A stretch of 64,000 nt of DNA, taken from positions 1 through 64,000 of the forward strand of contig JAJRCF010000009.1 in the NCBI GenBank assembly GCA_028679075.1. The letters run 5' to 3'. Shown piece by piece: positions 1 through 64,000 of this stretch. The notes beneath the pieces are model-generated. The model searched no databases. It was not told the origin of the DNA and was given only the letters and a program-made list of their open reading frames with translations. This DNA comes from Methanoregula sp. (GTDB lineage: Archaea; Halobacteriota; Methanomicrobia; Methanomicrobiales; Methanospirillaceae). The translations under genes and the position numbers were made by a program. The first letter of the stretch is position 1, and each line of letters opens with the position of its first letter.

Positions 1-1
1 A

Positions 2-2818
2 GATATCATCATCAAAGGTGCCCGCCAGCACAACCTCAAAAATATCAATGTCACGATCCCCCGGGATAAGTTGGTCGTCATAACCGGCGTCTCCGGCTCC
101 GGCAAATCCACGCTCGCGTTCGATACGCTCTATGCGGAAGGCCAGCGGCGGTACATGGAATCGCTCTCGTCCTATGCCCGGCAGTTCCTGGGCATGATGC
201 AGAAGCCCGATGTGGACCATATCGAAGGACTCTCGCCGGCCATTGCCATCGAGCAGAAGACCACTTCGAAAAATCCCCGGTCAACGGTCGGGACGACGAC
301 CGAGATCTACGATTACTTCCGGCTCCTCTATGCCCGCATCGGCACCCCGTTCTGTCCCGAGCATAACATTCCCATCGCCTCCCAGTCGCCGGACCGGATC
401 GCCGACCAGATCATTGCCGGGCAGCCCGGCCAAGTCACCATCCTCTCCCCTGTCGTGCGGCAGAAGAAGGGAACGTACCAGCAGCTCCTGAAGGACCTGA
501 ACAAGGAAGGTTATGCCCGGGTGCGGGTCAATGGCAAGATCATCCGGACCGATGAGGAGATCACGCTCGACCGGTACAAGAAACACGATATCGAGGTCGT
601 GATCGACCGGCTGGAGACAAGCGACCGGTCACGGCTCACGGAAGCGATCGAAAATGCGCTGAAAAAATCCGAAGGGCTCATCATCGTTGTTGACGAGCAG
701 GAGAAGGAATCAACGTACTCCTCGCTGATGGCCTGCCCGGTCTGCGGGATCACCTTCGAGGAACTCCAGCCACGGATGTTCTCGTTCAACAGCCCATTCG
801 GGGCCTGCGAAGAGTGTCACGGTCTCGGGGTGAAGATGGAGTTCGACCCCGACCTGATCATCCCGGACAAGGAGCGGTGTATCGCGGACGGCGCCGTTGC
901 CCCATACCGCAACCCGATGGACGGCTTCCGGGGCCAGTACCTTGCCACGGTTGCAAAACATTTCGGGTTCTCTGTCCTGACTCCCATCAAAGATTTGACT
1001 GAAGAGCAGTACAATGGCCTGATGTTCGGCTCGACCGAGAAGATGCACTTCTCGATGAGCGCGAAAAACGGCGATGCCCAGTGGTCGCACAACGGCGAGT
1101 GGGAAGGCCTTCTCCCGCAGACCGCCCGGCTCTATGCCCAGACCAAGTCCGACTGGCGGAAGCGCGAGCTCGAAGGCTACATGCGGGTCTCCGATTGCCC
1201 GTCCTGCAAGGGGAAGCGGCTCAAGGACAAGATCCTCGCGGTCCGGATCAACGGGAAGTCGATCATCGATGTCACGGACCTCTCCGTCTCCGCGAGCTTA
1301 AAGTTCTTCGACGGCCTCAAGCTGACCGACAAGGAACGGGAGATCTCAAAGCAGATCTTAAAAGAGATCCGGTCCCGGCTGGACTTCCTTGAGAAGGTCG
1401 GCCTCGGGTATCTCACGCTCTCCCGCAACGCGGGCACGCTCTCGGGCGGAGAAGCGCAACGGATCCGGCTCGCCACCCAGATCGGCTCGACCCTGATGGG
1501 CGTGCTCTACGTGCTGGATGAACCCTCCATCGGCCTTCACCAGCGCGACAACCGGAAACTGATCGAGACCCTGCAGACGCTCCGCGATCTCGGGAATACG
1601 GTGCTTGTTGTGGAACATGACGAGGACATGATCCGGTCCGCTGAGCACGTCATCGACATGGGGCCGGGCGCCGGCCTGCATGGCGGGGCGGTTATTGCGG
1701 AAGGCACCCCGAAACAGATCGAGAAGAACAAAAAATCGCTGACCGGCCAGTACCTTGCCGGCACAAAGAGTATCGAAATCCCGGCGAGCCGCCGGAAACC
1801 AAAACACTACATCACGGTCAAAGGGTGCCGGGAGAACAATCTCAAGAACATCGACGCAAAGTTCCCGATCGGCCTTTTGACCGTTGTCACCGGGGTCTCC
1901 GGCAGCGGGAAGTCCACGCTGATCGAGGAGACGCTGTACAAGGGCATGATGCAGATCCTCCATCACTCGCGTGACCAGGCCGGAAAGCATGACAAGATCG
2001 TCTTCGATTCCGATATCGACAAAGTGATCGTGATCGACCAGTCGCCGATCGGGAAGACCCCGCGGTCCAACCCTGCAACCTACACCAAGGTCTTTGACGA
2101 GATCCGCACGGTCTTTGCCGAGACAAAGGAAGCAAAGATGCGGGGCTTCAAACCCGGCCGGTTCTCGTTCAACATCCGGGGCGGCCGGTGCGAGGCCTGC
2201 GAAGGCGACGGGCTGATCCGGATCGAGATGAACTTCCTGCCCGATGTCTATATCGAGTGCGAGGAGTGCAAGGGGAAGCGCTACAACCGCGAGACGCTGG
2301 AAGTGAAGTACAAGGGCAAGTCGATTGCCGATGTGCTGGACATGAGCGTTGAGGAAGCGCTGAAGCTCTTCGAGAACATTCCCTCGATCCGTACCAAGCT
2401 CGAGACCCTCTCACGGGTCGGGCTGGACTACATCAAGCTCGGCCAGAGTTCCACCACGCTCTCGGGCGGCGAGGCGCAGCGGATCAAGCTGACCCGCGAG
2501 CTTGCCAAGCGGGCAACGGGACGGACCCTCTACCTGCTGGACGAGCCGACCACCGGCCTCCACTTCGACGACACGAAGAAACTGATCAAGGTGCTCGACG
2601 ACCTCGTGGCGAAAGGAAATACCGTTGTCGTCATCGAGCACAACCTTGATGTCATCAAGTCGGCCGACCACATCATCGACATCGGACCTGAGGGCGGCGA
2701 TGCCGGCGGGAAGATCGTGGCAACCGGTACGCCCGAAAAAGTAGCAACGGTTGCCGGAAGTTATACCGGGCAGTTCCTCAAAGAGATGCTCCACCGCGGA
2801 CCTGCCTCTTCGTCATGA
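2..2818 (+). CDS. uvrA: UvrA, excinuclease ABC subunit A (5' end outside window)
   Basis: This is the damage-recognition ATPase of nucleotide excision repair. The frame is open from base 2, and the first visible residues ([15 protein letters not shown]) match the conserved UvrA N-terminus, so only a few residues are missing. The TTG at 71 is internal. Visible landmarks, numbered from the first visible codon, are a Walker [10 protein letters not shown] near 29-37, a zinc module with CPVC and CEEC near 245-273, an ABC signature LSGGEAQR near 480, a second Walker A near 630, a second zinc module (CEAC, CEEC) near 730-757, and a second LSGGEAQR near 820. The length of about 940 residues is normal. 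The stop is immediately adjacent to the stop of the convergent TPR gene. Bacterial-type UvrA in an archaeon points to old transfer. Confidence 0.98.
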
Positions 2819-3070
2819 TCATGTGCGGGGGGACTCAGCATTCAGGTGGAGCGCCTGATCATATTTTTCGCGTGCCTCGACAAGCCGGCCGAGCCGTGCG
2901 AAGCAGTTCCCCATCTCGAATATTGCCCTCGCATACCCGGGAGCGATGAGCACCGACTGCCGGAAATATTTCAGCGCTTCTTCGTCCCTGCCATGGAGAG
3001 AAAAGTCCAGCGCCTTCCGGTACAGGAACTGGGCCTCGATCGGAATCCCCTTTGCATAGAGCCATTCCAT
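2819..3070 (-). CDS. Small tetratricopeptide-repeat protein
   Basis: An 83-residue protein with about two TPR motifs: AEFLYRKALDFSLHG-type and ALKYFRQSVLIAPGYARAIF-type helices followed by NCFARLGRLVEAREKYDQAL. TPRs bind partner proteins; no partner is evident. The frame also allows an ATG at 3127 (102 residues), but an AT-rich TATA box at 3135-3147 puts the expected transcription start near 3117, downstream of that ATG. The ATG at 3070 (MEWLYAKG) is therefore preferred. The gene converges on uvrA with no gap. The function is unknown. Confidence 0.75.
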   Translation of the reverse strand: MEWLYAKGIPIEAQFLYRKALDFSLHGRDEEALKYFRQSVLIAPGYARAIFEMGNCFARLGRLVEAREKYDQALHLNAESPRT

Positions 3071-3134
3071 CCCGTTATCCCCCCCATTACCGCTCTTTTT
3101 AAAATCCTGAGCAGGAGATAATGACATTCCCGGG

Positions 3135-3147
3135 GATATATATTAAT
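3135..3147 (-). promoter_or_regulatory. TATA box of the small TPR gene
   Basis: Read on the minus strand, the sequence is attaatatatatc. It lies only 10-20 bases from the longer candidate ATG (3127), too close for an archaeal promoter, but about 70 bases from the ATG at 3070. It therefore decides between the two starts. Confidence 0.5.
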
Positions 3148-3307
3148 TTGCCACGCATGACTGCTGCGCAGTCTCTCTCAGGATACCTGATGTTCCTCCC
3201 GCATCAATTCCGGGTCTCACTGCCATGCCTGCGTGACGATTCCTGGCACCCCACTTTCCCCATCCGCCGATCTTAATAATCTGGACAGAGAGACGTGAGT
3301 ACAGGAT

Positions 3308-4903
3308 ATGTTCGATACCGCCACCCTTCCCGGCACCCCCGGCTGTTACCTTTTCTATGATAACGGGGGGACGATCATCTATGTCGGGAAGGCAAAGAAC
3401 CTCAAGAAGCGGGTGAGCAGTTACTTCCAGAAAAAAGACCACGACATAAAGACCCGGAACCTTGTCGCGGCCATCGCCCGTGTCAGCGTCATGGTAACCA
3501 ACACCGAGACCGAGGCGTTCCTCTTAGAGAACAACCTGATCAAGAAACACCAGCCCAGATACAATATCGACCTCAAGGATGCCAAGCGGTATGCCTACAT
3601 CGAACTCACCCGCGAACAATTCCCCCGCATCGGCATTGCCCGGCGCAGCGGGACCGGGGAGTCCACCTGTTTCGGGCCGTTCGTCTCTGCCGCGGAACGC
3701 GATGCCCTGATCCGCATCATCCGGAAGGTCTTCCTCTTGCGATCCTGCCGGAGGCTCCCGAAACGTGCGTGCCTGCGGCACCACATGCACACCTGCAGCG
3801 CACCGTGTGTCGGGGCGATCAGCGAGGAAGAGTATCATCTCCAGGTTGAACGGGCCGCGTCGCTGCTGAAGGGCAGGAGCAGCGAGCTCCTCCTCTCGCT
3901 GCGGGAAGAGATGGCAGGATATTCGGCACGGGAGGAATACGAGAAGGCCCTCTCGCTGCGCAACCAGATCGCCGCGGTCACGCACCTTGCAGAGCGCCAG
4001 CATGTCGAACGGCCGAAGGAGACGGACCAGGATGTGATCGGCTATGCGGTCTCGGACGATACGGTGTACCTCATGGTCTTCTCCGTTGAGAAAGGGCTGC
4101 TCACCGGCAAACAGGAATATTCGTTTGACAACCGCGAGGATTTCTTTGATGAATTTCTCGTCCAGTATTATGCGGACCGCGTCCCTCCCTCAGAACTGAT
4201 CCTCCCGCACGAGGTTGACGAAGCAATGGCCGGGTACCTTTCCGAACGCAAGGGAAGATCCGTGCAGGTGACCGTGCCAAAGATCGGCGAGAAGAAAAAA
4301 CTGCTCGACCTGGTTGATAAGAACCTTGAACATTCCTTCCTGAAGAACGAACTGAAAGTCAAGGACCTCCAGTCCAGCCTCGGGCTTGCCGACGCCCCCG
4401 AGGTCATCGAGTGTTTCGATATCTCGCACCTTTCAGGCACCGCGATGGTCGGGTCGATGGTCCAGTTCCGCAGCGGGGTTCCGGACAAGAAGAATTACCG
4501 GCGGTTTAAGATCAAGACCGTTGAAGGGATCGATGACTTCGCATCGATTGCTGAAGTCGTGAAGAGACGTTACGACCGTCTGATCCGAGAAGATGCAGAG
4601 ATGCCGGACCTGATCATCATCGATGGCGGGAAGGGCCAGCTCTCGGCCGCCGGTGACAGCCTGCGTGACCTCGACCTCACGATCCCGGTCATCGCCCTTG
4701 CAAAACGTGAAGAGGAAGTGTACCTTCCCGGAGAAACCCTCCCGCGCCAGCTTGACAGGAAGGCGATGGCCCTGCATTATCTGCAGGAGATCCGCGATGA
4801 GGCGCACCGGTTTGCCATTGCCTACAACCGGCTGCTGCGGAACAAGTCGGCAGTAGCCGGAAGCCAGAAATCCGGGAAAACCCGGAAAAAGAAAAGCAGC
4901 TGA
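3308..4903 (+). CDS. uvrC: UvrC, excinuclease ABC subunit C
   Basis: This is the dual-incision nuclease of nucleotide excision repair. The N-terminus carries a GIY-YIG domain (GCYLFYD, then IIYVGKAKNLKKR, residues 12-38). A cysteine-bearing linker (CRRLPKRACLRHHMHTCSAPC) and a UVR motif (EEYEKALSLRNQI, near 215) follow. The RNase H-like second nuclease domain shows ECFDISHLSG, IDGGKGQL and DEAHRFA. At 531 residues it is shorter than the roughly 610 of Escherichia coli UvrC and ends in a lysine-rich tail without a recognisable C-terminal helix-hairpin-helix pair. A TATA-like cttaataat at 3271-3281 is about 30 bases before the ATG, so the leader is very short. Confidence 0.97.
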   Translation: MFDTATLPGTPGCYLFYDNGGTIIYVGKAKNLKKRVSSYFQKKDHDIKTRNLVAAIARVSVMVTNTETEAFLLENNLIKKHQPRYNIDLKDAKRYAYIELTREQFPRIGIARRSGTGESTCFGPFVSAAERDALIRIIRKVFLLRSCRRLPKRACLRHHMHTCSAPCVGAISEEEYHLQVERAASLLKGRSSELLLSLREEMAGYSAREEYEKALSLRNQIAAVTHLAERQHVERPKETDQDVIGYAVSDDTVYLMVFSVEKGLLTGKQEYSFDNREDFFDEFLVQYYADRVPPSELILPHEVDEAMAGYLSERKGRSVQVTVPKIGEKKKLLDLVDKNLEHSFLKNELKVKDLQSSLGLADAPEVIECFDISHLSGTAMVGSMVQFRSGVPDKKNYRRFKIKTVEGIDDFASIAEVVKRRYDRLIREDAEMPDLIIIDGGKGQLSAAGDSLRDLDLTIPVIALAKREEEVYLPGETLPRQLDRKAMALHYLQEIRDEAHRFAIAYNRLLRNKSAVAGSQKSGKTRKKKSS

Positions 4904-4944
4904 ACCGGGACTGGTGCGGGGCTCATCTCCCGGTCTTTCCTTGT

Positions 4945-5343
4945 TCAGATGTCCTTTTCAACCAGTACCCGGTGGCTGCCATCGGAGAAATATCCCGTGA
5001 TGACGACGTGGTTTTTGCCACTGTACGCCCCGGTGAATGATTCGGTTGCGTGGACCTGGATCGGTGTTGTGGCAAGCCGGGACCCATCCGAGGTGGTCCT
5101 GATCTTTCCATTGTCGTCCGTGACGGTATACTCCAGTTCAATGAGATTGTCCATGCCCGGCGCACCGACAAAGGCAATCGTGATATGCGAATCATCCGGC
5201 TGGGTCACGGTAATTCCGGATGTTGGTTCCGCCGGGCTTCCTGCCTGCTGGGTGCACCCTCCGGAAATGAGCAGGAGCACCAGCGCCGCAGCCATAGACA
5301 GGTACAGGAAAGAATGGGGAAGTCCAGATACATCAGATCTCAT
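4945..5343 (-). CDS. Small secreted lipoprotein, function unknown
   Basis: 132 residues with a signal peptide ending in a lipobox (LLLISGGC, Cys at about 30) followed by a low-complexity TQQAGSPAEP linker. The rest is a beta-rich domain (ITIAFVGAPGMDNLIELEYTVTD, shown here as its parts ITIAFVGAPG and NLIELEYTVTD) ending in HRVLVEKDI. It is predicted to sit on the outer face of the membrane through lipid. I recognise no family. The TATA box at 5363-5375 places transcription start at the ATG, which supports this start and a leaderless mRNA. It is one of three neighbouring lipoprotein genes. Confidence 0.75.
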   Translation of the reverse strand: MRSDVSGLPHSFLYLSMAAALVLLLISGGCTQQAGSPAEPTSGITVTQPDDSHITIAFVGAPGMDNLIELEYTVTDDNGKIRTTSDGSRLATTPIQVHATESFTGAYSGKNHVVITGYFSDGSHRVLVEKDI

Positions 5344-5362
5344 ATACTCTAATCAGCGTCGG

Positions 5363-5375
5363 TTTTTATAAAATT
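5363..5375 (-). promoter_or_regulatory. TATA box, leaderless lipoprotein gene
   Basis: Read on the minus strand, aattttataaaaa is centred 26 bases upstream of the ATG at 5343. This is the spacing expected for a leaderless archaeal transcript. Confidence 0.55.
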
Positions 5376-5466
5376 GCTGAATGGGAGCGCGGATCCTGCC
5401 GGGCGGATGGTTACCGGGTTTTTATGAAAAAAAGAGGGATCGTCCCCACCGGTTTTTATCTCCGTT

Positions 5467-5982
5467 TCAGTTGGTGACGATACGGATGTTCATGGTATAG
5501 GCGGTCTCGTTTCCGGTGAACGGTTCACACGAGCGGCCGTAGAATGCATTGAATGTCTGGTCCCCGCTGCCGGAGGCCCGCAGGACCCAGGTGCGGGTCC
5601 CGCCCACGCCAACCATGCCCTCTGCGTGTTTGTTCTCCTGGAAGTCCGAGGAAAGGACCGTCAGGCCGGAACTGGTGGTGGCATTCCATGCATACCCGGT
5701 TGTGGGATTTTCTTCAAGCTGGACTGCAAACCTGGTATCCGCTGTAATATTTCCGGTGGTGCCATTGTCCTTTTCGGTGAATGTGACCATCATCTTTCCT
5801 TCCTGTGCTGTTGTCGCCGCGACCGGTGTACCGGGCGCTGCTGTGGTCTGGATGGTTGCGATACTATCCTGGGTCTTCTGGGCCTGCTGGGTGCACCCGC
5901 TGGAGAGTACGAGGACTGCGGTGATCGCGAGGAGTGCAAGGACCGCGGGCATGTGCCAGGGTGAACGACGGGATTGTGTCAT
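5467..5982 (-). CDS. Chagasin-like (peptidase inhibitor I42) lipoprotein
   Basis: 171 residues: signal peptide with lipobox (LVLSSGC), a Ser/Thr/Ala-rich linker, then a chagasin-type Ig fold. The three loops that plug cysteine-protease active sites are recognisable: NPTTGYAW, GVGGTRTW and a degenerate RSCEPF in place of the usual R-P-W-E. Family members inhibit papain-like proteases. Here the protein would be lipid-anchored outside the cell, but its target is unknown. An ATG at 6000 would add six residues, but the TATA box at 6006-6019 is too close to it, so the ATG at 5982 is preferred. The divergent gene at 6084 is also a lipoprotein. Confidence 0.82.
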   Translation of the reverse strand: MTQSRRSPWHMPAVLALLAITAVLVLSSGCTQQAQKTQDSIATIQTTAAPGTPVAATTAQEGKMMVTFTEKDNGTTGNITADTRFAVQLEENPTTGYAWNATTSSGLTVLSSDFQENKHAEGMVGVGGTRTWVLRASGSGDQTFNAFYGRSCEPFTGNETAYTMNIRIVTN

Positions 5983-6005
5983 GCGTACAGCATTACCCAT
6001 GGTCT

Positions 6006-6063
6006 CTTAATAAAATTCCTTTGACTGCTAATCTTTTCGCAGTGTTCGCCGGGTTTATTATTC
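6006..6063. promoter_or_regulatory. Divergent promoter pair between two lipoprotein genes
   Basis: A minus-strand TATA element (ggaattttattaag, 6006-6019) serves the chagasin-like gene. A plus-strand element (tttattatt, 6054-6062) is centred 26 bases before the ATG at 6084. Confidence 0.5.
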
Positions 6064-6083
6064 CCGGCAGCGATGGATCTGCA

Positions 6084-6671
6084 ATGGACTTCAAATACGG
6101 ACTTCTCCTTGTGGCCTGCGTCGCGGCGGTCATCGTTGCAGGGTGCACGGACACATCAACGGCGCCCGTGACTCCTTCTCACACCCCGGCACCGGTCGCG
6201 TCCACCGCCATCCCGGCGCAATCCCCTGCCGGTGTGACCGCTGATGCATGTTCTGATGACGTGTGCACGTTCATCCCGCCTGCACTGTCTAAAGAGAAGG
6301 AAACATCCCTCCGCATCGAGGCCTCTCCCCGGCGGTATTCCCCGATAATGTCGTCAACGCCCGGTGTCGGTCTTGCTCCGAACGTGACCGGTTTTAATGC
6401 CTCCTCTGCTGTGTTTACGTGGAACGCCAGTTACGGACAGTTCCTTTTCTGGGATGCACCTGATTATACCGTGAACCAGCTGGGGGCAACAGCCTCCAAC
6501 TCCGGCGGGAAACTCTACTGGTCATTCATTGACAGACCTGCATCAACCGCGGAACCGGTAGTCATTACCGTGATCGCAAAAGACCCGGCCTCGGGAACCG
6601 TGCTGGGAAGATCAAATGTGACCCTGGCATGGGACGGCAATTACACGGTGACTGTGCAGGACACCCGGTAA
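6084..6671 (+). CDS. Secreted lipoprotein, function unknown
   Basis: 195 residues. The signal peptide MDFKYGLLLVACVAAVIVAGC carries a lipobox (VAGC), followed by a Pro/Thr/Ala linker. The mature domain has VFTWNASYGQF and LYWSFIDRPAS and is beta-rich; it ends VTVQDTR. The frame opens upstream at 5934, but the ATG at 6084 begins a clean signal peptide and sits 26 bases after a TATA box, so it is the start. I recognise no family. It is probably surface-exposed. Confidence 0.75.
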   Translation: MDFKYGLLLVACVAAVIVAGCTDTSTAPVTPSHTPAPVASTAIPAQSPAGVTADACSDDVCTFIPPALSKEKETSLRIEASPRRYSPIMSSTPGVGLAPNVTGFNASSAVFTWNASYGQFLFWDAPDYTVNQLGATASNSGGKLYWSFIDRPASTAEPVVITVIAKDPASGTVLGRSNVTLAWDGNYTVTVQDTR

Positions 6672-6695
6672 CATCAAAAAAGAAATTCAAAAAAG

Positions 6696-6717
6696 GATTT
6701 TTTCTGCTTTTATTTTT
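6696..6717 (+). terminator. T-rich terminator after the lipoprotein gene
   Basis: Just after the stop, the plus strand runs through gattttttctgcttttattttt. Oligo-T tracts of this kind terminate archaeal transcription. The tract overlaps the 3' end of the convergent permease gene. Confidence 0.5.
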
Positions 6718-7783
6718 CCGGACCCGCCTCATCCGCCGTTTTTTGCCCCTTCTCCCCAAACAGGCGGCCGACTCCCATTGTCGTATTGATCCAGCGGAGT
6801 TCGTCGCAGGACTCGAAGATGAGGAGCAGCATCAGCGTGAACGGGATCGCAAAGAACATGCCGACCAGGCCCAGCAGCCAGCCCCAGAAGATCACAGAGA
6901 GGATGACGATGAGGGCCGGCATCTCGAACTTTCGTGCCGCAAGGAAGGAGTAGACAGGGTTTTCCACGACAAGGTTGAGGATGCAGATCGCAACGATGAC
7001 TGCGATTGCCCCCGGTATCCCGAACTGGAGCCAGGCAAAGAAGAGTGCCGGGACCGCTGCGATGATCAGCCCGAAATACGGGATGTAACCGAGAAGGAAC
7101 GTCAGGACCCCCCACAGGACCGCCCCGTGGACTCCCATGATCCCGAGGAATCCCCCGAACAGGAGCCCGTGGATGAAATTCGTCTCGGTCCTGACAACGA
7201 TGAAGTCAATGACGTAGCCGGACATGCGGGTGTACTTCCTGAGTGCATCCGCGTCCCTGCCGAGGGTACTCTCGATCTGGGTGAACAGCCGGGGCGAGTC
7301 CAGCAGTATGAAGAAGGTGGTCACGGCCACAAAGAAGAGGAACATGATCCCTTCAGCGAAACTGGCTGCCCCTGACACTGCATACCGCAGCATATCCCCG
7401 ATATCAAAGGACGAGGGGTTGAGTGCATCACTGGAGAATCCAACCGAGACGAGGAGGGCAGAGATGTCGGTGAGCCGGGTGTTGAGCTCCTGCTGGTACA
7501 TGGGGGCATCCGAGACCAGGGAGTTGAGCGATAATACGGTCATGAAAATGCCCCCCAGTATGATGAGGACTGCAATAATGGTGACGAGCAGCACTGCAGA
7601 AAAATTCGAGAGCCCTTTTGTTTTCAGCCAGTTGACCGCAGGCAGGACGAGCATGCTGAGGATGATGGCCATCAGGATGAGGCTGACGAGGTATGAGGTC
7701 ACCTTCACCGCGATGACAATGATAAAGACGAGCGCGATGATTAAAAGAGCGCGCTCAATCCGGAATTCGTCTGGAAGAGCCAT
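6710..7783 (-). CDS. AI-2E family (UPF0118) membrane permease
   Basis: 357 residues with the typical layout of the family: two N-terminal membrane helices (ALLIIALVFIIVIAVKVTSY and a second after it), a third near 60-85, a soluble segment (about 90-150) with amphipathic helices, then four to five helices to the C-terminus including LGIMGVHGAVLWGVLTFLLG and IPYFGLIIAAVPALFF. The IPYFG motif is characteristic. Some members export the quorum signal AI-2, others exchange sodium and protons; the substrate here cannot be told. It stands alone and converges on the lipoprotein gene. Confidence 0.88.
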   Translation of the reverse strand: MALPDEFRIERALLIIALVFIIVIAVKVTSYLVSLILMAIILSMLVLPAVNWLKTKGLSNFSAVLLVTIIAVLIILGGIFMTVLSLNSLVSDAPMYQQELNTRLTDISALLVSVGFSSDALNPSSFDIGDMLRYAVSGAASFAEGIMFLFFVAVTTFFILLDSPRLFTQIESTLGRDADALRKYTRMSGYVIDFIVVRTETNFIHGLLFGGFLGIMGVHGAVLWGVLTFLLGYIPYFGLIIAAVPALFFAWLQFGIPGAIAVIVAICILNLVVENPVYSFLAARKFEMPALIVILSVIFWGWLLGLVGMFFAIPFTLMLLLIFESCDELRWINTTMGVGRLFGEKGQKTADEAGPEK

Positions 7784-8230
7784 AGCACATTGGTATCGGA
7801 CGGGTGATCATACAAAGCTTATCCTGTCCGGCGTTGTTGCCCGGGCAGAGCAACCGGTGTTTGTTCCGGAAAAATATTCCCGGCCCGCGTCTTTCCTGCA
7901 ACGCAGGCCGGTAAAAATGGTGATGAGATCTTCCCGTCCGTTTACTACGGAGGGATGAGGATTATGGTGTCTTGGTGACGGGTGTGCTTCCCGCAATGGA
8001 CATTGACAGGTGTTTCTGCTGCTCGTGTTCCTGGTGTTCGTATGGCTGTACGACAATACCTGTGCAGTTATGCACCGGTATATGTAATGTATGTTTGACA
8101 TTTTGTTTTATATGCTTTCTGCTCGTCACGTCTGATATTCGCATATTGCGGGATATGGTTCACGACGGCCAGATGATCTGAATCGCTGGAACGGTCCGGG
8201 GGAGATGCGGTGCAGGCTGTTGCCATGCAC
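7784..8230. other. 447-bp intergenic stretch with an orphan TATA box
   Basis: No convincing gene. It lies between the 3' end of the kinase operon and the start of the permease gene. On the minus strand, a strong TATA-like agcatataaaac (8103-8117) would start transcription near 8087. The reading frames after it are Cys- or His/Thr-rich and look non-coding, so the box could drive a long permease leader or a small RNA. Confidence 0.4.
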
Positions 8231-9169
8231 CTACCGGTACCCGATCGCTGCGCCAAGGAGGTTGGCGGTAATTCTGAGTGCTTCCACCTCATCCGGTGAT
8301 CGCACGCGCTCGGTCAGATCGAAGAAGCCGATAAATCCCCAGAGACTGTCGCGGATGAAAATCGGGAGGATGACCCCGGACCGGACCCCGAGCAGCGAGA
8401 AGAGTTTTTTCTCATCTTCGGGAAGTGTGGAGAGCACTGCCGGGATGACCTCGCCTTTCATCAGCAGGTCATGCCAGCGGGAGAGCCCGAGCCCCTCAAA
8501 CGTGAACTGCTTCAGTTCCGGTTTGAAAACGCAGGAGTGAAAGGTGGGGCATCCCCATTCATAGATCATGCTGGCCGTTTCGGGACCTCCCGGTTCAGCG
8601 TCCACCCTGAAGATCCCGATGGCACTGGCATCCAGCGCAAGGCCGATGGGTTCGAGGATATCACGGATATCGGAAGCGTTGAAATCACGGACCGGTCGGT
8701 TTGCAGGCGGGTCCTCCCGGGATACCCGGAGCAGCCATTCCACCGCCGAGCTTACGCCAAACAGGATCGCATCGCGCTTCTTGATCTCGTGTTCGACCCG
8801 GTGCTTGTAGAGCGCCATCTCGATGACGGAATGGAGTTCCCGTTCATCGTACGGCTTGACAACGTACCCGTACGGTTCGGTGACTTTGGCCCGTTCAAGG
8901 AGGACCTTGTCGGCATAGGCCGTGAGATAAATGACCGGGATATCGTAGAGAATGTGCACCCTTCCTGCGGTATCGACCCCGTCCAACTCGCCGGCAAGAT
9001 GGATGTCCATGAGCACGAGGTCCGGGTGGCTCTCTTTGATCTTTTCCAGCGCGAGTTCCCCGGATTTGGCAATTCCTGCGGCACGGTACCCGAGACTGAT
9101 CAGGGTCTCCCTGATGTCACTGGCAACGATCGCTTCATCTTCAACAATAAAAATTGCCGGCCCGGTCAT
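8231..9169 (-). CDS. Response regulator with C-terminal GAF-like sensor domain
   Basis: 312 residues. The receiver domain (1-120) has the acidic pocket IVEDE and phosphoacceptor Asp55 in LVLMDIHLAG, plus the switch residues (YLTAYAD, VVKPY). Residues about 145-312 form a GAF-like domain (ALDASAIGIFRV, then GVRSGVILPIFIRDSLWGFIGF). There is no DNA-binding or enzymatic output. Its ATG overlaps the stop of the upstream kinase (ATGA), so it is probably that kinase's partner. It is the last gene of the minus-strand operon. Confidence 0.9.
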   Translation of the reverse strand: MTGPAIFIVEDEAIVASDIRETLISLGYRAAGIAKSGELALEKIKESHPDLVLMDIHLAGELDGVDTAGRVHILYDIPVIYLTAYADKVLLERAKVTEPYGYVVKPYDERELHSVIEMALYKHRVEHEIKKRDAILFGVSSAVEWLLRVSREDPPANRPVRDFNASDIRDILEPIGLALDASAIGIFRVDAEPGGPETASMIYEWGCPTFHSCVFKPELKQFTFEGLGLSRWHDLLMKGEVIPAVLSTLPEDEKKLFSLLGVRSGVILPIFIRDSLWGFIGFFDLTERVRSPDEVEALRITANLLGAAIGYR

Positions 9170-12100
9170 GTTCTGCTCCCTCCTGTAGATTTACTGGGCA
9201 GCGTGATAATAAACATTGTTCCTGTGCCGGGTCCCCTCTCGATAGTCCCCCCCAGCTGGTCGACAAGGCTGTTTGTGAGCCGCAATCCAAGTGAATCTGT
9301 CTCCTTCCAGTCAAATCCCGGCTTCAGCCCCGGCCCGTCATCCTTGATCACAAGCGTAATCAGGTTGTCCCTTAAGTGGCTGCTGATACTGAGAGTACCG
9401 GACCTGTTGTCCGGGAAGGCATGCCTGAGCGCATTGGAGATGAGCTCGTTCAGGATCAGCCCGAGAGGGATCGCGGTGTCAATGTCCAGCGCGATCTTCC
9501 CGATCTCTGTCAGGAGCGTTACCCGGCGGTGGTCGACCCCGTAGGACGCGAATAACTGGGTGGCGAGAAACCGTGTGTAATCGTACAGGTCGATCGATGA
9601 GAGGTTCTCCGACAGGTAGAGTTTTTCGTGGACAAGAGACATCGCCCGGACGCGGTTCTGCGTTTCTGCGAGCACCTGCTTCATCCATGGATCTTCCAGC
9701 GTGCGTATCTGGAGTTTTGTTAAGCTGATGATAATCTGGAGGTTGTTGTTCACCCGGTGGTGGATCTCCCGCAGGAGCAGCACTTTCTCGTCCAGCGATG
9801 CCCGGATCGCAGCCTCGTCCTGTTTCTGGCGGGTGATATCGTGGGCGGCGACGATGATCCGTGCATCGGTGGCATCCTTTCCCCGGAACAGGGTGGAATT
9901 CACGGTGAGCGGTGTGAGGTGGCCGTCGGTCCTCCTGAGCTGGATCGTATATTCAATCATCCTCTTTTCACGGAGCTGGTCGAGAATATCCTCAGGGGTC
10001 GTGTTGTCGATGAGGTAACGGGAATACGAGGTCCCGATCAGCTGGTCCCGGGGGATACCCGTCAGCAATTCAGCAGCAGCATTCACATCCAGTATCGTGC
10101 CGGTCAGGTCGAGCACGACCATGAGGTCCGGGTTTGCTTCGATTACCGACCGGGTATAGGTAAGAACATCCTGTACTTCCTGTTCGGCATTCTTGCGCTG
10201 GACGATCTCTTCATGTAAAGCCTGCGTCCGGTCCCTGACGATCTTTTCGAGATCCGCATTCAGCTGTGCAAGTTCATCTTCCGTCTTCTTGAGCCGGGTG
10301 ATATCCCGCATCGATTCGATGGCTCCGATGATGGCGCCTTTTGCATCGTACAACGGGGATGCAACCAGTGCGAAAATGAGCTTTCTTCCATCGGGGCGCA
10401 GCAGTTCTGTCTGGGCCATGACCGATAGTCCCTCATCCCGTATTCCCGTGTATCCCATGCGGCCAAAGTCCTGATCCGGATGAAGAACCAGATCGATCAG
10501 GACCGGGCGCCGTTTCCCATACTGCCAGATACTGTACTCGTAGTTCCCTTTACCAATCATATCTGCTGCAGGGATGCCACTGATCTTTTCATACGCCTGG
10601 TTCCATGCCAGCACGTTCCCTGCCGTGTCGATAACAAACGTTGGATCCGGAAGGAAACTGATGATGTCAGAGAAGAGCTGGCGTGATTCACGGAGTGCCT
10701 CCTCTGCCTCTTTCCGTTCTGTGATATCCTGCCCCTGGGCGATGGTGGTAATAACGGTCTTCCCGTCTTCACCAAAGAGTGTTGCCGAGTTCCAGAGGAT
10801 GGTCCTCACGTCACCGGAAACATGGAGGATCGGGATCTCAACCGTCTCCCAGTGTTCCCCGGCAAGGGTGATTCCAATCTGTTCCAGTGAGGATTCCCTG
10901 CTCGATTCCGGGAAGAGGATGGAGATGTGCTGGCCGATAACCTCCTTCTCGGTCCTTCCGGTCAGGTGCTCGAATGCATGGTTGAACCGGGTGATCCGGA
11001 ACCCCGGGTCCCAGACCATGATAGGGGCATTTGCATAATCGAAGAGGCTTTGCAGGTAATCGTTGGTCTCTTTGAGCAATTCCTCAGCTCTCTTCCGGTC
11101 GGAAATATCCAGGATAATTCCTTCATAATGGGTTATCGTTCCCGAAGCATCGCGACGGATGTGGGTATAGTCCGACACCCAGTATTCTTTTTTGTCTTTC
11201 CCGATGAGCCGGTACTCCTGGGTATAATCGTCGATATGGTGGGTACTGTTGTATTCCACTTCCCCACCTATACGTTGAAGATCATCAGGATGTATGACCG
11301 AACTGAAGAGGATCCTGCCGGAGAGGAAATCTTCGCTGGTATACCCGAACTGGGAGATGTTCTCGCTTACCATCTCGACCGGCCAGTTCTCCTCGGCCTT
11401 CCAGAGGAAAGCAACGGCAGGACTCGTGTTGATGATCTTCAGTTGTCGCTCCTGGATCCGGAGCAGCTCCTGGATCCGGTCCTGTGCGGCTTTCCGCCCG
11501 GTAATGTCCACGAAGACTGCAACAAAATATCCTTTTTCGGGGCTGTATACCGAGATCTGGTGCCACAGCCCAAGTGGTTTGATATACTGTTCAAAGCTCT
11601 CCGGAATACCCGTTTTTGCAATGCGTCCATACCTTTCGAAGAGCTCAGGGACCTGTGCGCGGAAATCCGGCATAACTTCAAGAGCCCGCTTTCCTTCGAC
11701 ATCTCTCTGCCCGGTTATCTCTTCAAACGCACGGTTCACCGACAGGTATACCCAGTCTGATGGCCTGCCCTGGTCGTCATAGATCATGTGCCCGTAGACG
11801 AAGGCTTCAACCATGTTCTCAAAGAGAGTATGATATTTCTTCTCGCTCCTCCGCAGGGCATCCTCCGTCCGTTTCCGGTCCGTGATGTCAAGGAAGGTCA
11901 CAACGGCTCCGATAACCTCCCCTTTGTAACGTTGCGGGTACGACCAGTACTCGGCGGGGAACGATGTGCCGTCGGCCCGCCAGAGTACTTCATCGTCCAC
12001 GTGCGTCCCCTCCCCTTTCCTGAATGCCTGGAAAACCCGGCATTCTTCAACCGGGAAGTGTGATCCGTCCGCACGTTTTGCATGGATCTGCCGGTGCATG

Positions 12101-12993
12101 TTCTTCCCGAGCAGTTCGTCCTGGTGATGGTACCCGAGCACGCGGAGACACGCCTCATTGCAGAATGTGCAGTTGCCGTTCATGTCAAGCCCGTAGATTG
12201 CTTCGGCTGCGGAGTTCAGCAGGAGACGGTTTTTTGCATCGCTCTCCCACAGTGCCTCTTCTGCACGGGTGCGTTCCGTGATGTCGACCCCGACTGCAAT
12301 GAACCTCGGGGACTGGCTGTTCTCATGGGGCAGGACCTTGGTGTTCCACAGGATAGTCTTCCTGGATCCATCCCTGCAGGTGATCGTTGTCCTGAGGTTC
12401 TCCAGGAAATTGTTCTTTGCGATGATCTCCGAGATCTTCCCGGTGATCTCTTTCCGGTATTCAGGTTCCGGGTAGAGCAGTTTCCAGATGGTGTTTTTCC
12501 CAACAACTTCACTTTTTAGATAGCCGCTTATCTCTTCTGCCGCCCGGTTCCATTCACGTATCCTGCCATCTTTTTCCAGTACCATCAGCCAGACATTGGC
12601 ATTCTGGATGATCCCTTCCTGGATATCGCCACTGATTCTCAGGCGGTCCCCTGCCATAACCAGGTTTTCTGAAAGGTATGCGACAAGCACGGCGATGGCA
12701 ATGAATATGAGGGCCCGGAAGACTGCAGATTCAATTTCGACCAGATTATGTGCATCAGACAAGATTGTGGAGGTAAGGTAGAACAGGCTCAGCAGGATGC
12801 TGAGAATAACGCCCTTCTTCCGGTAATGGTACGCGAGGAGCACGATGGGGATATAATACAGGTGCATGAAGACCGTCGTGATGCCCTGCACCGTGCACCA
12901 GGCCGTGAGGAGGATGACGGCACCCGACAGGGCCAGAATTGCCACCTGCCACATCCGTTCGGTCATCAGGAAATCTCTGGAGATCTTCATCAC
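9166..12993 (-). CDS. Membrane multi-PAS histidine kinase, HisKA_2 type
   Basis: 1275 residues. Residues about 15-115 are a four-to-five-helix membrane module containing HLYYIPIVLLAYHYRKKG, which is related to those of three other proteins in the window. Seven PAS domains follow, at about 130, 255, 385, 515, 650, 780 and 950, several with PAC-type linkers (DITERKxAE). A coiled coil near 910-940 precedes the last PAS domain. The phosphotransfer helix has EIHHRVNNNLQ (His1078/His1079), the HisKA_2/HWE-like signature. The ATPase domain shows ILNELISNALRHAFP and DDGPG. It is coupled by ATGA overlap to the REC-GAF regulator and lies 48 bases after the preceding kinase. The ligand is unknown. Confidence 0.93.
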   Translation of the reverse strand: MMKISRDFLMTERMWQVAILALSGAVILLTAWCTVQGITTVFMHLYYIPIVLLAYHYRKKGVILSILLSLFYLTSTILSDAHNLVEIESAVFRALIFIAIAVLVAYLSENLVMAGDRLRISGDIQEGIIQNANVWLMVLEKDGRIREWNRAAEEISGYLKSEVVGKNTIWKLLYPEPEYRKEITGKISEIIAKNNFLENLRTTITCRDGSRKTILWNTKVLPHENSQSPRFIAVGVDITERTRAEEALWESDAKNRLLLNSAAEAIYGLDMNGNCTFCNEACLRVLGYHHQDELLGKNMHRQIHAKRADGSHFPVEECRVFQAFRKGEGTHVDDEVLWRADGTSFPAEYWSYPQRYKGEVIGAVVTFLDITDRKRTEDALRRSEKKYHTLFENMVEAFVYGHMIYDDQGRPSDWVYLSVNRAFEEITGQRDVEGKRALEVMPDFRAQVPELFERYGRIAKTGIPESFEQYIKPLGLWHQISVYSPEKGYFVAVFVDITGRKAAQDRIQELLRIQERQLKIINTSPAVAFLWKAEENWPVEMVSENISQFGYTSEDFLSGRILFSSVIHPDDLQRIGGEVEYNSTHHIDDYTQEYRLIGKDKKEYWVSDYTHIRRDASGTITHYEGIILDISDRKRAEELLKETNDYLQSLFDYANAPIMVWDPGFRITRFNHAFEHLTGRTEKEVIGQHISILFPESSRESSLEQIGITLAGEHWETVEIPILHVSGDVRTILWNSATLFGEDGKTVITTIAQGQDITERKEAEEALRESRQLFSDIISFLPDPTFVIDTAGNVLAWNQAYEKISGIPAADMIGKGNYEYSIWQYGKRRPVLIDLVLHPDQDFGRMGYTGIRDEGLSVMAQTELLRPDGRKLIFALVASPLYDAKGAIIGAIESMRDITRLKKTEDELAQLNADLEKIVRDRTQALHEEIVQRKNAEQEVQDVLTYTRSVIEANPDLMVVLDLTGTILDVNAAAELLTGIPRDQLIGTSYSRYLIDNTTPEDILDQLREKRMIEYTIQLRRTDGHLTPLTVNSTLFRGKDATDARIIVAAHDITRQKQDEAAIRASLDEKVLLLREIHHRVNNNLQIIISLTKLQIRTLEDPWMKQVLAETQNRVRAMSLVHEKLYLSENLSSIDLYDYTRFLATQLFASYGVDHRRVTLLTEIGKIALDIDTAIPLGLILNELISNALRHAFPDNRSGTLSISSHLRDNLITLVIKDDGPGLKPGFDWKETDSLGLRLTNSLVDQLGGTIERGPGTGTMFIITLPSKSTGGSRT

Positions 12994-13041
12994 AATCGCC
13001 GCCCCCTTCCTGTCATGGTGGCAGATCCCTTGAACACAGGG

Positions 13042-15825
13042 CTAGTCTTTCTCATGCAGCACCATGGTAAACGATGTCCCGGCCGTCCGGTCGAGTTCGA
13101 TTGTCCCGTCGAGCTGGTCCACGAGCGTGTTGACCAGGCGGAGTCCCAGCGACGGGGCATTCTGCCAGTCCAGGGTCTCCGGCATCCCGATGCCATTGTC
13201 CCGGAACCGGACGTTCAGGAGGTGACCTTCTTTCTTAACACTGACCTCGATCTCGCCCGGTCTCCCGTCAGGGAATGCATATTTCAGTGAATTGGTAATT
13301 AACTCATTCACGATCAGGCCCAGCGGGATTGCACTGCTGATACCCACTTCCACGCCGACGATATCCGTTTTGAAGGTGACCCCCTGCGCTTTTGCCCCAT
13401 AGGACTGGAAGAGGCCCGTGCCAAGGAACCGGAGATAATCCCTGAGATCGATCCTCTCGATGTTTTCCGCTTTGTAGAGTTTCTCGTGGACAAGTGCCAT
13501 CGCCTTGACCCGGCTCTGGCTGTCACGGATCACCGAAAGGGTAGCCTCATCGGTAATGGAGCGGGCCTGGAGGTTCAGCAGGCTCACGATGATCTGGAGG
13601 TTGTTCTTGACCCGGTGGTGGATCTCCTTTACAAGCATGACCTTCTCGTCAAGCGATGCCCGGAGTTTGTTCTCGGCTTCGAGGCGCTGGTTGACCTCCT
13701 CCTGCAGGGACTCATTTGTTTTCTGGAGTTCCAGGGTCCGCTCTTTCACCCGTTCCTCAAGGGTGGTGTTCAGCGCCCGGATCTCCGATTCCATCAGTTT
13801 GCGGCCGGTAATATCCAGGGCAACACCGGTCACATGCGCTGCATTTCCCTCCGGGTCCATGTCAACGACCTTGCCCCGTGCGAGAATCCATCTCCATGTC
13901 CCGTCCTTTGCCCGGAAACGGAATTCAAGTTCAAGGACCGGCACTCTCTCCTCGATCTGTTGCATCTGGCTCGCAACCATGCGGTCCTGGTCATCGGGAT
14001 GGACAAGCTCAAGCCACGCATTGTAGGTGGCGGGAAATTCCCCGGGCTGGTACCCGCACATCGTGAAGAAACGGTCGCTGAAAAATCCTTTTCCCTCGGG
14101 AAGGTGCAGGTCCCAGAGTGCGGCATCCGCCCCTTCGAGTGCGAGCCTCAGCTGTGCCTCGCTCCTCCTGAGTTCCTCCTCTGCCCTCTTACGGTCAGTA
14201 ACGTCCCGGATCGTTCCAACCAGTGCCTTGACCGAGCCATCCGCTTCGTGTACGGGGATCGCGGTGATCAGGGTATCGATGATGGTGCCATCTTTTTTCC
14301 GGAGCCGGACCGGGAATTCTTTGATATATCCCTCCTGTATAATCTTTTTAATAAATACCGTGCGCTCCTCACTTCGCTCGTAGAGGCTGGAGATGGAGAC
14401 CGGCATGAGTTCGTCCCTGCTGCCATAGCCAAACATCTCCAGGGCTGCATTGTTGAAATCAATCCACCGGCCATCCGGTGAAGTGATAAAGACGCAGTCC
14501 CGGGACGTGGTAAAGAACTCGCGGTATTTCGCCTCGCTCTCGCGCAGTGCCTCCTCGGCTTTCATACGCTCGGTAATATCCCTGCCCACGGACTGGTATT
14601 CGGTCAGCACTCCCCGGCGATCAAATATTCCCCTGTCCGTCCACTGCTGCCACCGGACCTCCCCGCCCGGCATGATGATCCGGTGCTGGACCGTGCCTAC
14701 CGGGTTATCGGGGGTGATCGATGCGAAGAACTGCGTCAGTACCGGCCGGTCTTCAGGGGGTATCTCCGGCCGGAACCGGTGCCCGATGATCTCGCTGCAG
14801 CGTTTGTTGAAATACGTGCAATACGCTTCATTGGCAAAGAGGTGCGTTCCGTCAGGAAGGAACCGGCAGATGAACTCGGTCTGGCTCTGGACGATATTCC
14901 TGTACCGCTCCTCGCTCCTCTTCAACGCGTCTTCTGCCCGCCGGCATTCTGTAACGTCAATCCCGATGCCGACAAAAAAGTCAGGTTTCCCGGCCCCCTG
15001 CTTCACGGGCCTGCCGTGCCATTCGACGATAAAGCTGTTCCCGGATTTGCTGATGACCCGGTTTACGCTGGTGGTTGCCTTCCCTTCAACGGTGATCTCC
15101 TCAAATACCCTGGTCAGGTCTTCCCGGTCTTCCGCCGGGACAAAGGTCGTGAGGTAATCCATCCCCTGCACTTCTTCCAGCGTGTATCCCAGCGCATCGA
15201 GCAGGGCACGGTTCATCGTGATCGTCCTGCCATCCGTCCTGATGGCAACATAAAACGTTGGCAACGTATCCAGTAACAGGTGAGTGAATTCCTGCTCATC
15301 CTTTAGCGCCTTCTCGGCCGCTTTGCTCCTGGCGATATCGGCTTCGAGTTCCATCACTTTCTTTTCGAGTTTTTTGAACAGTACCTCGTTATACTGCACC
15401 AGGATCTCGTTCTCTGCTCTCCTGGGGGCTGCGGGTGATTTTGCCGGTTGCTGCCGGTATTCCGAAAGGACCTCTCGGATCTCCTTCACGAGAAAATCCG
15501 GTTTCTGCGGCTTGACCATGAACCGGTCAGCCCCGAGGTTGTATGCCAGTCGTTCGGCCTCGGGATCGGTATAGGTTGCGGTATAGAATATGAACGGGAT
15601 ATGTTTCAGCCGGTTATCGGCCTTCCACTGCCGGCAGAGCTCGAATCCGTCCATCACCGGCATCAGGATATCGGTGATGATGAGATCCGGCAGATCGCGT
15701 TTTGCCGCATCAAGGGCCTCTGCACCATTTTTTACAGAAGTTACGAGAAAACCGTTTCCTTTCAGGATCGATTCCAGGAGGTAGCGGTTCTGTTCAATGT
15801 CATCCACGATCAGGATCCGGGTCAT
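13042..15825 (-). CDS. Receiver-PAS hybrid histidine kinase, HisKA_2 type
   Basis: 927 residues. The N-terminal receiver ([13 protein letters not shown]; Asp52 in TDILMPVMDG) leads through a coiled coil (130-185) to four PAS domains (about 190, 330, 450, 580). A HisKA_2 helix (EIHHRVKNNLQ, His736/His737) and an ATPase domain (IVNELITNSLKYAFP, DNGIGMP) follow. There are no membrane segments. The frame continues 32 codons upstream of the chosen ATG, but that part is out-of-frame translation of the preceding gene. The ATG at 15825 starts a canonical receiver and overlaps the previous stop (ATGA). The receiver-first order suggests it takes phosphate from an upstream kinase and passes the signal on. 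Part of its receiver DNA is nearly identical to that of the gene at 18223. Confidence 0.93.
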   Translation of the reverse strand: MTRILIVDDIEQNRYLLESILKGNGFLVTSVKNGAEALDAAKRDLPDLIITDILMPVMDGFELCRQWKADNRLKHIPFIFYTATYTDPEAERLAYNLGADRFMVKPQKPDFLVKEIREVLSEYRQQPAKSPAAPRRAENEILVQYNEVLFKKLEKKVMELEADIARSKAAEKALKDEQEFTHLLLDTLPTFYVAIRTDGRTITMNRALLDALGYTLEEVQGMDYLTTFVPAEDREDLTRVFEEITVEGKATTSVNRVISKSGNSFIVEWHGRPVKQGAGKPDFFVGIGIDVTECRRAEDALKRSEERYRNIVQSQTEFICRFLPDGTHLFANEAYCTYFNKRCSEIIGHRFRPEIPPEDRPVLTQFFASITPDNPVGTVQHRIIMPGGEVRWQQWTDRGIFDRRGVLTEYQSVGRDITERMKAEEALRESEAKYREFFTTSRDCVFITSPDGRWIDFNNAALEMFGYGSRDELMPVSISSLYERSEERTVFIKKIIQEGYIKEFPVRLRKKDGTIIDTLITAIPVHEADGSVKALVGTIRDVTDRKRAEEELRRSEAQLRLALEGADAALWDLHLPEGKGFFSDRFFTMCGYQPGEFPATYNAWLELVHPDDQDRMVASQMQQIEERVPVLELEFRFRAKDGTWRWILARGKVVDMDPEGNAAHVTGVALDITGRKLMESEIRALNTTLEERVKERTLELQKTNESLQEEVNQRLEAENKLRASLDEKVMLVKEIHHRVKNNLQIIVSLLNLQARSITDEATLSVIRDSQSRVKAMALVHEKLYKAENIERIDLRDYLRFLGTGLFQSYGAKAQGVTFKTDIVGVEVGISSAIPLGLIVNELITNSLKYAFPDGRPGEIEVSVKKEGHLLNVRFRDNGIGMPETLDWQNAPSLGLRLVNTLVDQLDGTIELDRTAGTSFTMVLHEKD

Positions 15826-16214
15826 TCCCCGGCACCCCGAAAACGTTCGGCAGGAATGAACCGGGCGATCTGGTCGGAAAAGGTCTTCGGGTTGATCGGC
15901 TTCTCGATATACCCGGTGCATCCTGCGGCAAGTGCCTTCTCCCGGTCCCCTGCCATTGCATAGGAGGTGAGGGCAACAATGGGTATCATGCTCACGTGAG
16001 GAATTTTCCTCAGTTCGCGTGCGGTCGCGTACCCGTCCATGACCGGGAGCTGGATATCGAGCAGGATCAGTTCAGGCATCTCCTTTGTTGCCATGCCGAT
16101 ACCCTCCCTGCCGTCATGCGCCCGTACCACTGCATATCCCTTTGCGTTCAGGATGAAGTTCACCAGGTAGTAGTTCTGGTCATTGTCCTCGATATAGAGC
16201 ACTTTGATCGTCAT
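15822..16214 (-). CDS. Stand-alone receiver (CheY-like) response regulator
   Basis: 130 residues, a single receiver domain: acidic pair in YIEDND, phosphoacceptor Asp53 in [12 protein letters not shown], switch residues LTSYAM and EKPINP. There is no output domain. Both ends overlap neighbours by ATGA (kinase upstream, receiver-kinase downstream). This suggests it shuttles phosphate between the membrane kinase at 16211 and the hybrid kinase at 13042; that relay is inference. Confidence 0.95.
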
Positions 16215-18127
16215 GATTCACTCCGGTAAGCCGGGACCGTGAAACTGAACGTGCTGCCCCTGCCCGGTTCACTCTCCACGTCAACAGTTCCGCCCATCAG
16301 GTTGACGAGCCGTTTTGAGATCGAGAGCCCGAGGCCGGTGCCTTCGTACTTCCGGGTCAGGCCGGTCTCGACCTGCGTGAACGGCCGGAATAACTTCTCC
16401 AGGTCTTCCTTTTTGATCCCGATGCCCGAATCGGCAACACTGATCCGGACAAATGTTTCCTGCAGCGAGCAGGTGATCCGGATCTGTCCCTGCTCGGTGA
16501 ACTTGATCGCATTGGAGAGCAGGTTTAAGAGGACCTGCTCGACCCTGCGGCTGTCCGCCGTGACCATCCCCACCTCCGGTGCAACTTCGAGAACGAGGGC
16601 AAGGTGTTTCGCTTCCGCCAGGGGCCGGACTGTCCGGACGGTTTTATCGATCACCGGCCTGATCTCGAACCGTTCGTTTGCGATCTTCAGCTGCCCGGCC
16701 TCGATCCTGGAGAGGTCCAGCACGTCGTTGATCAGGGCGAGCAGGTGCTCGGAGCTGTCCGAGACCATGGTGAGCTGTTTCTTCTGCTCCTCGTTCAGGG
16801 GCCCGGCCATCTCCTGGAGGAGGATCCCTGAGAACCCGATGATGGAGTTGAGCGGCGTCCGGAGTTCGTGGGACATCGTGGCGAGGAACGCGGACTTGAG
16901 CCGGTCCGCAGATTCTGCGGCTTCCTTTGCCTGGGCGAGCTCGCGGGTGCGTTCGGCAACGAGATCTTCGAGATGGTCCCGGTACGCCTCCAGCTCGAGA
17001 AGTGCCTGTTCCCGTCCCTCCTTTTCTTCATGGATCTTCCCGACCATTGCTTTGAACGAACGGGCAAGGCTCCCGATCTCCCCGGCTCCCCCGGTCCCGA
17101 TGGTCTGGTCAAGGTCACCGGTCTCGGCAATCCTCCGGCTCACCTCCGTCAGGCTGGTGAGCGGCCGGATGACGGTAAGGTTGAGGGCGATAAGGGTAAT
17201 TACGCTGAGCAGCACGAGGGCCAGGAGGACAAAGAGGAGAATAGGCAGGACGGAGTCGTTGATCGCTTGCTCGATGGTACTGAACGGGACAAAGGTACCG
17301 ATCTTCCACCCGAGTTCCGGGGATGTATAGTACATCAGGTACGTCCCGTTGAGTACCAGCATGCCTTCCTTTGTTGTAAGGAACACCGGGGTCTGGTCGC
17401 CAAGGAGAAGGCTGATATTTCTGTACAGGAGGGATGAATCATGGCTGGCAAGGATCGTGCCCTGCCGGTCGACAAGGACCATCTCACTGCCATCCACACT
17501 GCCAACCGTGGAGATGTAACTGGTCAGGTTGACAAGGGTGATATCGGCACCAATGACCCCGATCATCGTCCCGTTATGGTCAAGGACCGGTGTTACAATC
17601 CCGATGTTCACATCGTCCGTGGTGACTGCCTTGTAGGGATCGGTTACGGAGACTGTGCCCTGGTGTTCCTTTGCAAGGATATACCAGGGCCGTTCACGGG
17701 GATCATATGCGGTAGGCCGCGCCCGTGGATATGACCGGACAGACGCTCCGTTCTCCCTGCCCATGTATACCGAGCTGACAAACGGGTGCGAGGTCTGGTA
17801 ATCTCTCAGTATATCGATGATATGCTGTTCATCTTCGCCGATGGAATACCGGAATGTCTCTTCTGTGGCGTTCAGAAAATTCGTGAATCCTTCGTCATTC
17901 CGTGTCTGGATGCGATCATTGAGCGACAGTGCAAGGACATCATATTTCGCAGCGCTGATGAAGTTGGAGAGGGCAAAATCGATATGCCTGAGTTGGGTGA
18001 TGGAATCCCCGGAAATCGTGTCAAGGTTCTGCTTGTGCAGGGTCGAGGGCAACACCCCGCCAATCAGCACCAGTACCAGTACTGCTATGCAAAGGTACAG
18101 GATCAGGACCCGTGACTGGAGTTTCAT
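16211..18127 (-). CDS. Membrane histidine kinase with extracellular Cache sensor and HAMP
   Basis: 638 residues. There is a transmembrane helix at about 8-28 ([19 protein letters not shown]). An extracellular double-Cache-type sensor follows at 30-285, with [20 protein letters not shown] and VIGADITL typical of the family. Then come a second helix (about 293-320), HAMP ([19 protein letters not shown]), a coiled coil, HisKA with [15 protein letters not shown] (His420) and an ATPase domain ([35 protein letters not shown]). The frame extends to 18211, but the ATG at 18127 begins the membrane helix and has a TATA box about 29 bases upstream. It is the first gene of the operon, probably sensing small organic ligands. 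Confidence 0.95.
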
Positions 18128-18151
18128 GGGTATGGGGAGTATCCTTTTTGG

Positions 18152-18189
18152 TATGATAAGCGTTTCCCCCCTTCTTGCAGGGAAGGGGG
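18152..18189 (-). promoter_or_regulatory. Promoter of the kinase operon with adjacent hairpin
   Basis: On the minus strand a TATA-like cttatcata (18152-18160) is centred about 29 bases before the ATG at 18127. Just upstream of it lies a perfect 8-7-8 inverted repeat, cccccttc at 18167-18174 and gaaggggg at 18182-18189. It may end transcripts from the gene at 18223 or act as an operator. Confidence 0.45.
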
Positions 18190-18222
18190 ATGCATAAAAA
18201 CGGGTGCACAAAAAAGATCAGG

Positions 18223-19422
18223 TTATTGTTTTTTAGTAAACCGGTATGATCCATGAGGTACCGTGATCTCGAAACGTGCGCCCTGGCCGGGTGTGCCGTT
18301 TTCAATGATCGTCATACCGGATAAGGTGAGAAATTCCCGGGCAAAGAACAGCCCGAATTTCCCCTCCCCCCCTGCGATACGGTCAAAGATCCGGGGCTTC
18401 TGATCAAGGGGAATCCCCCCGCCGGTATCCGTAAAGATGATACACAATCCGGTGGGATCCTCCCTGCAGGAGATGGAAATGCGGGTGTGCGTCCCCCCGT
18501 ACCTGATGGAATTATGGATAAGGTTGTAAAAAACACGGGCGATCAGGGGATCGGTATCAATTTCAAGCCCGGACAGATCGCAGGCCAACGGTACGGTGTG
18601 TTCCTGGCTCTGGAGCGCCATCTGCATCCGGATGGTCTCTTCCAGTGCAATCCAGCGGGAGCGGACCATCCCCATCTGCTGGTAATCCTTGGTATTTTTG
18701 ATCAGGTTCTGGATCGTCCCAAGGATCTCCAGCTGTTTTCCCATGAAGTCGATCTGTTTTCTTTCATTTTTCGGCCTCCGGGATAACTCGATATATCCCC
18801 TGAGTGCCGTTACCTTATTCTGGATATCCTGGTACGTGACCTCCGTCATGAGGGCGAGTTTACGGTTTGCCAGGAGGATCTTTTCTTCTGCCTTCCTGTG
18901 GAGAGCGATCTCGTCTTCCAGGGCCTTCACTTTTGCCTCCAGCTTGCGGAACAACACCTCGTTATACTGCCGCAGGCTTTCCATCTCATCAAGGGTGGGT
19001 TCCCTGGCATCGGGCCGGCCCTGCCCGAATTCCTCGATCACTTCACCGACAATCCGGCTCATGACGTCGGGTTTCTGCGGTTTGAGAATAAACCGGTCTG
19101 CCCCGAGGCTCAGGGCAAACTGCTCGTCTTTTGGATCGGTATAGGTTGCGGTATAGAATATGAACGGGATATGTTTCAGCCGGTCATCGGCCTTCCACTG
19201 CCGGCAGAGCTCGAACCCGTCCATCACCGGCATCAGGATATCGGCGATGATCAGGCCAGGCGGCCTGTCCCGTGCCGCATCCAGTGCTTCGGCGCCATTG
19301 CGGGCGGACTCCACCAGGAAATGGTTCCCTTTCAGGATGGATTCCAGCAGGTACAGGTTCTGCGGATTATCGTCAACGATCAGGATTCTCGAAACGCTGT
19401 CCATACCGGAAATGGCCACCAC
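18223..19422 (-). CDS. Receiver plus kinase-like protein lacking the phosphoacceptor histidine
   Basis: 399 residues. The receiver domain (10-125) has Asp61 in ADILMPVMDGFE. A coiled coil (145-190) leads to a DHp-like helix and an ATPase domain with N-box FYNLIHNSIRYGG, DTGGGIP and GKFGLFFAREFL. In the related kinase at 48083 the DHp helix reads ITRHDILNQ; here it reads VTYQDIQNK, with Gln198 where the histidine belongs. It therefore cannot autophosphorylate in the usual way. The shared signature NYQ..G..SRW after the helix shows the two are homologous. The start is GTG at 19422; an in-frame ATG at 19404 is an alternative. Confidence 0.88.
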   Translation of the reverse strand: MVAISGMDSVSRILIVDDNPQNLYLLESILKGNHFLVESARNGAEALDAARDRPPGLIIADILMPVMDGFELCRQWKADDRLKHIPFIFYTATYTDPKDEQFALSLGADRFILKPQKPDVMSRIVGEVIEEFGQGRPDAREPTLDEMESLRQYNEVLFRKLEAKVKALEDEIALHRKAEEKILLANRKLALMTEVTYQDIQNKVTALRGYIELSRRPKNERKQIDFMGKQLEILGTIQNLIKNTKDYQQMGMVRSRWIALEETIRMQMALQSQEHTVPLACDLSGLEIDTDPLIARVFYNLIHNSIRYGGTHTRISISCREDPTGLCIIFTDTGGGIPLDQKPRIFDRIAGGEGKFGLFFAREFLTLSGMTIIENGTPGQGARFEITVPHGSYRFTKKQ

Positions 19423-19458
19423 CCCCAGTTAACTGAATTGTACGGTAAATGTCTCGGA

Positions 19459-19471
19459 TTTATAAAAAAGG
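19459..19471. promoter_or_regulatory. TATA element between divergent genes
   Basis: The sequence tttataaaaaagg reads acceptably in both directions. It is about 42 bases upstream of the GTG at 19422 (minus) and about 72 bases from the ATG at 19537 (plus). It is the only strong box in the gap. Confidence 0.4.
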
Positions 19472-19536
19472 TACCGGTCCCATCCAATGAAACCAATACC
19501 TAAAAACCCCCGGGCCAAATACTATCCGGAAGATAC

Positions 19537-19932
19537 ATGCCGGAGGAACAGGACTGCCGGCAGTGCGGGAAGTGCTGCGAGAAGTGGGGCTGGGATCAGT
19601 TGGGCATACCGGAGGATCTCGTCCCGTGGATTGCCGGCAACCGTACCGACATCCTGCAGCATGTCTCGATCACATTCCGTGACGGGAGCCGCGCGACCGG
19701 CAAAAACATGTCTGCTGCCGACCTGCCCCGGGTTGCCCGCATCTATTACTGGGTTGACCCGCAGGGAAGGAAGCTGACGCACTGCCCGTTCTTTTTCCGG
19801 GCAGAGGATGGTAAGGTGTACTGCCGCATCCACCAGACCAAGCCTGCCGTCTGCATCGGCTTTACGCCATGGAACGAGGGCATCCGCGACTATGCCCTGA
19901 ACTGCCCGGCGTGCCGGGACACAGCGCCGTAG
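19537..19932 (+). CDS. YkgJ-family cysteine cluster protein
   Basis: 131 residues with the YkgJ/UPF0153 cysteine pattern: CRQCGKCC near the start (residues 7-14), a CPFF in the middle (about 88), YCRIHQTKPAVC (about 100-112) and CPAC near the end. Family members are thought to bind zinc or an iron-sulfur cluster; the reaction is not established. It stands alone, divergent from the receiver-kinase gene. Confidence 0.85.
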   Translation: MPEEQDCRQCGKCCEKWGWDQLGIPEDLVPWIAGNRTDILQHVSITFRDGSRATGKNMSAADLPRVARIYYWVDPQGRKLTHCPFFFRAEDGKVYCRIHQTKPAVCIGFTPWNEGIRDYALNCPACRDTAP

Positions 19933-19971
19933 TGCGGTTTCGCCCCGTATGTCCTGTCGGTAAAAAAGAAT

Positions 19972-20457
19972 TCAGTTGAGAAGCCAGATGGTCCCGGTCA
20001 GGACCGATGCGAAGGCAGTCCAGCAGAGGTAGGGCACAAGAAGCCAGGCCGCTGTCGGGTTGATCCTCCTGAAGGTGAATGCCGTTGCCGCAATGAGCGC
20101 GAACAGCACGAGGACCTCCACGAATGCCACGAATAGCAGGTGCATGCCAAAGAAGATGATCGACCAGGCGAGGTTCGCGGCAAGCTGGGCCGCAAACAGG
20201 ATCACGGCGTACTGTACCGACCGGTCAGCAATACCGTCCTTTATGACAAGCCAGAGCGAGGCCCCCATCAGGATGTAGAGAAGTGTCCAGGCCGGCCCGA
20301 AGAGCCATGCGGGCGGGTTGAACGAAGGTTTCTGGAGCCCGGCATACCAGCCGGTGATATCCGGCATGGTGAAAAAAGAACCGATAACCCCGATAACAAG
20401 CGGGATGGCGATACAGAGGACGAGCAGTCCCGTGGAACGGGCAGAAGGAAATTGCAT
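19972..20457 (-). CDS. tspO: TspO/MBR family membrane protein
   Basis: 161 residues with five membrane helices and the aromatic-rich family features: WYAGLQKPSFNPPAWLFGPAW after helix 1 (shown as WYAGLQKPSF and PPAWLFGPAW), a Trp/Asn pair in ANLAWSIIFF, and WLLVPYLCWTAFA. TspO proteins bind porphyrins and sterol-like ligands and modulate stress or tetrapyrrole metabolism. No tetrapyrrole gene lies nearby. The gene has its own transcription unit between the YkgJ gene and the large PAS protein. Confidence 0.93.
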   Translation of the reverse strand: MQFPSARSTGLLVLCIAIPLVIGVIGSFFTMPDITGWYAGLQKPSFNPPAWLFGPAWTLLYILMGASLWLVIKDGIADRSVQYAVILFAAQLAANLAWSIIFFGMHLLFVAFVEVLVLFALIAATAFTFRRINPTAAWLLVPYLCWTAFASVLTGTIWLLN

Positions 20458-20552
20458 CGGTGATCATGGAATGAGAGGTATAGGGAGTGATAAAGGTTGG
20501 GATGGTATAATTTCACCCTTAACGGAATGGCGGGAGGATGGTATGCTTATGG

Positions 20553-23078
20553 TCACTTCATCTCAGCGAACCGGTATGAACCTTTCGGCACGAACATCTC
20601 GAAGCGTACGCCCTTCCCTTCCTCTCCGGTCTCCTGTATGGTAATTCCCGTAATGGAGAGGATTTCACGCGTAAGAAACAGGCCGAGGCCGGTGTTCTTC
20701 CCGTACCCCCGCTCAAAGATCTTCTGTTTCTCATCAGCAGTGATGCCAATCCCGTTGTCCGAATAGATGATCAGGAGCCCGTTGTCCGCCTCTTCGTAGT
20801 GGAGCGAGATGCCGGTAGCACCCTGGCCGTGGAGGAAGGTGTTCTCACTCAGGTTGAAAAACGCCTTTTCAAGGAGCGGATCGGCAAAGATCTCAAGCTG
20901 GTTCACCCGGATGTCCCGCGTGACTTTCAGTGAATCCAGGTGGGAGATCGCGTACAGGAAGACCTGGTTGACCCCCTGCCAGCGAGGGGGGTGGATCCCC
21001 ATGTCCTGGTAATTCTTTGCAAAGTTTAATGAACTGACGATCTTGTGGATGAGGAACGCCTCTTTTTCTGCATAGGATTTCACTTTGGCCTCGTCCCGGT
21101 TGTTGTTTGCCAGCTGGAGGTACGCCGAGAGCGCGAAGATCGTGCTCTGGATATCCTGGAAGATGACCGTGTTTAAGAGGCCGAGTTTTTTCCGGGCCTG
21201 TTCGAGCGCCCTTTGGGCCATCTGGGTCTCGCTGATATCCCGGACAATGGCAAGGACACGGGGCTCCGTTTCCCCGCGTTCATTGACTGACTCGATCCTG
21301 CGCAGGCGGACTTCGACCGGGAACTCCTCGCCGTTCTTCCTCCTGCTGACCCATTCAAAGTCCGCTTTTCCTGTTTCGAGTGCTGTCCGTATGTGTCCCA
21401 CAGCCCTGTCGGGGTCATATCCCCGGCCACTCATCGTATCAGGGCCTGCCGACAGTGCTTCCTCACGGGTAACCCCGTAGGCCCTGAGGACATTTTCGTT
21501 TACATCGATGATATGCCCGTCCCTGGCATGAACAAAGATCAAATCCGGTGATCCCTCATAGATAACTTCGAGGTGGGTTTTTGCACTCCTGAGCTCCTGC
21601 TCCGTCCGTTTCAGTTCATCGTAATTACGCTGCAGTTCCTCTTCAGCCCATTTCCGTTCAGTGATATCCCTCACAATGCCCAGGATCTCATCCTCGTTGA
21701 GCGCCACCATCCGTGCCTCATACTGGCGCTGTCCCGATGGAAGGGCAAGTTCATACTCGAACTGCTGGAGTGTTCCCGTGTCCAGTGCCAGCCCGATATG
21801 CTCCATGATCGCAGCTGCCGATTCCTCTCCTAACCCCGTGTCCCGGATATTTTTCCCGATGATCTGGTCCACGGGCAGGGCAAGGATGGCGGGGTCCGGT
21901 ACATTGAAATCACGGTACACCCCGTCCCGCGAGATGACAAACATCATGTCCGGGATGGCGTTAAGCAGCGTTTCATTCCGGTGCTCGCTCTCCCGCAGTT
22001 CCTGTTCCTTGGTGCGGATCTCCTCGTAGTTTTGTCTCAGTTCCTCGTCATTCCGGAACAGGTCCTCGTAGGCAGCGTGTATTTCCCTGTTCTTCTCCTC
22101 AAGAGCCTGTTCTGCAGCAACACGGTCAGAGATATCGACAAGCGATGCAATGCTCCGGGTTGTCCCGGGGATCATTGCCACGTAACTGATACAGTGCCTG
22201 ACCTTCCCCTCCCGGTCAATGAACCGGAATTCATAGGTTTCGGGTGCATGTGCGGGATCGTTACGGCGGTCGTCATGATACTTTCTCATGCGTTTGAGGT
22301 CGTCCGGAACAACGAACTCGGTCCAGCGGTGCTTTCCTTCAATCTCGCTGACCGGATATCCCGACAACCGGGCAAAGCCTTCATTGGCCCGGCTGATGAT
22401 AGTATCGTTTTCGATGATGACCGATGCCGAACCGGTCGTGTTGAAGACCGTCCGGTAAAACACCTCGGATTCACGGAGGGCCTGTTCCGTCTTCCTCCGA
22501 TCCGTGATGTCGCGGCACAGGGTGAGTATCCGTGAAGTGTTCCCGTAGGTTACAACGGTCGCATTGATCTCGATCGGTGTTATTTTCCCTGATGAATCGG
22601 TATAGTCTACTTCAAAGTTCCTGATGAACCCATCCTTCGCACAGTGCGTGACCGCGTTCTGGTTCCTCTCTTTTTCGTAGTCAGCAGTCCATTCCACGAC
22701 ACTCCGCCCGAGGATCTCTTCGAGTCTGTGATGGCCGGAAAGTTCGACATATTTCTGGTTTGCATCAACTACCCTGCCGTCATGATCAACAATGACAAAA
22801 CCGGTATCCGTGGTCTCGACCAGTGTCCGGTAACGCAGCTCGCTCTCGCGGAGCTCGCGTTCCCGGCTGCTGAGTTCGTCATAATTCTGCCGCAGTTCTT
22901 CCTCGCTTGAGGCAAGCTGTTCATTTGCGGCATGGAGTTCGTCGTTCTTTCTCTCCAGTTCCAGGACTTTTTCCCGGAGTTCGGGATAGTAACTCTTGCG
23001 GAGCGATGTCTCTCCAAGGCCGATGATCTTGTCCCGCTGCTCCTGCCAGTCGGGCGTGTCCTCAGAGTGCTTCTTCAT
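20553..23078 (-). CDS. Soluble multi-PAS kinase-like protein lacking the phosphoacceptor histidine
   Basis: 841 residues, no membrane segment. An N-terminal coiled coil (about 20-75) is followed by four PAS domains (near 85, 215, 400 and 535, with coiled coils between). The DHp-like helix reads NTVIFQDIQSTIFALSAYL: Gln641 replaces the histidine found in the homologous kinase at 48083 (ITRHDILNQ). The ATPase domain looks intact (FFNLSENTFLHGQ, SDNGIGI, NTGLGLFLTREIL). The ATG at 23078 overlaps the end of the alcohol dehydrogenase by 17 bases, so the two are probably cotranscribed. The longer frame to 23156 lies inside that gene and is not used. Confidence 0.88.
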   Translation of the reverse strand: MKKHSEDTPDWQEQRDKIIGLGETSLRKSYYPELREKVLELERKNDELHAANEQLASSEEELRQNYDELSSRERELRESELRYRTLVETTDTGFVIVDHDGRVVDANQKYVELSGHHRLEEILGRSVVEWTADYEKERNQNAVTHCAKDGFIRNFEVDYTDSSGKITPIEINATVVTYGNTSRILTLCRDITDRRKTEQALRESEVFYRTVFNTTGSASVIIENDTIISRANEGFARLSGYPVSEIEGKHRWTEFVVPDDLKRMRKYHDDRRNDPAHAPETYEFRFIDREGKVRHCISYVAMIPGTTRSIASLVDISDRVAAEQALEEKNREIHAAYEDLFRNDEELRQNYEEIRTKEQELRESEHRNETLLNAIPDMMFVISRDGVYRDFNVPDPAILALPVDQIIGKNIRDTGLGEESAAAIMEHIGLALDTGTLQQFEYELALPSGQRQYEARMVALNEDEILGIVRDITERKWAEEELQRNYDELKRTEQELRSAKTHLEVIYEGSPDLIFVHARDGHIIDVNENVLRAYGVTREEALSAGPDTMSGRGYDPDRAVGHIRTALETGKADFEWVSRRKNGEEFPVEVRLRRIESVNERGETEPRVLAIVRDISETQMAQRALEQARKKLGLLNTVIFQDIQSTIFALSAYLQLANNNRDEAKVKSYAEKEAFLIHKIVSSLNFAKNYQDMGIHPPRWQGVNQVFLYAISHLDSLKVTRDIRVNQLEIFADPLLEKAFFNLSENTFLHGQGATGISLHYEEADNGLLIIYSDNGIGITADEKQKIFERGYGKNTGLGLFLTREILSITGITIQETGEEGKGVRFEMFVPKGSYRFAEMK

Positions 23079-24225
23079 AGATCCGTTCGATATCTTGTGC
23101 TGTCGGCTGCCGGGGGTTTGTTGCCATGCAGGGGTCCTGCAGGGCATTTCTGGCAAGCGTCGGGATCTTCTCCTTTGTCACGCCCAGGTCCCCGAGCGTT
23201 TCAGAAATGCCGAGGGTCTCCCGCAGGCTCCTGATACCTGCGATGATCTTCTCTCTCTTCTCGTTCTGGTGGAGCCCCGAAAGGTCCACACCCATCGCGT
23301 GCCCGATCGCCTCGTACCGGCCCGGGCATGACGGGAAATTGAATGCCATCACGTGTTCGAGCAGCAGGGCATTGCATTCGCCGTGGGGGAGGTCCGAGAA
23401 CCCGCCGAGGCTGTGGGCCATCGCATGGACAGCCCCGAGGCTTGCGTTGGAGAAGGCGAGCCCGGCACAGAGGCTGCCGAGCATGGTCTGGTACCGGTGC
23501 CCGATATTCTTCGGGTTCTTGTAGGCCGGCAGGAGGTGGGCCTGCATCAGCCGGATCGATTCGAGCGCATGGATGTCCGTTACCGGGGAGCTGGCATTGG
23601 AGACATATGCCTCTACGCTGTGGGTGATCGCGTCCATACCGGTATAGGCGGTCAGTTCCGACGTCAGGGTGGTGAGGGGCAGGGGGTCGATGAGGGCAAT
23701 GTCGGGCACGATCTTCTTGCTGATGATCGCAATCTTCACTCGCTGTTTTGTATTGTTGATGATGGCGAACTGCGACACATCCGCCCCGGTCCCGGCCGTT
23801 GTCGGGATACAGATCATCGGGGGCGGGGGGACAACGATCCTGTCAACACCTTCGAATTCCAGGATGTTCTTCCCGCTCGATGAGACGATCCCGATGCCCT
23901 TCGCGCAGTCCATCGGGCTGCCCCCGCCCACTGCAACAATGGAGTCACAGCCGGATTCCGCGTATATCGCAGCCCCCTCCATAACTTCCGTGTCCCGCGG
24001 GTTTGGCGATACGCCGGAAAAGACCGTGTGACCGATCCCCTCCTCATCGAGGCTCGCGGTCACGTCCCTGACCCACCCCTCGCGGATGATATTGGGCCCG
24101 GTCACGACCAGCACATGCCGTGCACCAAAATTTTTCGCGTACCGTCCGGTAAGGAGGCGGGCATCCGACCCGATCACAAATTCAGGAGCAACGAATTTCC
24201 TGAGTTCAAACCTGTCTCCGGTCAC
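23062..24225 (-). CDS. Iron-containing (group III) alcohol dehydrogenase
   Basis: 387 residues with a GTG start. The NAD(P)-binding part shows AVGGGSPMDCAKG (GGGSxxD motif) and IPTTAGTGADVS. Metal ligands are visible in YTGMDAITHSVEAYVS (Asp and His), GAVHAMAHSLGG (His) and LPHGECNALLL (His). The enzyme interconverts an alcohol and an aldehyde with NAD(P); the substrate cannot be told, and some homologues act on glycerol phosphates or lactaldehyde. A TATA box at 24264-24276 gives a leader of about 18 bases. Its 3' end overlaps the PAS kinase-like gene. Confidence 0.93.
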   Translation of the reverse strand: MTGDRFELRKFVAPEFVIGSDARLLTGRYAKNFGARHVLVVTGPNIIREGWVRDVTASLDEEGIGHTVFSGVSPNPRDTEVMEGAAIYAESGCDSIVAVGGGSPMDCAKGIGIVSSSGKNILEFEGVDRIVVPPPPMICIPTTAGTGADVSQFAIINNTKQRVKIAIISKKIVPDIALIDPLPLTTLTSELTAYTGMDAITHSVEAYVSNASSPVTDIHALESIRLMQAHLLPAYKNPKNIGHRYQTMLGSLCAGLAFSNASLGAVHAMAHSLGGFSDLPHGECNALLLEHVMAFNFPSCPGRYEAIGHAMGVDLSGLHQNEKREKIIAGIRSLRETLGISETLGDLGVTKEKIPTLARNALQDPCMATNPRQPTAQDIERIYEEAL

Positions 24226-24263
24226 GACACGATCCCCTTTTTGTTACAAGTCTTAACACGGTA

Positions 24264-24276
24264 TCATTATATTTTA
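24264..24276 (-). promoter_or_regulatory. TATA box of the alcohol dehydrogenase-PAS protein operon
   Basis: The minus strand reads cttaaaatataatga here, about 45 bases upstream of the GTG at 24225. It supports a single promoter for both genes. Confidence 0.55.
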
Positions 24277-24360
24277 AGATTTGGACGATACCCGTTGAAA
24301 CGAAAAAAGGCTGTACGTCCTTTTGTACACCGGACCTTATGGGCCCGGAAAAAAATGTGT

Positions 24361-25188
24361 TCAGGATTTCTCGTAGGGCAGGGTAAGGTAACGGAGGACG
24401 CGTTCCATGACCACCGGGTTCCGGGGCAGGTAGATGTGGCAGTACTGGCTGGCTTCCGGGAGTGCTGTACCGTCGTCCTGCGCTGCCGGGATGATGTCAA
24501 GGGAAATTCCCGGGAGAGCTGATTCCCCGTGGGCCACGATCCCATCGCCTTCAACGGTGGTCCGGTACCGGCCGTCCGGGTCCTGTTCCCAGGTCCGGCC
24601 CCCGAACAGGGGGAAAAATGTCGGGTCCTCACCGGGATTTGCGGTCACGATGATCCGGTACGTGATGTCCGGCCGGATGCCGGCTGTGCGGAGCCGGTGC
24701 ATAACCGGGCTTTTTGGCCGCACGTCATTGACGATCCGGTCTGCCGACGGGTCAAATCCCTGCGGGACAAAGACGCCCGTGAGCCGGTTGATGATCTCCT
24801 CTCCCCGGGCCGGATCGAAGAAGAGCTCGGCAAGGGCGGAACCGTTGTTGGGCGGGCCGAGGCCGATGAGCTGCCGGACTTTTGCCGTACGCAGCGAACT
24901 GTCCAGCACTTCGAGATAGTAGCGGGCGATACAGGTGCCGATCGAGTGGCAGACAACATCGACCTTTCCGTCATACCCGGTCTCCTCCCGTTTGTCCCGG
25001 ACATATTCCCCGATGGCTTTTGCGATCTCGGGGACCGTCTCACCTGCCAGGCCGGTATGATCAAATTTCCAGACCGGGATTTTTGCCTGTTCGAGCAGGG
25101 GCGTGAGTTTGTTCCAGATGCCAGGGTGGCTGTTCCATCCGTGCACAAGGACGGCCGGAATTCTTTTTGGGGAATTTTTTTGCATCAT
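24361..25188 (-). CDS. Alpha/beta hydrolase (lipase/PGAP1-like)
   Basis: 275 residues. IPAVLVHGWNSHPGIW is the oxyanion-hole HGW motif. The nucleophile elbow reads VVCHSIGTCIARYYL, so the usual first glycine of G-x-S-x-G is a cysteine. GLGPPNNGSALAE follows the elbow as in lipases, and a late histidine (SQYCHIYLP) may complete the triad. The fold suggests ester or amide hydrolysis in the cytoplasm, since no signal peptide is seen. The frame extends to 25266, but the tandem ATGs at 25188 and 25185 begin the recognisable domain. A T-run on the minus strand (about 24349-24355) may terminate it. It is divergent from RuBisCO. Confidence 0.8.
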   Translation of the reverse strand: MMQKNSPKRIPAVLVHGWNSHPGIWNKLTPLLEQAKIPVWKFDHTGLAGETVPEIAKAIGEYVRDKREETGYDGKVDVVCHSIGTCIARYYLEVLDSSLRTAKVRQLIGLGPPNNGSALAELFFDPARGEEIINRLTGVFVPQGFDPSADRIVNDVRPKSPVMHRLRTAGIRPDITYRIIVTANPGEDPTFFPLFGGRTWEQDPDGRYRTTVEGDGIVAHGESALPGISLDIIPAAQDDGTALPEASQYCHIYLPRNPVVMERVLRYLTLPYEKS

Positions 25189-25332
25189 GGGTATCAGTAC
25201 ATCAGGACTCGTGGACGGGCCGTTGTGGCCCGTGTTACATTTACCGTGGCCGGAGCGGTGACACATCCGGCAGTTATCCTATTGTACACCTTTTTTACCC
25301 AAGATAACCTTTACTAGATTACAGGAACAGCT

Positions 25333-26625
25333 ATGGCAATTGACTGGTACAAGGAATTTGTCGACCTGAAGTACGAGCCGGCAAACGACGATCTCGTGGC
25401 CCTCTTCTATTTCGAACCCGCCGCAGGTATCAGCGGGAAGGAAGCAGCAGGACGGATCGCATCGGAGAGTTCGACCGGGACATGGACCACGCTCTTTACC
25501 ATGCCGCCGCGGATGAAGGCCCTGCAGGCGACCGCATTCGATATCGAGGGCAACGTGGTGAAGATCGCATACCCTCTTGAACTCTGGGAAGAGGGCAATG
25601 CCGTCCAGCTGATGAGCGGGATCGCCGGCAACATCTTCGGTATGAAAGCGGTGAAGAACCTGCGGCTGATCGATGTCTCCCTGCCTGCGGCCTACCTGAA
25701 ACATTTCAGGGGACCGCACTTCGGCAACGAAGGGATCCGGAAGATGATGAAGGTCCGGGGCCGGCCGCTGACCGGTGCGGTGCCCAAGCCCAAGATCGGC
25801 TTCACCGCAAAGGAGCACGCGGAGACCGGGTACGAGACCTGGATGGGCGGCTTCGACTTTGTCAAGGATGATGAGAACCTCACCTCGGTCTCCTTCAACC
25901 GGTTCGAGGACCGGGTAAAGTACATGACAAAACTCCGGGACAAGGCGGAGAAGGAGACGGGTGAGAAGAAGTCCGCGTTCCTCAACATCTCTGCGGATGT
26001 GGAGACCATGAAGAAGCGGGCCGACATCCTTGCAGCGAACGGCTGGAACTATTGCATGATCGATGTGGTTGTCGCGGGGACCGCAAGCGTCATGACCCTG
26101 CGGGACTATTGCTCGGACCTCGGGCTTGCGATCCATGCCCACCGCGCCATGCACTCCGCGTTCACCCGGAACAAGAAGCATGGCGTGTCCATGCAGTTCC
26201 TCGCGAAGCTGATGCGCCTTGTCGGCGTCTCCCAGATCCATACCGGCACCGCGGTCGGGAAACTGACCGGCTCCCGGCGCGAGTCGGTCGCCCTTGCCGA
26301 TCTCCTGCGGGAGAAGAAGACGAAAGCGGTGGACGGGATGCTGCTTGAACAGGACTGGGGGAAGATCAAGACGGCGTTCCCGGTTTCATCGGGAGGCCTG
26401 CACCCCGGGCTCGTCCCGGATGTGATGGACATTTACGGCACCGAGATGGTGCTCCTCGTCTCCGGCGGCATCCACGTGCACCCGAAGGGGACCCGGGCCG
26501 GCGCAAAGGCAACCATGCAGGCGATCGAGGCATGGCAGGAAGGCGTGACGCTCGAAGAGAAGGCGAAGAAGGCAAAGGAACTCAAAGAGGCCCTCGGCAA
26601 GTGGGGCCATTACAAGCCGGTATGA
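25333..26625 (+). CDS. rbcL: RuBisCO large subunit, archaeal form III type
   Basis: 430 residues with every catalytic residue of true RuBisCO. By comparison with the spinach enzyme these are Glu45 (E60), Asn100 (N123), Lys152 and Lys154 (K175, K177), the carbamylated Lys178 with Asp180 and Glu181 in FVKDDEN, His270-Arg271 (H294-R295), His303 (H327), Lys310 of loop 6 (TAVGKL), Ser353 with two glycines (VSSGGLHP), and the glycine pair in LLVSGGIH. It should convert ribulose bisphosphate, CO2 and water to two 3-phosphoglycerates, and the spacing fits form III. In methanogens the substrate comes from AMP salvage or from phosphoribulokinase; neither gene is in this window. Confidence 0.95.
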   Translation: MAIDWYKEFVDLKYEPANDDLVALFYFEPAAGISGKEAAGRIASESSTGTWTTLFTMPPRMKALQATAFDIEGNVVKIAYPLELWEEGNAVQLMSGIAGNIFGMKAVKNLRLIDVSLPAAYLKHFRGPHFGNEGIRKMMKVRGRPLTGAVPKPKIGFTAKEHAETGYETWMGGFDFVKDDENLTSVSFNRFEDRVKYMTKLRDKAEKETGEKKSAFLNISADVETMKKRADILAANGWNYCMIDVVVAGTASVMTLRDYCSDLGLAIHAHRAMHSAFTRNKKHGVSMQFLAKLMRLVGVSQIHTGTAVGKLTGSRRESVALADLLREKKTKAVDGMLLEQDWGKIKTAFPVSSGGLHPGLVPDVMDIYGTEMVLLVSGGIHVHPKGTRAGAKATMQAIEAWQEGVTLEEKAKKAKELKEALGKWGHYKPV

Positions 26626-26632
26626 AGAAGGG

Positions 26633-26650
26633 GATTTTTTCTTTTTCTTA
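26633..26650 (+). terminator. T-rich terminator after RuBisCO
   Basis: Eight bases after the stop the plus strand reads gattttttctttttctt, a typical archaeal T-tract terminator. It sits in the 31-bp gap before the convergent surface-protein gene. Confidence 0.6.
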
Positions 26651-26656
26651 CACTAT

Positions 26657-29600
26657 TTACGGGTTAATCTTATCCCGGAACAGCGCCGGGTTCTGCCTCC
26701 GGATCCACCAGCGCCTGACCAGAAACCCCCCCGCTGCGAGAACAACACACACGACCCCGGCAGCCATCAGCGTGACGATGGGTAGACCGGAGTCCGGCTG
26801 CACACCGGGAACCGCTGTTGTCATGGTGACGATGGGGGTGGTCACGATTCCGTTACCCGTTACTGCTGATGAACTCCTGCCTGCTGCCTGTGTCGGGGCA
26901 TGATAGGCAGGTACCGTTCCTGTTGCCGTAACATTTCCTGATTCCTGCGTGATTCTGCGATCTCCGGTGATGGCAAACCTTGAGAAGCCGGTGCCCGTTG
27001 CTGTAAAGTACACCAGCCCGTTTGCACTATGATCGAGCGTTGTGGGGAGTGCCTGCCAGTCATTACCGGCATTATGGTACATGGTGATATCCTGCGGGGT
27101 GAAGCCATGCTCGTCCAGCCAGGATTGCGGGATATAGAACAGGATGGTCGTTGCGGTGATTGCCGTGTAGCGGGCCGGGGTGATGTCCGTATACTCGTAC
27201 ACCTCGCCGGGTGGCGGGGGAATGCCGTTGCCGGGCCCGTGGGCCTCCGTGGCGGTGATGATCACATCATTGACCTTCACACCGGTCACAGCCACCTGCA
27301 CGATGGAGGTGCGGCCCACCTGGCCGGCCGAAGCCGAGACGGTCTTCAGCTGGCTCTGCTGCAGGGTATTTTGCGCAGCTTTGGCATCGGCCGGATCGGC
27401 ATCCCCTCCGCTGGGGAGGGGGGGTTCCGGTGTTGGTATGGGAGTTGGTGAATATGTGTACGCCCCTGTCCCAGTAGCGGTGCCTCCGGGAACGGTAATG
27501 ACAACATTGACAGCCCCGGTTGCGTGGGCCGGTGTGGTTGCGGTGATCTGCGTATCGCTGATGACCGTCAATGCAGTTGCGGCCGTACCGCCAAATGTCA
27601 CCTGCGTTGCGCTGGCAAGCCCGGTTCCGGTGATCGTGACAGCAGTTCCCCCGGTCTCGATGCCGGAGGTTGGTGAAATGCTGGTGAACGACGGAGTTGT
27701 CGATTCGGTTGCGGTGAACCCGCTGGCAAGCACGGCAAAAAATCCTCGCGGGTTGGTGACCACGACATTATACCGACCGGCAATCCTGTTCGTCAGGTCA
27801 GATGTGCCGGTGATCTTCGTGGGCGAGGTGACCGTGACACCGGTTAAGGGAACGTTTCCGATGTCAACGATCTCCAGTGCATTGCTGAAACCGCTTGCCA
27901 CGTATGCGTACTTGCCGGACACGTAGACATGATGCGGGTAATCCAGATACGGAGCAACACCGCTTCCATCGGAAATGCTGCCCTTGTGTGTGGGGTTAGC
28001 CGGGTCGGAGATATCCACGATCTCCAGCGCGTCGCTGCCTGAACTTGCAACATACGCGTAATTGCCGGATACGTAGATGCTAACCGGAGAAGACAGGAGC
28101 GCACCCCCGGCTCCATTAACAATGCTCCCCTTGTGTGTTGGGTTTGTCGGGTCGGAGATATCCACGATCTCCAGCGCATTACTATCACCACCCACGTATG
28201 CATAACTGCCGGACACAGTAACGCCCCACGGGACTGACAGGAGCGCACCCCCGGCTCCATTAACAATGCTGCCCTTGTGTGTCGGGTTTGTCGGGTCGGA
28301 GATATCCACGATCTCCAGCGCGCTGCTGCCTGAACTTGCAACATACGCGTAGTTCCCGGAAACTGCAATTCCCTTTGGGGCATTTAACTGTGCCCCGCCA
28401 GATCCATCGCTGATCGTACCTGTGATGGCTGGACTGGTCGGGTCAGAGATGTCCACAATGTCCAGTCCGCCATCCCATGTGACATATGCATAATTACCAA
28501 TAACAATAACATCGTTCGTAGAGCCTGCATAGACTACGCTGCCCCGGTGGACCGGATTGGTCGGATCCGAAACGTCGATGATCTCCAGCGCATCATTATA
28601 ACCAACCACATATGCGTAACTCCCGGAAACCGCGACATTCACAGGTCCATCCAGGAGCGCACCCCCGGCTCCATTAACAATGCTGCCCTTGTGTGTCGGG
28701 TTTGTCGGGTCGGAGATATCCACGATCTCAAGCGCGTCGCTGCCTGAACTTGCAACATATGCGTAATTCCCGGATACGTAGACACCATAGGGCGTTTTTA
28801 ACCATGGGCCACCGGCATTATCGACAATGCTGCCCTTATGCGTTGGGTTTGCCGTGTTGGAGATATCCACGATCTCCAGCGCATCACTATCACCAACCAC
28901 ATATGCGTAATTCCCGCTAACAACAATACTTCTCGGATATGTCAGGTTTGCGGCACTAACTGAGGTAATATTTCCGGCATGCTGCGGTGCAGTCTTTGTG
29001 GCAATATTGACGATCTCCAGTGCGCTGCTGCCATATCCAGTCACATACGCAAAGTCCCCGACAACAACAACATCCTGCGGTTTTAAGATGGATGGAGCAT
29101 TTTTTGTAGTAATATTTCCGGCATGCTGCGGTGCAGTCTTTGTGGCAATATTGACAATCTCCAACGCGCTGTTACTGCTGGTTGTACCGCTTACAACGTA
29201 TGCATAATTCCCGGATACGTAGACATTCATTGAAGATGTCAGAGATGGCGCAACAGTCCGTGTCAGGGTTCCGGCAAGTGCCGGGGTGGCCGGGGTGGAT
29301 ACATCGATGATTACCAGCACACCCTGCATATTTGTTACATATGCGTAATCACCGGATACGGCAACGCTGTTAGCGAAATTGAGATTCGAGACTGTTGTCT
29401 TTGAGATGCTGCCCTTGTGTGTTGGGTTTGTCGGATCGGAGATATCCACGATTTCCAGCGCACCGCTGATATAACTTGCCACATATGCGTAATTGCCTGA
29501 TACGGCAACGCTGTAAGAGCCGTCCATGAGCGCCCCGTCGGTCCCATGGGAAATGCTGCCCTTGAGTATCGGTGTTGCCGGGTCGGAGATATCCACGATC

Positions 29601-30154
29601 TCCAGTGAATCGCTACCCTCACTTACCACATATGCATAATTGCCTGATACGGCAACATCGCGTGGTTTGTTTATAATAACAGCATCGTCAGATGTTATTT
29701 TACCCTTGTGTCTCGGGTTTGCCGGGTCTGTGATATCAATGATCTCCAAAGAATTGGTGTTATAACTTGCCACACATGCGTAATTACCGGAAACGGCGAT
29801 ACTGTAAGGATTGTCCAGTTCCGCGCCACCGACGCGGTTGATGATACTCCCCGTATGCACCGGGTTGACATTCACCGGTGTCAGCACCGCAGTCGCGCCG
29901 GTCTCGAAGTTTGTCCCGGCAAGGTTCGTGATGGAGACGGTGGTCGTGTTGACACCGGCCGATGGCGTGATGTCGGTGACCGAAGGGTACGCGGTCGAGA
30001 CCGGGATGACGGTAAGGAGGAGGGCTGCAAGGATGATAAAAACGATATGCCTGCCGGTGCGAGGGCCTCCGTTATGTGCGGGCCGGGGGAGGGCAGGAGC
30101 TCCGGCAATCTGCCGCTCCTGCTCTCCCGCTTCCCTGCTGTGCACCGCGGACAC
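26657..30154 (-). CDS. LVIVD-repeat surface protein with split TIG domain and C-terminal anchor
   Basis: 1165 residues, GTG start. A signal/anchor helix (HIVFIILAALLLTVIPVSTA, about 36-56) precedes the start of a TIG-like domain (VTDITPSAG, then NLAGTNFETGATAVL). Fourteen LVIVD-type repeats follow (core ALEIVDISDPTNPTHKG; about 85-790), which should form beta-propellers. The sequence then resumes with VTVTSPTKITGTSDL and AGRYNVVVTNPRGFF, which looks like the rest of the first TIG domain. A complete TIG domain (SFTSISPTSGIETGG), a Pro linker, a domain resembling the archaeal PGF-pre-PGF module and a final membrane helix (about 1128-1150) close the protein. It is predicted to be anchored outside the cell, perhaps for adhesion. 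Confidence 0.88.
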   Translation of the reverse strand: MSAVHSREAGEQERQIAGAPALPRPAHNGGPRTGRHIVFIILAALLLTVIPVSTAYPSVTDITPSAGVNTTTVSITNLAGTNFETGATAVLTPVNVNPVHTGSIINRVGGAELDNPYSIAVSGNYACVASYNTNSLEIIDITDPANPRHKGKITSDDAVIINKPRDVAVSGNYAYVVSEGSDSLEIVDISDPATPILKGSISHGTDGALMDGSYSVAVSGNYAYVASYISGALEIVDISDPTNPTHKGSISKTTVSNLNFANSVAVSGDYAYVTNMQGVLVIIDVSTPATPALAGTLTRTVAPSLTSSMNVYVSGNYAYVVSGTTSSNSALEIVNIATKTAPQHAGNITTKNAPSILKPQDVVVVGDFAYVTGYGSSALEIVNIATKTAPQHAGNITSVSAANLTYPRSIVVSGNYAYVVGDSDALEIVDISNTANPTHKGSIVDNAGGPWLKTPYGVYVSGNYAYVASSGSDALEIVDISDPTNPTHKGSIVNGAGGALLDGPVNVAVSGSYAYVVGYNDALEIIDVSDPTNPVHRGSVVYAGSTNDVIVIGNYAYVTWDGGLDIVDISDPTSPAITGTISDGSGGAQLNAPKGIAVSGNYAYVASSGSSALEIVDISDPTNPTHKGSIVNGAGGALLSVPWGVTVSGSYAYVGGDSNALEIVDISDPTNPTHKGSIVNGAGGALLSSPVSIYVSGNYAYVASSGSDALEIVDISDPANPTHKGSISDGSGVAPYLDYPHHVYVSGKYAYVASGFSNALEIVDIGNVPLTGVTVTSPTKITGTSDLTNRIAGRYNVVVTNPRGFFAVLASGFTATESTTPSFTSISPTSGIETGGTAVTITGTGLASATQVTFGGTAATALTVISDTQITATTPAHATGAVNVVITVPGGTATGTGAYTYSPTPIPTPEPPLPSGGDADPADAKAAQNTLQQSQLKTVSASAGQVGRTSIVQVAVTGVKVNDVIITATEAHGPGNGIPPPPGEVYEYTDITPARYTAITATTILFYIPQSWLDEHGFTPQDITMYHNAGNDWQALPTTLDHSANGLVYFTATGTGFSRFAITGDRRITQESGNVTATGTVPAYHAPTQAAGRSSSAVTGNGIVTTPIVTMTTAVPGVQPDSGLPIVTLMAAGVVCVVLAAGGFLVRRWWIRRQNPALFRDKINP
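27850..29860 (-). repeat. Fourteen tandem coding repeats (LVIVD), some nearly identical at DNA level
   Basis: The repeats are about 130-160 bases each. Three copies near 28100-28180, 28240-28330 and 28650-28735 share almost the same DNA, for example cccccggctccattaacaat, followed by a common run through the repeat core. Others have diverged (IATKTAPQHAG type, two adjacent copies at 28960-29170). The mixture points to continuing duplication or conversion within the gene. Confidence 0.85.
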
Positions 30155-30173
30155 CTCACGACCTGCCTGAAGA

Positions 30174-30194
30174 GATCATACCTGTGGTATGATC
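30174..30194. promoter_or_regulatory. Perfect 9-3-9 palindrome upstream of the LVIVD gene
   Basis: The arms are gatcatacc (30174-30182) and ggtatgatc (30186-30194) around tgt. It lies between the TATA box (30221-30232) and the GTG at 30154, just after the expected transcription start near 30200, a position where a bound repressor would block elongation. Its 13-bp core recurs at 37170-37190. Confidence 0.6.
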
Positions 30195-30220
30195 CAGACA
30201 AAAAGGAAAGGATAATTAAC

Positions 30221-30232
30221 AAAATATATCTT
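30221..30232 (-). promoter_or_regulatory. TATA box of the LVIVD surface-protein gene
   Basis: The minus strand reads aagatatatttt, predicting a start near 30200 and a leader of about 45 bases that contains the palindrome. Confidence 0.5.
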
Positions 30233-30323
30233 TTTATTTTAATCTGAGGTTATTGGTGAATTGTATACATCGGGAAATGTGAGGGGTATTGTGAGATCCC
30301 CGTAAGGTATTTCCTGAAAAAGA

Positions 30324-30971
30324 TTACTGTCCCTTCTCCCTGATCATCGTGTCGCGTTCAGCCTGCAGCTTCCGCTCCTTTTTAACATTCTCGACCATGA
30401 TGCAGAAGACGTACATGCCGATGGCATTTGCAACGATCATCGGGATGTATACCCGCCCGACTACCGCAAGGGCCTGATCGAACGGGCGGGCGATGAGGAG
30501 CGTGAGGAGCATGTGAAAGACTTCCATGAGGATGGCAAAGACCACGGCAATCTTCCAGCCGGCAAATTTCTTCTTGCAGTACAGCCAGATGAGCCCGCCA
30601 AAGAGACCGGCAAAGATCGCAGTGACCGAGCAGGAGTAGATGGTGAGCCCGCCCATGCTGAACCGGTACGCTGCCCCGATCAGGCCGGCGCCGATCCCGA
30701 CCCATGGGCCGGCAAGCAGGCCGGCGAGCATGGGCCCGAGGTCGCGGACGTTCACGACCGAGCCCAGGAAGTCGATGCCGCTGATCGTGCCATAGACCGA
30801 GAGGGCACCGAAGAGCAGGATAAGGATGATCTGTGTCATAATGGCCGGGTGGCCGTCAAGGACCTCCGGGAAGATCCGGCTCCGGGTCAGAAGATATGCG
30901 GCCACGATGATGACGCACATGAGCTGCAGGAGGACATTGAGCTGGGTGAGGATTGAGAAGTCCATAATCAT
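30324..30971 (-). CDS. Stand-alone 5TM-LYT receptor membrane protein
   Basis: 215 residues with five to six membrane helices and the LytS/YhcK-type 5TM receptor pattern: ILILLFGALSVYGTISG, a cytosolic or loop segment NVRDLGPMLAGLLAGPWVGIG (given here as VNVRDLGPMLAG and GPWVGIGAG), RFSMGG and FAGLFGGLIWL. In other organisms this domain senses pyruvate or similar signals and is fused to kinases or GGDEF domains. Here it ends after a short charged coiled coil (VENVKKERKLQAERD), so any output must be a separate protein. A TATA-like tcatataca at 30991-31000 gives a nearly leaderless start. Confidence 0.85.
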   Translation of the reverse strand: MIMDFSILTQLNVLLQLMCVIIVAAYLLTRSRIFPEVLDGHPAIMTQIILILLFGALSVYGTISGIDFLGSVVNVRDLGPMLAGLLAGPWVGIGAGLIGAAYRFSMGGLTIYSCSVTAIFAGLFGGLIWLYCKKKFAGWKIAVVFAILMEVFHMLLTLLIARPFDQALAVVGRVYIPMIVANAIGMYVFCIMVENVKKERKLQAERDTMIREKGQ

Positions 30972-31145
30972 GTTCCTTTGTCTTTATCCATTGTATATGA
31001 TTTCTGATAAAGAATTCAGGTCAGGCATTTCACTGAGCCGGATCGACCTGCAACCGGTCTTGTTCAAGAAGTACGATCGAGGTCCCTGTTTTCAAAAAAT
31101 AAAAAGTGCAGTAACCTTCATTATCCCCCGCCCCCATCGGACTGT

Positions 31146-31340
31146 ATGCACGACATCAAGGCCAGCAAGAAGATGGGGAATGACATTATGGTCTCCTTTG
31201 AGGTGGACGGGAAAAACCTGTTCGAGGCATTCAATTTCCAGGACCTCATCGATATGAAGATCAATGCATCCGACCTGCTTGACCGCCCCATGTCCTACCG
31301 GATCGACCAGGCGGCGCACAAGATTGTGTCGAAGAAGTAA
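31146..31340 (+). CDS. Small conserved-looking protein, function unknown
   Basis: 64 residues, charged, no membrane helix: KKMGNDIMVSFEVDGKN, then DLIDMKINASDLLDRPMSYR. An A/T-rich TATA-like element at 31094-31106 lies about 45 bases upstream and predicts a 20-base leader. The codon use resembles its neighbours. I do not recognise the family. It immediately precedes the redox operon but is separated from it by that operon's own promoter. Confidence 0.65.
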   Translation: MHDIKASKKMGNDIMVSFEVDGKNLFEAFNFQDLIDMKINASDLLDRPMSYRIDQAAHKIVSKK

Positions 31341-31394
31341 TGCTCTTTTTTCTCCTGCACGGAAACGTTCTCTCCGATCCATTTGCACAACACA

Positions 31395-31420
31395 TATAAG
31401 TGTATAAGCAAACACTTATA
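31395..31420 (+). promoter_or_regulatory. 9-8-9 inverted repeat over the redox-operon promoter (candidate ArsR operator)
   Basis: Perfect arms tataagtgt (31395-31403) and acacttata (31412-31420) are separated by ataagcaa. The left arm is itself the TATA box (acatataag), about 30 bases before the ATG at 31429. The first gene encodes an ArsR-type repressor, and such proteins usually bind dyads of this kind over their own promoter. Confidence 0.65.
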
Positions 31421-31428
31421 CAGAATCC

Positions 31429-32319
31429 ATGGACCCGTACGATAAGGATGAAGAATGCACACGCCTCCGCGAGATCGTCCCCGCAATGGCCGGGACGTTC
31501 AAAGCGCTTGGCGACCTCACCCGGCTCCAGATCATCTACCTGCTCTCGACCGACACGAGCGGCACCCTTGGTGTTTCCGAACTTGCAGCCCGGCTTAAGA
31601 TCTCGCAGCCGGCAGTTTCGCAGCACTTAAAGACGCTGAAGACCGAGGGGCTTGTCGAGTCCCGCCGCGAAGGATTCTATATCTATTACACCGTCAACCG
31701 CGAACGGATGGTGGAGTTCCGGAAACATTTCGAGCTGATGTCCGGGACCGTGATGGCGAACTGCAACCGGGAGATGCTGCGGAGAACCGACCAGGGCAGG
31801 AGCGTCCGGGCCTGTGTCATCTACTATTCGTACTCCGGGATCACACGGAGGATTGCGGAAGGGATCCGGAACGCGAGCGGGTGCGACCTCATCGAAGTCC
31901 GGACAAAGACGACCTACACCAACTTCACCGCCTATACGACCGGTGTACTCCGTTCCCGTAAGGGTGCCTGCGACGCGATCGAGCCGGACGAGATCGATGT
32001 ATCGCAGTATGACCTCCTGATCATCGGCAGCCCGGTCTGGGCATGGAAGCCGTCGCCCGCCATCAATGCGGCGGTGAAAGCCCTCCGCGGCTGCGAAGGC
32101 AAGATGGCTGTGGTCTTCACCACCTGCTCCACCCATCCGGGCGAGGCACTGCCGATCATCAGCAGGGCGCTGGAGAAACGCGGGGTTACGGTCATGGCCG
32201 GGATCAGCATGGATGCAGAGGACACGAAGAACCCGGATGCGGGAGGCGAGATCCTCCGGCAGATCATCGCGGCTGACCCGCTCAGGGGTATGGATGAAGG
32301 AACAACAAACAGGACGTGA
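31429..32319 (+). CDS. ArsR-type HTH regulator fused to a flavodoxin
   Basis: 296 residues. Residues 15-100 form a winged helix of the ArsR family (FKALGDLTRLQIIYLLS, then LKISQPAVSQHLKTLKTEGL, then GFYIYYTVN). The usual metal-binding ELCVCDL motif is absent (here GTLGVSELAARL). After a linker, residues about 122-290 form a flavodoxin-like domain (IYYSYSGITRRIAEGI for FMN phosphate, IIGSPVWAWKPSP, VFTTCSTH). One protein therefore combines DNA binding with a probable FMN domain, suggesting redox- or flavin-controlled repression of the operon; this is inference. The next gene starts 4 bases after the stop, behind an RBS (ggacgtgag) that overlaps it. Confidence 0.9.
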   Translation: MDPYDKDEECTRLREIVPAMAGTFKALGDLTRLQIIYLLSTDTSGTLGVSELAARLKISQPAVSQHLKTLKTEGLVESRREGFYIYYTVNRERMVEFRKHFELMSGTVMANCNREMLRRTDQGRSVRACVIYYSYSGITRRIAEGIRNASGCDLIEVRTKTTYTNFTAYTTGVLRSRKGACDAIEPDEIDVSQYDLLIIGSPVWAWKPSPAINAAVKALRGCEGKMAVVFTTCSTHPGEALPIISRALEKRGVTVMAGISMDAEDTKNPDAGGEILRQIIAADPLRGMDEGTTNRT

Positions 32320-32323
32320 GACC

Positions 32324-32809
32324 ATGAAGACAAGTATTATTTACAACTCGTATTCCGGGAATACCCGGGGGATAGCAGAACAGATCCGGAAGAGCTGCGG
32401 TGGCGAGCTCATTGAGGTGAAGTCACTCGAGTACTCATCCCGGCTAACGGCATACACGATCGGGTGTTACCGTGCCATGAAAGAAGAGCGTGACCGGATC
32501 GAACCTGCCATTATCGATGTCTCCGGGTCAGACGTTGTCGTGATTGGCACGCCCGTCTGGGCGAAGAAAGCAACCACGGCCATCAACGGGGCGATTGCAG
32601 CATTGCAGGGATGTTCGGGAAAACGGGCAGTACTGTATGCAACCTGCGGGAATGCAGCCGGCGATACCCTCCCGATCCTGGCCCGGGCGCTTGAAGCAAA
32701 GGGCATGACGGTTACCGGACAGTTTGTCTTTACCCGGCAGGACCTCCGTGATGATAAGAAAGTGGAGGCACTGGCAGAGTGTGCGAACCAGACAGGACGT
32801 GCGTTATGA
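32324..32809 (+). CDS. Flavodoxin-like protein
   Basis: 161 residues. The N-terminal FMN loop is IIYNSYSGNTRGIAEQI, followed by VVVIGTPVWAKKATTAING and AVLYATCGNAAGDTLP. It is closely similar to the flavodoxin half of the preceding fusion protein, so the two are probably duplicates. The frame is open upstream to 32213, but that part overlaps the preceding gene; the ATG at 32324 has an RBS (ggacgtgag) 5 bases away. It should carry electrons within the operon's redox chain. The stop overlaps the next start (ATGA). Confidence 0.9.
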   Translation: MKTSIIYNSYSGNTRGIAEQIRKSCGGELIEVKSLEYSSRLTAYTIGCYRAMKEERDRIEPAIIDVSGSDVVVIGTPVWAKKATTAINGAIAALQGCSGKRAVLYATCGNAAGDTLPILARALEAKGMTVTGQFVFTRQDLRDDKKVEALAECANQTGRAL

Positions 32810-33609
32810 AGACTGTTATCTATTATTTCACCGGCACCGGCAACTCGCTTGCCGCTGCAAAAAAGATCGCCGCAGTGCTGGGGGACTGCGAGCTCGTACC
32901 GATTGCGTCGCTGAAGGATACTACCGGGGATATTGTCCCGGCAGCTGATCGTATCGGTATCGTTGCCCCGGTCTACTTCTGCGGGCTCCCCCTCCTCGTG
33001 GCATCGTTTGCAGAGCGCCTGGATCCTGCGGCGGCAAAGTACCTCTTCTGTATCATGACCCATGGCGGGGGCGGTGAGTCTGCGCCACTCCGGCAACTCG
33101 ACAGCATATTGCGGAAATGCCACGGGAGGGGGCTCGATGCGGGATTCGGAGTGGCCATGCCCGGTAATTACATCCTGATGTACGAATCCCCCTCGGGGAT
33201 GAAACGGCAGGAGATCTTACAAAAGGCGGATGACGAGGTCGCGAGGATAGCGGGGGCGGTCAGCCAGTGCGAAAAACGCACCCTGCCCTCCTCGCTTATC
33301 GGCCGGGTACTCCATGCGCTTGCGTACCCGTGGTTTGTTTCCCATGCCCATACCAGCGACAAAAAATTCACGGTCACGGACAAGTGCACGGCCTGCGGGA
33401 CCTGCGTTGCCATATGCCCGGCAAAAAATATCGAACTGATAAATGGAAAACCGGTCTGGAAACACCGCTGCGAGCTTTGCTGCGGCTGCATTCACACGTG
33501 CCCGGTGCAGGCCATCCAGGCCGGTAAGAAGACTGAAAACCGGGCACGGTACCTGAACCCGGAAATAAAAGTAGCGGACTTGAAAGCCCGGCACGGGGAG
33601 TCCCCCTGA
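32806..33609 (+). CDS. EFR1-type flavodoxin-ferredoxin protein
   Basis: 267 residues. The N-terminal flavodoxin-like half shows IYYFTGTGNSLAAAKKIA and a loop APVYFCGLPLLV. The C-terminal half holds two [4Fe-4S] motifs: CTACGTCVAICP and CELCCGCIHTCP. The layout matches EFR1-family ferredoxins, in which electrons could pass between FMN and two clusters. The chosen ATG at 32806 overlaps the preceding stop; nine more codons upstream lie inside that gene. The next gene begins 31 bases later. Confidence 0.9.
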   Translation: MKTVIYYFTGTGNSLAAAKKIAAVLGDCELVPIASLKDTTGDIVPAADRIGIVAPVYFCGLPLLVASFAERLDPAAAKYLFCIMTHGGGGESAPLRQLDSILRKCHGRGLDAGFGVAMPGNYILMYESPSGMKRQEILQKADDEVARIAGAVSQCEKRTLPSSLIGRVLHALAYPWFVSHAHTSDKKFTVTDKCTACGTCVAICPAKNIELINGKPVWKHRCELCCGCIHTCPVQAIQAGKKTENRARYLNPEIKVADLKARHGESP

Positions 33610-33640
33610 TGAACATTTTCCTGGATATGGGGAATTTACC

Positions 33641-34402
33641 ATGACAGAAACAAACGAACCCAACATGAATGTATCGTCGCGCCAGAACATCCGGAAATGG
33701 ATCCTTGTCCTATCATTCTTCCTCCTTCCGGTTACGCTCGCGTTCATCTCGCCCATTATCATCGTGATGGGAGCAGCGCAGGGTATTGCCACCGGCAGCA
33801 TGCTCCTGATCATCGCAAACTTCATCCTCTCCCTTGTCGTTGCCCGGCTCTGGTGCGGCTGGCTCTGCCCGATGGGCGCATGGCAGGAGATCTGTTCGCC
33901 GCTCGTTAAGCACACCGTGCAGGACGGCTGGCGCAACGCGATCAAGTACGGCGTCAGTGCACTCTGGCTTGCCCTGCTCGCGTACCTCTTCATCAGCGCC
34001 GGGGGGATCCGTGCCATTGATCCCTTCTTCGCCATGGAGAACGGCCTTGCGATCAACTCCCTTCCAACCCTCGTCGTGGTCGCGGTGATCTTCGCGATCA
34101 TGTTCATCGTTGCCTACCTCGCAGGACGGCGCGGGTTCTGTCATATGTTCTGCCCGGTTGCCCCCCTCCTGGTCGTCGGCCGGAAGATACGGAACAGCTT
34201 CCGCTGGCCGGCGCTTCAGCTCTCCGCTGACTCTTCCCTCTGCATTGACTGCAAAAAGTGCTCGAAGCAATGCCCGATGGGCCTTGACGTGAACGGCATG
34301 GTCCGGAAGGGAGAGATGGAGAACCCTGACTGCATCCTCTGTGCGAGTTGCGCCGATGCCTGCCCGAAAGGTGCGATCGCGTACGGATGGAATAAGAACT
34401 GA
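33641..34402 (+). CDS. NapH/YccM-like membrane polyferredoxin
   Basis: 253 residues. Four membrane helices (about 20-42, 48-70, 97-118, 130-155) carry the two CxxxCP motifs of NapH-type quinol or electron carriers: WCGWLCPMGAW and FCHMFCPVAP. Two C-terminal [4Fe-4S] motifs follow (CIDCKKCSKQCPMG and CILCASCADACPKG). Such proteins pass electrons between the membrane and soluble carriers, so here it probably links the flavodoxins and EFR1 protein to the membrane. It is the fourth gene of the operon, 17 bases before the next. Confidence 0.9.
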   Translation: MTETNEPNMNVSSRQNIRKWILVLSFFLLPVTLAFISPIIIVMGAAQGIATGSMLLIIANFILSLVVARLWCGWLCPMGAWQEICSPLVKHTVQDGWRNAIKYGVSALWLALLAYLFISAGGIRAIDPFFAMENGLAINSLPTLVVVAVIFAIMFIVAYLAGRRGFCHMFCPVAPLLVVGRKIRNSFRWPALQLSADSSLCIDCKKCSKQCPMGLDVNGMVRKGEMENPDCILCASCADACPKGAIAYGWNKN

Positions 34403-34419
34403 ACCCGGAGAGAACTGAC

Positions 34420-35028
34420 ATGGACGGGATTGGCACCGGAAGGAAAATCCTCGATGATGTATCTGACCGGATCATTGCGATCACTTCGCGCCGCTCTATG
34501 CTCATCGCCCTTGCCGGGCTCCTCATCACCGGTGCTCTCGTCAATGGCCGGCCATTCGGCGTTGCAGAACTCAAATCGATCACGGGTGGTGTGGGTATCC
34601 TTGACATGGAAGTATTATACACGCCGGACCAGGCGTACGCGTTCCTTGCTGCGATGGGGGAAGCCGGCCGGTCGTTCGAGCTGACCCGGATCATCCCCCT
34701 TGACCTGCTTGTCCCGTTCTTCTACGCGCTCTTCCTCTCGACATTCATCACCTGGCTCCTGCACAGGTGGCTCCCTGCTGAGAGCAGGTGGTACCGGCTC
34801 AACGTTATCCCCGTAATCGGGGCACTCTTCGATTACCTGGAGAACATCGGGATCATCGCGATGCTGCTTGTCTGGCCTGCAGAGATGTATAGTGTTGCGC
34901 AAATTACCATGGCGGCCACGCTTCTCAAGTTCGGGTTCAGTGTGCTTGCCGGTATTATCGTTATTGCGGCTGTGGCCGGCTGGGTTTTTATGATAATCAG
35001 AAGCCGTTATGGCAGGAGTCCGGCGTAA
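34420..35028 (+). CDS. Integral membrane protein of the redox operon, family not recognised
   Basis: 202 residues with about four membrane helices: MLIALAGLLITGALV, PLDLLVPFFYALFLSTFI, IPVIGALFDYLENIGIIAML and FSVLAGIIVIAAVAGWVF. A segment between helices 1 and 2 (LYTPDQAYAFLAAMGEAGR) should face one side of the membrane. There are no cysteines or clear haem ligands. Tight spacing on both sides (17 and 18 bases) makes it part of the operon. Possibly it partners with the NapH-like protein; that is inference from position only. Confidence 0.75.
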   Translation: MDGIGTGRKILDDVSDRIIAITSRRSMLIALAGLLITGALVNGRPFGVAELKSITGGVGILDMEVLYTPDQAYAFLAAMGEAGRSFELTRIIPLDLLVPFFYALFLSTFITWLLHRWLPAESRWYRLNVIPVIGALFDYLENIGIIAMLLVWPAEMYSVAQITMAATLLKFGFSVLAGIIVIAAVAGWVFMIIRSRYGRSPA

Positions 35029-35046
35029 TAACCGGGACAGGTGTGT

Positions 35047-36132
35047 ATGGAAGAGAACAACCGCCGGTACCGCGAGACCTTCGATACAACGATCGGGGAG
35101 ACCATCAGCCAGGCGATCCGGATCATCGCGTCCGATACGGCGCTCGTCATCCCCGGTACGGTCATCCTCCATCACCAGCGGAAGGCGGCGGACGTGCGGA
35201 AGAAGCACGAGGTGGGCGGGCTTCTCGTCCCGCCGGTGATCATTGCCAGCATCACCTCCCGCTGCAACCTCGCGTGCGCCGGCTGCTACATGCACGGGCG
35301 CCATGAGAAGCCCGTACCGGAGATGGACCCGGCAACGCTTGCCTCAGTTGCCGACCAGGCAACGGAACTCGGGGTCTCGGTCTTCGTTATTGCCGGTGGC
35401 GAACCGCTCGTCAGGCAGGACGAGATCTTCCGGATTGCAAAAGCCCATCCCGCGATCCTCTTCCCGGTCTTCACGAACGGGCTCCTCATTGACGACGCGG
35501 TTGCCGAAACGATCACATCGTGCCGGAATCTCGTCCCCATCATCAGCTTCGAAGGGTTCCGCGAGGACACAGACTCGCGCCGGGGGGACGGGGTGTATGA
35601 CCGGCTGCTTGCGATTTGCGCCCGGCTGAAACGCCGGAATATCTTCTTCGGCTGTTCGGTCACGACCACACGGGAGAATTTTTCCAGCGTCACGGACGAG
35701 TCGTTCATCCGGCAGATGACCGGTGCCGGCGCCCGGGTCTTCACGTTTGTCGAGTACGTGCCCATGGAGCCCGGCACGGAGGACCTCGTCCTCACCCACG
35801 AGCAGAAAAAGGTCCTCCAGGTTGTCCTGTCGGATTTCAACCGGAAATTCCCGGCACTCTTTATCGGTTTCCCCGGCGATGAGGATGCGTACGGCGGTTG
35901 CCTTGCGGCGGGTCGGGGCTTCGTGCATGTCAGCCCGGCCGGGGACCTTGAGCCATGCCCCGCGGCGCCGTACTCGGATGCAAATCTTACGAAGATACCG
36001 CTCAAAGAGGCGCTCGCCTCCCGGGTGCTTGAGCGGATCCGCGAGGCGCCGGATGTCCTTACGGAAACGAGCGGCGGTTGTGCGCTCCGGGCGAACCGGG
36101 CGTGGGTGCAGGAGATCATGGGCCGTCAATAA
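35047..36132 (+). CDS. Radical SAM protein with C-terminal cysteine region
   Basis: 361 residues. The cluster motif is SRCNLACAGCYMHG (CxxxCxxC, near residues 75-85). VFVIAGGEPLVRQDE is the GGEP SAM-binding motif, and IISFEGF and FFGCSVTT fit the barrel. The C-terminal part (GGCLAAGRGFVHVSPAGDLEPCP) resembles a SPASM-like auxiliary-cluster region. Substrate unknown; proteins of this architecture modify peptides or cofactors or take part in haem chemistry. A GTG at 35041 would add two residues, but aggtg upstream of the ATG at 35047 is the better ribosome site. It follows the membrane protein by 18 bases. Confidence 0.88.
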   Translation: MEENNRRYRETFDTTIGETISQAIRIIASDTALVIPGTVILHHQRKAADVRKKHEVGGLLVPPVIIASITSRCNLACAGCYMHGRHEKPVPEMDPATLASVADQATELGVSVFVIAGGEPLVRQDEIFRIAKAHPAILFPVFTNGLLIDDAVAETITSCRNLVPIISFEGFREDTDSRRGDGVYDRLLAICARLKRRNIFFGCSVTTTRENFSSVTDESFIRQMTGAGARVFTFVEYVPMEPGTEDLVLTHEQKKVLQVVLSDFNRKFPALFIGFPGDEDAYGGCLAAGRGFVHVSPAGDLEPCPAAPYSDANLTKIPLKEALASRVLERIREAPDVLTETSGGCALRANRAWVQEIMGRQ

Positions 36133-36147
36133 TATTGGGAGAAAAAA

Positions 36148-36666
36148 ATGGAAACAAACGGAAATGAACAGAAAGACCCGCGTGCGATGAAATCTCTCGT
36201 GGTCGTGTTCTCTTATCATCACAGGAATACGGAGAAGATCGCACACGCCATCGCAAACGTATTGGGTGCTGAAGTAAAAACGCCCCGGCAGGTCCGGCCC
36301 GAAGAGATCGCGGAGTATGACCTCATAGGCTTCGGCTCAGGGATTTATGGCGCAACATTCCATGCATCCGTCCTTGACCTTGCCGACCGGCTCCCCGCCG
36401 CTGCGGGAAAAAACGCCTTCCTCTTCTCAACGTACGGGGCCCCGGCAGTTTTTGTGGACAGGAAATTTGTGGAGAATAATCACCGGCAGATCCGGGAGAC
36501 GCTGCTGGCGAAAGGGTACACGATAACCGGTGAATTTGGTTGTGCAGGTCTCAACACGAACAGTTTCCTGAAATATTTCGGGGGCCTCAATAAGGGCAGA
36601 CCTGATGCGGAAGACCTCCGGCATGCGGAAGCGTTTGCCCGGAACATGAAAACAAAAGTTGCGTGA
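36148..36666 (+). CDS. Flavodoxin-like protein, last gene of the redox operon
   Basis: 172 residues: VVVFSYHHRNTEKIAHAIA (FMN loop variant with HHRN), LIGFGSGIYGATFHAS, AFLFSTYGAP and a CAGLNTNSFLKYFGG segment near the end. It belongs to a different flavodoxin branch from the two earlier ones. An ATG at 36187 (MKSLVVVF) is a possible later start; the ATG at 36148 is preceded by ggagaaaaa and is kept. It is followed by AT-rich terminator sequence. Confidence 0.88.
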   Translation: METNGNEQKDPRAMKSLVVVFSYHHRNTEKIAHAIANVLGAEVKTPRQVRPEEIAEYDLIGFGSGIYGATFHASVLDLADRLPAAAGKNAFLFSTYGAPAVFVDRKFVENNHRQIRETLLAKGYTITGEFGCAGLNTNSFLKYFGGLNKGRPDAEDLRHAEAFARNMKTKVA

Positions 36667-36670
36667 AACA

Positions 36671-36765
36671 ATTTTTTTTATTTTCAAAAAAATTCCGGAA
36701 TTTTTTCCGGATTTTCTCATTACATTAAAAAAAAATTTCAAAATTTTTTTCTTTTTTCTTTTACA
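36671..36765 (+). terminator. AT-rich terminator region of the redox operon
   Basis: The operon ends in several oligo-T runs (attttttttatttt, aattttttcc, ttttttttc near 36747). They surround a 12-base palindrome aattccggaatt near 36689. Such tracts are the usual archaeal terminator. Confidence 0.6.
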
Positions 36766-37169
36766 CTAAATGGTACAGCCTCACCAGCAGATTCGGTATA
36801 CCGGGTATACAACCGCTCTTCCGTCGTGGAGTGAAATCCTCGCATTTCGCGTATTTTGCCAAAATACGGCATTATAGTCTCCCGTTTTGACCCCCGGATC
36901 CGGGGGCCGCTATGGGGTCTGGAACGGCTTTTTCCAAAAAAACAGGCTGGAGTCCGTGGCAGATCAACAGAAACGCAATAAATACGTCCTCCCGGATTCC
37001 CTCTATAATCAGCCATTACGGCGAACGGAGCAGAATCCTTCGGTTCCCGGCAAACCTGGAAATGAATTAGTGCCTCTGAACCGGGCCCCGATAGTACAGG
37101 AAAGGAAATCGGAGCCCGTATGGGGCTTATTTTTCATATTTCCGACCGTGAGGGAGGAGGTATGATTGA
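36766..37169. other. Palindrome-rich intergenic region before uvrB
   Basis: No gene is supported. It holds gtatac twice (36796-36801, 36805-36810), a perfect 8-3-8 inverted repeat (cgtatttt 36850-36857, aaaatacg 36861-36868) and the perfect 16-bp palindrome cccccggatccggggg (36891-36906). A strong ribosome-binding-like ggaggaggt directly precedes an ATG at 37162 that opens a 57-codon frame to 37335. That frame ends inside the uvrB TATA box and has no recognisable content. Confidence 0.5.
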
Positions 37170-37190
37170 GAAGATACCACAGGTATCTTC
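37170..37190. promoter_or_regulatory. Perfect 9-3-9 palindrome upstream of uvrB, same core as 30174-30194
   Basis: The arms are gaagatacc (37170-37178) and ggtatcttc (37182-37190) around aca. Read on the other strand the spacer is tgt, and the 13-bp core atacctgtggtat is identical to that of the palindrome before the LVIVD gene. It lies about 145 bases before the uvrB TATA box. Confidence 0.55.
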
Positions 37191-37328
37191 GAGGGCAAAT
37201 GGAGCAAAGTGGAGATCATGGAAGACCCGCTCCCTGCCGGGACCTTTCCCGGATGCCCGACAGGATTCTCCCCGTCGAACCCGGGGGCTGGCACCGGATC
37301 CTTTCACTTTCCTGCCGCATCCCGATCC

Positions 37329-37340
37329 CTTTTAATATCA
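37329..37340 (+). promoter_or_regulatory. TATA box deciding the uvrB start
   Basis: cttttaatatca is centred 26-27 bases before the GTG at 37362, so the uvrB mRNA should be leaderless. This rules out the longer frame from 37209. Confidence 0.65.
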
Positions 37341-37361
37341 CAGTCCGAGATCCTAAGCACC

Positions 37362-39296
37362 GTGACTGAATTCCAGCTCGTCTCCAGCTTCGCCCCGGCC
37401 GGCTCACAGCCTGAAGCGATCAGGGAGCTGATCAAGGGACTTGAACAGGACAAGCAGTACCAGACCCTGCTCGGTGTCACCGGCTCCGGCAAGACCTTCA
37501 CGATGGCAAACGTGATCGCGGCAGTACAGAAACCCACGCTCGTGCTCGCCCATAATAAGACGCTCGCCGCCCAGCTCTACGCGGAGTTCTGCGACTTCTT
37601 CCCGAACAACCGTGTCGAGTACTTTGTCTCCTACTACGACTACTACCAGCCCGAGTCCTACATCCCGTCAAAGGACCAGTACATCGAGAAGGACTCCGCA
37701 ATCAACCCCAAGATCGAGCAGCTCCGGCTCTCGGCCACCGCCTCGCTCTCGCACCGTAAGGATGTGATCGTGGTTGCCTCGGTCTCCTGTATCTACGGCC
37801 TTGGCAACCCGGAGAACTACCGGAATATGGGCTTCGAGCTTGCGGTCGGCCAGAAGATCTCGCGAAACGAGATCATGAGCCGGCTCCTCGACATCCTGTT
37901 CGAGCGGAACGACCTCGAACTGATGCCGGGCCGGTTCCGGGTCAAGGGCGACACCATCGACCTCATCCCCGGGTACTTCAACGATATCATCCGTATCGAA
38001 CTGTTCGGGGACGAGATCGAGCGCATCAGCGAGGTGGACAAGAACACCGGCGCCCGCAAGGAACAGATGAAATATTTCTTCGTGTACCCCGCCCGCCACT
38101 TCGTCACCCCGGAGGGCGCGAGGAAGACCGCGATTGCATCGATCCGGGAAGAACTTGACGAGGTGCTGCCCTCGCTCGGGCTGATCGAGGCGCACCGGCT
38201 CGAGCAGCGGACCCGGTACGACCTCGACATGATCGAAGAGATTGGTTCCTGCAAGGGGATCGAGAACTATTCGCGGCATTTCGATGGCCGGAAGGCCGGT
38301 GAGAAACCGTACTGCCTCCTCGACTATTTCCCGGACGATTTCCTGATGATCATTGACGAGAGCCACCAGATGATCCCGCAGCTCCACGGGATGTACAACG
38401 GTGACCGCTCGCGTAAGAAGTCACTGATTGACTATGGCTTCCGGCTCCCAAGCGCGTACGACAACCGTCCCTTAAAGTTCCACGAGTTCGAGCAGTACAT
38501 GGGTAACGTGGTCTTCGTCTCGGCAACGCCCGGGGAGTACGAGCTGAAGAAGTCCGGAAAACCAGTTGAGCAGATCATCCGCCCCACCGGTCTTGTGGAC
38601 CCGGAGGTCGGGGTCCGGCCCATCGAGGGGCAGATGGAAGATGTGATCCGCGAGGTGCAGGCCACGATCGCGAGGGGTGACCGCGTCCTCATCACCACGC
38701 TTACCAAGAAACTCGCGGAGGAGCTTTCGGAGTTCCTGGCGAGCCGGAAGATCCGGACCCGGTACCTCCACTCCGAGATCCAGACGCTGGAGCGGAGCGA
38801 GATCATCCGCCAGCTCCGGCTTGGCAAGTTCGATGTGCTGGTCGGGATCAACCTTCTCCGCGAAGGCCTCGACATCCCCGAGGTCGGCTTCATCGGCATT
38901 CTCGATGCGGACAAGGAAGGATTCCTCCGCGATGCGAGGAGCCTGATCCAGATCATCGGCAGGGCCGCACGGAATGTCAATGCGAAGGTCGTGCTCTATG
39001 CCGACAACATGACCGATTCGATGAAGCGGGCGATTGCCGAGACGAAACGCCGGCGCACCCTGCAGGTCGCGTTCAACAAAAAGCACCACATCGTCCCGCA
39101 GACGATCATCAAGCCCGTCAAGGAGAAAGAGGTCGATGTTACCGACTCGAAGCACGTGCCGAAGACCGATATCCCGAACGTGATCATCGATCTTGAGAAG
39201 CAGATGCACGATGCGGCCGAGAGCCTCGACTTTGAGAAAGCGATCGCGTTACGGGACCAGATTAAGAAACTGAACGAGCGGCTCGCCGGAAAGTGA
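37362..39296 (+). CDS. uvrB: UvrB, excinuclease ABC subunit B
   Basis: 644 residues, GTG start. This is the helicase-like ATPase that UvrA loads at DNA damage and that positions UvrC. The Walker A is GVTGSGKT (about 38-45), the beta-hairpin motif is YYDYYQPESYIP, the Walker B-like motif is DESHQ (about 332), the later helicase motifs include NLLREGLDIPEV and QIIGRAARN, and the C-terminal UVR motif (DLEKQMHDAAESLDFEKAI) binds UvrC. The frame is open 51 codons further upstream, but that part is low-complexity and lies before the TATA box. uvrA and uvrC are 33 kb away. Its last 135 bases are duplicated at 42020-42154. Confidence 0.97.
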   Translation: MTEFQLVSSFAPAGSQPEAIRELIKGLEQDKQYQTLLGVTGSGKTFTMANVIAAVQKPTLVLAHNKTLAAQLYAEFCDFFPNNRVEYFVSYYDYYQPESYIPSKDQYIEKDSAINPKIEQLRLSATASLSHRKDVIVVASVSCIYGLGNPENYRNMGFELAVGQKISRNEIMSRLLDILFERNDLELMPGRFRVKGDTIDLIPGYFNDIIRIELFGDEIERISEVDKNTGARKEQMKYFFVYPARHFVTPEGARKTAIASIREELDEVLPSLGLIEAHRLEQRTRYDLDMIEEIGSCKGIENYSRHFDGRKAGEKPYCLLDYFPDDFLMIIDESHQMIPQLHGMYNGDRSRKKSLIDYGFRLPSAYDNRPLKFHEFEQYMGNVVFVSATPGEYELKKSGKPVEQIIRPTGLVDPEVGVRPIEGQMEDVIREVQATIARGDRVLITTLTKKLAEELSEFLASRKIRTRYLHSEIQTLERSEIIRQLRLGKFDVLVGINLLREGLDIPEVGFIGILDADKEGFLRDARSLIQIIGRAARNVNAKVVLYADNMTDSMKRAIAETKRRRTLQVAFNKKHHIVPQTIIKPVKEKEVDVTDSKHVPKTDIPNVIIDLEKQMHDAAESLDFEKAIALRDQIKKLNERLAGK

Positions 39297-39311
39297 AGGC
39301 CAGAAAAGAAA

Positions 39312-41906
39312 TTAATTAATGGAATTCCCTGACAGAACCGCCGTTTCAGGAACATCATATTCCTGGCCGGAATTCCGGATCCTGTATTTGCCTGTTGCTT
39401 TTACCTCATAGGGATTGCCGGTTGTCGAAAAGGGAACGATGAATTCGCCATTGATACTCTCCTGCCGGTAAGTAAAGTTCCGACCGGTGTTGGAGATAAG
39501 ATCCAGTTCAATAATACCGTCCCCCTTGATGTGTGCCCCCTTGACATATTCAAAGACTTTCACATATTTCACATCCGGAGTCCCTGTGGTGAACACATTT
39601 GTCGGTGATTCATGAACAAGCCGGTAATGGCGCAGTGCCGGGACATCCGCAGCCGGATCGATGAGTGATGTGCTTACAACCGTTGCGTGATATCCTTTCG
39701 GTGCTTTAAGATTGTACTCTTCAGCCCAGGCCTGTGCTGCCGTTGCATTCATTACTTGGCCATTCGTCACAACCGGAAGAGACTCATTGGTGATACTGGT
39801 ATCCACAAATTCAAGATACAGGACCTCTGTTGCCGGTTTCATCGAACCATCGAAATTGTGAAGGCGTGAGATCATGGTGAAATAGTATTGCGGGGTGTCG
39901 AAGAGCCGTGATTCTGCCCTGCCCGGATCGTTCTGATCCGGGACAAACATGTCAACCATATAAGGATCTGCTGCAAGCGACGAGTTGTACCATGTTGCCA
40001 TAGCCGGGAATTTCCCGGTATCCATCTGTATGTCGGTGATCACATACCGTGTCCTGAGCTGGTCCAGGATGGTATTTGCCTGATCCTCTGAGGATGAGAT
40101 GAAATATGCAGCAGCGCCGGTATCTCCCGCCACACCCTGCTGGAACGGGTTGGCATTAGGGATCCGTTTCGCGATATAGGTGATCATGTGACCATAATCC
40201 CACCATGACATGACACCATAGGACTGTGGGGGATAGGTGAATGTCCCGTGATCATATATGGTAAGGTAATCCACACCGGTCTCCGGAGTATTATTCCCCA
40301 GCCACTCCAGTGATTCCCGCCAATCCGGATTCATATTGAACGTATTACTGACCGCGTTGGTGTAACTGTAGGATGTGGAGGTATATGCAAAGAGGATCCC
40401 GGTCCCGACGGTAAGAATGGCGACGATAATTATTGCATAAGCAGAAACAGGGATCATCCGGGTTTTCTGCCGGGTATTTTTCCAGTTTTTGCTTTTCTGG
40501 CTTTTTCCTTTGGGGTGGTCCTTTGTTTCCGGGAGATCGACACTATCCCTGCTGCCACCGATTCGTGGCTGGATCTCCGGCCAGGCCCGCCCGATGATAA
40601 AGGCTGTACAGACCGCCGACATGAGCGCGATATTGACTGCAAGGTAGTATTCGTACCTCATATGCTGCCATGTTGAGAAAAACATGACAACCGACCAGAC
40701 CAGGGCAAATACTTCCCAGGGGTGTTCCTCCTTCCAGTTGTTGTAGAGCATGACGAGCGCTCCACCGAAGAACAGGATGAGCCCGTAATTGAACGAGACC
40801 CACGCGTTTTCGGATGACCACCCTCTCGCTTCCTGGACCGTCTCGGTTACTGGCTGCTGGCCGAAAAAGGCGAAAAGGGATGAGATGAAAAGGTCATAGA
40901 TGTGGGGAGCGAAAAAGAACAGGGCCCCCGAGAAAATGACGGCACTGGCAAGGAGTACTAACGGGTACCATAACCTCTCCCTGTTTTTCAGGATGATCGA
41001 TAATCCATACAACAGAATCGTGCCCCCGATAAGGAGACAATACGCATAGATATGGCCAACGGAATATACCGAGAGCCCGATACCGGTGGTTTTAATGCCG
41101 AACAACAACAGGCCGGCGATTGCTACAAGAAAGACCGTGATATTGATAACCAGGAGATATTCACTGGTGCGTCCCCGCCAGGCATCGATCACAAACTGGA
41201 CGAGGGTAAATATTCCCACGATGAGCGCGAAAAGGATCATCGTCGGCATGACAAAAAGCCCGAGAAGGTAACTTAAACCGGCAAGCACTGAGAGGAAAAG
41301 GATTTTCTTGTAACTTCCAAAATCGTAGAGCTCGATTTTTACAGGTTTCTCAGACACGATTGCATAGCTGTACATCAGGCAGAACAGTGTTGAGAAGAGC
41401 ACTTCTGCAATATGGTGATCGATATAGCCGTACCATGATACCGTGAAAAACTGGCCGGAGACAATTGCGGCAAATCCTGATGCGAGAAGCCCGGTCTTCC
41501 AGTCGCCAAAGACCCTGCCGACAAAATACATGAGAATGATGGTTATCGCAGCCATAACCGGCGGGACCAAGAGGGCGATGCCGATAATTTCCGGGCGGGT
41601 AGCAGCACCGGTGATCAGGCAACAGACCGCAATAATTGTCGGGAACAGCGGGCCCCAGTAAATTTCCGTCCCAAAAGGATAATGGGTCATGGCCTCGAAC
41701 CAGCCATAGTTTGGGAAGTTTGCGAGGATCAGCTCGATCTGGCGGAGGTTAAAGAGCGGGTCATCCATCGCGACCATGTTCAGGATATTGGTATTGCCCA
41801 TGTTGATCATGGGGATGAGGCGGAGCCAGAGCGCACAGATGGAAAAAAATACCACAAGACTGGCGATGATGCAATTCCGGATATTGATACTATCTGTTTT
41901 TATCAT
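39312..41906 (-). CDS. aglB: AglB/STT3 oligosaccharyltransferase
   Basis: 864 residues. About 13 membrane helices fill residues 10-500. The catalytic acidic motifs are MDDPLFNLRQIE (first loop, near 47) and YIDHHIAEV (near 165). The soluble C-terminal domain carries the WWDYG acceptor-binding motif (Trp568-Gly572) and a beta-rich tail. It transfers lipid-linked glycan to Asn in N-x-S/T sequons of exported proteins, such as the surface proteins encoded here. A TATA-like attttattg (41925-41935) is centred 25 bases before the ATG, so the gene is probably leaderless. It is framed by direct copies of the uvrB 3' end. Confidence 0.95.
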   Translation of the reverse strand: MIKTDSINIRNCIIASLVVFFSICALWLRLIPMINMGNTNILNMVAMDDPLFNLRQIELILANFPNYGWFEAMTHYPFGTEIYWGPLFPTIIAVCCLITGAATRPEIIGIALLVPPVMAAITIILMYFVGRVFGDWKTGLLASGFAAIVSGQFFTVSWYGYIDHHIAEVLFSTLFCLMYSYAIVSEKPVKIELYDFGSYKKILFLSVLAGLSYLLGLFVMPTMILFALIVGIFTLVQFVIDAWRGRTSEYLLVINITVFLVAIAGLLLFGIKTTGIGLSVYSVGHIYAYCLLIGGTILLYGLSIILKNRERLWYPLVLLASAVIFSGALFFFAPHIYDLFISSLFAFFGQQPVTETVQEARGWSSENAWVSFNYGLILFFGGALVMLYNNWKEEHPWEVFALVWSVVMFFSTWQHMRYEYYLAVNIALMSAVCTAFIIGRAWPEIQPRIGGSRDSVDLPETKDHPKGKSQKSKNWKNTRQKTRMIPVSAYAIIIVAILTVGTGILFAYTSTSYSYTNAVSNTFNMNPDWRESLEWLGNNTPETGVDYLTIYDHGTFTYPPQSYGVMSWWDYGHMITYIAKRIPNANPFQQGVAGDTGAAAYFISSSEDQANTILDQLRTRYVITDIQMDTGKFPAMATWYNSSLAADPYMVDMFVPDQNDPGRAESRLFDTPQYYFTMISRLHNFDGSMKPATEVLYLEFVDTSITNESLPVVTNGQVMNATAAQAWAEEYNLKAPKGYHATVVSTSLIDPAADVPALRHYRLVHESPTNVFTTGTPDVKYVKVFEYVKGAHIKGDGIIELDLISNTGRNFTYRQESINGEFIVPFSTTGNPYEVKATGKYRIRNSGQEYDVPETAVLSGNSIN

Positions 41907-41924
41907 TCAGTCATTCATCCCGAT

Positions 41925-41935
41925 CAATAAAATAC
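41925..41935 (-). promoter_or_regulatory. TATA box of aglB
   Basis: The minus strand reads tattttattga. Its distance of about 25 bases to the ATG at 41906 fits a leaderless transcript. Confidence 0.5.
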
Positions 41936-42019
41936 GTTGTAGAAGATAATGAGGTTTTTTAAGTGAGTCCTTATCGTCAGTATGGTCCGAATAACCATGC
42001 GGGTACGCCCGGAATCGCC

Positions 42020-42154
42020 AGGACCGGTATACCGAACGTGATCATTGATCTTGAGAAGCAGATGCACAATGCGGCCGGGAGCCCCGACTTCGGGAAAGCG
42101 ATCGCGTTACGGGACCGGATAAAAAAACTGAACGAGCGGCTCGCCGGGAAGTGA
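42020..42154 (+). pseudogene. Duplicated 3' fragment of uvrB
   Basis: These 135 bases match uvrB 39162-39296 in frame through the stop, with 13 differences by my alignment (about 90% identity). They encode the UVR motif (NVIIDLEKQMHNAAG and KKLNERLAGK). Five of the differences are A in uvrB against G here (aag/agg, gat/ggt, gag/ggg twice, cag/cgg). A frame from 41963 could express a 63-residue peptide, but nothing suggests it is a gene. No homology is seen beyond the stop. Together with uvrB it flanks aglB as a direct repeat. Confidence 0.85.
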
Positions 42155-42165
42155 AAAATGTTGTA

Positions 42166-42780
42166 TCAGGACTTTATGCCGAAAAGACTTTTGAACGAGC
42201 GGATGATCTGGTCCAGTATCCCGTTCTGTTGAGTTATTTTTTCCGTTACCGGGACCGTGGTCGCAACGTTTGCCGGGATTGTCGGGGCGGGAAGACTCAC
42301 CACGGCGGTCTTCGTGACCTGCGTGGCTGCAGTGATATTCCCGAGATTATCAATTTCGTAAATATCAAGGATCTTTATGCTGGTGGGGGTGATCGTGCCC
42401 GGAGCGGTCCCTGTCAGCGTGACGCGGACAGTTTCGTTGAGTCCCTCGATACTTGACGGATACGACAGCTCAAAACCCGACAGGTCGAGTGTCTGTCCGG
42501 GGACGGGTCCGTTTTTATTCTCTATGCCTTCAAGGATTAACGAATACGTCCAATTCGGTCTTGCCAGTTCGGTGGTCATTACCAGGTCGTTATCAGAAGG
42601 GAATGTTGCGCCAGATGCGGGTACAAATCCAATGGTGTATGAAACGGTTACGGGGGTATCCGGAGTCAGGGGACCGGAAGGATCCTGGACATAACTTTCA
42701 ACAGTAAATGCTGATACCGGGGAAGTGCAGATGACCAGAAGGACAGCAGCAAGAAGAATCATTTTTGTTATTTGTCTCAT
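42166..42780 (-). CDS. Secreted protein of unknown function
   Basis: 204 residues. A signal peptide (MILLAAVLLVICTSPVSA) is followed by a beta-rich domain (VTVSYTIGFVPASG, VRVTLTGTAPGTITP) and a Pro/Thr linker. An amphipathic tail ILDQIIRSFKSLFG takes the place of a membrane anchor. A GTG at 42792 would add four residues, but gtgaggt forms a ribosome site for the ATG at 42780. The TATA box lies at 42819-42835. It starts 12 bases beyond the uvrB fragment on the opposite strand. I recognise no family. Confidence 0.7.
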   Translation of the reverse strand: MRQITKMILLAAVLLVICTSPVSAFTVESYVQDPSGPLTPDTPVTVSYTIGFVPASGATFPSDNDLVMTTELARPNWTYSLILEGIENKNGPVPGQTLDLSGFELSYPSSIEGLNETVRVTLTGTAPGTITPTSIKILDIYEIDNLGNITAATQVTKTAVVSLPAPTIPANVATTVPVTEKITQQNGILDQIIRSFKSLFGIKS

Positions 42781-42818
42781 CGTAAACCTCACTCAGTAAT
42801 GGGTGAATTTCCCAATAG

Positions 42819-42835
42819 AATATATAAAATTTTAT
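42819..42835 (-). promoter_or_regulatory. TATA box of the secreted-protein gene
   Basis: The minus strand reads aataaaattttatatatt; the predicted start near 42801 gives a leader of about 20 bases. Confidence 0.5.
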
Positions 42836-42978
42836 TCATTTTTATAATAACATTTTCTTTTGATTCTATAGTCCTGATAAAGTCCAGGATTTCGTACAGA
42901 GACCACGGTAACCTGTAAGTAATTGCGAAAAGGGAAAATCAAAAAAGGATTATTGCGATGCATCCTTTGAGAAAAAAG

Positions 42979-45447
42979 TTACCCGAGTCCCCACTGTGCA
43001 AGAGTCGTCCGCGACGGGTCGACATCGTTCCAGTTCCAGCCAAGTGCCTCGATGATCCGTGAGATCGGCTGCTTGATCGTCTTGTCGAGCATCAGTTCCA
43101 GGTCGACCACGAACTCCGGCGGCACCTGGTCCGCATACTCAAAGCAGAGCACGTCGGTCTTGGGATATTTCGATGTCACGGTCCTGATGTAGACCCGTTT
43201 CGGCTTGCTTCCCTTGCCGAATTCGGTGTGCAGGTACTCGTTGGCATACTTTGCTCCCCGCACCTGTGCGTCGTCATTGTCGTAATCATCAAGCGCCTTG
43301 CCGATCCCGCCGGGGATGCCGATCTCGTCGAGCGAGTACTTCCCGGCCCGATATTTTTTGATCACGTCCCCGAGGAATGCCTTGATCTCCGTATAGTCCT
43401 TCCCGTTAAGGATCTGCTCCATCACCGTCATCTGGACGAGCTTCGTGATCTGCGGGGTGTCGCTCCGTTTGATCTCGAAGCCCACGATATCGGTCTCGTG
43501 CACGTCCTTCCCCTCTTTCCAGACGAGCGAGCCCGCGTACCGTTTCTTCTTGCCGGCCTGGAAGAACCGGGCATAGATCTTCTCGAACTTGATCGAGAAG
43601 AAGTGTACGTCGGCGTTGAGCTCCTTCTTTGCAAAAACGGAATAACTCCCGTTGAGTGTCTTCTCGATCGACCGGGCAAGTTCAATTGTTTTCTCGCGGT
43701 CGAGCGGCGGCAGCTGGATCATGCAGGAGTCCGTGTCGCCGTAAATCACTTTGTAGCCCTGCTCCTCAATGGTGCGCCGGGTGTGCTCGATGATCGCCCG
43801 GCCAACGGAGGTCACAGCCGACCCAATCTCCCGGTCGAACAGGCGGAACCTGACGTATCCTGAAACCCCGTAGTAGGTGTTCATGATCACCTTGAGCACG
43901 CTCTGCTGCATATCGTACATCACGTACTCGGGTGAGCCGAACGCAAACGTATTGCGCAACGCCTTCTTCTCGTCACGCTCCTTGAGGAGGTCGGCGATGA
44001 TGCTCCTTGTCAGCCCGTCGGGTTGTTTCCGGAAACGGATGCCGTTAGGCGCCCGCAGTTCTCCCTCCGGATCTTTTGTCTCCATTGAGGCGTTGATCGT
44101 CATCATCGCCATCGGGTAGAGGGACTTTAAGTCGAGCACCACCACGTTTTCACGCACGCCTTTGCTCGGCTCAAAGACGGTTGCGCCTTCGAACTCATCG
44201 GCATTGGCAAACCCTTTGGATGGCAGCACGTACTTCCCGAACGCCTTTCTCAGGACGTAGACATCGATCACGTTCGACGAGTTCAGGGTCCGGTCAAGCG
44301 GGCAGCCCACGTACCGGGCGATCTCCCGGTAGAACCCGATGATGTTGTCCTTCCGGTTGATCCCCACGCAGAGCTCCACGTCCTTGAAGTTGTACTCGAC
44401 CAGCAGGGCCGGCTGCTTCTTCCAGAGATCGGAGACCGTGCCGGTGTACCGTACTTTCTGTTCCCCGAGTTCCTCCATGGCAATTGCGTCGAGCCGGTAC
44501 GACTCCTTCAGGCTCAGGTGCATCTTCTTGTACGCGGAGAGGAGATCGAAGAGCGCCCGGCCCCGCAGGGCATTGCGCTCGGTCTGCCCGGGGATCCGTG
44601 CCAGCGAGTCCGGGCGGAGGCCCAGTTTTTCCATCCTGCCGGTGATGTACGGCATATCGAAGTCAACAAAGTTCCAGCCGGAGAGGACGTCCGGGTCACG
44701 GGAGACAAGGTAGCTGGCGAATGCCCGGAGCATCGCGACTTCATCTCCGTATGTGCAGATCGTGTGGGTGCCTTTCCGGAAGCACCCGTTTTTCAGGCCC
44801 CCTTCGCGTTCCTTTTGTGCGATCTCGGCAGGCATCTCGTTTCCGGACAGGACGAACGTGGTATAATCTTCGTCAAAAGAATCGTAACACGTGATGCAGA
44901 TGATCTTGTCGCGCTGGGGATCGGGGAACCCCCGTTCGTCCTCGCACTCGATATCGATCATACACGAACGGGCCGGGGCATCGACCTCGACCGCGGTGAT
45001 ATTGTGATAGTCCACGGTCTCGTTTAGGGCTGATACCCCGCCGGTGAGACCGGTATCGATCATGAACCGGGTGGCAAACGGGATGTCCGCTTCGAAATGG
45101 CGGTAGCGCTCCCGGACATCCCGGACATCGCCCGGCCGATTGGTATAGAGCCGTCGGAGAGGCTCGTTCCGGATCGAACGGTAACTGGTCCCGGTCTCGA
45201 GGGTTGCCTGCGGGGGGAGCGCAACGCTCTCGGCCTGGTCGGCCGGCACATAGAAGTACGGTTTGAAACCGGTCACGTCCAGCCGGACCGCTTTTCCCTG
45301 CGGGTCCCGGCCAAAGATATGGATGACCGGACCTTCAGGAGAATTGCTGTACTCCACCTGGTTGATCGCGATCCGGACCCCGGAGAACGCATCGAGCGTG
45401 CAGGTGGCATTCAGGCAGGTCTCGCTGCGGGCGGACTGCGAAGCCAT
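42979..45447 (-). CDS. polB: Family B DNA polymerase
   Basis: 822 residues, replicative-type archaeal PolB with proofreading. The N-terminal domain is followed by Exo I (MIDIECEDERG) and Exo II (SGWNFVDFDMPYI). Polymerase motif A is DLKSLYPMAM (Asp439), motif B is KVIMNTYYGVSGY and motif C is YGDTDS (Asp571, Asp573). All catalytic acids are present. The start ATG shares one base with the stop of the dehydrogenase gene (TGATG), so the two are translationally coupled in an unusual pairing of replication and central metabolism. Confidence 0.97.
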   Translation of the reverse strand: MASQSARSETCLNATCTLDAFSGVRIAINQVEYSNSPEGPVIHIFGRDPQGKAVRLDVTGFKPYFYVPADQAESVALPPQATLETGTSYRSIRNEPLRRLYTNRPGDVRDVRERYRHFEADIPFATRFMIDTGLTGGVSALNETVDYHNITAVEVDAPARSCMIDIECEDERGFPDPQRDKIICITCYDSFDEDYTTFVLSGNEMPAEIAQKEREGGLKNGCFRKGTHTICTYGDEVAMLRAFASYLVSRDPDVLSGWNFVDFDMPYITGRMEKLGLRPDSLARIPGQTERNALRGRALFDLLSAYKKMHLSLKESYRLDAIAMEELGEQKVRYTGTVSDLWKKQPALLVEYNFKDVELCVGINRKDNIIGFYREIARYVGCPLDRTLNSSNVIDVYVLRKAFGKYVLPSKGFANADEFEGATVFEPSKGVRENVVVLDLKSLYPMAMMTINASMETKDPEGELRAPNGIRFRKQPDGLTRSIIADLLKERDEKKALRNTFAFGSPEYVMYDMQQSVLKVIMNTYYGVSGYVRFRLFDREIGSAVTSVGRAIIEHTRRTIEEQGYKVIYGDTDSCMIQLPPLDREKTIELARSIEKTLNGSYSVFAKKELNADVHFFSIKFEKIYARFFQAGKKKRYAGSLVWKEGKDVHETDIVGFEIKRSDTPQITKLVQMTVMEQILNGKDYTEIKAFLGDVIKKYRAGKYSLDEIGIPGGIGKALDDYDNDDAQVRGAKYANEYLHTEFGKGSKPKRVYIRTVTSKYPKTDVLCFEYADQVPPEFVVDLELMLDKTIKQPISRIIEALGWNWNDVDPSRTTLAQWGLG

Positions 45448-46313
45448 CAGGATACCGCCTCACGGCAGAGGCCGGCAACGAACTGCCCGGCTTCATCCAT
45501 CTTTGCCTTCTCCCAGGGATCGAGTTCCCATTCCGTGATCTCCCTGATCCCTTCTCTCCCGATCTTCACGGGAACACCAAGCGAGCATCCCAAAAGACCA
45601 TACTCCCCGTCAAGTACCGCGGAGCAGACCGTGTTCTCTCCCGTGTCCGAGAGTACCATGCGGGCCAGCCGGGCAAGGTGGAGCGCCGGCCCGAAAACCG
45701 TGCCTCCCTTGCCTTTGATGACCTTCATGCTGGCCTCCCGGAGTCCGCGGAGGATCTCCTCCCGCACGGCAGTATCGACCGGTATTCCGAGCCTTGAGAA
45801 GACCGGTACCTGGTGCTCGCCGTGTTCACCGAGAACGTACGGGAACCCTTCGATCATGCGTTCCCTGATGCTCAGGCCGAAACGGGCACTGTCGAGCTGG
45901 CCGCCAAACCCGATGCAGCGCTCGCGGGGAAGGCCGGTTTTTTTGCAGAGGTAAAAATTATTGACATCCATCGGGTTCGTCACGGTGATCAGGACGCCGG
46001 AAAATGCCGTCAGCAGCGTCGCGCACTCGCGGGTGGCCGGCATGTTTGCCTGGAGCAGGTCGGCCCTTGTCTTCACCGAAGGGGTCCGTGGCAGCCCGGC
46101 AGAGAAGATGCAGAGGTCTGCGTCCCGTATGCCGGCCTTCTCCGTACTGATCGAGATATCAAGGCCGGTGTGCTGCAGGTCGAGCACCTGTGCCCTGAGC
46201 AGTCCGGGAGCATTATCGTACAGGACCAGCTCGTCGACAATGCCGAGCGAGGCTGCAAGGTACGCAACCTCGCCGCCGATCCTCCCGACTCCCATCACTG
46301 CAAGGCGCGCCAT
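45447..46313 (-). CDS. mdh: Malate/lactate dehydrogenase family enzyme
   Basis: 288 residues. The NAD(P) loop is GVGRIGGEVAYLA, followed by VTNPMDVNNF, the catalytic Asp/Arg region GFGGQLDSARF and the proton-relay His in GEHGEHQVPVFS. The substrate loop reads PRTPSVKTRADLL, with Arg at the position that usually favours malate. It should interconvert malate and oxaloacetate. The frame extends to 46538, but everything before the ATG at 46313 is antisense to the divergent gene. The bidirectional AT-rich box supports this start. Confidence 0.93.
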   Translation of the reverse strand: MARLAVMGVGRIGGEVAYLAASLGIVDELVLYDNAPGLLRAQVLDLQHTGLDISISTEKAGIRDADLCIFSAGLPRTPSVKTRADLLQANMPATRECATLLTAFSGVLITVTNPMDVNNFYLCKKTGLPRERCIGFGGQLDSARFGLSIRERMIEGFPYVLGEHGEHQVPVFSRLGIPVDTAVREEILRGLREASMKVIKGKGGTVFGPALHLARLARMVLSDTGENTVCSAVLDGEYGLLGCSLGVPVKIGREGIREITEWELDPWEKAKMDEAGQFVAGLCREAVS

Positions 46314-46334
46314 CTGGTACCAATATGGGTATGC

Positions 46335-46348
46335 TAATAATAAATAAC
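46335..46348. promoter_or_regulatory. Shared bidirectional TATA element
   Basis: taataataaataac is centred near 46340, about 26 bases from the dehydrogenase start (46313, minus) and about 25 bases from the pyrD start (46365, plus). A single AT-rich box could thus serve both leaderless genes. Confidence 0.5.
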
Positions 46349-46364
46349 GACCATTTCCTGATGA

Positions 46365-47252
46365 ATGGTTTCGATCAGGCCGGGTCCGGTAAGTGTGGGA
46401 GGAGTCGGGCTGGACAACCACCTCCTGCTCGCCGCCGGAATTCTTGGCACTACCGGAGCGTCGCTCTCGCGGATGCTGCACCTGGGGGCGGGGGGGGTTG
46501 TGACCAAGTCCATCGGCCCGCATAAAAAAGACGGGCATCCCGGTCCCTGCCTTGTAGTCCTCGAGGACGGGTTGCTGAACGCAATGGGACTCCCCAACCC
46601 GTCAAAGGAGTTCGCTGATGAGCTCGCCACTCTCGTAAAGATGCCGGTGGTCGTGAGTATCTTCGGCGGGAACCCGGAGGAATTTGCCGAGGTGGCGGGC
46701 TGGTTCTCCGGCAAAGTTGCAGCCGTTGAACTCAATCTTTCATGCCCTCATGCGGAAGGGTACGGGGCAGCGATTGGCACCGACCCGGCGCTCGTGGAAG
46801 CCTGTACGCGGGCAGTGAGCAGAACCGGTGTCCCGACCTGGGTGAAACTGACTCCGAACGTCACGGATATTACTGCTATCGGGAAGGCGGCCGAAAAGGG
46901 TGGGGCCAGCGCGATTGTCGCGATCAATACCGTGAAGGCGATGCGGATCTCTACCGGTCTCTGCCGCCCGGTACTCGGCAACCGGTATGGCGGCCTCTCG
47001 GGAAGCGCTGTGTTTCCCATCGCGGTCCGGTGCGTGTACGAGCTCTACGAGGCTGTGAAGATACCGGTCATCGGGTGCGGCGGTGTCTCGACTGCCGACA
47101 ATGTGATCGAGATGATGATGGCCGGTGCATCAGCAGTCGAGATCGGCAGTGCAGTGTACGATGACGTCAAGGTCTTCGAGACGATAAAGTCGGGGCTCTA
47201 TGCAAATGACGGGATCGCCCCAAGCGAGATCGTGGGGTGCGCTCATGACTGA
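46365..47252 (+). CDS. pyrD: Dihydroorotate dehydrogenase, catalytic subunit (class 1B)
   Basis: 295 residues, an FMN-dependent TIM barrel: VVTKSIGPHKKDGHPGP, NAMGLPNPS, ELNLSCPHAEGYG (with the class 1 catalytic cysteine), VKLTPNVTD, GGLSGSAVFPIA and GCGGVSTADN. It oxidises dihydroorotate to orotate in pyrimidine synthesis and works with PyrK, encoded immediately downstream. The last 8 bases overlap the pyrK start. Confidence 0.96.
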   Translation: MVSIRPGPVSVGGVGLDNHLLLAAGILGTTGASLSRMLHLGAGGVVTKSIGPHKKDGHPGPCLVVLEDGLLNAMGLPNPSKEFADELATLVKMPVVVSIFGGNPEEFAEVAGWFSGKVAAVELNLSCPHAEGYGAAIGTDPALVEACTRAVSRTGVPTWVKLTPNVTDITAIGKAAEKGGASAIVAINTVKAMRISTGLCRPVLGNRYGGLSGSAVFPIAVRCVYELYEAVKIPVIGCGGVSTADNVIEMMMAGASAVEIGSAVYDDVKVFETIKSGLYANDGIAPSEIVGCAHD

Positions 47253-48009
47253 AGGAACACCGGTCACCGTGAAAATAACACTGATCAAGAACGAGACGCA
47301 GAACATCCGGAGTTTCTTCTTTGAACCGTCCTTTGTCTTCAGCCCGGGACAATTCGTCATGGTCTGGGTGCCGGGCGTGGACGAGATCCCTATGGCCCTC
47401 TCATCACAAAACAGCATCACGGTCCAGAATGTCGGCGACGCGACCGCGGCACTCTTTGCCCTTGCTCCGGGCGACCGGCTCGGGATCCGGGGGCCGTTTG
47501 GGAACGGCTTTTTCAAGGGCGAGAAAGTCCTCGCGATTGCCGGGGGTGTCGGGGCCGCCCCCCTCCTCCCGCTCGCAAAGGCCGACTGCGTCATGACCCT
47601 GCTTCTCGGGGCGCGGACCGAGACCGAGCTGCTCTTTGTCGACCAGCTCGACGAGTGTACCGATGTCATGATCGCAACCGATGACGGTTCACTGGGGTAT
47701 CACGGTTTTGTCACGGCGCTGATGGACGATCTCAATCTCACGGCCTATGACCGGATCGCAGTCTGCGGGCCGGAAGTGATGATGCGGGCCGTGCTCACGA
47801 AAGTTGCAGAGAAAGGCCTGGAGCACAAGACCGAGTTCTCGCTCCACCGGTACATGAAGTGCGGGGTGGGTGTCTGTGGCTCGTGCTGTATCGATCCCTC
47901 CGGTCTCCGCGTCTGCCGCGACGGCCCGGTCTTCCCAGGAACCATCCTGCTGAAAAGCGAGTTCGGCCATTATATGCGGGACGCAAGCGGCACAAAAAAG
48001 AATATCTGA
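47245..48009 (+). CDS. pyrK: Dihydroorotate dehydrogenase electron-transfer subunit
   Basis: 254 residues. The FAD domain (FSPGQFVMVWVPG, with the flavin-binding RSFF before it), the NAD-binding domain (AIAGGVGAAPLLPLA) and a C-terminal [2Fe-2S] motif (MKCGVGVCGSCC, then a Cys in LRVCRDGPVF) follow the PyrK pattern. It passes electrons from PyrD's FMN to NAD or another acceptor. The ATG at 47245 overlaps the end of pyrD; the frame upstream of it lies within pyrD. Confidence 0.95.
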   Translation: MTEGTPVTVKITLIKNETQNIRSFFFEPSFVFSPGQFVMVWVPGVDEIPMALSSQNSITVQNVGDATAALFALAPGDRLGIRGPFGNGFFKGEKVLAIAGGVGAAPLLPLAKADCVMTLLLGARTETELLFVDQLDECTDVMIATDDGSLGYHGFVTALMDDLNLTAYDRIAVCGPEVMMRAVLTKVAEKGLEHKTEFSLHRYMKCGVGVCGSCCIDPSGLRVCRDGPVFPGTILLKSEFGHYMRDASGTKKNI

Positions 48010-48082
48010 TTGTATCCGGCAGGCCCGGATGAGGAAAGAATGAGGCACAGCGGGGCGGAAATTCTCTTTGTGAGAATTTCCA

Positions 48083-49576
48083 TCAGTCCTCCCTGGCGGG
48101 GGTCACGGCAGCCTCACCGAAACGGAACGCGTTCTTCGGGACCAGGATCTCAAAACGTGCGCCCTTGCCCGGCTCCCCTGTCTCTTTAATCGACATCCCC
48201 GTGGTATCAAGGATCTCGGTTGTCAGGAACATACCGTAACCGGTGTTCCGGTAATATTCCCGCCGGAAAATCTTCTCTTTGGCACCTGCCGGGATGCCGA
48301 TGCCATCATCCTCGTACAGGATAACCAGGTGATCCCCCTGAGCACGGTATGAGATCCGGCATACCGTAACTTTCTGGCCATGACGGAGGGAATTTTCCAC
48401 AAGGTTGTAGAAGACCTTCTCAAGCAGGTAATCTGCGTAGATCTCCAGGTTGTCGAGTGCTGTCTCGATGCGGGTATTCCCGAGGTCGAGTTCCCTGAGG
48501 GCATCGTCAACAGTGACCGAGAGGACCTGCCACTGGGGGGACCGCGTGCCGATGTACTGGTAATTGCGGGTGAACCGGATCTGTTTCTGGATCAGCTGGG
48601 TGATCTGCCCGATCTTTTTAAGATGCTCAAGGACCCCGGGGTCCGTGGCCTCTTCTTCTGCCAGCGCGAGATACATGACGATTGCCGTGATCTGGTTGAG
48701 GATATCGTGCCGGGTGATGGACGAGAGGGTGTTGAGCTTGCGGTTTGCGAGCTGGATCGCGTCCTCAAAGCGCCGGCGCTCTTCGATCTCGGCGTTGAGG
48801 TTTTCATTGGCCCGCGTGAGCTCGCGGGTCCGCTCCATCACCCGTTGTTCTAGGTCGTCCCGGGCCTTGTGGATCACCCTCTCGGCGAGTTTGCGCTCGG
48901 TGATATCCATCACGGAGCAGATGATGATGCCCTGGGGCAAGAGCGAGGCCGAGACCAGGAACTGGCGTACATCGCCGTAATTTGTCGTGAAGTGGAGCTC
49001 GATATCACCGGTCTGCGGCCGGCTCTGGATCTCCCGGATGAATGCTGCGTATTCAGACGGCTGGGTAAAGATCGTTGAAAGGTTCCTGCCGTCAAGCGCC
49101 TGCCGGTCATACCGGAGCATACTGGCGCATTTCGCGTTCAGTTCGCGGATCGTCATGGTGGCGAGATCGAACGTGAAGATGCCTGCCTGCGAGTTCTCGA
49201 AGATGCCCCGGTATTTCCGCTCCTCGGCCCGGAGCCCTGCGGCAAAGGAGGACGTGACAACCCCGATGGTGACGAAGATCACGAACCATGCGGTCGAGAC
49301 TGCCACAAGGGAGGGATTGAACCCGCTGAGGGTGTAGACCAGGATGAGGTATACGGCACTGATGACAAGCGAGAAGATGACCCCGCGGTCGGGATAAGTA
49401 TAGACAAAAATAATGATGGGCAGGAAGTAGAGAAGCGGGTATACTTCGTAAATCCCGTGGGACAGGGAAAAGACGGTTGAGAGGATCGCAAATGCGGTAG
49501 TCGCGAGAATTGCCAGGATCCAGAGCAGCCTGCCCGGTAAGGAGGACTGGTGCCATGGTTTCACATACGGAGTCAT
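48083..49576 (-). CDS. Membrane PAS histidine kinase (RHDILNQ type)
   Basis: 497 residues. A five-helix membrane module (15-115; LLYFLPIIIFVYTYPDRG) is followed by one PAS domain (120-230), a coiled coil and a DHp helix SSITRHDILNQITAIVMYL with phosphoacceptor His290. The ATPase domain has FYNLVENSLRHGQ, EDDGIGIP and NTGYGMFLTTEIL. It is the intact reference for the two His-less homologues at 18223 and 20553. Its start overlaps the stop of the upstream sensor gene (ATGA). It converges on pyrK. Confidence 0.92.
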   Translation of the reverse strand: MTPYVKPWHQSSLPGRLLWILAILATTAFAILSTVFSLSHGIYEVYPLLYFLPIIIFVYTYPDRGVIFSLVISAVYLILVYTLSGFNPSLVAVSTAWFVIFVTIGVVTSSFAAGLRAEERKYRGIFENSQAGIFTFDLATMTIRELNAKCASMLRYDRQALDGRNLSTIFTQPSEYAAFIREIQSRPQTGDIELHFTTNYGDVRQFLVSASLLPQGIIICSVMDITERKLAERVIHKARDDLEQRVMERTRELTRANENLNAEIEERRRFEDAIQLANRKLNTLSSITRHDILNQITAIVMYLALAEEEATDPGVLEHLKKIGQITQLIQKQIRFTRNYQYIGTRSPQWQVLSVTVDDALRELDLGNTRIETALDNLEIYADYLLEKVFYNLVENSLRHGQKVTVCRISYRAQGDHLVILYEDDGIGIPAGAKEKIFRREYYRNTGYGMFLTTEILDTTGMSIKETGEPGKGARFEILVPKNAFRFGEAAVTPARED

Positions 49577-50421
49577 TTGTCGTCCTGCCGGTCCCTGCGG
49601 GACGTATTCTCGGGAAGGATCGTGCGTTCGAATCTCCTCCGCTCAAGGATCTCTTTTAAGAGTTCCTCGTTGATCTTCTCCAGGTGCGCTGTCCGGGCCC
49701 GGACCTGCTCCTCGAGGTCTTCAAGGGTTTTTTGTATCTCAGCATCAACGACCTTGTTGCCCGTGATGTCGATCGCGGAACAGAGCACCCGGTTACGGGT
49801 GACCATCAGGGCGGAGATCACGAACCGGTGTATGGCCCCGTCTTTTGCCCGGAACAGCCCTTCGGTCTCCAGGCCGGCCTGCCCGGTTTTCACGCCGTCA
49901 ATGAACTGCTCCCGCTCAGAGGGTTCGGTCCAGATGACGGTCAGGTCACTGCCCACGAGCTCTGGCTGGTCATATTTCAGCCAGTGGGCACATTTGACAT
50001 TGATCGCAAGGATGGCCCGTGTTGCCAGGTCAAAACAGAGTATGCCCTCCTGCGAATTGTAAATGATGCTCCGGATACGGGTCCGCTCTTCGAGAAGCCC
50101 GGTTGCATACGATGAAGAGACAACCCCGATGGTGATGAGGATGGCAAACCAGGCAGTCGCGATCGCGATGAGGCTGGTATTGGTGAACCCGTAGAGGTAA
50201 ACAAGGCCGATATAGGTCAGGCTGATCGCAAGGGTGATGAGTACCGCCTTCCGGGGGTAAAAAGAGACAGCGAGGATGATGGGGAGGATATAGAGGAGAG
50301 GAAATACTTCAAAGATCCCGTGGGTTAAGGAAAAGATCGTTGTGATGACCGCAATGAGATACGCCGCTATAATGATGAAGAGGTGCAGGACCTGCTCGTG
50401 TTCGCGGGATAACAGTCTCAT
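49573..50421 (-). CDS. Membrane PAS sensor protein without kinase domains
   Basis: 282 residues. A membrane module (LLYILPIILAVSFYPRK, with about five helices) and one PAS domain are closely similar to the N-terminal half of the next gene. The protein stops after the coiled coil at ERRRFE, exactly where that kinase continues into its phosphotransfer helix. It looks like a tandem partial duplication that kept only the sensor, and could modulate the kinase through hetero-oligomers (inference). An RBS (aggtga, about 10 bases before the ATG) and a TATA-like acatatatg near 50500-50510 are present. Confidence 0.85.
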   Translation of the reverse strand: MRLLSREHEQVLHLFIIIAAYLIAVITTIFSLTHGIFEVFPLLYILPIILAVSFYPRKAVLITLAISLTYIGLVYLYGFTNTSLIAIATAWFAILITIGVVSSSYATGLLEERTRIRSIIYNSQEGILCFDLATRAILAINVKCAHWLKYDQPELVGSDLTVIWTEPSEREQFIDGVKTGQAGLETEGLFRAKDGAIHRFVISALMVTRNRVLCSAIDITGNKVVDAEIQKTLEDLEEQVRARTAHLEKINEELLKEILERRRFERTILPENTSRRDRQDDK

Positions 50422-50548
50422 CTTCTGGTGTCACCTGAGAGTTACTGGCAGACCTCGTTGCCCTCATGATCCGGTATACTATCTACGGTTGATCTTATCG
50501 CATATATGTTAAAGCATTTGATAAAAGGGACTTTGTGGCAGGAGCGGT

Positions 50549-51169
50549 TTACCGGAAATTGTCGGTATCCGTGCACGGAGTGTGCTGGCCATTGATCCGT
50601 TCCAGGTCTTCGAGCTTGTTGATGTTGGTGAAGGACCGGAGTTCGGGGTCGAATGCCCTGAGTTCACTGACCGGGACATAACGGGTGTTGATCGACCGGA
50701 TCATCGGCCGCAGTGAATAGGATTCATGGGTCTTCAGGTATTCAAGCAAAACATCCCTCCGGTACACTGCGTGGAGGGGTTCGAGCATATCCTGGTTCCA
50801 GCTCGGGATCGCTGCATCGTAATCGCCGAGAACGGTGAAGAGGTACGAGATGACCCCGGCATCGATACAGGGCATATCGCATGCGGATACGAAGACCTGA
50901 TCCCCCTTTGCCGCAACTGCTCCTGCATGGAGTCCGCCGATGGGCCCGATTCCCTGGCGGATATCGGTGATGCACCGCACACCTTTCACGTGGTCAAAGC
51001 GGTGGCACTGTTCCGGATCCCGGGCCACGAGAATAATCTCGTCCACTACGCCAGAGAGCGTATCCACGAGGCGTTCGATGAACGTCTTCCCCTGGTAGAT
51101 GAAAAAATATTTCTCTTTGCCGTTGGCACGCCGGGCCTCACCCCCCACCAGAACCACCGCGGACCTCAT
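50549..51169 (-). CDS. mobA: MobA-like molybdenum cofactor guanylyltransferase
   Basis: 206 residues of the nucleotidyltransferase fold: AVVLVGGEARRANGKEKYFF (a variant of the LAGGxSxRMGxxK loop), GIGPIGGLHAG and VFVSACDMPCID (the metal-binding Asp). It would attach GMP to molybdopterin for formate dehydrogenase and similar enzymes. The open frame reaches 51502, but the ATG at 51169 has an RBS (gggagtga) and begins the domain. The first loop is less canonical than in bacteria, so a related NTP-transferase role remains possible. Confidence 0.85.
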   Translation of the reverse strand: MRSAVVLVGGEARRANGKEKYFFIYQGKTFIERLVDTLSGVVDEIILVARDPEQCHRFDHVKGVRCITDIRQGIGPIGGLHAGAVAAKGDQVFVSACDMPCIDAGVISYLFTVLGDYDAAIPSWNQDMLEPLHAVYRRDVLLEYLKTHESYSLRPMIRSINTRYVPVSELRAFDPELRSFTNINKLEDLERINGQHTPCTDTDNFR

Positions 51170-51218
51170 GCATTCACTCCCTGTTCCCGGAACTATTGGA
51201 TCTCCCGTATGTAGTAGT

Positions 51219-51668
51219 TTACGCAGGGGGAATACCGGCTTTCCGCACACCCTTCCTCTCCAGTTCGAGCAGCAGTTGCTTGATCTCGATTGATGGTGAA
51301 AATCCCCCGATCCCGCTTGCTGCCACGACCCGGTGGCACGGGATGACGAGGGGTGTCGGGTTGCGGGCCATTGCCTGCCCGACCACGCGGGGACCGGTCC
51401 CGACACTCCGGGCGATCCCGCCGTAGGTTGCAGTCTTCCCATACGGGATCTCCTGCACGGCCCGGTATATCCGGCTGTACGGGGTGTCCTCGTGGATTGC
51501 AATGGTTGCTAGAGACCGGAGATCGACTGCCTGTCCTGCGCAGAACTGCCGGATCCGTGTGGGGACATCGCCTTCGATCCCGGTTGTCGCAAAGCGGACC
51601 CGGTGGAGGGTATTCCCGCTCCAGTACACGTGGACATGCCAGAGCCCGAGCCGGCATGAACCGCTCAT
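51219..51668 (-). CDS. ogt: Methylated-DNA-protein cysteine methyltransferase
   Basis: 149 residues. This suicide repair protein takes methyl groups from O6-methylguanine. The active-site motif is PLVIPCHRVV, with the HTH-type recognition segment YGKTATYGGIA and the arginine in VVGQAMARNP before it. The ATG at 51668 overlaps the stop of the helicase gene (ATGA) and has ggagat just upstream; in-frame starts at 51677 and 51713 are less likely. It probably forms an operon with the helicase, two DNA-repair genes together. Confidence 0.95.
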   Translation of the reverse strand: MSGSCRLGLWHVHVYWSGNTLHRVRFATTGIEGDVPTRIRQFCAGQAVDLRSLATIAIHEDTPYSRIYRAVQEIPYGKTATYGGIARSVGTGPRVVGQAMARNPTPLVIPCHRVVAASGIGGFSPSIEIKQLLLELERKGVRKAGIPPA

Positions 51669-53674
51669 GATCTCCATTGGGCCAGCACCTCCCGGAACTG
51701 TTCGCAGTCGCATGCGATCATCTCATCCTGCATCCAAGCCGGCAGGGCATCCCATACCCTCTTCTCCAGGAAGCGTTTCTCGCCCAGTACGAGGACGCCC
51801 CGGTCCTCCGGCGTCCGCAGCACGCGCCCGAGTGCCTGCAGGGACTTGTTCACCGCGGGGAGTGTATAGCAGAGGAACTCGCCTTCGGCCCCGAACTTGT
51901 GCCGGTAATACTCGATCATCATCTTCCGGACGCGGTTGAACGGGGCGAGCGGCAGGCCGATCACCATTGCGCCGGCAAGCATCTCGCCCCGGTAGTCGAG
52001 GCCCTCGCTCCACTTTCCCCCGCAGACCGCGAACATGACCCCCGATTCGCGCCGTGAGGGGAGGGAGAGGAATTCAGAGAGGGCTGCGTTCGCGTTCGCC
52101 GTGTCCCGGGGCTCGATGAAGATCTTCTTTCCCCGGATATCCCGTGTGGTGAGTTCCGCATAGGACTCGAGGATCTGGTAACTGGGGAAGTAGATCGCCC
52201 GGTTGCCTTTGGGGGAGCAGAACGACCGGATGTATCCCGCGATCCGGTTCGTGTTGTCCTTATTCTGTCGCATCGAGTATGCGGTGGTGATATCGTTTGC
52301 GCAGGCAATGAGCCGGTTCTCTTTCGGGAACGCATTGGGCAGGGAGAGGGTAGTGATATTCCCGTTCCCGAAATAATATTTCCGGAAACTCTCGACCGGC
52401 GAGAGCGTGCCCGAGATCAGGATGGTGCAGGCATGCGAGCCGCAGACTTCCGAGAGCGAAGCGGCGGGGTCGATGCTGCGGACCTCGAGCGTGATCCCCG
52501 ATTCGTCCCTGCGGTACACGGTCAGGAATGCAGGATCGGTGGCGGAGTTGGAGAGCCGGAGGAGGAACTCCGTCAGGCGCTCGATCGCGGTCTCACGGAA
52601 CTCGCCCCCCTTGATGTTCTTCTCCCGGATCGTCTCGGACATGCCCATGAGGTCGTCAACGATCTCGTCCATGTTTTTGTACAGGGACTCCTTAGTCACC
52701 ATACGGTCGAAGATCGCGGGGTCGAACCAGTCTTCCGCTTCCACGGAATTGGCAAGGCCGCGGATGAACTCCGTGAGCCGGGGGAGCACGTGCCGGACCG
52801 CCTCCGCTCCCTTGTGGCGTTTTACCATGCCGGAGAGTTCCCTTGATGCCTGTTCGAGGTCATGCTCTTCCAGCGTAACGCTCTCGATCCCCGTGATCAC
52901 GTCCCCGCAGTTGTGCGCCTCGTCAATGAGGAGGAGCACGTCCTGCGGTTCGACGCCGAGGTTTGCGTAGAGCTGGTCGCGGATGTTGCGGTCGAAGAGG
53001 TGGTGGTAGTTGAGGATCACGACGTCTGTCGTCCTTGCGGCCTGCATCATCAGTTCATACGGGCAGATCTCGCCGCAGAACTCCGTCAGCTCGCGGGGCG
53101 GGACCGGGTTTGCGATCACCCGGTCGGCTTTGTTGCGCAGGGCGGTGGAAGGCACCATCTTGACGCCTATGCCCTCTGCCGGCACAAACATCTTGCTCGC
53201 GATATAATACGGGCAGAGGAGAGGATGCTCCCTGTCCATCCGCCGGATCTGCTGGATGATGAACGGGTCTTTTGATGGAGTCAGTGCTCCCTTGTCGGCC
53301 CGGTCCCGCATCAGCGAGTTCGAGAAGGCCTTGACTCCCTCGCACCTGCGGTAGATGTCCCCTTCGCCACCGAGCGGGCACATGCTGCCCTTCCCCACAA
53401 GGTACACGGTCTTGATCTGCGGCTGTTTCTTCTTGACGAGTTCGAGCTCGCGGATGAAGGTCGTGAGCTGGCTCACGGTCCGGACGGCAATGACGATCTT
53501 CCGTTTGTTCCGCTCGGCGAGGAGCGAGGCGACAACGCTTGACTTCCCGGAGCCGGTCGGGGCATCGATCATCGCGATCCCTCCCGTGCGTGCCACCTCC
53601 GCTGCGACCTCGAGCATGTGGCGCTGGCCCGGGCGGTACTCGCTGTACGGGAAGTAGGTGTCGATGCTGTCCAT
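51665..53674 (-). CDS. XPD/Rad3-type iron-sulfur DNA helicase
   Basis: 669 residues, superfamily 2 helicase. Motif I is APTGSGKSS (about 40-48), motif II is LIDEAHN (about 250), and motif VI is LGRVLRTPEDRG near 630. Cysteines for a [4Fe-4S] cluster lie between I and II (MCPLGG, RRCEGV, LLCPYY and FCGEICPYE). Members unwind DNA 5' to 3' and act in repair or transcription-associated processes. The start ATG at 53674 opens MDSIDTYFPYSEYRPGQ, the conserved Q-motif region. Confidence 0.95.
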   Translation of the reverse strand: MDSIDTYFPYSEYRPGQRHMLEVAAEVARTGGIAMIDAPTGSGKSSVVASLLAERNKRKIVIAVRTVSQLTTFIRELELVKKKQPQIKTVYLVGKGSMCPLGGEGDIYRRCEGVKAFSNSLMRDRADKGALTPSKDPFIIQQIRRMDREHPLLCPYYIASKMFVPAEGIGVKMVPSTALRNKADRVIANPVPPRELTEFCGEICPYELMMQAARTTDVVILNYHHLFDRNIRDQLYANLGVEPQDVLLLIDEAHNCGDVITGIESVTLEEHDLEQASRELSGMVKRHKGAEAVRHVLPRLTEFIRGLANSVEAEDWFDPAIFDRMVTKESLYKNMDEIVDDLMGMSETIREKNIKGGEFRETAIERLTEFLLRLSNSATDPAFLTVYRRDESGITLEVRSIDPAASLSEVCGSHACTILISGTLSPVESFRKYYFGNGNITTLSLPNAFPKENRLIACANDITTAYSMRQNKDNTNRIAGYIRSFCSPKGNRAIYFPSYQILESYAELTTRDIRGKKIFIEPRDTANANAALSEFLSLPSRRESGVMFAVCGGKWSEGLDYRGEMLAGAMVIGLPLAPFNRVRKMMIEYYRHKFGAEGEFLCYTLPAVNKSLQALGRVLRTPEDRGVLVLGEKRFLEKRVWDALPAWMQDEMIACDCEQFREVLAQWRS

Positions 53675-53757
53675 GTTGTATCTTAAGTATTGGCGCTGGC
53701 GGGTTTATGAGTATGGGGGTGCGGGGTGAAGGTGAAGAGTGTCGAAAAAAGTATAAC

Positions 53758-53769
53758 TGTGTATACACA
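53758..53769. promoter_or_regulatory. Perfect 12-bp palindrome before vapBC
   Basis: tgtgtatacaca lies 12 bases before the ATG at 53781 and just after a TATA-like aagtataac. Antitoxins usually repress their own operon from such sites. Confidence 0.55.
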
Positions 53770-53780
53770 ATAAATCTATC

Positions 53781-54014
53781 ATGGTGACCAAGACCATCAA
53801 CATCAAGGAATCCGCGTATCACGCGCTCAAGGCACACAAACGTGCTGGGGAGAGTTATTCCGATGTGATTCTCCGCGTCACCGGAGGCGAGGAGAAGAGC
53901 GTCTGCGATTTTTTGCTGACTGTCGATCCCGAGGTACGCAGTGAGATTGCAGAATCCGTGAAGACCGCAAAAACGGAACTCGCTCGCATCAAGCCCCGGA
54001 AGGTATCACTTTGA
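53781..54014 (+). CDS. Antitoxin, VapB type (UPF0330-like)
   Basis: 77 residues. TKTINIKESAYHALKAHKR and GESYSDVILRV form a ribbon-helix-helix-like N-terminus for DNA binding. The C-terminal part (EIAESVKTAKTELARIK) would wrap the toxin. Its stop overlaps the toxin's TTG start. Confidence 0.85.
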   Translation: MVTKTINIKESAYHALKAHKRAGESYSDVILRVTGGEEKSVCDFLLTVDPEVRSEIAESVKTAKTELARIKPRKVSL

Positions 54015-54388
54015 CTATCGTGGATACCTGTTTTCTCATTGATCTCATGAAAGGAGATCCGGATGCAGAACAGGTGACACAATTACACAACCCCCTCAAG
54101 ACAACATCCATCAGCAGCGCTGAATTTCTCTATGGTGCGAAGAAGAGCGGTAAAAAGAAAGTCTATGACGTTTCGGAAAAATTCCTGCATTTTTTTCCGG
54201 TGCTTCCCTTCGATGCGGAATCTGCAGTCATCTATGCGGATATTGCATCATCGCTATCAGGGAGAGGCCGGCATATTTCCACATTCGATGAGCTAATCGC
54301 GGCAATTGCGCTCCGCCATGATGAACCACTGGTTACTCGTGACCGGCATTTTTCAATAATCGATGGGCTTGATATTGTCTCATATTGA
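54011..54388 (+). CDS. Toxin, VapC-type PIN-domain RNase
   Basis: 125 residues with a TTG start overlapping the antitoxin stop (TTGA). The four acidic residues of the PIN active site are visible: Asp5 (VDTCFLID), Glu38 (SAEFLYG), Asp93 (STFDELIAAIA) and Asp111 (TRDRHF). It should cut RNA (tRNA or rRNA in known cases) unless bound by the antitoxin. Confidence 0.92.
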   Translation: MTIVDTCFLIDLMKGDPDAEQVTQLHNPLKTTSISSAEFLYGAKKSGKKKVYDVSEKFLHFFPVLPFDAESAVIYADIASSLSGRGRHISTFDELIAAIALRHDEPLVTRDRHFSIIDGLDIVSY

Positions 54389-54462
54389 ACTCCTGTTCTG
54401 GAATCCACAGGTTATTTTTACTTTTCGGGAAATCCCGTTTTGTCTGACCTGTGCAATTTATT

Positions 54463-54688
54463 TTGCTCTGTAGAAAACATTTGATAATTCATCATGACGC
54501 TCTCGGGGGCTCTGCGCCCGCCGTTGCGGCGCCCCCGAAAAGGATTGTGCCGTATTACCGGTACACATTAGTGTAGAATTTTGTTCACAGGTAATACCGA
54601 GGCATCATAATGCGCCCCGTCCCCCTTGGGGGACTGGTGGCGCAAGAGGGGGGTGCGATCAATAAAAAATGGGATTTCTACAGAGCAA
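54463..54688. repeat. Gene-free, hairpin-rich element bounded by a 14-bp inverted repeat
   Basis: ttgctctgtagaaa (54463-54476) is matched in inverse by tttctacagagcaa (54675-54688). Inside are a GC stem (cgggggc...gcccccg, 54505-54540), a gtattacc/ggtaatac pair (54552-54559, 54590-54597), and a compound stem tgcgcc...ggcgca (54611-54644) around the perfect tccccc-tt-ggggga. No reading frame is convincing. It could be a small non-autonomous element or a structured RNA. Confidence 0.5.
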
Positions 54689-54733
54689 TTTATTTGTAAG
54701 ATTCTGTGCGATTCCCATCCGTACCCCCCGTGG

Positions 54734-54799
54734 CGAAGGGTTGATAGCCCTTCACCTGTCTCATCTGTCATAAAATTTGACATCTCGAAGGGCTGATAG
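54734..54799. repeat. Two near-identical 14-bp direct repeats in a gene-free region
   Basis: cgaagggttgatag (54734-54747) and cgaagggctgatag (54786-54799) differ at one base. The first also folds with the following cccttc into a 6-bp stem. The surrounding 54389-55030 holds no gene that I can support; the rest of it, up to the PIN toxin gene, is AT-rich and featureless. Confidence 0.4.
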
Positions 54800-55030
54800 A
54801 TCTTCCCCGGTCAGCCCCTCCTTTCAGGAATCACGGCCCTCCCCGGAAGTATCAGGAAAATAGGAAAATTTTACCAGAACAAAAGAGAATAATTAATCAC
54901 ATTCTCACTCTGCCGGACTTGCGCATCTTTTTTGTGAGAATCTGCAAATCGTTCAGTACTTTTGAGTCATAAAGTGCGCCCGCGTACTTCCGTATGTCAC
55001 GGCTTTTTGTCTTCATGCATGATTCACCAT

Positions 55031-55435
55031 TCATCCGGGATACCCGGTTATCTCAACGCCCATATCAGAAAAATGTGGATCGTTTGTGACAACCGAAGCT
55101 CCGACCGACAAAGCGGACGCAGCAATGATCGCATCCGCAATGGAAATTCCCTGGCGTTTCATCGTGCCGGCATCCATCGCGATCTCCGAAGTCAGCGTGA
55201 TAATTTTTAGTTTTGATCCTTGGACCTGCATGACCCGGAGCCGGGCGGTTGCTGCATCTGTTTTCCTTGCGTAGATGTACACAAGCTCGGTCAGCGTGAT
55301 CGTTGCAACGAATCCTTCTGCCTCTCCATCCTGGATGGCCTCAAAATATTTTTTAATGGTATCCGATCCTTCTTCGCGGTTAAAAAATGCGAGGAACGCG
55401 TGGGTGTCAAAGAGTAGTCTTGTCTTCGAGCTCAT
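55031..55435 (-). CDS. Toxin, PIN-domain RNase
   Basis: 134 residues. The active-site acids are Asp10 (LLFDTHAFLAFF), Glu50 (TLTELVYIY), Asp101 (SIADAIIAAS) and Asp119 (TNDPHF). It is only distantly similar to the PIN toxin at 54011. Its start overlaps the antitoxin gene by 29 bases. Confidence 0.9.
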   Translation of the reverse strand: MSSKTRLLFDTHAFLAFFNREEGSDTIKKYFEAIQDGEAEGFVATITLTELVYIYARKTDAATARLRVMQVQGSKLKIITLTSEIAMDAGTMKRQGISIADAIIAASALSVGASVVTNDPHFSDMGVEITGYPG

Positions 55436-55649
55436 CGTCCCACTCCTTCCGCATCTCTTTGAGCAGAGTCCCGGTATTCTTCAGCTTGTCAACGCCCCAG
55501 AGTTCTGTAAGGTTGACCAGCGGCCTGAGACAGATGCCATCATTCTCCTCCACGATCACCAGCGAGTCACCTTCCTTTAACGAGAATTTTTTCCGGACTT
55601 TTGAAGGAATGACGATCTGGCCTTTTGAGGACAGGGTAACAACTTCCAT
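55407..55649 (-). CDS. Antitoxin, AbrB/MazE-type swapped-hairpin protein
   Basis: 80 residues. VVTLSSKGQIVIPSKVRKKF and LKEGDSLVIVEENDG form the AbrB/SpoVT DNA-binding fold. The C-terminus (GTLLKEMRKEWDDELED) would bind the PIN toxin. It is the first gene of the pair, with a TATA-like aactatattatc at about 55676-55686. Confidence 0.9.
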   Translation of the reverse strand: MEVVTLSSKGQIVIPSKVRKKFSLKEGDSLVIVEENDGICLRPLVNLTELWGVDKLKNTGTLLKEMRKEWDDELEDKTTL

Positions 55650-55669
55650 AGTATGAAATTAGTTGGATT

Positions 55670-55722
55670 GTAAGATAATATAGTTTTGGCTTACCGAGTA
55701 AGATATTTGTGGGGATGTAAGA
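55670..55722. promoter_or_regulatory. Three GTAAGA-type direct repeats upstream of the AbrB antitoxin
   Basis: gtaagataa (55670), gtaagatat (55698) and gtaagaaaa (55717) lie around the predicted promoter. They could be sites for the antitoxin. The spacing is uneven (28 and 19 bases), so this is tentative. Confidence 0.3.
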
Positions 55723-56466
55723 AAAAATCATGAGACAAAGTCTCTCCGGGGGTGTTTTCTCCGTTGATTATTGCGGTGATGGCCACCCCCACTCATACGA
55801 AGCGACCAGTACTCTTCCTGGATCCATTCTCTGTCGGAGACCCCCGCTCGTTACGAGAGACCGGGCCTTTCGGGAAGCAGTAATTCCCGAAAATGCCACG
55901 GTAATTCGACCCGGCCGGGTGTTTTTCACGACGAAAAAGGCATGACGGTATTTACCGACATTTGGATAGACGAACGGCCGGAAATGCGGAGCGGTAGAGA
56001 GGTCCGATCAGAGGGCAACCCGTTTTTTCGGGAGAATGTTACCTCGGAGAATGAGCATTTCACGTCTGATGGACTGGTGGCAGAGGAGCACCCATGCCGC
56101 AGGAGATCGCCGGACCGCGATGTCTCACTTCCCGGCACATGATAGGAGTACTACCCCCCGGAATAGTATCCGGGCTCATTTCTGCACCGGATTACCATTT
56201 TTCCATGGTGTCCGACCGGCCTGTTTCGGGGCTTTTTCAGTGTAGTGTCCCGGGAAATCCCCCATTATACTCCGATGGGGGAACGGAGGATATTACGGGG
56301 GATAAAACCGGCCTGTTTGGAGCTAGTTTGCTTCGAGAAAAATTTCTCCGGTGGGTTACTGTATGTTGCGGGGAGCGTGGCTGAAGGAAGGGCTGGTTTT
56401 TGGGATTGCTCTTTATCAGTACGGCTTTATAGTCAGATCATGACCGGTTGAAGGATTCAGTGCAGG
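55723..56466. other. Gene-free stretch between two toxin-antitoxin pairs
   Basis: About 740 bases with no supported gene. Short frames exist on both strands but show no family pattern. A 12-base direct repeat accggcctgttt occurs at 56215-56226 and 56307-56318, and a small palindrome gagaaaaatttctc near 56334. It looks like decayed accessory DNA. Confidence 0.45.
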
Positions 56467-56492
56467 ATTGTAAATAAGTAAATACTTACAAT
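56467..56492. promoter_or_regulatory. Inverted repeat (candidate operator) of the RelE-type pair
   Basis: Outer arms attgtaa (56467-56473) and ttacaat (56486-56492) enclose inner arms aagt and actt. It lies 15 bases before the ATG at 56508 and next to a TATA-like tttacatac, a normal place for autorepression by an antitoxin. Confidence 0.5.
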
Positions 56493-56507
56493 GTTTACAT
56501 ACTATCC

Positions 56508-56714
56508 ATGCCCTCCCAGGAATGTGCAACCAAGAGAATTCCGGTATGCCCGAGTACATGGGAAGCCGTCCACGGATTACGCAGGCCCGGCCAGACATTT
56601 GATGACGTGATCAGACAGCTGGTACGCGAAGAGAACCGGCGCCGGTTGTACGATGAGACCCATAGGATCATGGAAGAAGATGATTTCGTCCCGCTTTCGG
56701 AGATTAAAGCGTGA
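56508..56714 (+). CDS. Antitoxin of a RelE-type pair
   Basis: 68 residues: TKRIPVCPSTWEAVHGLRR and QTFDDVIRQLVREEN suggest a ribbon-helix-helix-like or VapB-type N-terminus, followed by an acidic tail (MEEDDFVPLSEI). The stop overlaps the toxin's GTG start (GTGA). Confidence 0.8.
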   Translation: MPSQECATKRIPVCPSTWEAVHGLRRPGQTFDDVIRQLVREENRRRLYDETHRIMEEDDFVPLSEIKA

Positions 56715-57004
56715 ATTATGAAATTGTTGTCCAACGAAAATCCGCGGATTTCCTCAACGGACTTGATGATAAAAGCAGACGGATCGTCCGGTCACGGCTC
56801 GCCACACTAAAAGACGATCCCTTTCCCGGCAAAGGCGGGGACAAGGAATTAATCAAATCGCCAAAAGGAAGACCTGACGATAAGGTGTACCGCCTCCATG
56901 TCAGCCGCAGTTTCACGGCATTCTACCAGATTAAAGAAAAAACAGTATATATCACTGAAGTCCTGACGATCGAACAAGCTCATAAAAAGTACGGTATCCT
57001 CTAA
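56711..57004 (+). CDS. Toxin, RelE/ParE family
   Basis: 97 residues with a GTG start. VVQRKSADFLNGLDDKSRR, YRLHVSRSFTAFYQI and VYITEVLTIEQAHKKYG follow the RelE superfamily pattern (basic helices, then a beta-sheet with R-x-F-Y). The target is mRNA on the ribosome for RelE or gyrase for ParE; the sequence does not decide between them. Confidence 0.87.
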   Translation: MNYEIVVQRKSADFLNGLDDKSRRIVRSRLATLKDDPFPGKGGDKELIKSPKGRPDDKVYRLHVSRSFTAFYQIKEKTVYITEVLTIEQAHKKYGIL

Positions 57005-57027
57005 CCGGCAATCTTTTTTTTGAATCT

Positions 57028-57038
57028 CCTTATATTCC
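57028..57038 (+). promoter_or_regulatory. TATA box deciding the purB start
   Basis: ccttatattcc is centred 26 bases before the ATG at 57059, so purB is probably leaderless and the frame from 57020 is not the start. Confidence 0.6.
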
Positions 57039-57058
57039 TGTACATCCCATTTCTACCC

Positions 57059-58399
57059 ATGGCAGTCCACCCCATCGAGGAGCGCTACGGCACGAAGGAG
57101 ATGCGTGCTGTCTGGAGCGAGAAGAACCGGTTCTCGTGTATTGTCAGCGCCGAAGTTGCGCTGGCAAAAGCCGAGGCCCACCACGGCATGATCCCAGCTG
57201 CTGCGGCAGTCGAGATCAGTGACAAGGCCCACAATGCCTCGCTCGAACGGGCGAAGGCGATCGAGCTCGAGATCAGCCACGACATGATGGCGATCGTGAA
57301 AGCGATCTCGGAGGTCTGCGGGGAGTCGGGCCGGTGGGTGCACTACGGTGCGACCAGCAATGATATTCTCGATACTGCGACCGGGCTCCAGCTCGGCCAG
57401 TCTCTTGATTTGATCGATACAAAACTGAGAAAACTTCTCGCGGTCCTCCTGAAGCGTTCGGAGGAAACCAAGGCGCTCGTCTGCATCGGGCGGACGCACG
57501 GGCAGCAGGGCGTCCCGACCACGTACGGCCTCCGGTTCGCGATCTGGGCAAGCGAGGTTGCAAGGCACATCGAGCGCCTCGAACAGATGCGGCCCCGGGC
57601 TGTTGTCGGCCAGATGACCGGCGCCGTGGGGACGCAGGCCGCGCTCGGGCCAAAGGGGATGGAAGTGCAGGCCACGATGATGGAATACCTCGGGGTTGGT
57701 TCAGTGGACGTATCCAACCAGGTGATTGCCCGCGACCGGTACGCGGAATACTTCATGTTCTGCGCGAATGTCGCCACAACGCTCGACAAGATCGGCGTTG
57801 AAATCCGCTCGCTCCAGCGGACCGAGATCGGCGAGGTCGAGGAAGCGTTCGGGGCAAAACAGGTGGGTTCCTCCACGATGCCACACAAGCGCAACCCGAT
57901 CAAGAGCGAGCAGGTCTGCGGTCTTGCCCGCATCATCCGCTCATCAGTTGAACCGGCACTCCAGAATAACACGCTCTGGGACGAGCGGGACCTGACCAAC
58001 TCCTCCTGCGAACGGGTACTCTTCCCCGAGGCATCGATCCTCACCGACCACTGCCTCCGGCTCATGGCCGGCGTGCTCGAGGGACTCGTCATCAACCGCG
58101 CCGCGATCCGGCGGAACCTGGAGTTCCTTCACGGGATCAATATGGCCGAATCGATCATGATCGAACTGACGAGGAAAGGCATGAACCGCCAGGACTCCCA
58201 CGAACGGATCCGGATGGCGAGCATGCAGGCCCTGGCCGAGGGCCGGCCGCTTGCCGAGATCCTTGCAAAAGACCCGGAAGTTGTCCGGTACTGTTCCAAA
58301 ACGGACATCGCTACCCTTCTCTCCCCGGATGCGTACATCGGGACCTCCGTTAAGCAGGTAGAACGGCTTATCGAAAAGCTCTCGCCGCTCACGGTCTGA
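57059..58399 (+). CDS. purB: Adenylosuccinate lyase
   Basis: 446 residues. The superfamily signature is GSSTMPHKRNPIKSE (about 278-292), and the other conserved parts are HYGATSNDILDTA and IGRTHGQQGVPTTYG. It cleaves SAICAR and adenylosuccinate to release fumarate, in purine and AMP synthesis. Start MAVHPIEERYGTKEM matches the family; 13 extra codons upstream are excluded by the TATA box. Confidence 0.97.
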   Translation: MAVHPIEERYGTKEMRAVWSEKNRFSCIVSAEVALAKAEAHHGMIPAAAAVEISDKAHNASLERAKAIELEISHDMMAIVKAISEVCGESGRWVHYGATSNDILDTATGLQLGQSLDLIDTKLRKLLAVLLKRSEETKALVCIGRTHGQQGVPTTYGLRFAIWASEVARHIERLEQMRPRAVVGQMTGAVGTQAALGPKGMEVQATMMEYLGVGSVDVSNQVIARDRYAEYFMFCANVATTLDKIGVEIRSLQRTEIGEVEEAFGAKQVGSSTMPHKRNPIKSEQVCGLARIIRSSVEPALQNNTLWDERDLTNSSCERVLFPEASILTDHCLRLMAGVLEGLVINRAAIRRNLEFLHGINMAESIMIELTRKGMNRQDSHERIRMASMQALAEGRPLAEILAKDPEVVRYCSKTDIATLLSPDAYIGTSVKQVERLIEKLSPLTV

Positions 58400-58508
58400 A
58401 CGTAGAGCGGATATTTTTTCCGTTTCACGACCTATTGACAATCCCTGTCACTTTCACGCCCTGAAGATACAATATTTATTAACTCTCCCGGATAATACGA
58501 CAATACTC

Positions 58509-60308
58509 ATGGATCGGTCTATCACAGTCTCGGGCCATACGATAACCCATACCGATATAGTCCGCGCCTGTGTCATTGTCTCACTCACGTTCTCCTGCAT
58601 CTTCATCACCTCGATATCCCTTGCCCGGCATGTCGAGACGATCTATGCCCAGCTCTTCTACTTCCCGATCCTGTATGCCACTTATTTTTACCCGAAGCGC
58701 GGCCTCATCCTTGCCGGTTTTTGTGCCGTCGTGTACGAGGTGCTGGCCTATGTCTATGTGTTCCCGGACACAGCCGGGATGATCTATACCACCGGGCAGG
58801 CCATCCTCTTTATCTGTATCGCGGCGGTTGTGGCGTATTTTACCGAGAAGATCAACACCAGCGAGACCCGGTACCGCGGTATCTTTGAGACCTCCCTCTT
58901 AGGCATCGTCATCTTCGACCAGAACACGTTTGCCATACGCATGTCCAATTCTCATTTTTCCGAAATGATTGGATATCCACCGGAAGAACTGGGATCGATG
59001 ACCTTTGCCCAGCTCTTCGGTGGCCGGGATGAGCAGCGCCGGTTTTTCGAATATCTTGGCTCCAGCGAGGATGTGGTCAACTTCGAGACCACGTTCCTCT
59101 CAAAGGGTGGCGAACCGGTCTGGGTGAACCTCTCCTGGAGCCGGATTGACGGGAACCTGGTCAGCTGTTCGGTCATCGATATCCACCAGCGGAAACTCGC
59201 TGAGCAGGCGGCAGAGGAGAACTTCCTGCAGTACAAACAGGTGACGGAGCATGCCCCTACCAGTATCGTCATCCTGAAAGGCACGGGTATCGTGTATGCG
59301 AACCCGACGTTCCGGGCCTTCACCGGGTATGAAGAGGATGAACTGGCGGGAAAAGATATCCTCATGTTTATCCATCCCGATGATCGTGACCGGTTCCCTG
59401 TTATTCCCGATGCACCCGATACCAGCCAGCCCCTTCCTGCGATGACCGAGGTACGGTTCTGTGCAAAATCCGGTGATACGCGGCGGGGCACCCTGTTCTT
59501 CACCTGGATTTCCCAGAAAGGCAGCCCGGCAGTGCTCATCAACCTTGTCGACATCACCGAGTACGAGCAGCTCAAAAAGACGATCCAGCAGGACAATATA
59601 CGGCACCAGGGCATCATCAGCACGGTGGCGAAGGAACTCCATTCGCCCCTCCAGCCCATCATGGGGTACCTCAATATGCTCACGCAGAACCCGGAGACGT
59701 ACGGCGTGACCGAGGAGACCCGGGTGATCCTCGATCGGGTCACAAAGAGCGTGGACCGCGAACGTCAGGTCATCAGCCAGATGCTGGAGCTCTCGGACCT
59801 TGACTCGGAAAAGAACCTGCTGGAATATTCTACGTTCAGCGTCCCGTCCCTGATTAAAACCATCGTGGAGACCGGTGGGTATGCGTCAAAAGCGGAGCTG
59901 ATGATCGATGTACCTCCGGACCTGGATATTGAGGGAGATAAGGAAAAGATCTCGATCGTGATCGACTCCATGCTCTCGAATGCGGTGAACTACTCAAAAC
60001 CACCCCGGAAGATCCGTGTCTCGTATGCCTCTTCACCGAATGATGCCATGCACCGCCTTGCCATACAGGACAACGGGATCGGCATCACCAACACCCAGCT
60101 CGACGAGATCTTTGAGCCGTTCCAGCGTCCCGATGCAGCGAATGGCAGCCGGAAATACGACCGGGCCGGCCTGTCACTCCCGGTTGCAAAGAAATACGTG
60201 CAGATGCACGGGGGTTTCATCAGTGTCGACTCTGTCGTGAATATCGGCAGCACATTCACGATCCATATCCCGAAACACCGGCAGGCAGGCGTGACCAATG
60301 ACGCATAA
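58509..60308 (+). CDS. Membrane PAS sensor kinase with degenerate H-box
   Basis: 599 residues. A membrane module (15-115; QLFYFPILYATYFYPKRG) is followed by two PAS domains (about 125-235 and 245-355) and a kinase region. The H-box reads VAKELHSPLQPIMGYL: compared with the usual SHELRTPL, Lys375 takes the histidine position and a histidine appears three residues later (His378). The ATPase N-box is SMLSNAVNYS and G1 is DNGIGI, but G2 reads YDRAGLSLPVAKKYV, missing a glycine. It may be a weak or regulatory kinase. The TATA box aatatttatt (58471-58480) gives a short leader. It overlaps the receiver gene by 11 bases. Confidence 0.85.
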   Translation: MDRSITVSGHTITHTDIVRACVIVSLTFSCIFITSISLARHVETIYAQLFYFPILYATYFYPKRGLILAGFCAVVYEVLAYVYVFPDTAGMIYTTGQAILFICIAAVVAYFTEKINTSETRYRGIFETSLLGIVIFDQNTFAIRMSNSHFSEMIGYPPEELGSMTFAQLFGGRDEQRRFFEYLGSSEDVVNFETTFLSKGGEPVWVNLSWSRIDGNLVSCSVIDIHQRKLAEQAAEENFLQYKQVTEHAPTSIVILKGTGIVYANPTFRAFTGYEEDELAGKDILMFIHPDDRDRFPVIPDAPDTSQPLPAMTEVRFCAKSGDTRRGTLFFTWISQKGSPAVLINLVDITEYEQLKKTIQQDNIRHQGIISTVAKELHSPLQPIMGYLNMLTQNPETYGVTEETRVILDRVTKSVDRERQVISQMLELSDLDSEKNLLEYSTFSVPSLIKTIVETGGYASKAELMIDVPPDLDIEGDKEKISIVIDSMLSNAVNYSKPPRKIRVSYASSPNDAMHRLAIQDNGIGITNTQLDEIFEPFQRPDAANGSRKYDRAGLSLPVAKKYVQMHGGFISVDSVVNIGSTFTIHIPKHRQAGVTNDA

Positions 60309-60669
60309 GATCATGGTCGTCGAGGATGACGGTCCGATTCTTGAGATGATGGACCTGTTGATCCGGAAGCTCGGGTATACTCCTGTCTTAGTGGAGGACG
60401 GGCTTCGCGCACTTGAGATCATCCGCAGGGACCCGCCGGCACTGATCCTCCTTGACATCATGATGGTCCCGATTGACGGGTGGAAATTCCTGGAAACCCT
60501 CCGGGGGGAGGAGGGCACGCGGGACATCCCGGTGATCATTTTCAGTGCCGCCCCCGAAGTGGGGGAGCGGATGGCGCAGATCCATGATCCGCGGCTTGGT
60601 GTTCTCCATAAACCCGTCTCTCTCGATGACCTGAAAGAGGGAATCCTGAAATATCTCCCGCCGGCGTGA
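60298..60669 (+). CDS. Stand-alone receiver (CheY-like) response regulator
   Basis: 123 residues: acidic pocket VVEDDG, phosphoacceptor Asp53 in LLDIMMVPIDGW, switch residues IFSAAP and LHKPVS. There is no output domain. The 11-base overlap with the kinase gene marks the two as partners despite that kinase's degenerate H-box. Confidence 0.93.
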   Translation: MTHKIMVVEDDGPILEMMDLLIRKLGYTPVLVEDGLRALEIIRRDPPALILLDIMMVPIDGWKFLETLRGEEGTRDIPVIIFSAAPEVGERMAQIHDPRLGVLHKPVSLDDLKEGILKYLPPA

Positions 60670-61190
60670 CCACTTCGTGAGTCCGGGTGCAATTCCTCAA
60701 GGAATATTCTTCAGGAAATATTGGAGTGCGGGTCTGCCAATGGGTAGATTAAATCGCAATGATTTAATAATTTAAAACTATTTTTACAGTATATCGGATA
60801 TTCAGGAAAGTGAAATTCCGCCCGTTCCAATGGTACGTCTCTCCGGAGATTAGATTGCATTAATCTTCCGGATGATCCAAACCAATTCCCCCGTTAAAAA
60901 TTCCATCCCATCATGAACACAGAACTGCCGGTCATCTCCCCAAGGAAACCTGTCTGGTGGTTGACTGGCGAGATGGGATATGAGCCTGCGGGAATATCTT
61001 TTTTTAAAGGCCTGGTGCCGGATTCACAGAGTAATGCAAAATTCCCTAGACTCCCTGGGGTTAACCGGAGATTTCCGGTAAGATTGGATCACATAATCCC
61101 TGCGATACTTCTTTTCAGCCGGCAATTCCTGGTCCGGGATGCCCGTTGTCTAACCTCCCGCGCATGCTGTCATGTTTCTGACCCGATGGA
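60670..61190. other. 521-bp gene-free gap with a perfect 8-5-8 inverted repeat
   Basis: No gene is supported. It holds an imperfect attcct/aggaat stem near 60690, a perfect inverted repeat attaaatc (60748-60755) and gatttaat (60761-60768) followed by AT-rich DNA, and an imperfect ccggagatta/taatcttccgg pair near 60845-60875. These may include the terminator of the preceding pair and control sites for the next gene. Confidence 0.4.
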
Positions 61191-61198
61191 GCTTCCCG

Positions 61199-62548
61199 AT
61201 GAACTATGCGACCGTACTTATAGTTGAAGATGAGGCTGTCATCAACCTGGACATTGTGAAGACTCTCAGGTCAATGGACTATCAGCCACTCTGTACGGCC
61301 TGTAACGGTGATGAAGCAGTGGCAAAAGCACGCGAGTTTTTACCGGATGTCGTTTTGATGGACATCGGAATTCCCGGTACTGTTGACGGAGTGGGGGCGG
61401 CTAAGATCATAAGGGACGAACTGGACATCCCGGTAATCTTTGTCACCGCATATGGCGATGATGCGGTTGTCGAAAGAGCCAAAACTGTTGACCCGTACGG
61501 ATATGTGCTCAAGCCGATCAGGGAACGTGAACTAAAAATTGCTATAGACCTTGCCCTGTCCCGGAAATCCGGAGAAATGCAGGGACGGCTGGAAGGAATG
61601 CCGGCACTTCCGGCAGGCAGTGGCGATAAACCGGATGATGCCAACGGGGGATACACCAGTCTTTCGGATATCAGGGCACTGTCCCACCGGGGTTTTTTTG
61701 CGGATATTGTCCTCCTCCTCTATAGCAATACTGAAGTAAAAGACCAGGTCTTCACATCTTTTATCGAAAGAAGCCTGAATGCACGGGGGGATGTGCTCTT
61801 TGCCTATTCTCTCTCCCGGGCACACAGGAGTTTTCTTCACGAGATCCAGATAGGAAAGATCAGGATTTGCCGGTTGAAGAGCGGGGACCTGTCCTCCCTT
61901 AAGGAAACCCTTTCAGGTAGTTGTATGCCGGATAGTTCCGATCCCGTCCCCCAGAGAATTGTCATAGATTTTTCCAAACGGTTTGATCCCGGGGATATCG
62001 AAGCGATCGTTGATCAGGTTATGGCGATCCGACACTCCGGAGTGCCCGTGTCTGGTATCATTGCACTGGCTATCGGGACCTGCGATGAATCCCTGGTATA
62101 TGCGCTGTCACAAAAAATACCCAATATGGTAGTGGCAACCAGTCGTGGCACACTCATCTCCAGTGCCGATCAATCATTTCCTCTTGAATCTCTCTCGTTT
62201 CTTCCCCAGTCCGTTGTTGATGAGACTGTAAAGAAGGTGCTGGAACCGGTCGTGCTCTCGTTTCTTGAAAAACCGATATCCGGGCACGACATCCTGCTGG
62301 AGATCAGGGGGCGTTACAACATAGCGGTTCCTAAGGCAAGGATCTACACGCAGTTGTATGCCCTCCAGGAGAAAGGGTATCTTTCCGTGAAAACGGTCGG
62401 GAAGTCTAAAGTGTATGTTCCGACCGAGTCCGGAAAAATATATATCCGGCAAAAACTGGATGAATTCAGATCCACGTTCCACCATATTCTCGCGGAGATG
62501 GCTGAAAAAAATACCGGGAATAACAGCACGTGGGAAAAAAGAGAATAA
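61199..62548 (+). CDS. Receiver protein with unassigned middle domain and C-terminal winged helix
   Basis: 449 residues. The receiver domain has Asp55 in LMDIGIPGTVDG, TAYGDD and LKPIRE. Residues about 165-330 (IVLLLYSNTEVKDQVFTSF, RIVIDFSKRFDPGDIEAIV) resemble MEDS/DcmR-type sensory regions, but only weakly. Residues about 340-425 form a winged helix of PadR type (EKPISGHDILLEIRGRY, RIYTQLYALQEKGYLS, then KVYVPTESGKIYI). It should be a DNA-binding response regulator, which is uncommon here since the other receivers lack output domains. ATG 61199 has gatggag 8 bases upstream; the frame from 61172 is less likely. Confidence 0.85.
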   Translation: MNYATVLIVEDEAVINLDIVKTLRSMDYQPLCTACNGDEAVAKAREFLPDVVLMDIGIPGTVDGVGAAKIIRDELDIPVIFVTAYGDDAVVERAKTVDPYGYVLKPIRERELKIAIDLALSRKSGEMQGRLEGMPALPAGSGDKPDDANGGYTSLSDIRALSHRGFFADIVLLLYSNTEVKDQVFTSFIERSLNARGDVLFAYSLSRAHRSFLHEIQIGKIRICRLKSGDLSSLKETLSGSCMPDSSDPVPQRIVIDFSKRFDPGDIEAIVDQVMAIRHSGVPVSGIIALAIGTCDESLVYALSQKIPNMVVATSRGTLISSADQSFPLESLSFLPQSVVDETVKKVLEPVVLSFLEKPISGHDILLEIRGRYNIAVPKARIYTQLYALQEKGYLSVKTVGKSKVYVPTESGKIYIRQKLDEFRSTFHHILAEMAEKNTGNNSTWEKRE

Positions 62549-62569
62549 ATGATTGGTCTCTCACTCACT

Positions 62570-64000
62570 TCATCGCTCTTTCTTCCTAGTGCGATTCCCG
62601 TTACCGGAACGACGGTCGTACAGGATGATTGCGACGCCAATTGCCAGTAGCACGGCAAATATTCCGGCGAGAAGGACGATATTGTTCGCAATAAACCTCC
62701 CGAGGGTCCCCGCGGGAGTGTCATGAGCCGTCTGCGCAGGCTGTTGAGACCCGGTTGTTGGTGCAGGACCGGCCGGTGTCTTCAGGCTGACCAGGCCGAA
62801 TGCGGACAATCCTTTCGGCGATGTCGTCAGGAAGGCGATATTGCCGTTATTATCGGCACCCGTATAACCGGTCGTGAGGATTTCAGAAGTCCCGTCATCG
62901 GAGAGATGCGCGACTCCAATCGACGGGATCCCTCCATGGCTGGAAACCCATCCCGGTGAGACGGTCAGTGTGAGTGTTGCCGGCCCGGTTGTTGCAAGGT
63001 TGGTCTTGTCGAGAACAACACTATACGCGACATCTTCGACCTGCTGGTTATTGGCCAGTGCAGCCGACTGGAATGCGTTCAGCATATCCGGGTTCGCCGT
63101 GTCTGAAATGGTCGTTGTGATGGCTGCATTTTCAGGAATTCCGTCCAGAGCTGTATCGAGTGAGACGGAAACCGTGCCACTGCTGGTTTGTGCGGATACG
63201 GGATCAGTGCGTAGTCCAATGCTCTGGACCGTGCCGGAAATTACACCCTTCTCGATGACCGATGTATCGCGTGTTACTACGGAAAGGGTGAACCCCGGCT
63301 GGCTGATGGTGATCACGTTGTTTACCAGGGTGATTGTTGCCCCGGACTGTCTTGCCAGCGCAGTATCGAGGTGGATCGTCTGCGTCCCCGTGGGATCGGT
63401 CGTTGCGGTTAACCCTGCGACGGTGATGGGCTGGACAGTTGTAGCCTCGTCCTCCTGGAATGGTGCAAGGAACTCGGTTATCTGTTCCACGATCGGGGCT
63501 ACTGCCTGCTGGATCGTGGAGCGGGCACCCGATACTCCGGTGTAACTACTGCTTTCACTATGGCTGACCGTGTTGGTACTGGTACTGCCACTTCCCCCGC
63601 TGCTTCCACCGCCATTGCCCCCACCGCCACTGCTCGTGGAAGCAACGGCGGTCATGCCAAAGACGGAGAGGCCGTTGGGGGAGGTTGCCTGGAAATTATC
63701 TGTTGTGATGTCGCCAGAAACGTCGCTATCGATATAATGTGTAGTGAGGACTTCTTTTTTCCCGTCATCTCCAAACCGGATGATCTTGATGTTGTCCCTG
63801 CCACCGTTTTCTTCAACCCAGGCATGATCGACGCTCAGGTCCAGAGTTACGCCGGCGGCTCCCAGATTCGCGTTAAGTTCATCAGTGTTCGTGAATTCTA
63901 CCGTATATGCAACGGACTTGATATCGAGGCTGCTGCTTGTTGCAGCTAGCTGGAAGGCACTGGCAACGTCAGATGTTGCACCCTGGATGATATTCTGCTG
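62570..64000 (-). CDS. Secreted surface protein with repeated domain and C-terminal anchor (5' end outside window)
   Basis: At least 476 residues. The frame is open to base 64000 and the ATG at 63655 is internal. The first visible domain (about 1-115, starting QQNIIQG) and a later one share a pattern: an AFQ-type helix, a VSVDHAW/VSPGWV strand, DDG...EVLTTHY or DDGTSEILTTGY, and a closing TTSPKGLSAFGL or ATSPNGLSVFGM. A Gly/Ser-rich linker (GGGGNGGGSSGG) separates them. A membrane helix (NIVLLAGIFAVLLAIGVAII) and a basic tail end the protein. It also shares its closing pattern with the PGF-pre-PGF-like domain of the LVIVD protein. Confidence 0.8.
   Translation of the reverse strand, partial: QQNIIQGATSDVASAFQLAATSSSLDIKSVAYTVEFTNTDELNANLGAAGVTLDLSVDHAWVEENGGRDNIKIIRFGDDGKKEVLTTHYIDSDVSGDITTDNFQATSPNGLSVFGMTAVASTSSGGGGNGGGSSGGSGSTSTNTVSHSESSSYTGVSGARSTIQQAVAPIVEQITEFLAPFQEDEATTVQPITVAGLTATTDPTGTQTIHLDTALARQSGATITLVNNVITISQPGFTLSVVTRDTSVIEKGVISGTVQSIGLRTDPVSAQTSSGTVSVSLDTALDGIPENAAITTTISDTANPDMLNAFQSAALANNQQVEDVAYSVVLDKTNLATTGPATLTLTVSPGWVSSHGGIPSIGVAHLSDDGTSEILTTGYTGADNNGNIAFLTTSPKGLSAFGLVSLKTPAGPAPTTGSQQPAQTAHDTPAGTLGRFIANNIVLLAGIFAVLLAIGVAIILYDRRSGNGNRTRKKER

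Follow-up and report, generated by a model that had tools for sequence, protein, structure and literature searches.

The helix-3 metal motif of ArsR/SmtB regulators is ELCVCDL, and many members of the family lack it. In the BigR/SqrR persulfide sensors a cysteine in helix 2 pairs with one in helix 5, and in methanogens the archaeal redox-type regulator MsvR carries a V4R-type sensor. We know of no described regulator with a flavodoxin as its input domain. None appeared among the results listed by full-text searches of one open-licence library (a body without subscription papers and preprints), and the matched passages of PMC11237513 and PMC3543383 contain nothing on an HTH-flavodoxin fusion. 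Here we describe such a fusion at the head of a seven-gene locus in Methanoregula sp., within a 64,000-nucleotide stretch of contig JAJRCF010000009.1 (hereafter the window). Judged by sequence, the product of the first gene is most likely an ArsR-type autoregulator that binds FMN and controls an operon of flavodoxin/ferredoxin electron carriers; it most likely switches its own gene set on and off, possibly by redox state.

Results

Seven ORFs, A to G, lie on the plus strand between 31429 and 36666, exactly where the original prediction had placed seven genes. Five of the six intergenic gaps are 17 nt or less (A-B, 4 nt; B-C, −4 nt, an ATGA overlap; C-D, 31 nt; D-E, 17 nt; E-F, 12 nt; F-G, 15 nt), in keeping with the tight spacing claimed, and a single operon led by the regulator is supported. 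A T-rich tract directly 3′ of gene G (36672–36684, plus strand) may mark the end of transcription. Profile searches confirmed the domain identities that had been proposed for the genes.

Gene A (31429–32319, plus strand) consists of an ArsR-type winged helix (residues ~16–114), a variable linker and a Flavodoxin_4 domain (~126–283). Its score against HTH_5 (PF01022; 54.8 bits, cut-off 22) places it in the ArsR/SmtB regulator family, and the second domain matches Flavodoxin_4 (PF12682) with 42.3 bits (cut-off 24). In the phosphate loop, S-x-[ST]-G-x-T, residues S134, G137 and T139 are invariant in all 44 fusion copies and residue 136 is Ser or Thr throughout; W204 is likewise invariant (44/44). 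The domain also matches the solved FMN complexes 3edo and 3klb, and it still looks able to bind FMN. Comparison of the window copy with five relatives gave NG86 dN/dS values of 0.05–0.12 for the HTH half and 0.11–0.14 for the flavodoxin domain, indicative of purifying selection. Selection thus acts on each half, and fusions turn up under four family codes of the order, so this is not a chance joining. The predicted model of the whole protein has a pTM of 0.54, and its domain arrangement is unreliable.

Matches spanning both domains were present in 40 of 199 genomes of the order Methanomicrobiales, 38 of them uninterrupted. None was found beyond the order in the phylum samples, and none of 72,556 plasmid records had a place covering 80% of the fusion query. 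A scan of genome contigs returned 17 loci, all from Methanoregula, Methanoregulaceae or Methanomicrobiales; since it was seeded with short peptides that must match the window protein exactly, it finds close relatives only and does not establish absence from bacteria. Whether the fusion is split in relatives had been posed as a challenge to the prediction. Split genes do exist, at loci L075 and L079, yet in both the HTH and flavodoxin genes lie side by side, so shared regulation is not refuted. No EFR1, NapH-like or radical SAM gene was found beside either pair.

A TATA-box-like element, TATAAG (31395–31400, plus strand), preceded by A-rich bases, lies just 5′ of an operator-like dyad, TGTATAAG-CAAACA-CTTATACA (31401–31422), which ends 6 nt before the start codon of gene A. 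A dyad had previously been assigned to 31395–31420; it is real, and 31401–31422 is its better conserved register. Across 39 aligned loci the TATA-like element carries 1.2–2.0 bits per column, as against 0.0–0.3 bits in columns farther upstream. The pattern TGTATAAG-N6-CTTATACA was found with at most 2 mismatches, 4–8 nt before the start codon, at 34 of 44 fusion loci versus 1 of 7800 shuffled upstream regions, with flanks at background, the pattern having been drawn from the same, related loci on which the 34 were counted. In the other 10 loci the dyad has 3–6 mismatches; these include three loci of one genus with all four N-terminal cysteines (L056–L058) and a deep lineage with a different upstream pattern (L074, L076–L078).

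Genome-wide searches at the same threshold gave one site per genome, always 5′ of the fusion, in all 15 of the 15 fusion genomes searched, with an exact match in 11. A wider regulon was rejected, as no second site appeared at this threshold in the 15 genomes. Two-mismatch sites say little by themselves, for the reversed pattern, run as a control, was matched at 14 sites in 20 genomes. The occurrence of the dyad once per genome, and always before the fusion, points strongly to a dedicated autoregulator.

As originally predicted, the fusion lacks the ELCVCDL metal motif: helix 3 (residues 46–58) is without cysteine in all 44 copies. The suggestion built on this absence, that the protein could sense FMN or its redox state, leaned on an atypical copy. 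An N-terminal CxxCxxCxxxC is complete in 27 of the 44 fusion copies, and the window copy keeps one of its four cysteines, C10 (31456–31458), within a remnant at codons 4–14 (31438–31470, plus strand). Cys112 in helix 5 (31762–31764, plus strand) is invariant (44/44); it is also aligned in the unfused L075 and L151 and, by eye, in L079, L152 and L153. Given the 27 complete motifs and the invariant Cys112, the family may plausibly have a site for metal or Fe-S. Two or fewer N-terminal cysteines are kept in 14 of the 44 copies, and at least three changes are forced on the tree; the N-terminal site is therefore not essential everywhere.

These cysteines invite another explanation, possible but in our judgement unlikely, in which the protein is a metal, metalloid or sulfane-sulfur sensor whose input would be the N-terminal cysteines and Cys112, with the flavodoxin as a tethered carrier or a reductase that resets them. 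The invariance of Cys112 is consistent with such a sensor, as are the presence of C10, C14 and C112 together in the unfused outgroup L151 and the match of gene A to the NF033788 metalloregulator subfamily (84.5 bits, cut-off 55). Behind the split pair at L075 lie two paired ABC transporter genes, and the dyad is kept somewhat more often in four-Cys copies (23/27) than in the others (11/17). Those same 11 copies, however, keep it (at most 2 mismatches) although short of N-terminal cysteines, and they include all three that have none. Residue 37, at the aligned helix-2 position that we take to be the SqrR cysteine site, is Cys in L061 and L062, in favour of a sensor, but Cys is absent there from the other 42 of 44 copies (Tyr37 in the window), and the lack of helix-3 cysteines in every copy also argues against it. 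None of the recurring neighbours was recognised as an efflux or arsenic gene, which counts against a sensor, though weakly: beyond the redox families, PAS/histidine-kinase, amine-oxidase-like and alpha/beta-hydrolase neighbours were searched by family and the rest judged by their first residues. A metalloregulator of metal or arsenic efflux was rejected on the missing helix-3 motif and the same lack of a recognised efflux gene among the neighbours so covered.

The six genes downstream of A are all on the plus strand. Gene B (32324–32809) is a flavodoxin (Flavodoxin_4, 32.4 bits, cut-off 24) with 46% identity to the flavodoxin domain of A, of which it is likely a tandem duplicate. Gene C (32806–33609) encodes an EFR1-family flavodoxin with two 4Fe-4S motifs (NF038196, 251 bits, cut-off 75). 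Gene D (33641–34402), a 4Fe-4S membrane polyferredoxin by profile match and motifs, has a ferredoxin part containing two CX2CX2CX3C motifs, with two CX3CP motifs elsewhere in the protein; the motifs are present but the models score far below cut-off (TIGR02163 NapH/MauN, the best, 63.4 bits against 213.05; NF007013, 54.1 against 234), so we call it NapH-like only. Gene E (34420–35028) encodes a helical membrane protein with no Pfam or NCBIfam match and a best PDB sequence match of E 0.24; its model has a pLDDT of 90.6, yet the best PDB fold match (E 0.21) yields no convincing solved relative. Gene F (35041–36132, or possibly from an ATG at 35047) is a radical SAM protein (PF04055, 57.5 bits, cut-off 29.5) with CX3CX2C at 75–82 and three C-terminal cysteines that visual inspection shows in distant orthologues too. 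Among the best 25 of 56 families, no named radical SAM enzyme (NirJ, AhbD, viperin and others) scored above cut-off, the highest being NirJ (71 bits, cut-off 515). Gene G (36148–36666) is a third flavodoxin, barely over the cut-offs of Flavodoxin_3/5. A defence function was set aside: in PADLOC, gene A matches Csa3/CasR through its HTH in a generic way, and gene F matches pVip no more specifically, as a radical SAM protein, with 38 bits and no stated cut-off.

Partners were counted at the 33 fusion loci with at least 6 kb of downstream sequence. EFR1 is the most constant (30 loci), followed by the radical SAM gene (25), the NapH-like gene (21), a B-type flavodoxin after the fusion (18), the G flavodoxin (14) and E (13). 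Every locus has EFR1, NapH-like or radical SAM genes downstream, and all six window families occur together in 4 of 33. The partners are thus conserved together loosely, and the part of the prediction that saw a fixed seven-gene set does not stand. Nor does the proposed electron path, with the membrane as its source and the radical SAM enzyme as its end, describe a general function: of the 13 genomes in the phylum samples that carry a full-length fusion, 4 lack the radical SAM gene, as do 5 of 14 hand-picked fusion genomes, so that this gene is not an obligate end of the path. In genome G016, which has no fusion, an EFR1 gene, two NapH-like genes and an E gene follow one another directly; the cargo can therefore exist where the regulator is missing. 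An FMN reductase considered for this cluster was rejected, as a stricter tblastn search gives the EFR1, two NapH-like and E genes only.

The partner counts bear on a further reading, which we consider quite improbable: the flavodoxin domain would itself be a working carrier of the operon, and while engaged with a partner it could not repress. A separate flavodoxin B is absent from 15 of the 33 loci, where the fused domain may take its place, and the adjoining HTH and flavodoxin genes of L075 and L079 would suit such an arrangement; against it, a separate flavodoxin is also kept at 18 of 33 loci.

Discussion

We favour, with modest confidence, a self-regulated carrier operon of Methanomicrobiales-type methanogens in which a flavodoxin-fused ArsR repressor acts at one dyad and the state of its flavin, often together with cysteines, sets its affinity for DNA. 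The fusion, the gene layout, the single-site dyad and the recurring partners are there to be read in the sequence; we infer that the protein binds DNA, FMN and metal, that it represses and senses redox state, and which way electrons flow. The gene A product, presumably a dimer like others of its family, would bind the 22-bp dyad, which lies downstream of the TATA element and upstream of the start codon, and thereby block the operon it heads. Reduction or occupancy of the flavin would alter DNA affinity; many relatives have a cysteine site (N-terminal CxxCxxCxxxC and helix-5 Cys112) that would assist in this and may hold metal or Fe-S. A shift in the carrier pool would release the operon and lead to more carriers, namely EFR1 flavodoxin-ferredoxins, free flavodoxins and NapH-like membrane polyferredoxins, with the radical SAM protein as one client in many species. 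We entertain more tentatively, and rather doubt, that the repressor is itself an electron carrier, taking electrons from the EFR1 or NapH-like proteins under its control, passing them by way of an Fe-S site at its N terminus to FMN, reading how reduced the pool is and setting carrier supply; lineages without the N-terminal cysteines, the window's included, would then read the pool through flavin alone. A constitutive autorepressor that steadies operon level, its flavodoxin domain adding dimer stability only, would fit one target in each of 15 genomes but is very improbable, as the invariant phosphate-loop residues and a dN/dS of 0.11–0.14 point to more constraint than a purely structural domain would appear to require.

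The locus bears on the means by which hydrogenotrophic methanogens monitor the condition of their low-potential electron carriers. Since a single regulator, a single 22-bp site and a single operon are involved, the question is accessible in vitro with purified protein and short DNA. The N-terminal cysteines are missing in repeated instances, which makes for a natural experiment that might tell flavin input apart from metal or Fe-S input.

Several known systems resemble parts of this locus. NapH/MauN quinol-linked polyferredoxins share CX3CP and CX2CX2CX3C motifs with gene D, which scores below their cut-off; Methanomicrobiales are not, to our knowledge, known to have quinones, so the partner of gene D must differ from theirs. 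Gene C is a member of EFR1 but stands here behind a dedicated regulator, and some relatives have several EFR1-like genes per locus. The Flavodoxin_4 proteins 3edo and 3klb, solved with FMN, have the same fold and phosphate-loop pattern as the flavodoxin of gene A, but they are free proteins whereas that of gene A is fused to a regulator. MsvR differs (NF053755, 18 bits, cut-off 220), the fusion having a flavodoxin and not a V4R-type sensor. The persulfide sensors BigR, SqrR and YgaV share with it the ArsR fold and a helix-5 cysteine, but its score against the BigR/SqrR model NF040642 (42 bits) is below the cut-off of 155. The ArsR/SmtB regulators (SmtB, CzrA, CadC, NolR, HlyU) by sequence comparison have the same winged-helix fold, family membership and own-promoter dyad. 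Unlike them, the fusion lacks the helix-3 cysteine motif, carries a flavodoxin domain at its C terminus and, in many copies, combines an N-terminal CxxCxxCxxxC with a helix-5 cysteine.

Gene set and its surroundings

The window belongs to a draft genome of 2.5 Mb in 40 contigs. An ORF check confirmed the seven predicted ORFs, A to G, spanning 31429–36666 on the + strand. Their spacing is tight, as claimed: only one of the successive gaps (4, −4, 31, 17, 12 and 15 nt) exceeds 20 nt. Domain searches upheld the assignments within limits: gene D is only NapH-like, scoring far under the NapH cut-offs, and gene F, a radical SAM protein, reached no named enzyme model at its cut-off. T-rich tracts flank the set ahead of the promoter (about 31346) and directly 3′ of G (36672–36684), an arrangement that fits a putative single transcript for A to G. 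Upstream, a 64-aa ORF (31146–31340) followed by a T-rich tract has no Pfam or NCBIfam match and may be a separate small gene. The − strand at 26657–30154 encodes a protein of 1165 aa that combines a TIG domain with 12 stretches of LVIVD repeats (PF08309, 410 bits).

Distribution and origin of the fusion gene

Gene A, an ArsR-type winged helix (HTH) joined to a flavodoxin, is a true conserved gene. Its named carriers are Methanoregula species and other Methanomicrobiales (17/17), and we therefore refer to the group as Methanomicrobiales. Among 199 genomes of the order, with matches listed to about E 1e-32, at least 40 have a match across both domains, and 38 of the 40 are free of an interrupting stop; matches are spread over four family codes (f1, f2, f4, f5). 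The match in genome G175 is broken by a stop and corresponds to the split pair of locus L075, and that in G193 begins within the HTH, at a point where the stretch reads N in locus L049. Across a sample of 345 phylum genomes (order members included), all 13 full-length matches fall in the order and none outside it. When the HTH half alone was used as query, 245 genomes yielded 14 matches at E 1e-18, eight of them known fusion genomes in the order and six outside it and unfused, with G206 and G296 the nearest. The G206 regulator (locus L151, 7287–8181) has the helix-5 cysteine of the fusion and directly precedes an EFR1-like gene that looks broken; this adjacency hints that regulator and EFR1 were already neighbours before the fusion arose, L151 being a possible pre-fusion arrangement.

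Splitting of the fusion in close relatives, which the original prediction would have counted against itself if shared regulation were lacking, does occur at loci L075 and L079, but the HTH and flavodoxin genes are adjacent there; the other partners are absent. At L075 (4986–8282) the two genes lie 3 nt apart, and the genes behind them encode an ABC transporter ATPase (PF00005) and a membrane protein in place of the redox proteins. Comparison of the window copy with five relatives (NG86) gave dN/dS values of 0.05–0.12 for the HTH, 0.11–0.14 for the flavodoxin half and 0.5–2.0 for the linker (one value not computable). Both halves are constrained to a similar degree by purifying selection, the linker less so.

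A single operator-like site per fusion genome

Upstream regions of fusion loci have a block in common, TATAAGTG-TATAAGCAAACACTTATACA, that ends 4–8 nt 5′ of the start codon, and conservation drops to background farther upstream. A dyad, TGTATAAG-N6-CTTATACA, located between the TATA element and the start codon (31401–31422 in the window), is found with at most two mismatches at 34 of 44 loci (none in 20, one in 12, two in 2); the other ten have three (four loci), four (one), five (two) or six (three). Of 7800 shuffled upstream regions (39 loci, 200 single-base shuffles each), 1 came within two mismatches. Because the pattern was derived from these same loci, themselves related by descent, the case is built on how the block differs from the diverged flank and not on the shuffle alone. 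The TATA element is itself part of the conserved block, so that conservation of the block is not wholly regulator-driven.

Whole-genome scans at up to two mismatches covered 20 genomes, 15 hand-picked with the fusion and five without. Exactly one site, ahead of the fusion, was present in 15/15 fusion genomes (an exact match in 11, one mismatch in 3 and two in 1), and one of the five fusion-less genomes (G113) had one two-mismatch site. Since a control scan with the pattern in reverse order hit 14 sites across these 20 genomes, isolated two-mismatch sites are at chance level; exact sites are not. A protein bound at the dyad would block initiation. On sequence grounds the dyad is the strongest evidence here, suggesting a regulator dedicated to a single target, its own operon, and autoregulation through the dyad is highly probable.

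Candidate sensing sites

In the flavodoxin half, the phosphate-loop residues S134, G137 and T139, together with W204, are invariant. The predicted fold of the fusion protein from locus L053 (pLDDT 83, pTM 0.54) matches the FMN-complexed structures 3edo and 3klb in this half, and NolR, SmtB and HlyU in its N-terminal half; none of the best 50 PDB fold matches sensibly covers both, the few long ones being receptor chains at rmsd near 20. The invariant loop and the FMN-solved matches make it likely that the fusion binds FMN.

The DNA-binding half of the window copy looks cysteine-poor, unlike that of many relatives. Of the 44 copies, 27 have the complete CxxCxxCxxxC set (C4, C7, C10 and C14); three of these cysteines are present in 3 copies, two in 4, a single one in 7 and none in the other 3. 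Helix 5 holds Cys112 in 44/44 copies; this residue also aligns in the unfused regulators of L075 and L151 and was seen by eye in L079, L152 and L153. On a tree made without the cysteine columns (a quick tree with SH-aLRT only and one long branch flagged), the split between copies with at least three of the four and those with fewer takes seven changes; counting well-supported branches only, a minimum of three is forced for the group with 0–2 cysteines. The nearest rows to the window copy (L034, L039, L051 and L052; fork support 88) all have four, so it most likely lost three of the four N-terminal cysteines, a direction that the tree alone cannot separate from gain. The dyad is within two mismatches in 23/27 four-cysteine copies versus 11/17 others, including all three copies without any N-terminal cysteine. 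Two copies (L061, L062) have a cysteine at helix-2 position 37 instead. Unfused ArsR relatives from another family of the phylum (L152, 7007–7372; L153, 6568–6954) combine the helix-5 cysteine with a C-terminal cysteine-rich tail, lack the N-terminal cysteines and adjoin a membrane transport protein gene (PF03547 for L152).

Variable downstream genes

Downstream sequence reached 6 kb or more at 33 loci, where we scanned 7.5 kb (tblastn, coding strand). EFR1, NapH-like or radical SAM genes follow the fusion in 33/33: EFR1 in 30, radical SAM in 25 and NapH-like in 21. Separate flavodoxin B occurs in 18, flavodoxin G in 14, membrane protein E in 13 and an FMN-reductase family protein (PF03358) in 7. 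Conservation of the seven genes together thus holds loosely, but all six downstream window families are found at only 4/33 loci (the window, L036, L037 and L038). At three loci of one genus (L056–L058, the last with less than 6 kb) the fusion is followed only by FMN-reductase and radical SAM genes. Gene E (34420–35028; alignment A2) is a helical membrane protein whose family shares a conserved D-x-x-E-N motif; no Pfam or NCBIfam model matched it, and comparison with solved folds gave no convincing match. It is rare (5/196 phylum genomes), and G041 has it without a full-length fusion match among those listed. Genome G016 (locus L164, 2847–6728) carries a consecutive run of EFR1, two NapH-like genes and E, cargo without the regulator; no full-length fusion is among its listed matches.

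The proposed electron path ending at the radical SAM enzyme did not survive as a general function, the gene being missing from 4/13 full-length-fusion genomes of the phylum samples and 5/14 hand-picked fusion genomes. Orthologues of gene F in other phylum families are 44–49% identical, and none of the eight loci inspected (L139–L146) has EFR1, NapH-like or fusion genes beside it; a flavodoxin adjoins it at L140 and an FMN-reductase-like gene is nearby at L146. Given these absences and separate occurrences, gene F appears to encode an enzyme independent of the operon that was often recruited to it, and not the operon's defining end point. TetR-type regulators (PF00440) neighbour it at L145 (6252–8013) and L146 (6876–8605), in other phylum families, and at L149 (7029–8845), in the order, all three lying apart from the fusion cluster, which hints at a small-molecule or lipid-linked role.

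Proposed mechanism and relation to known systems

We propose that the gene A repressor would occupy the dyad while its flavodoxin domain reports the redox state of a low-potential carrier pool, as the N-terminal cysteine site with Cys112 may also do in many lineages. A redox shift would free the promoter so that more carriers are made; whether flavin redox is the signal we consider evenly balanced. The fold classes are already known; what appears to be new is the combination of an ArsR repressor and a flavodoxin with its own single-site operon, of which full-text searches of one open-licence library showed no description.
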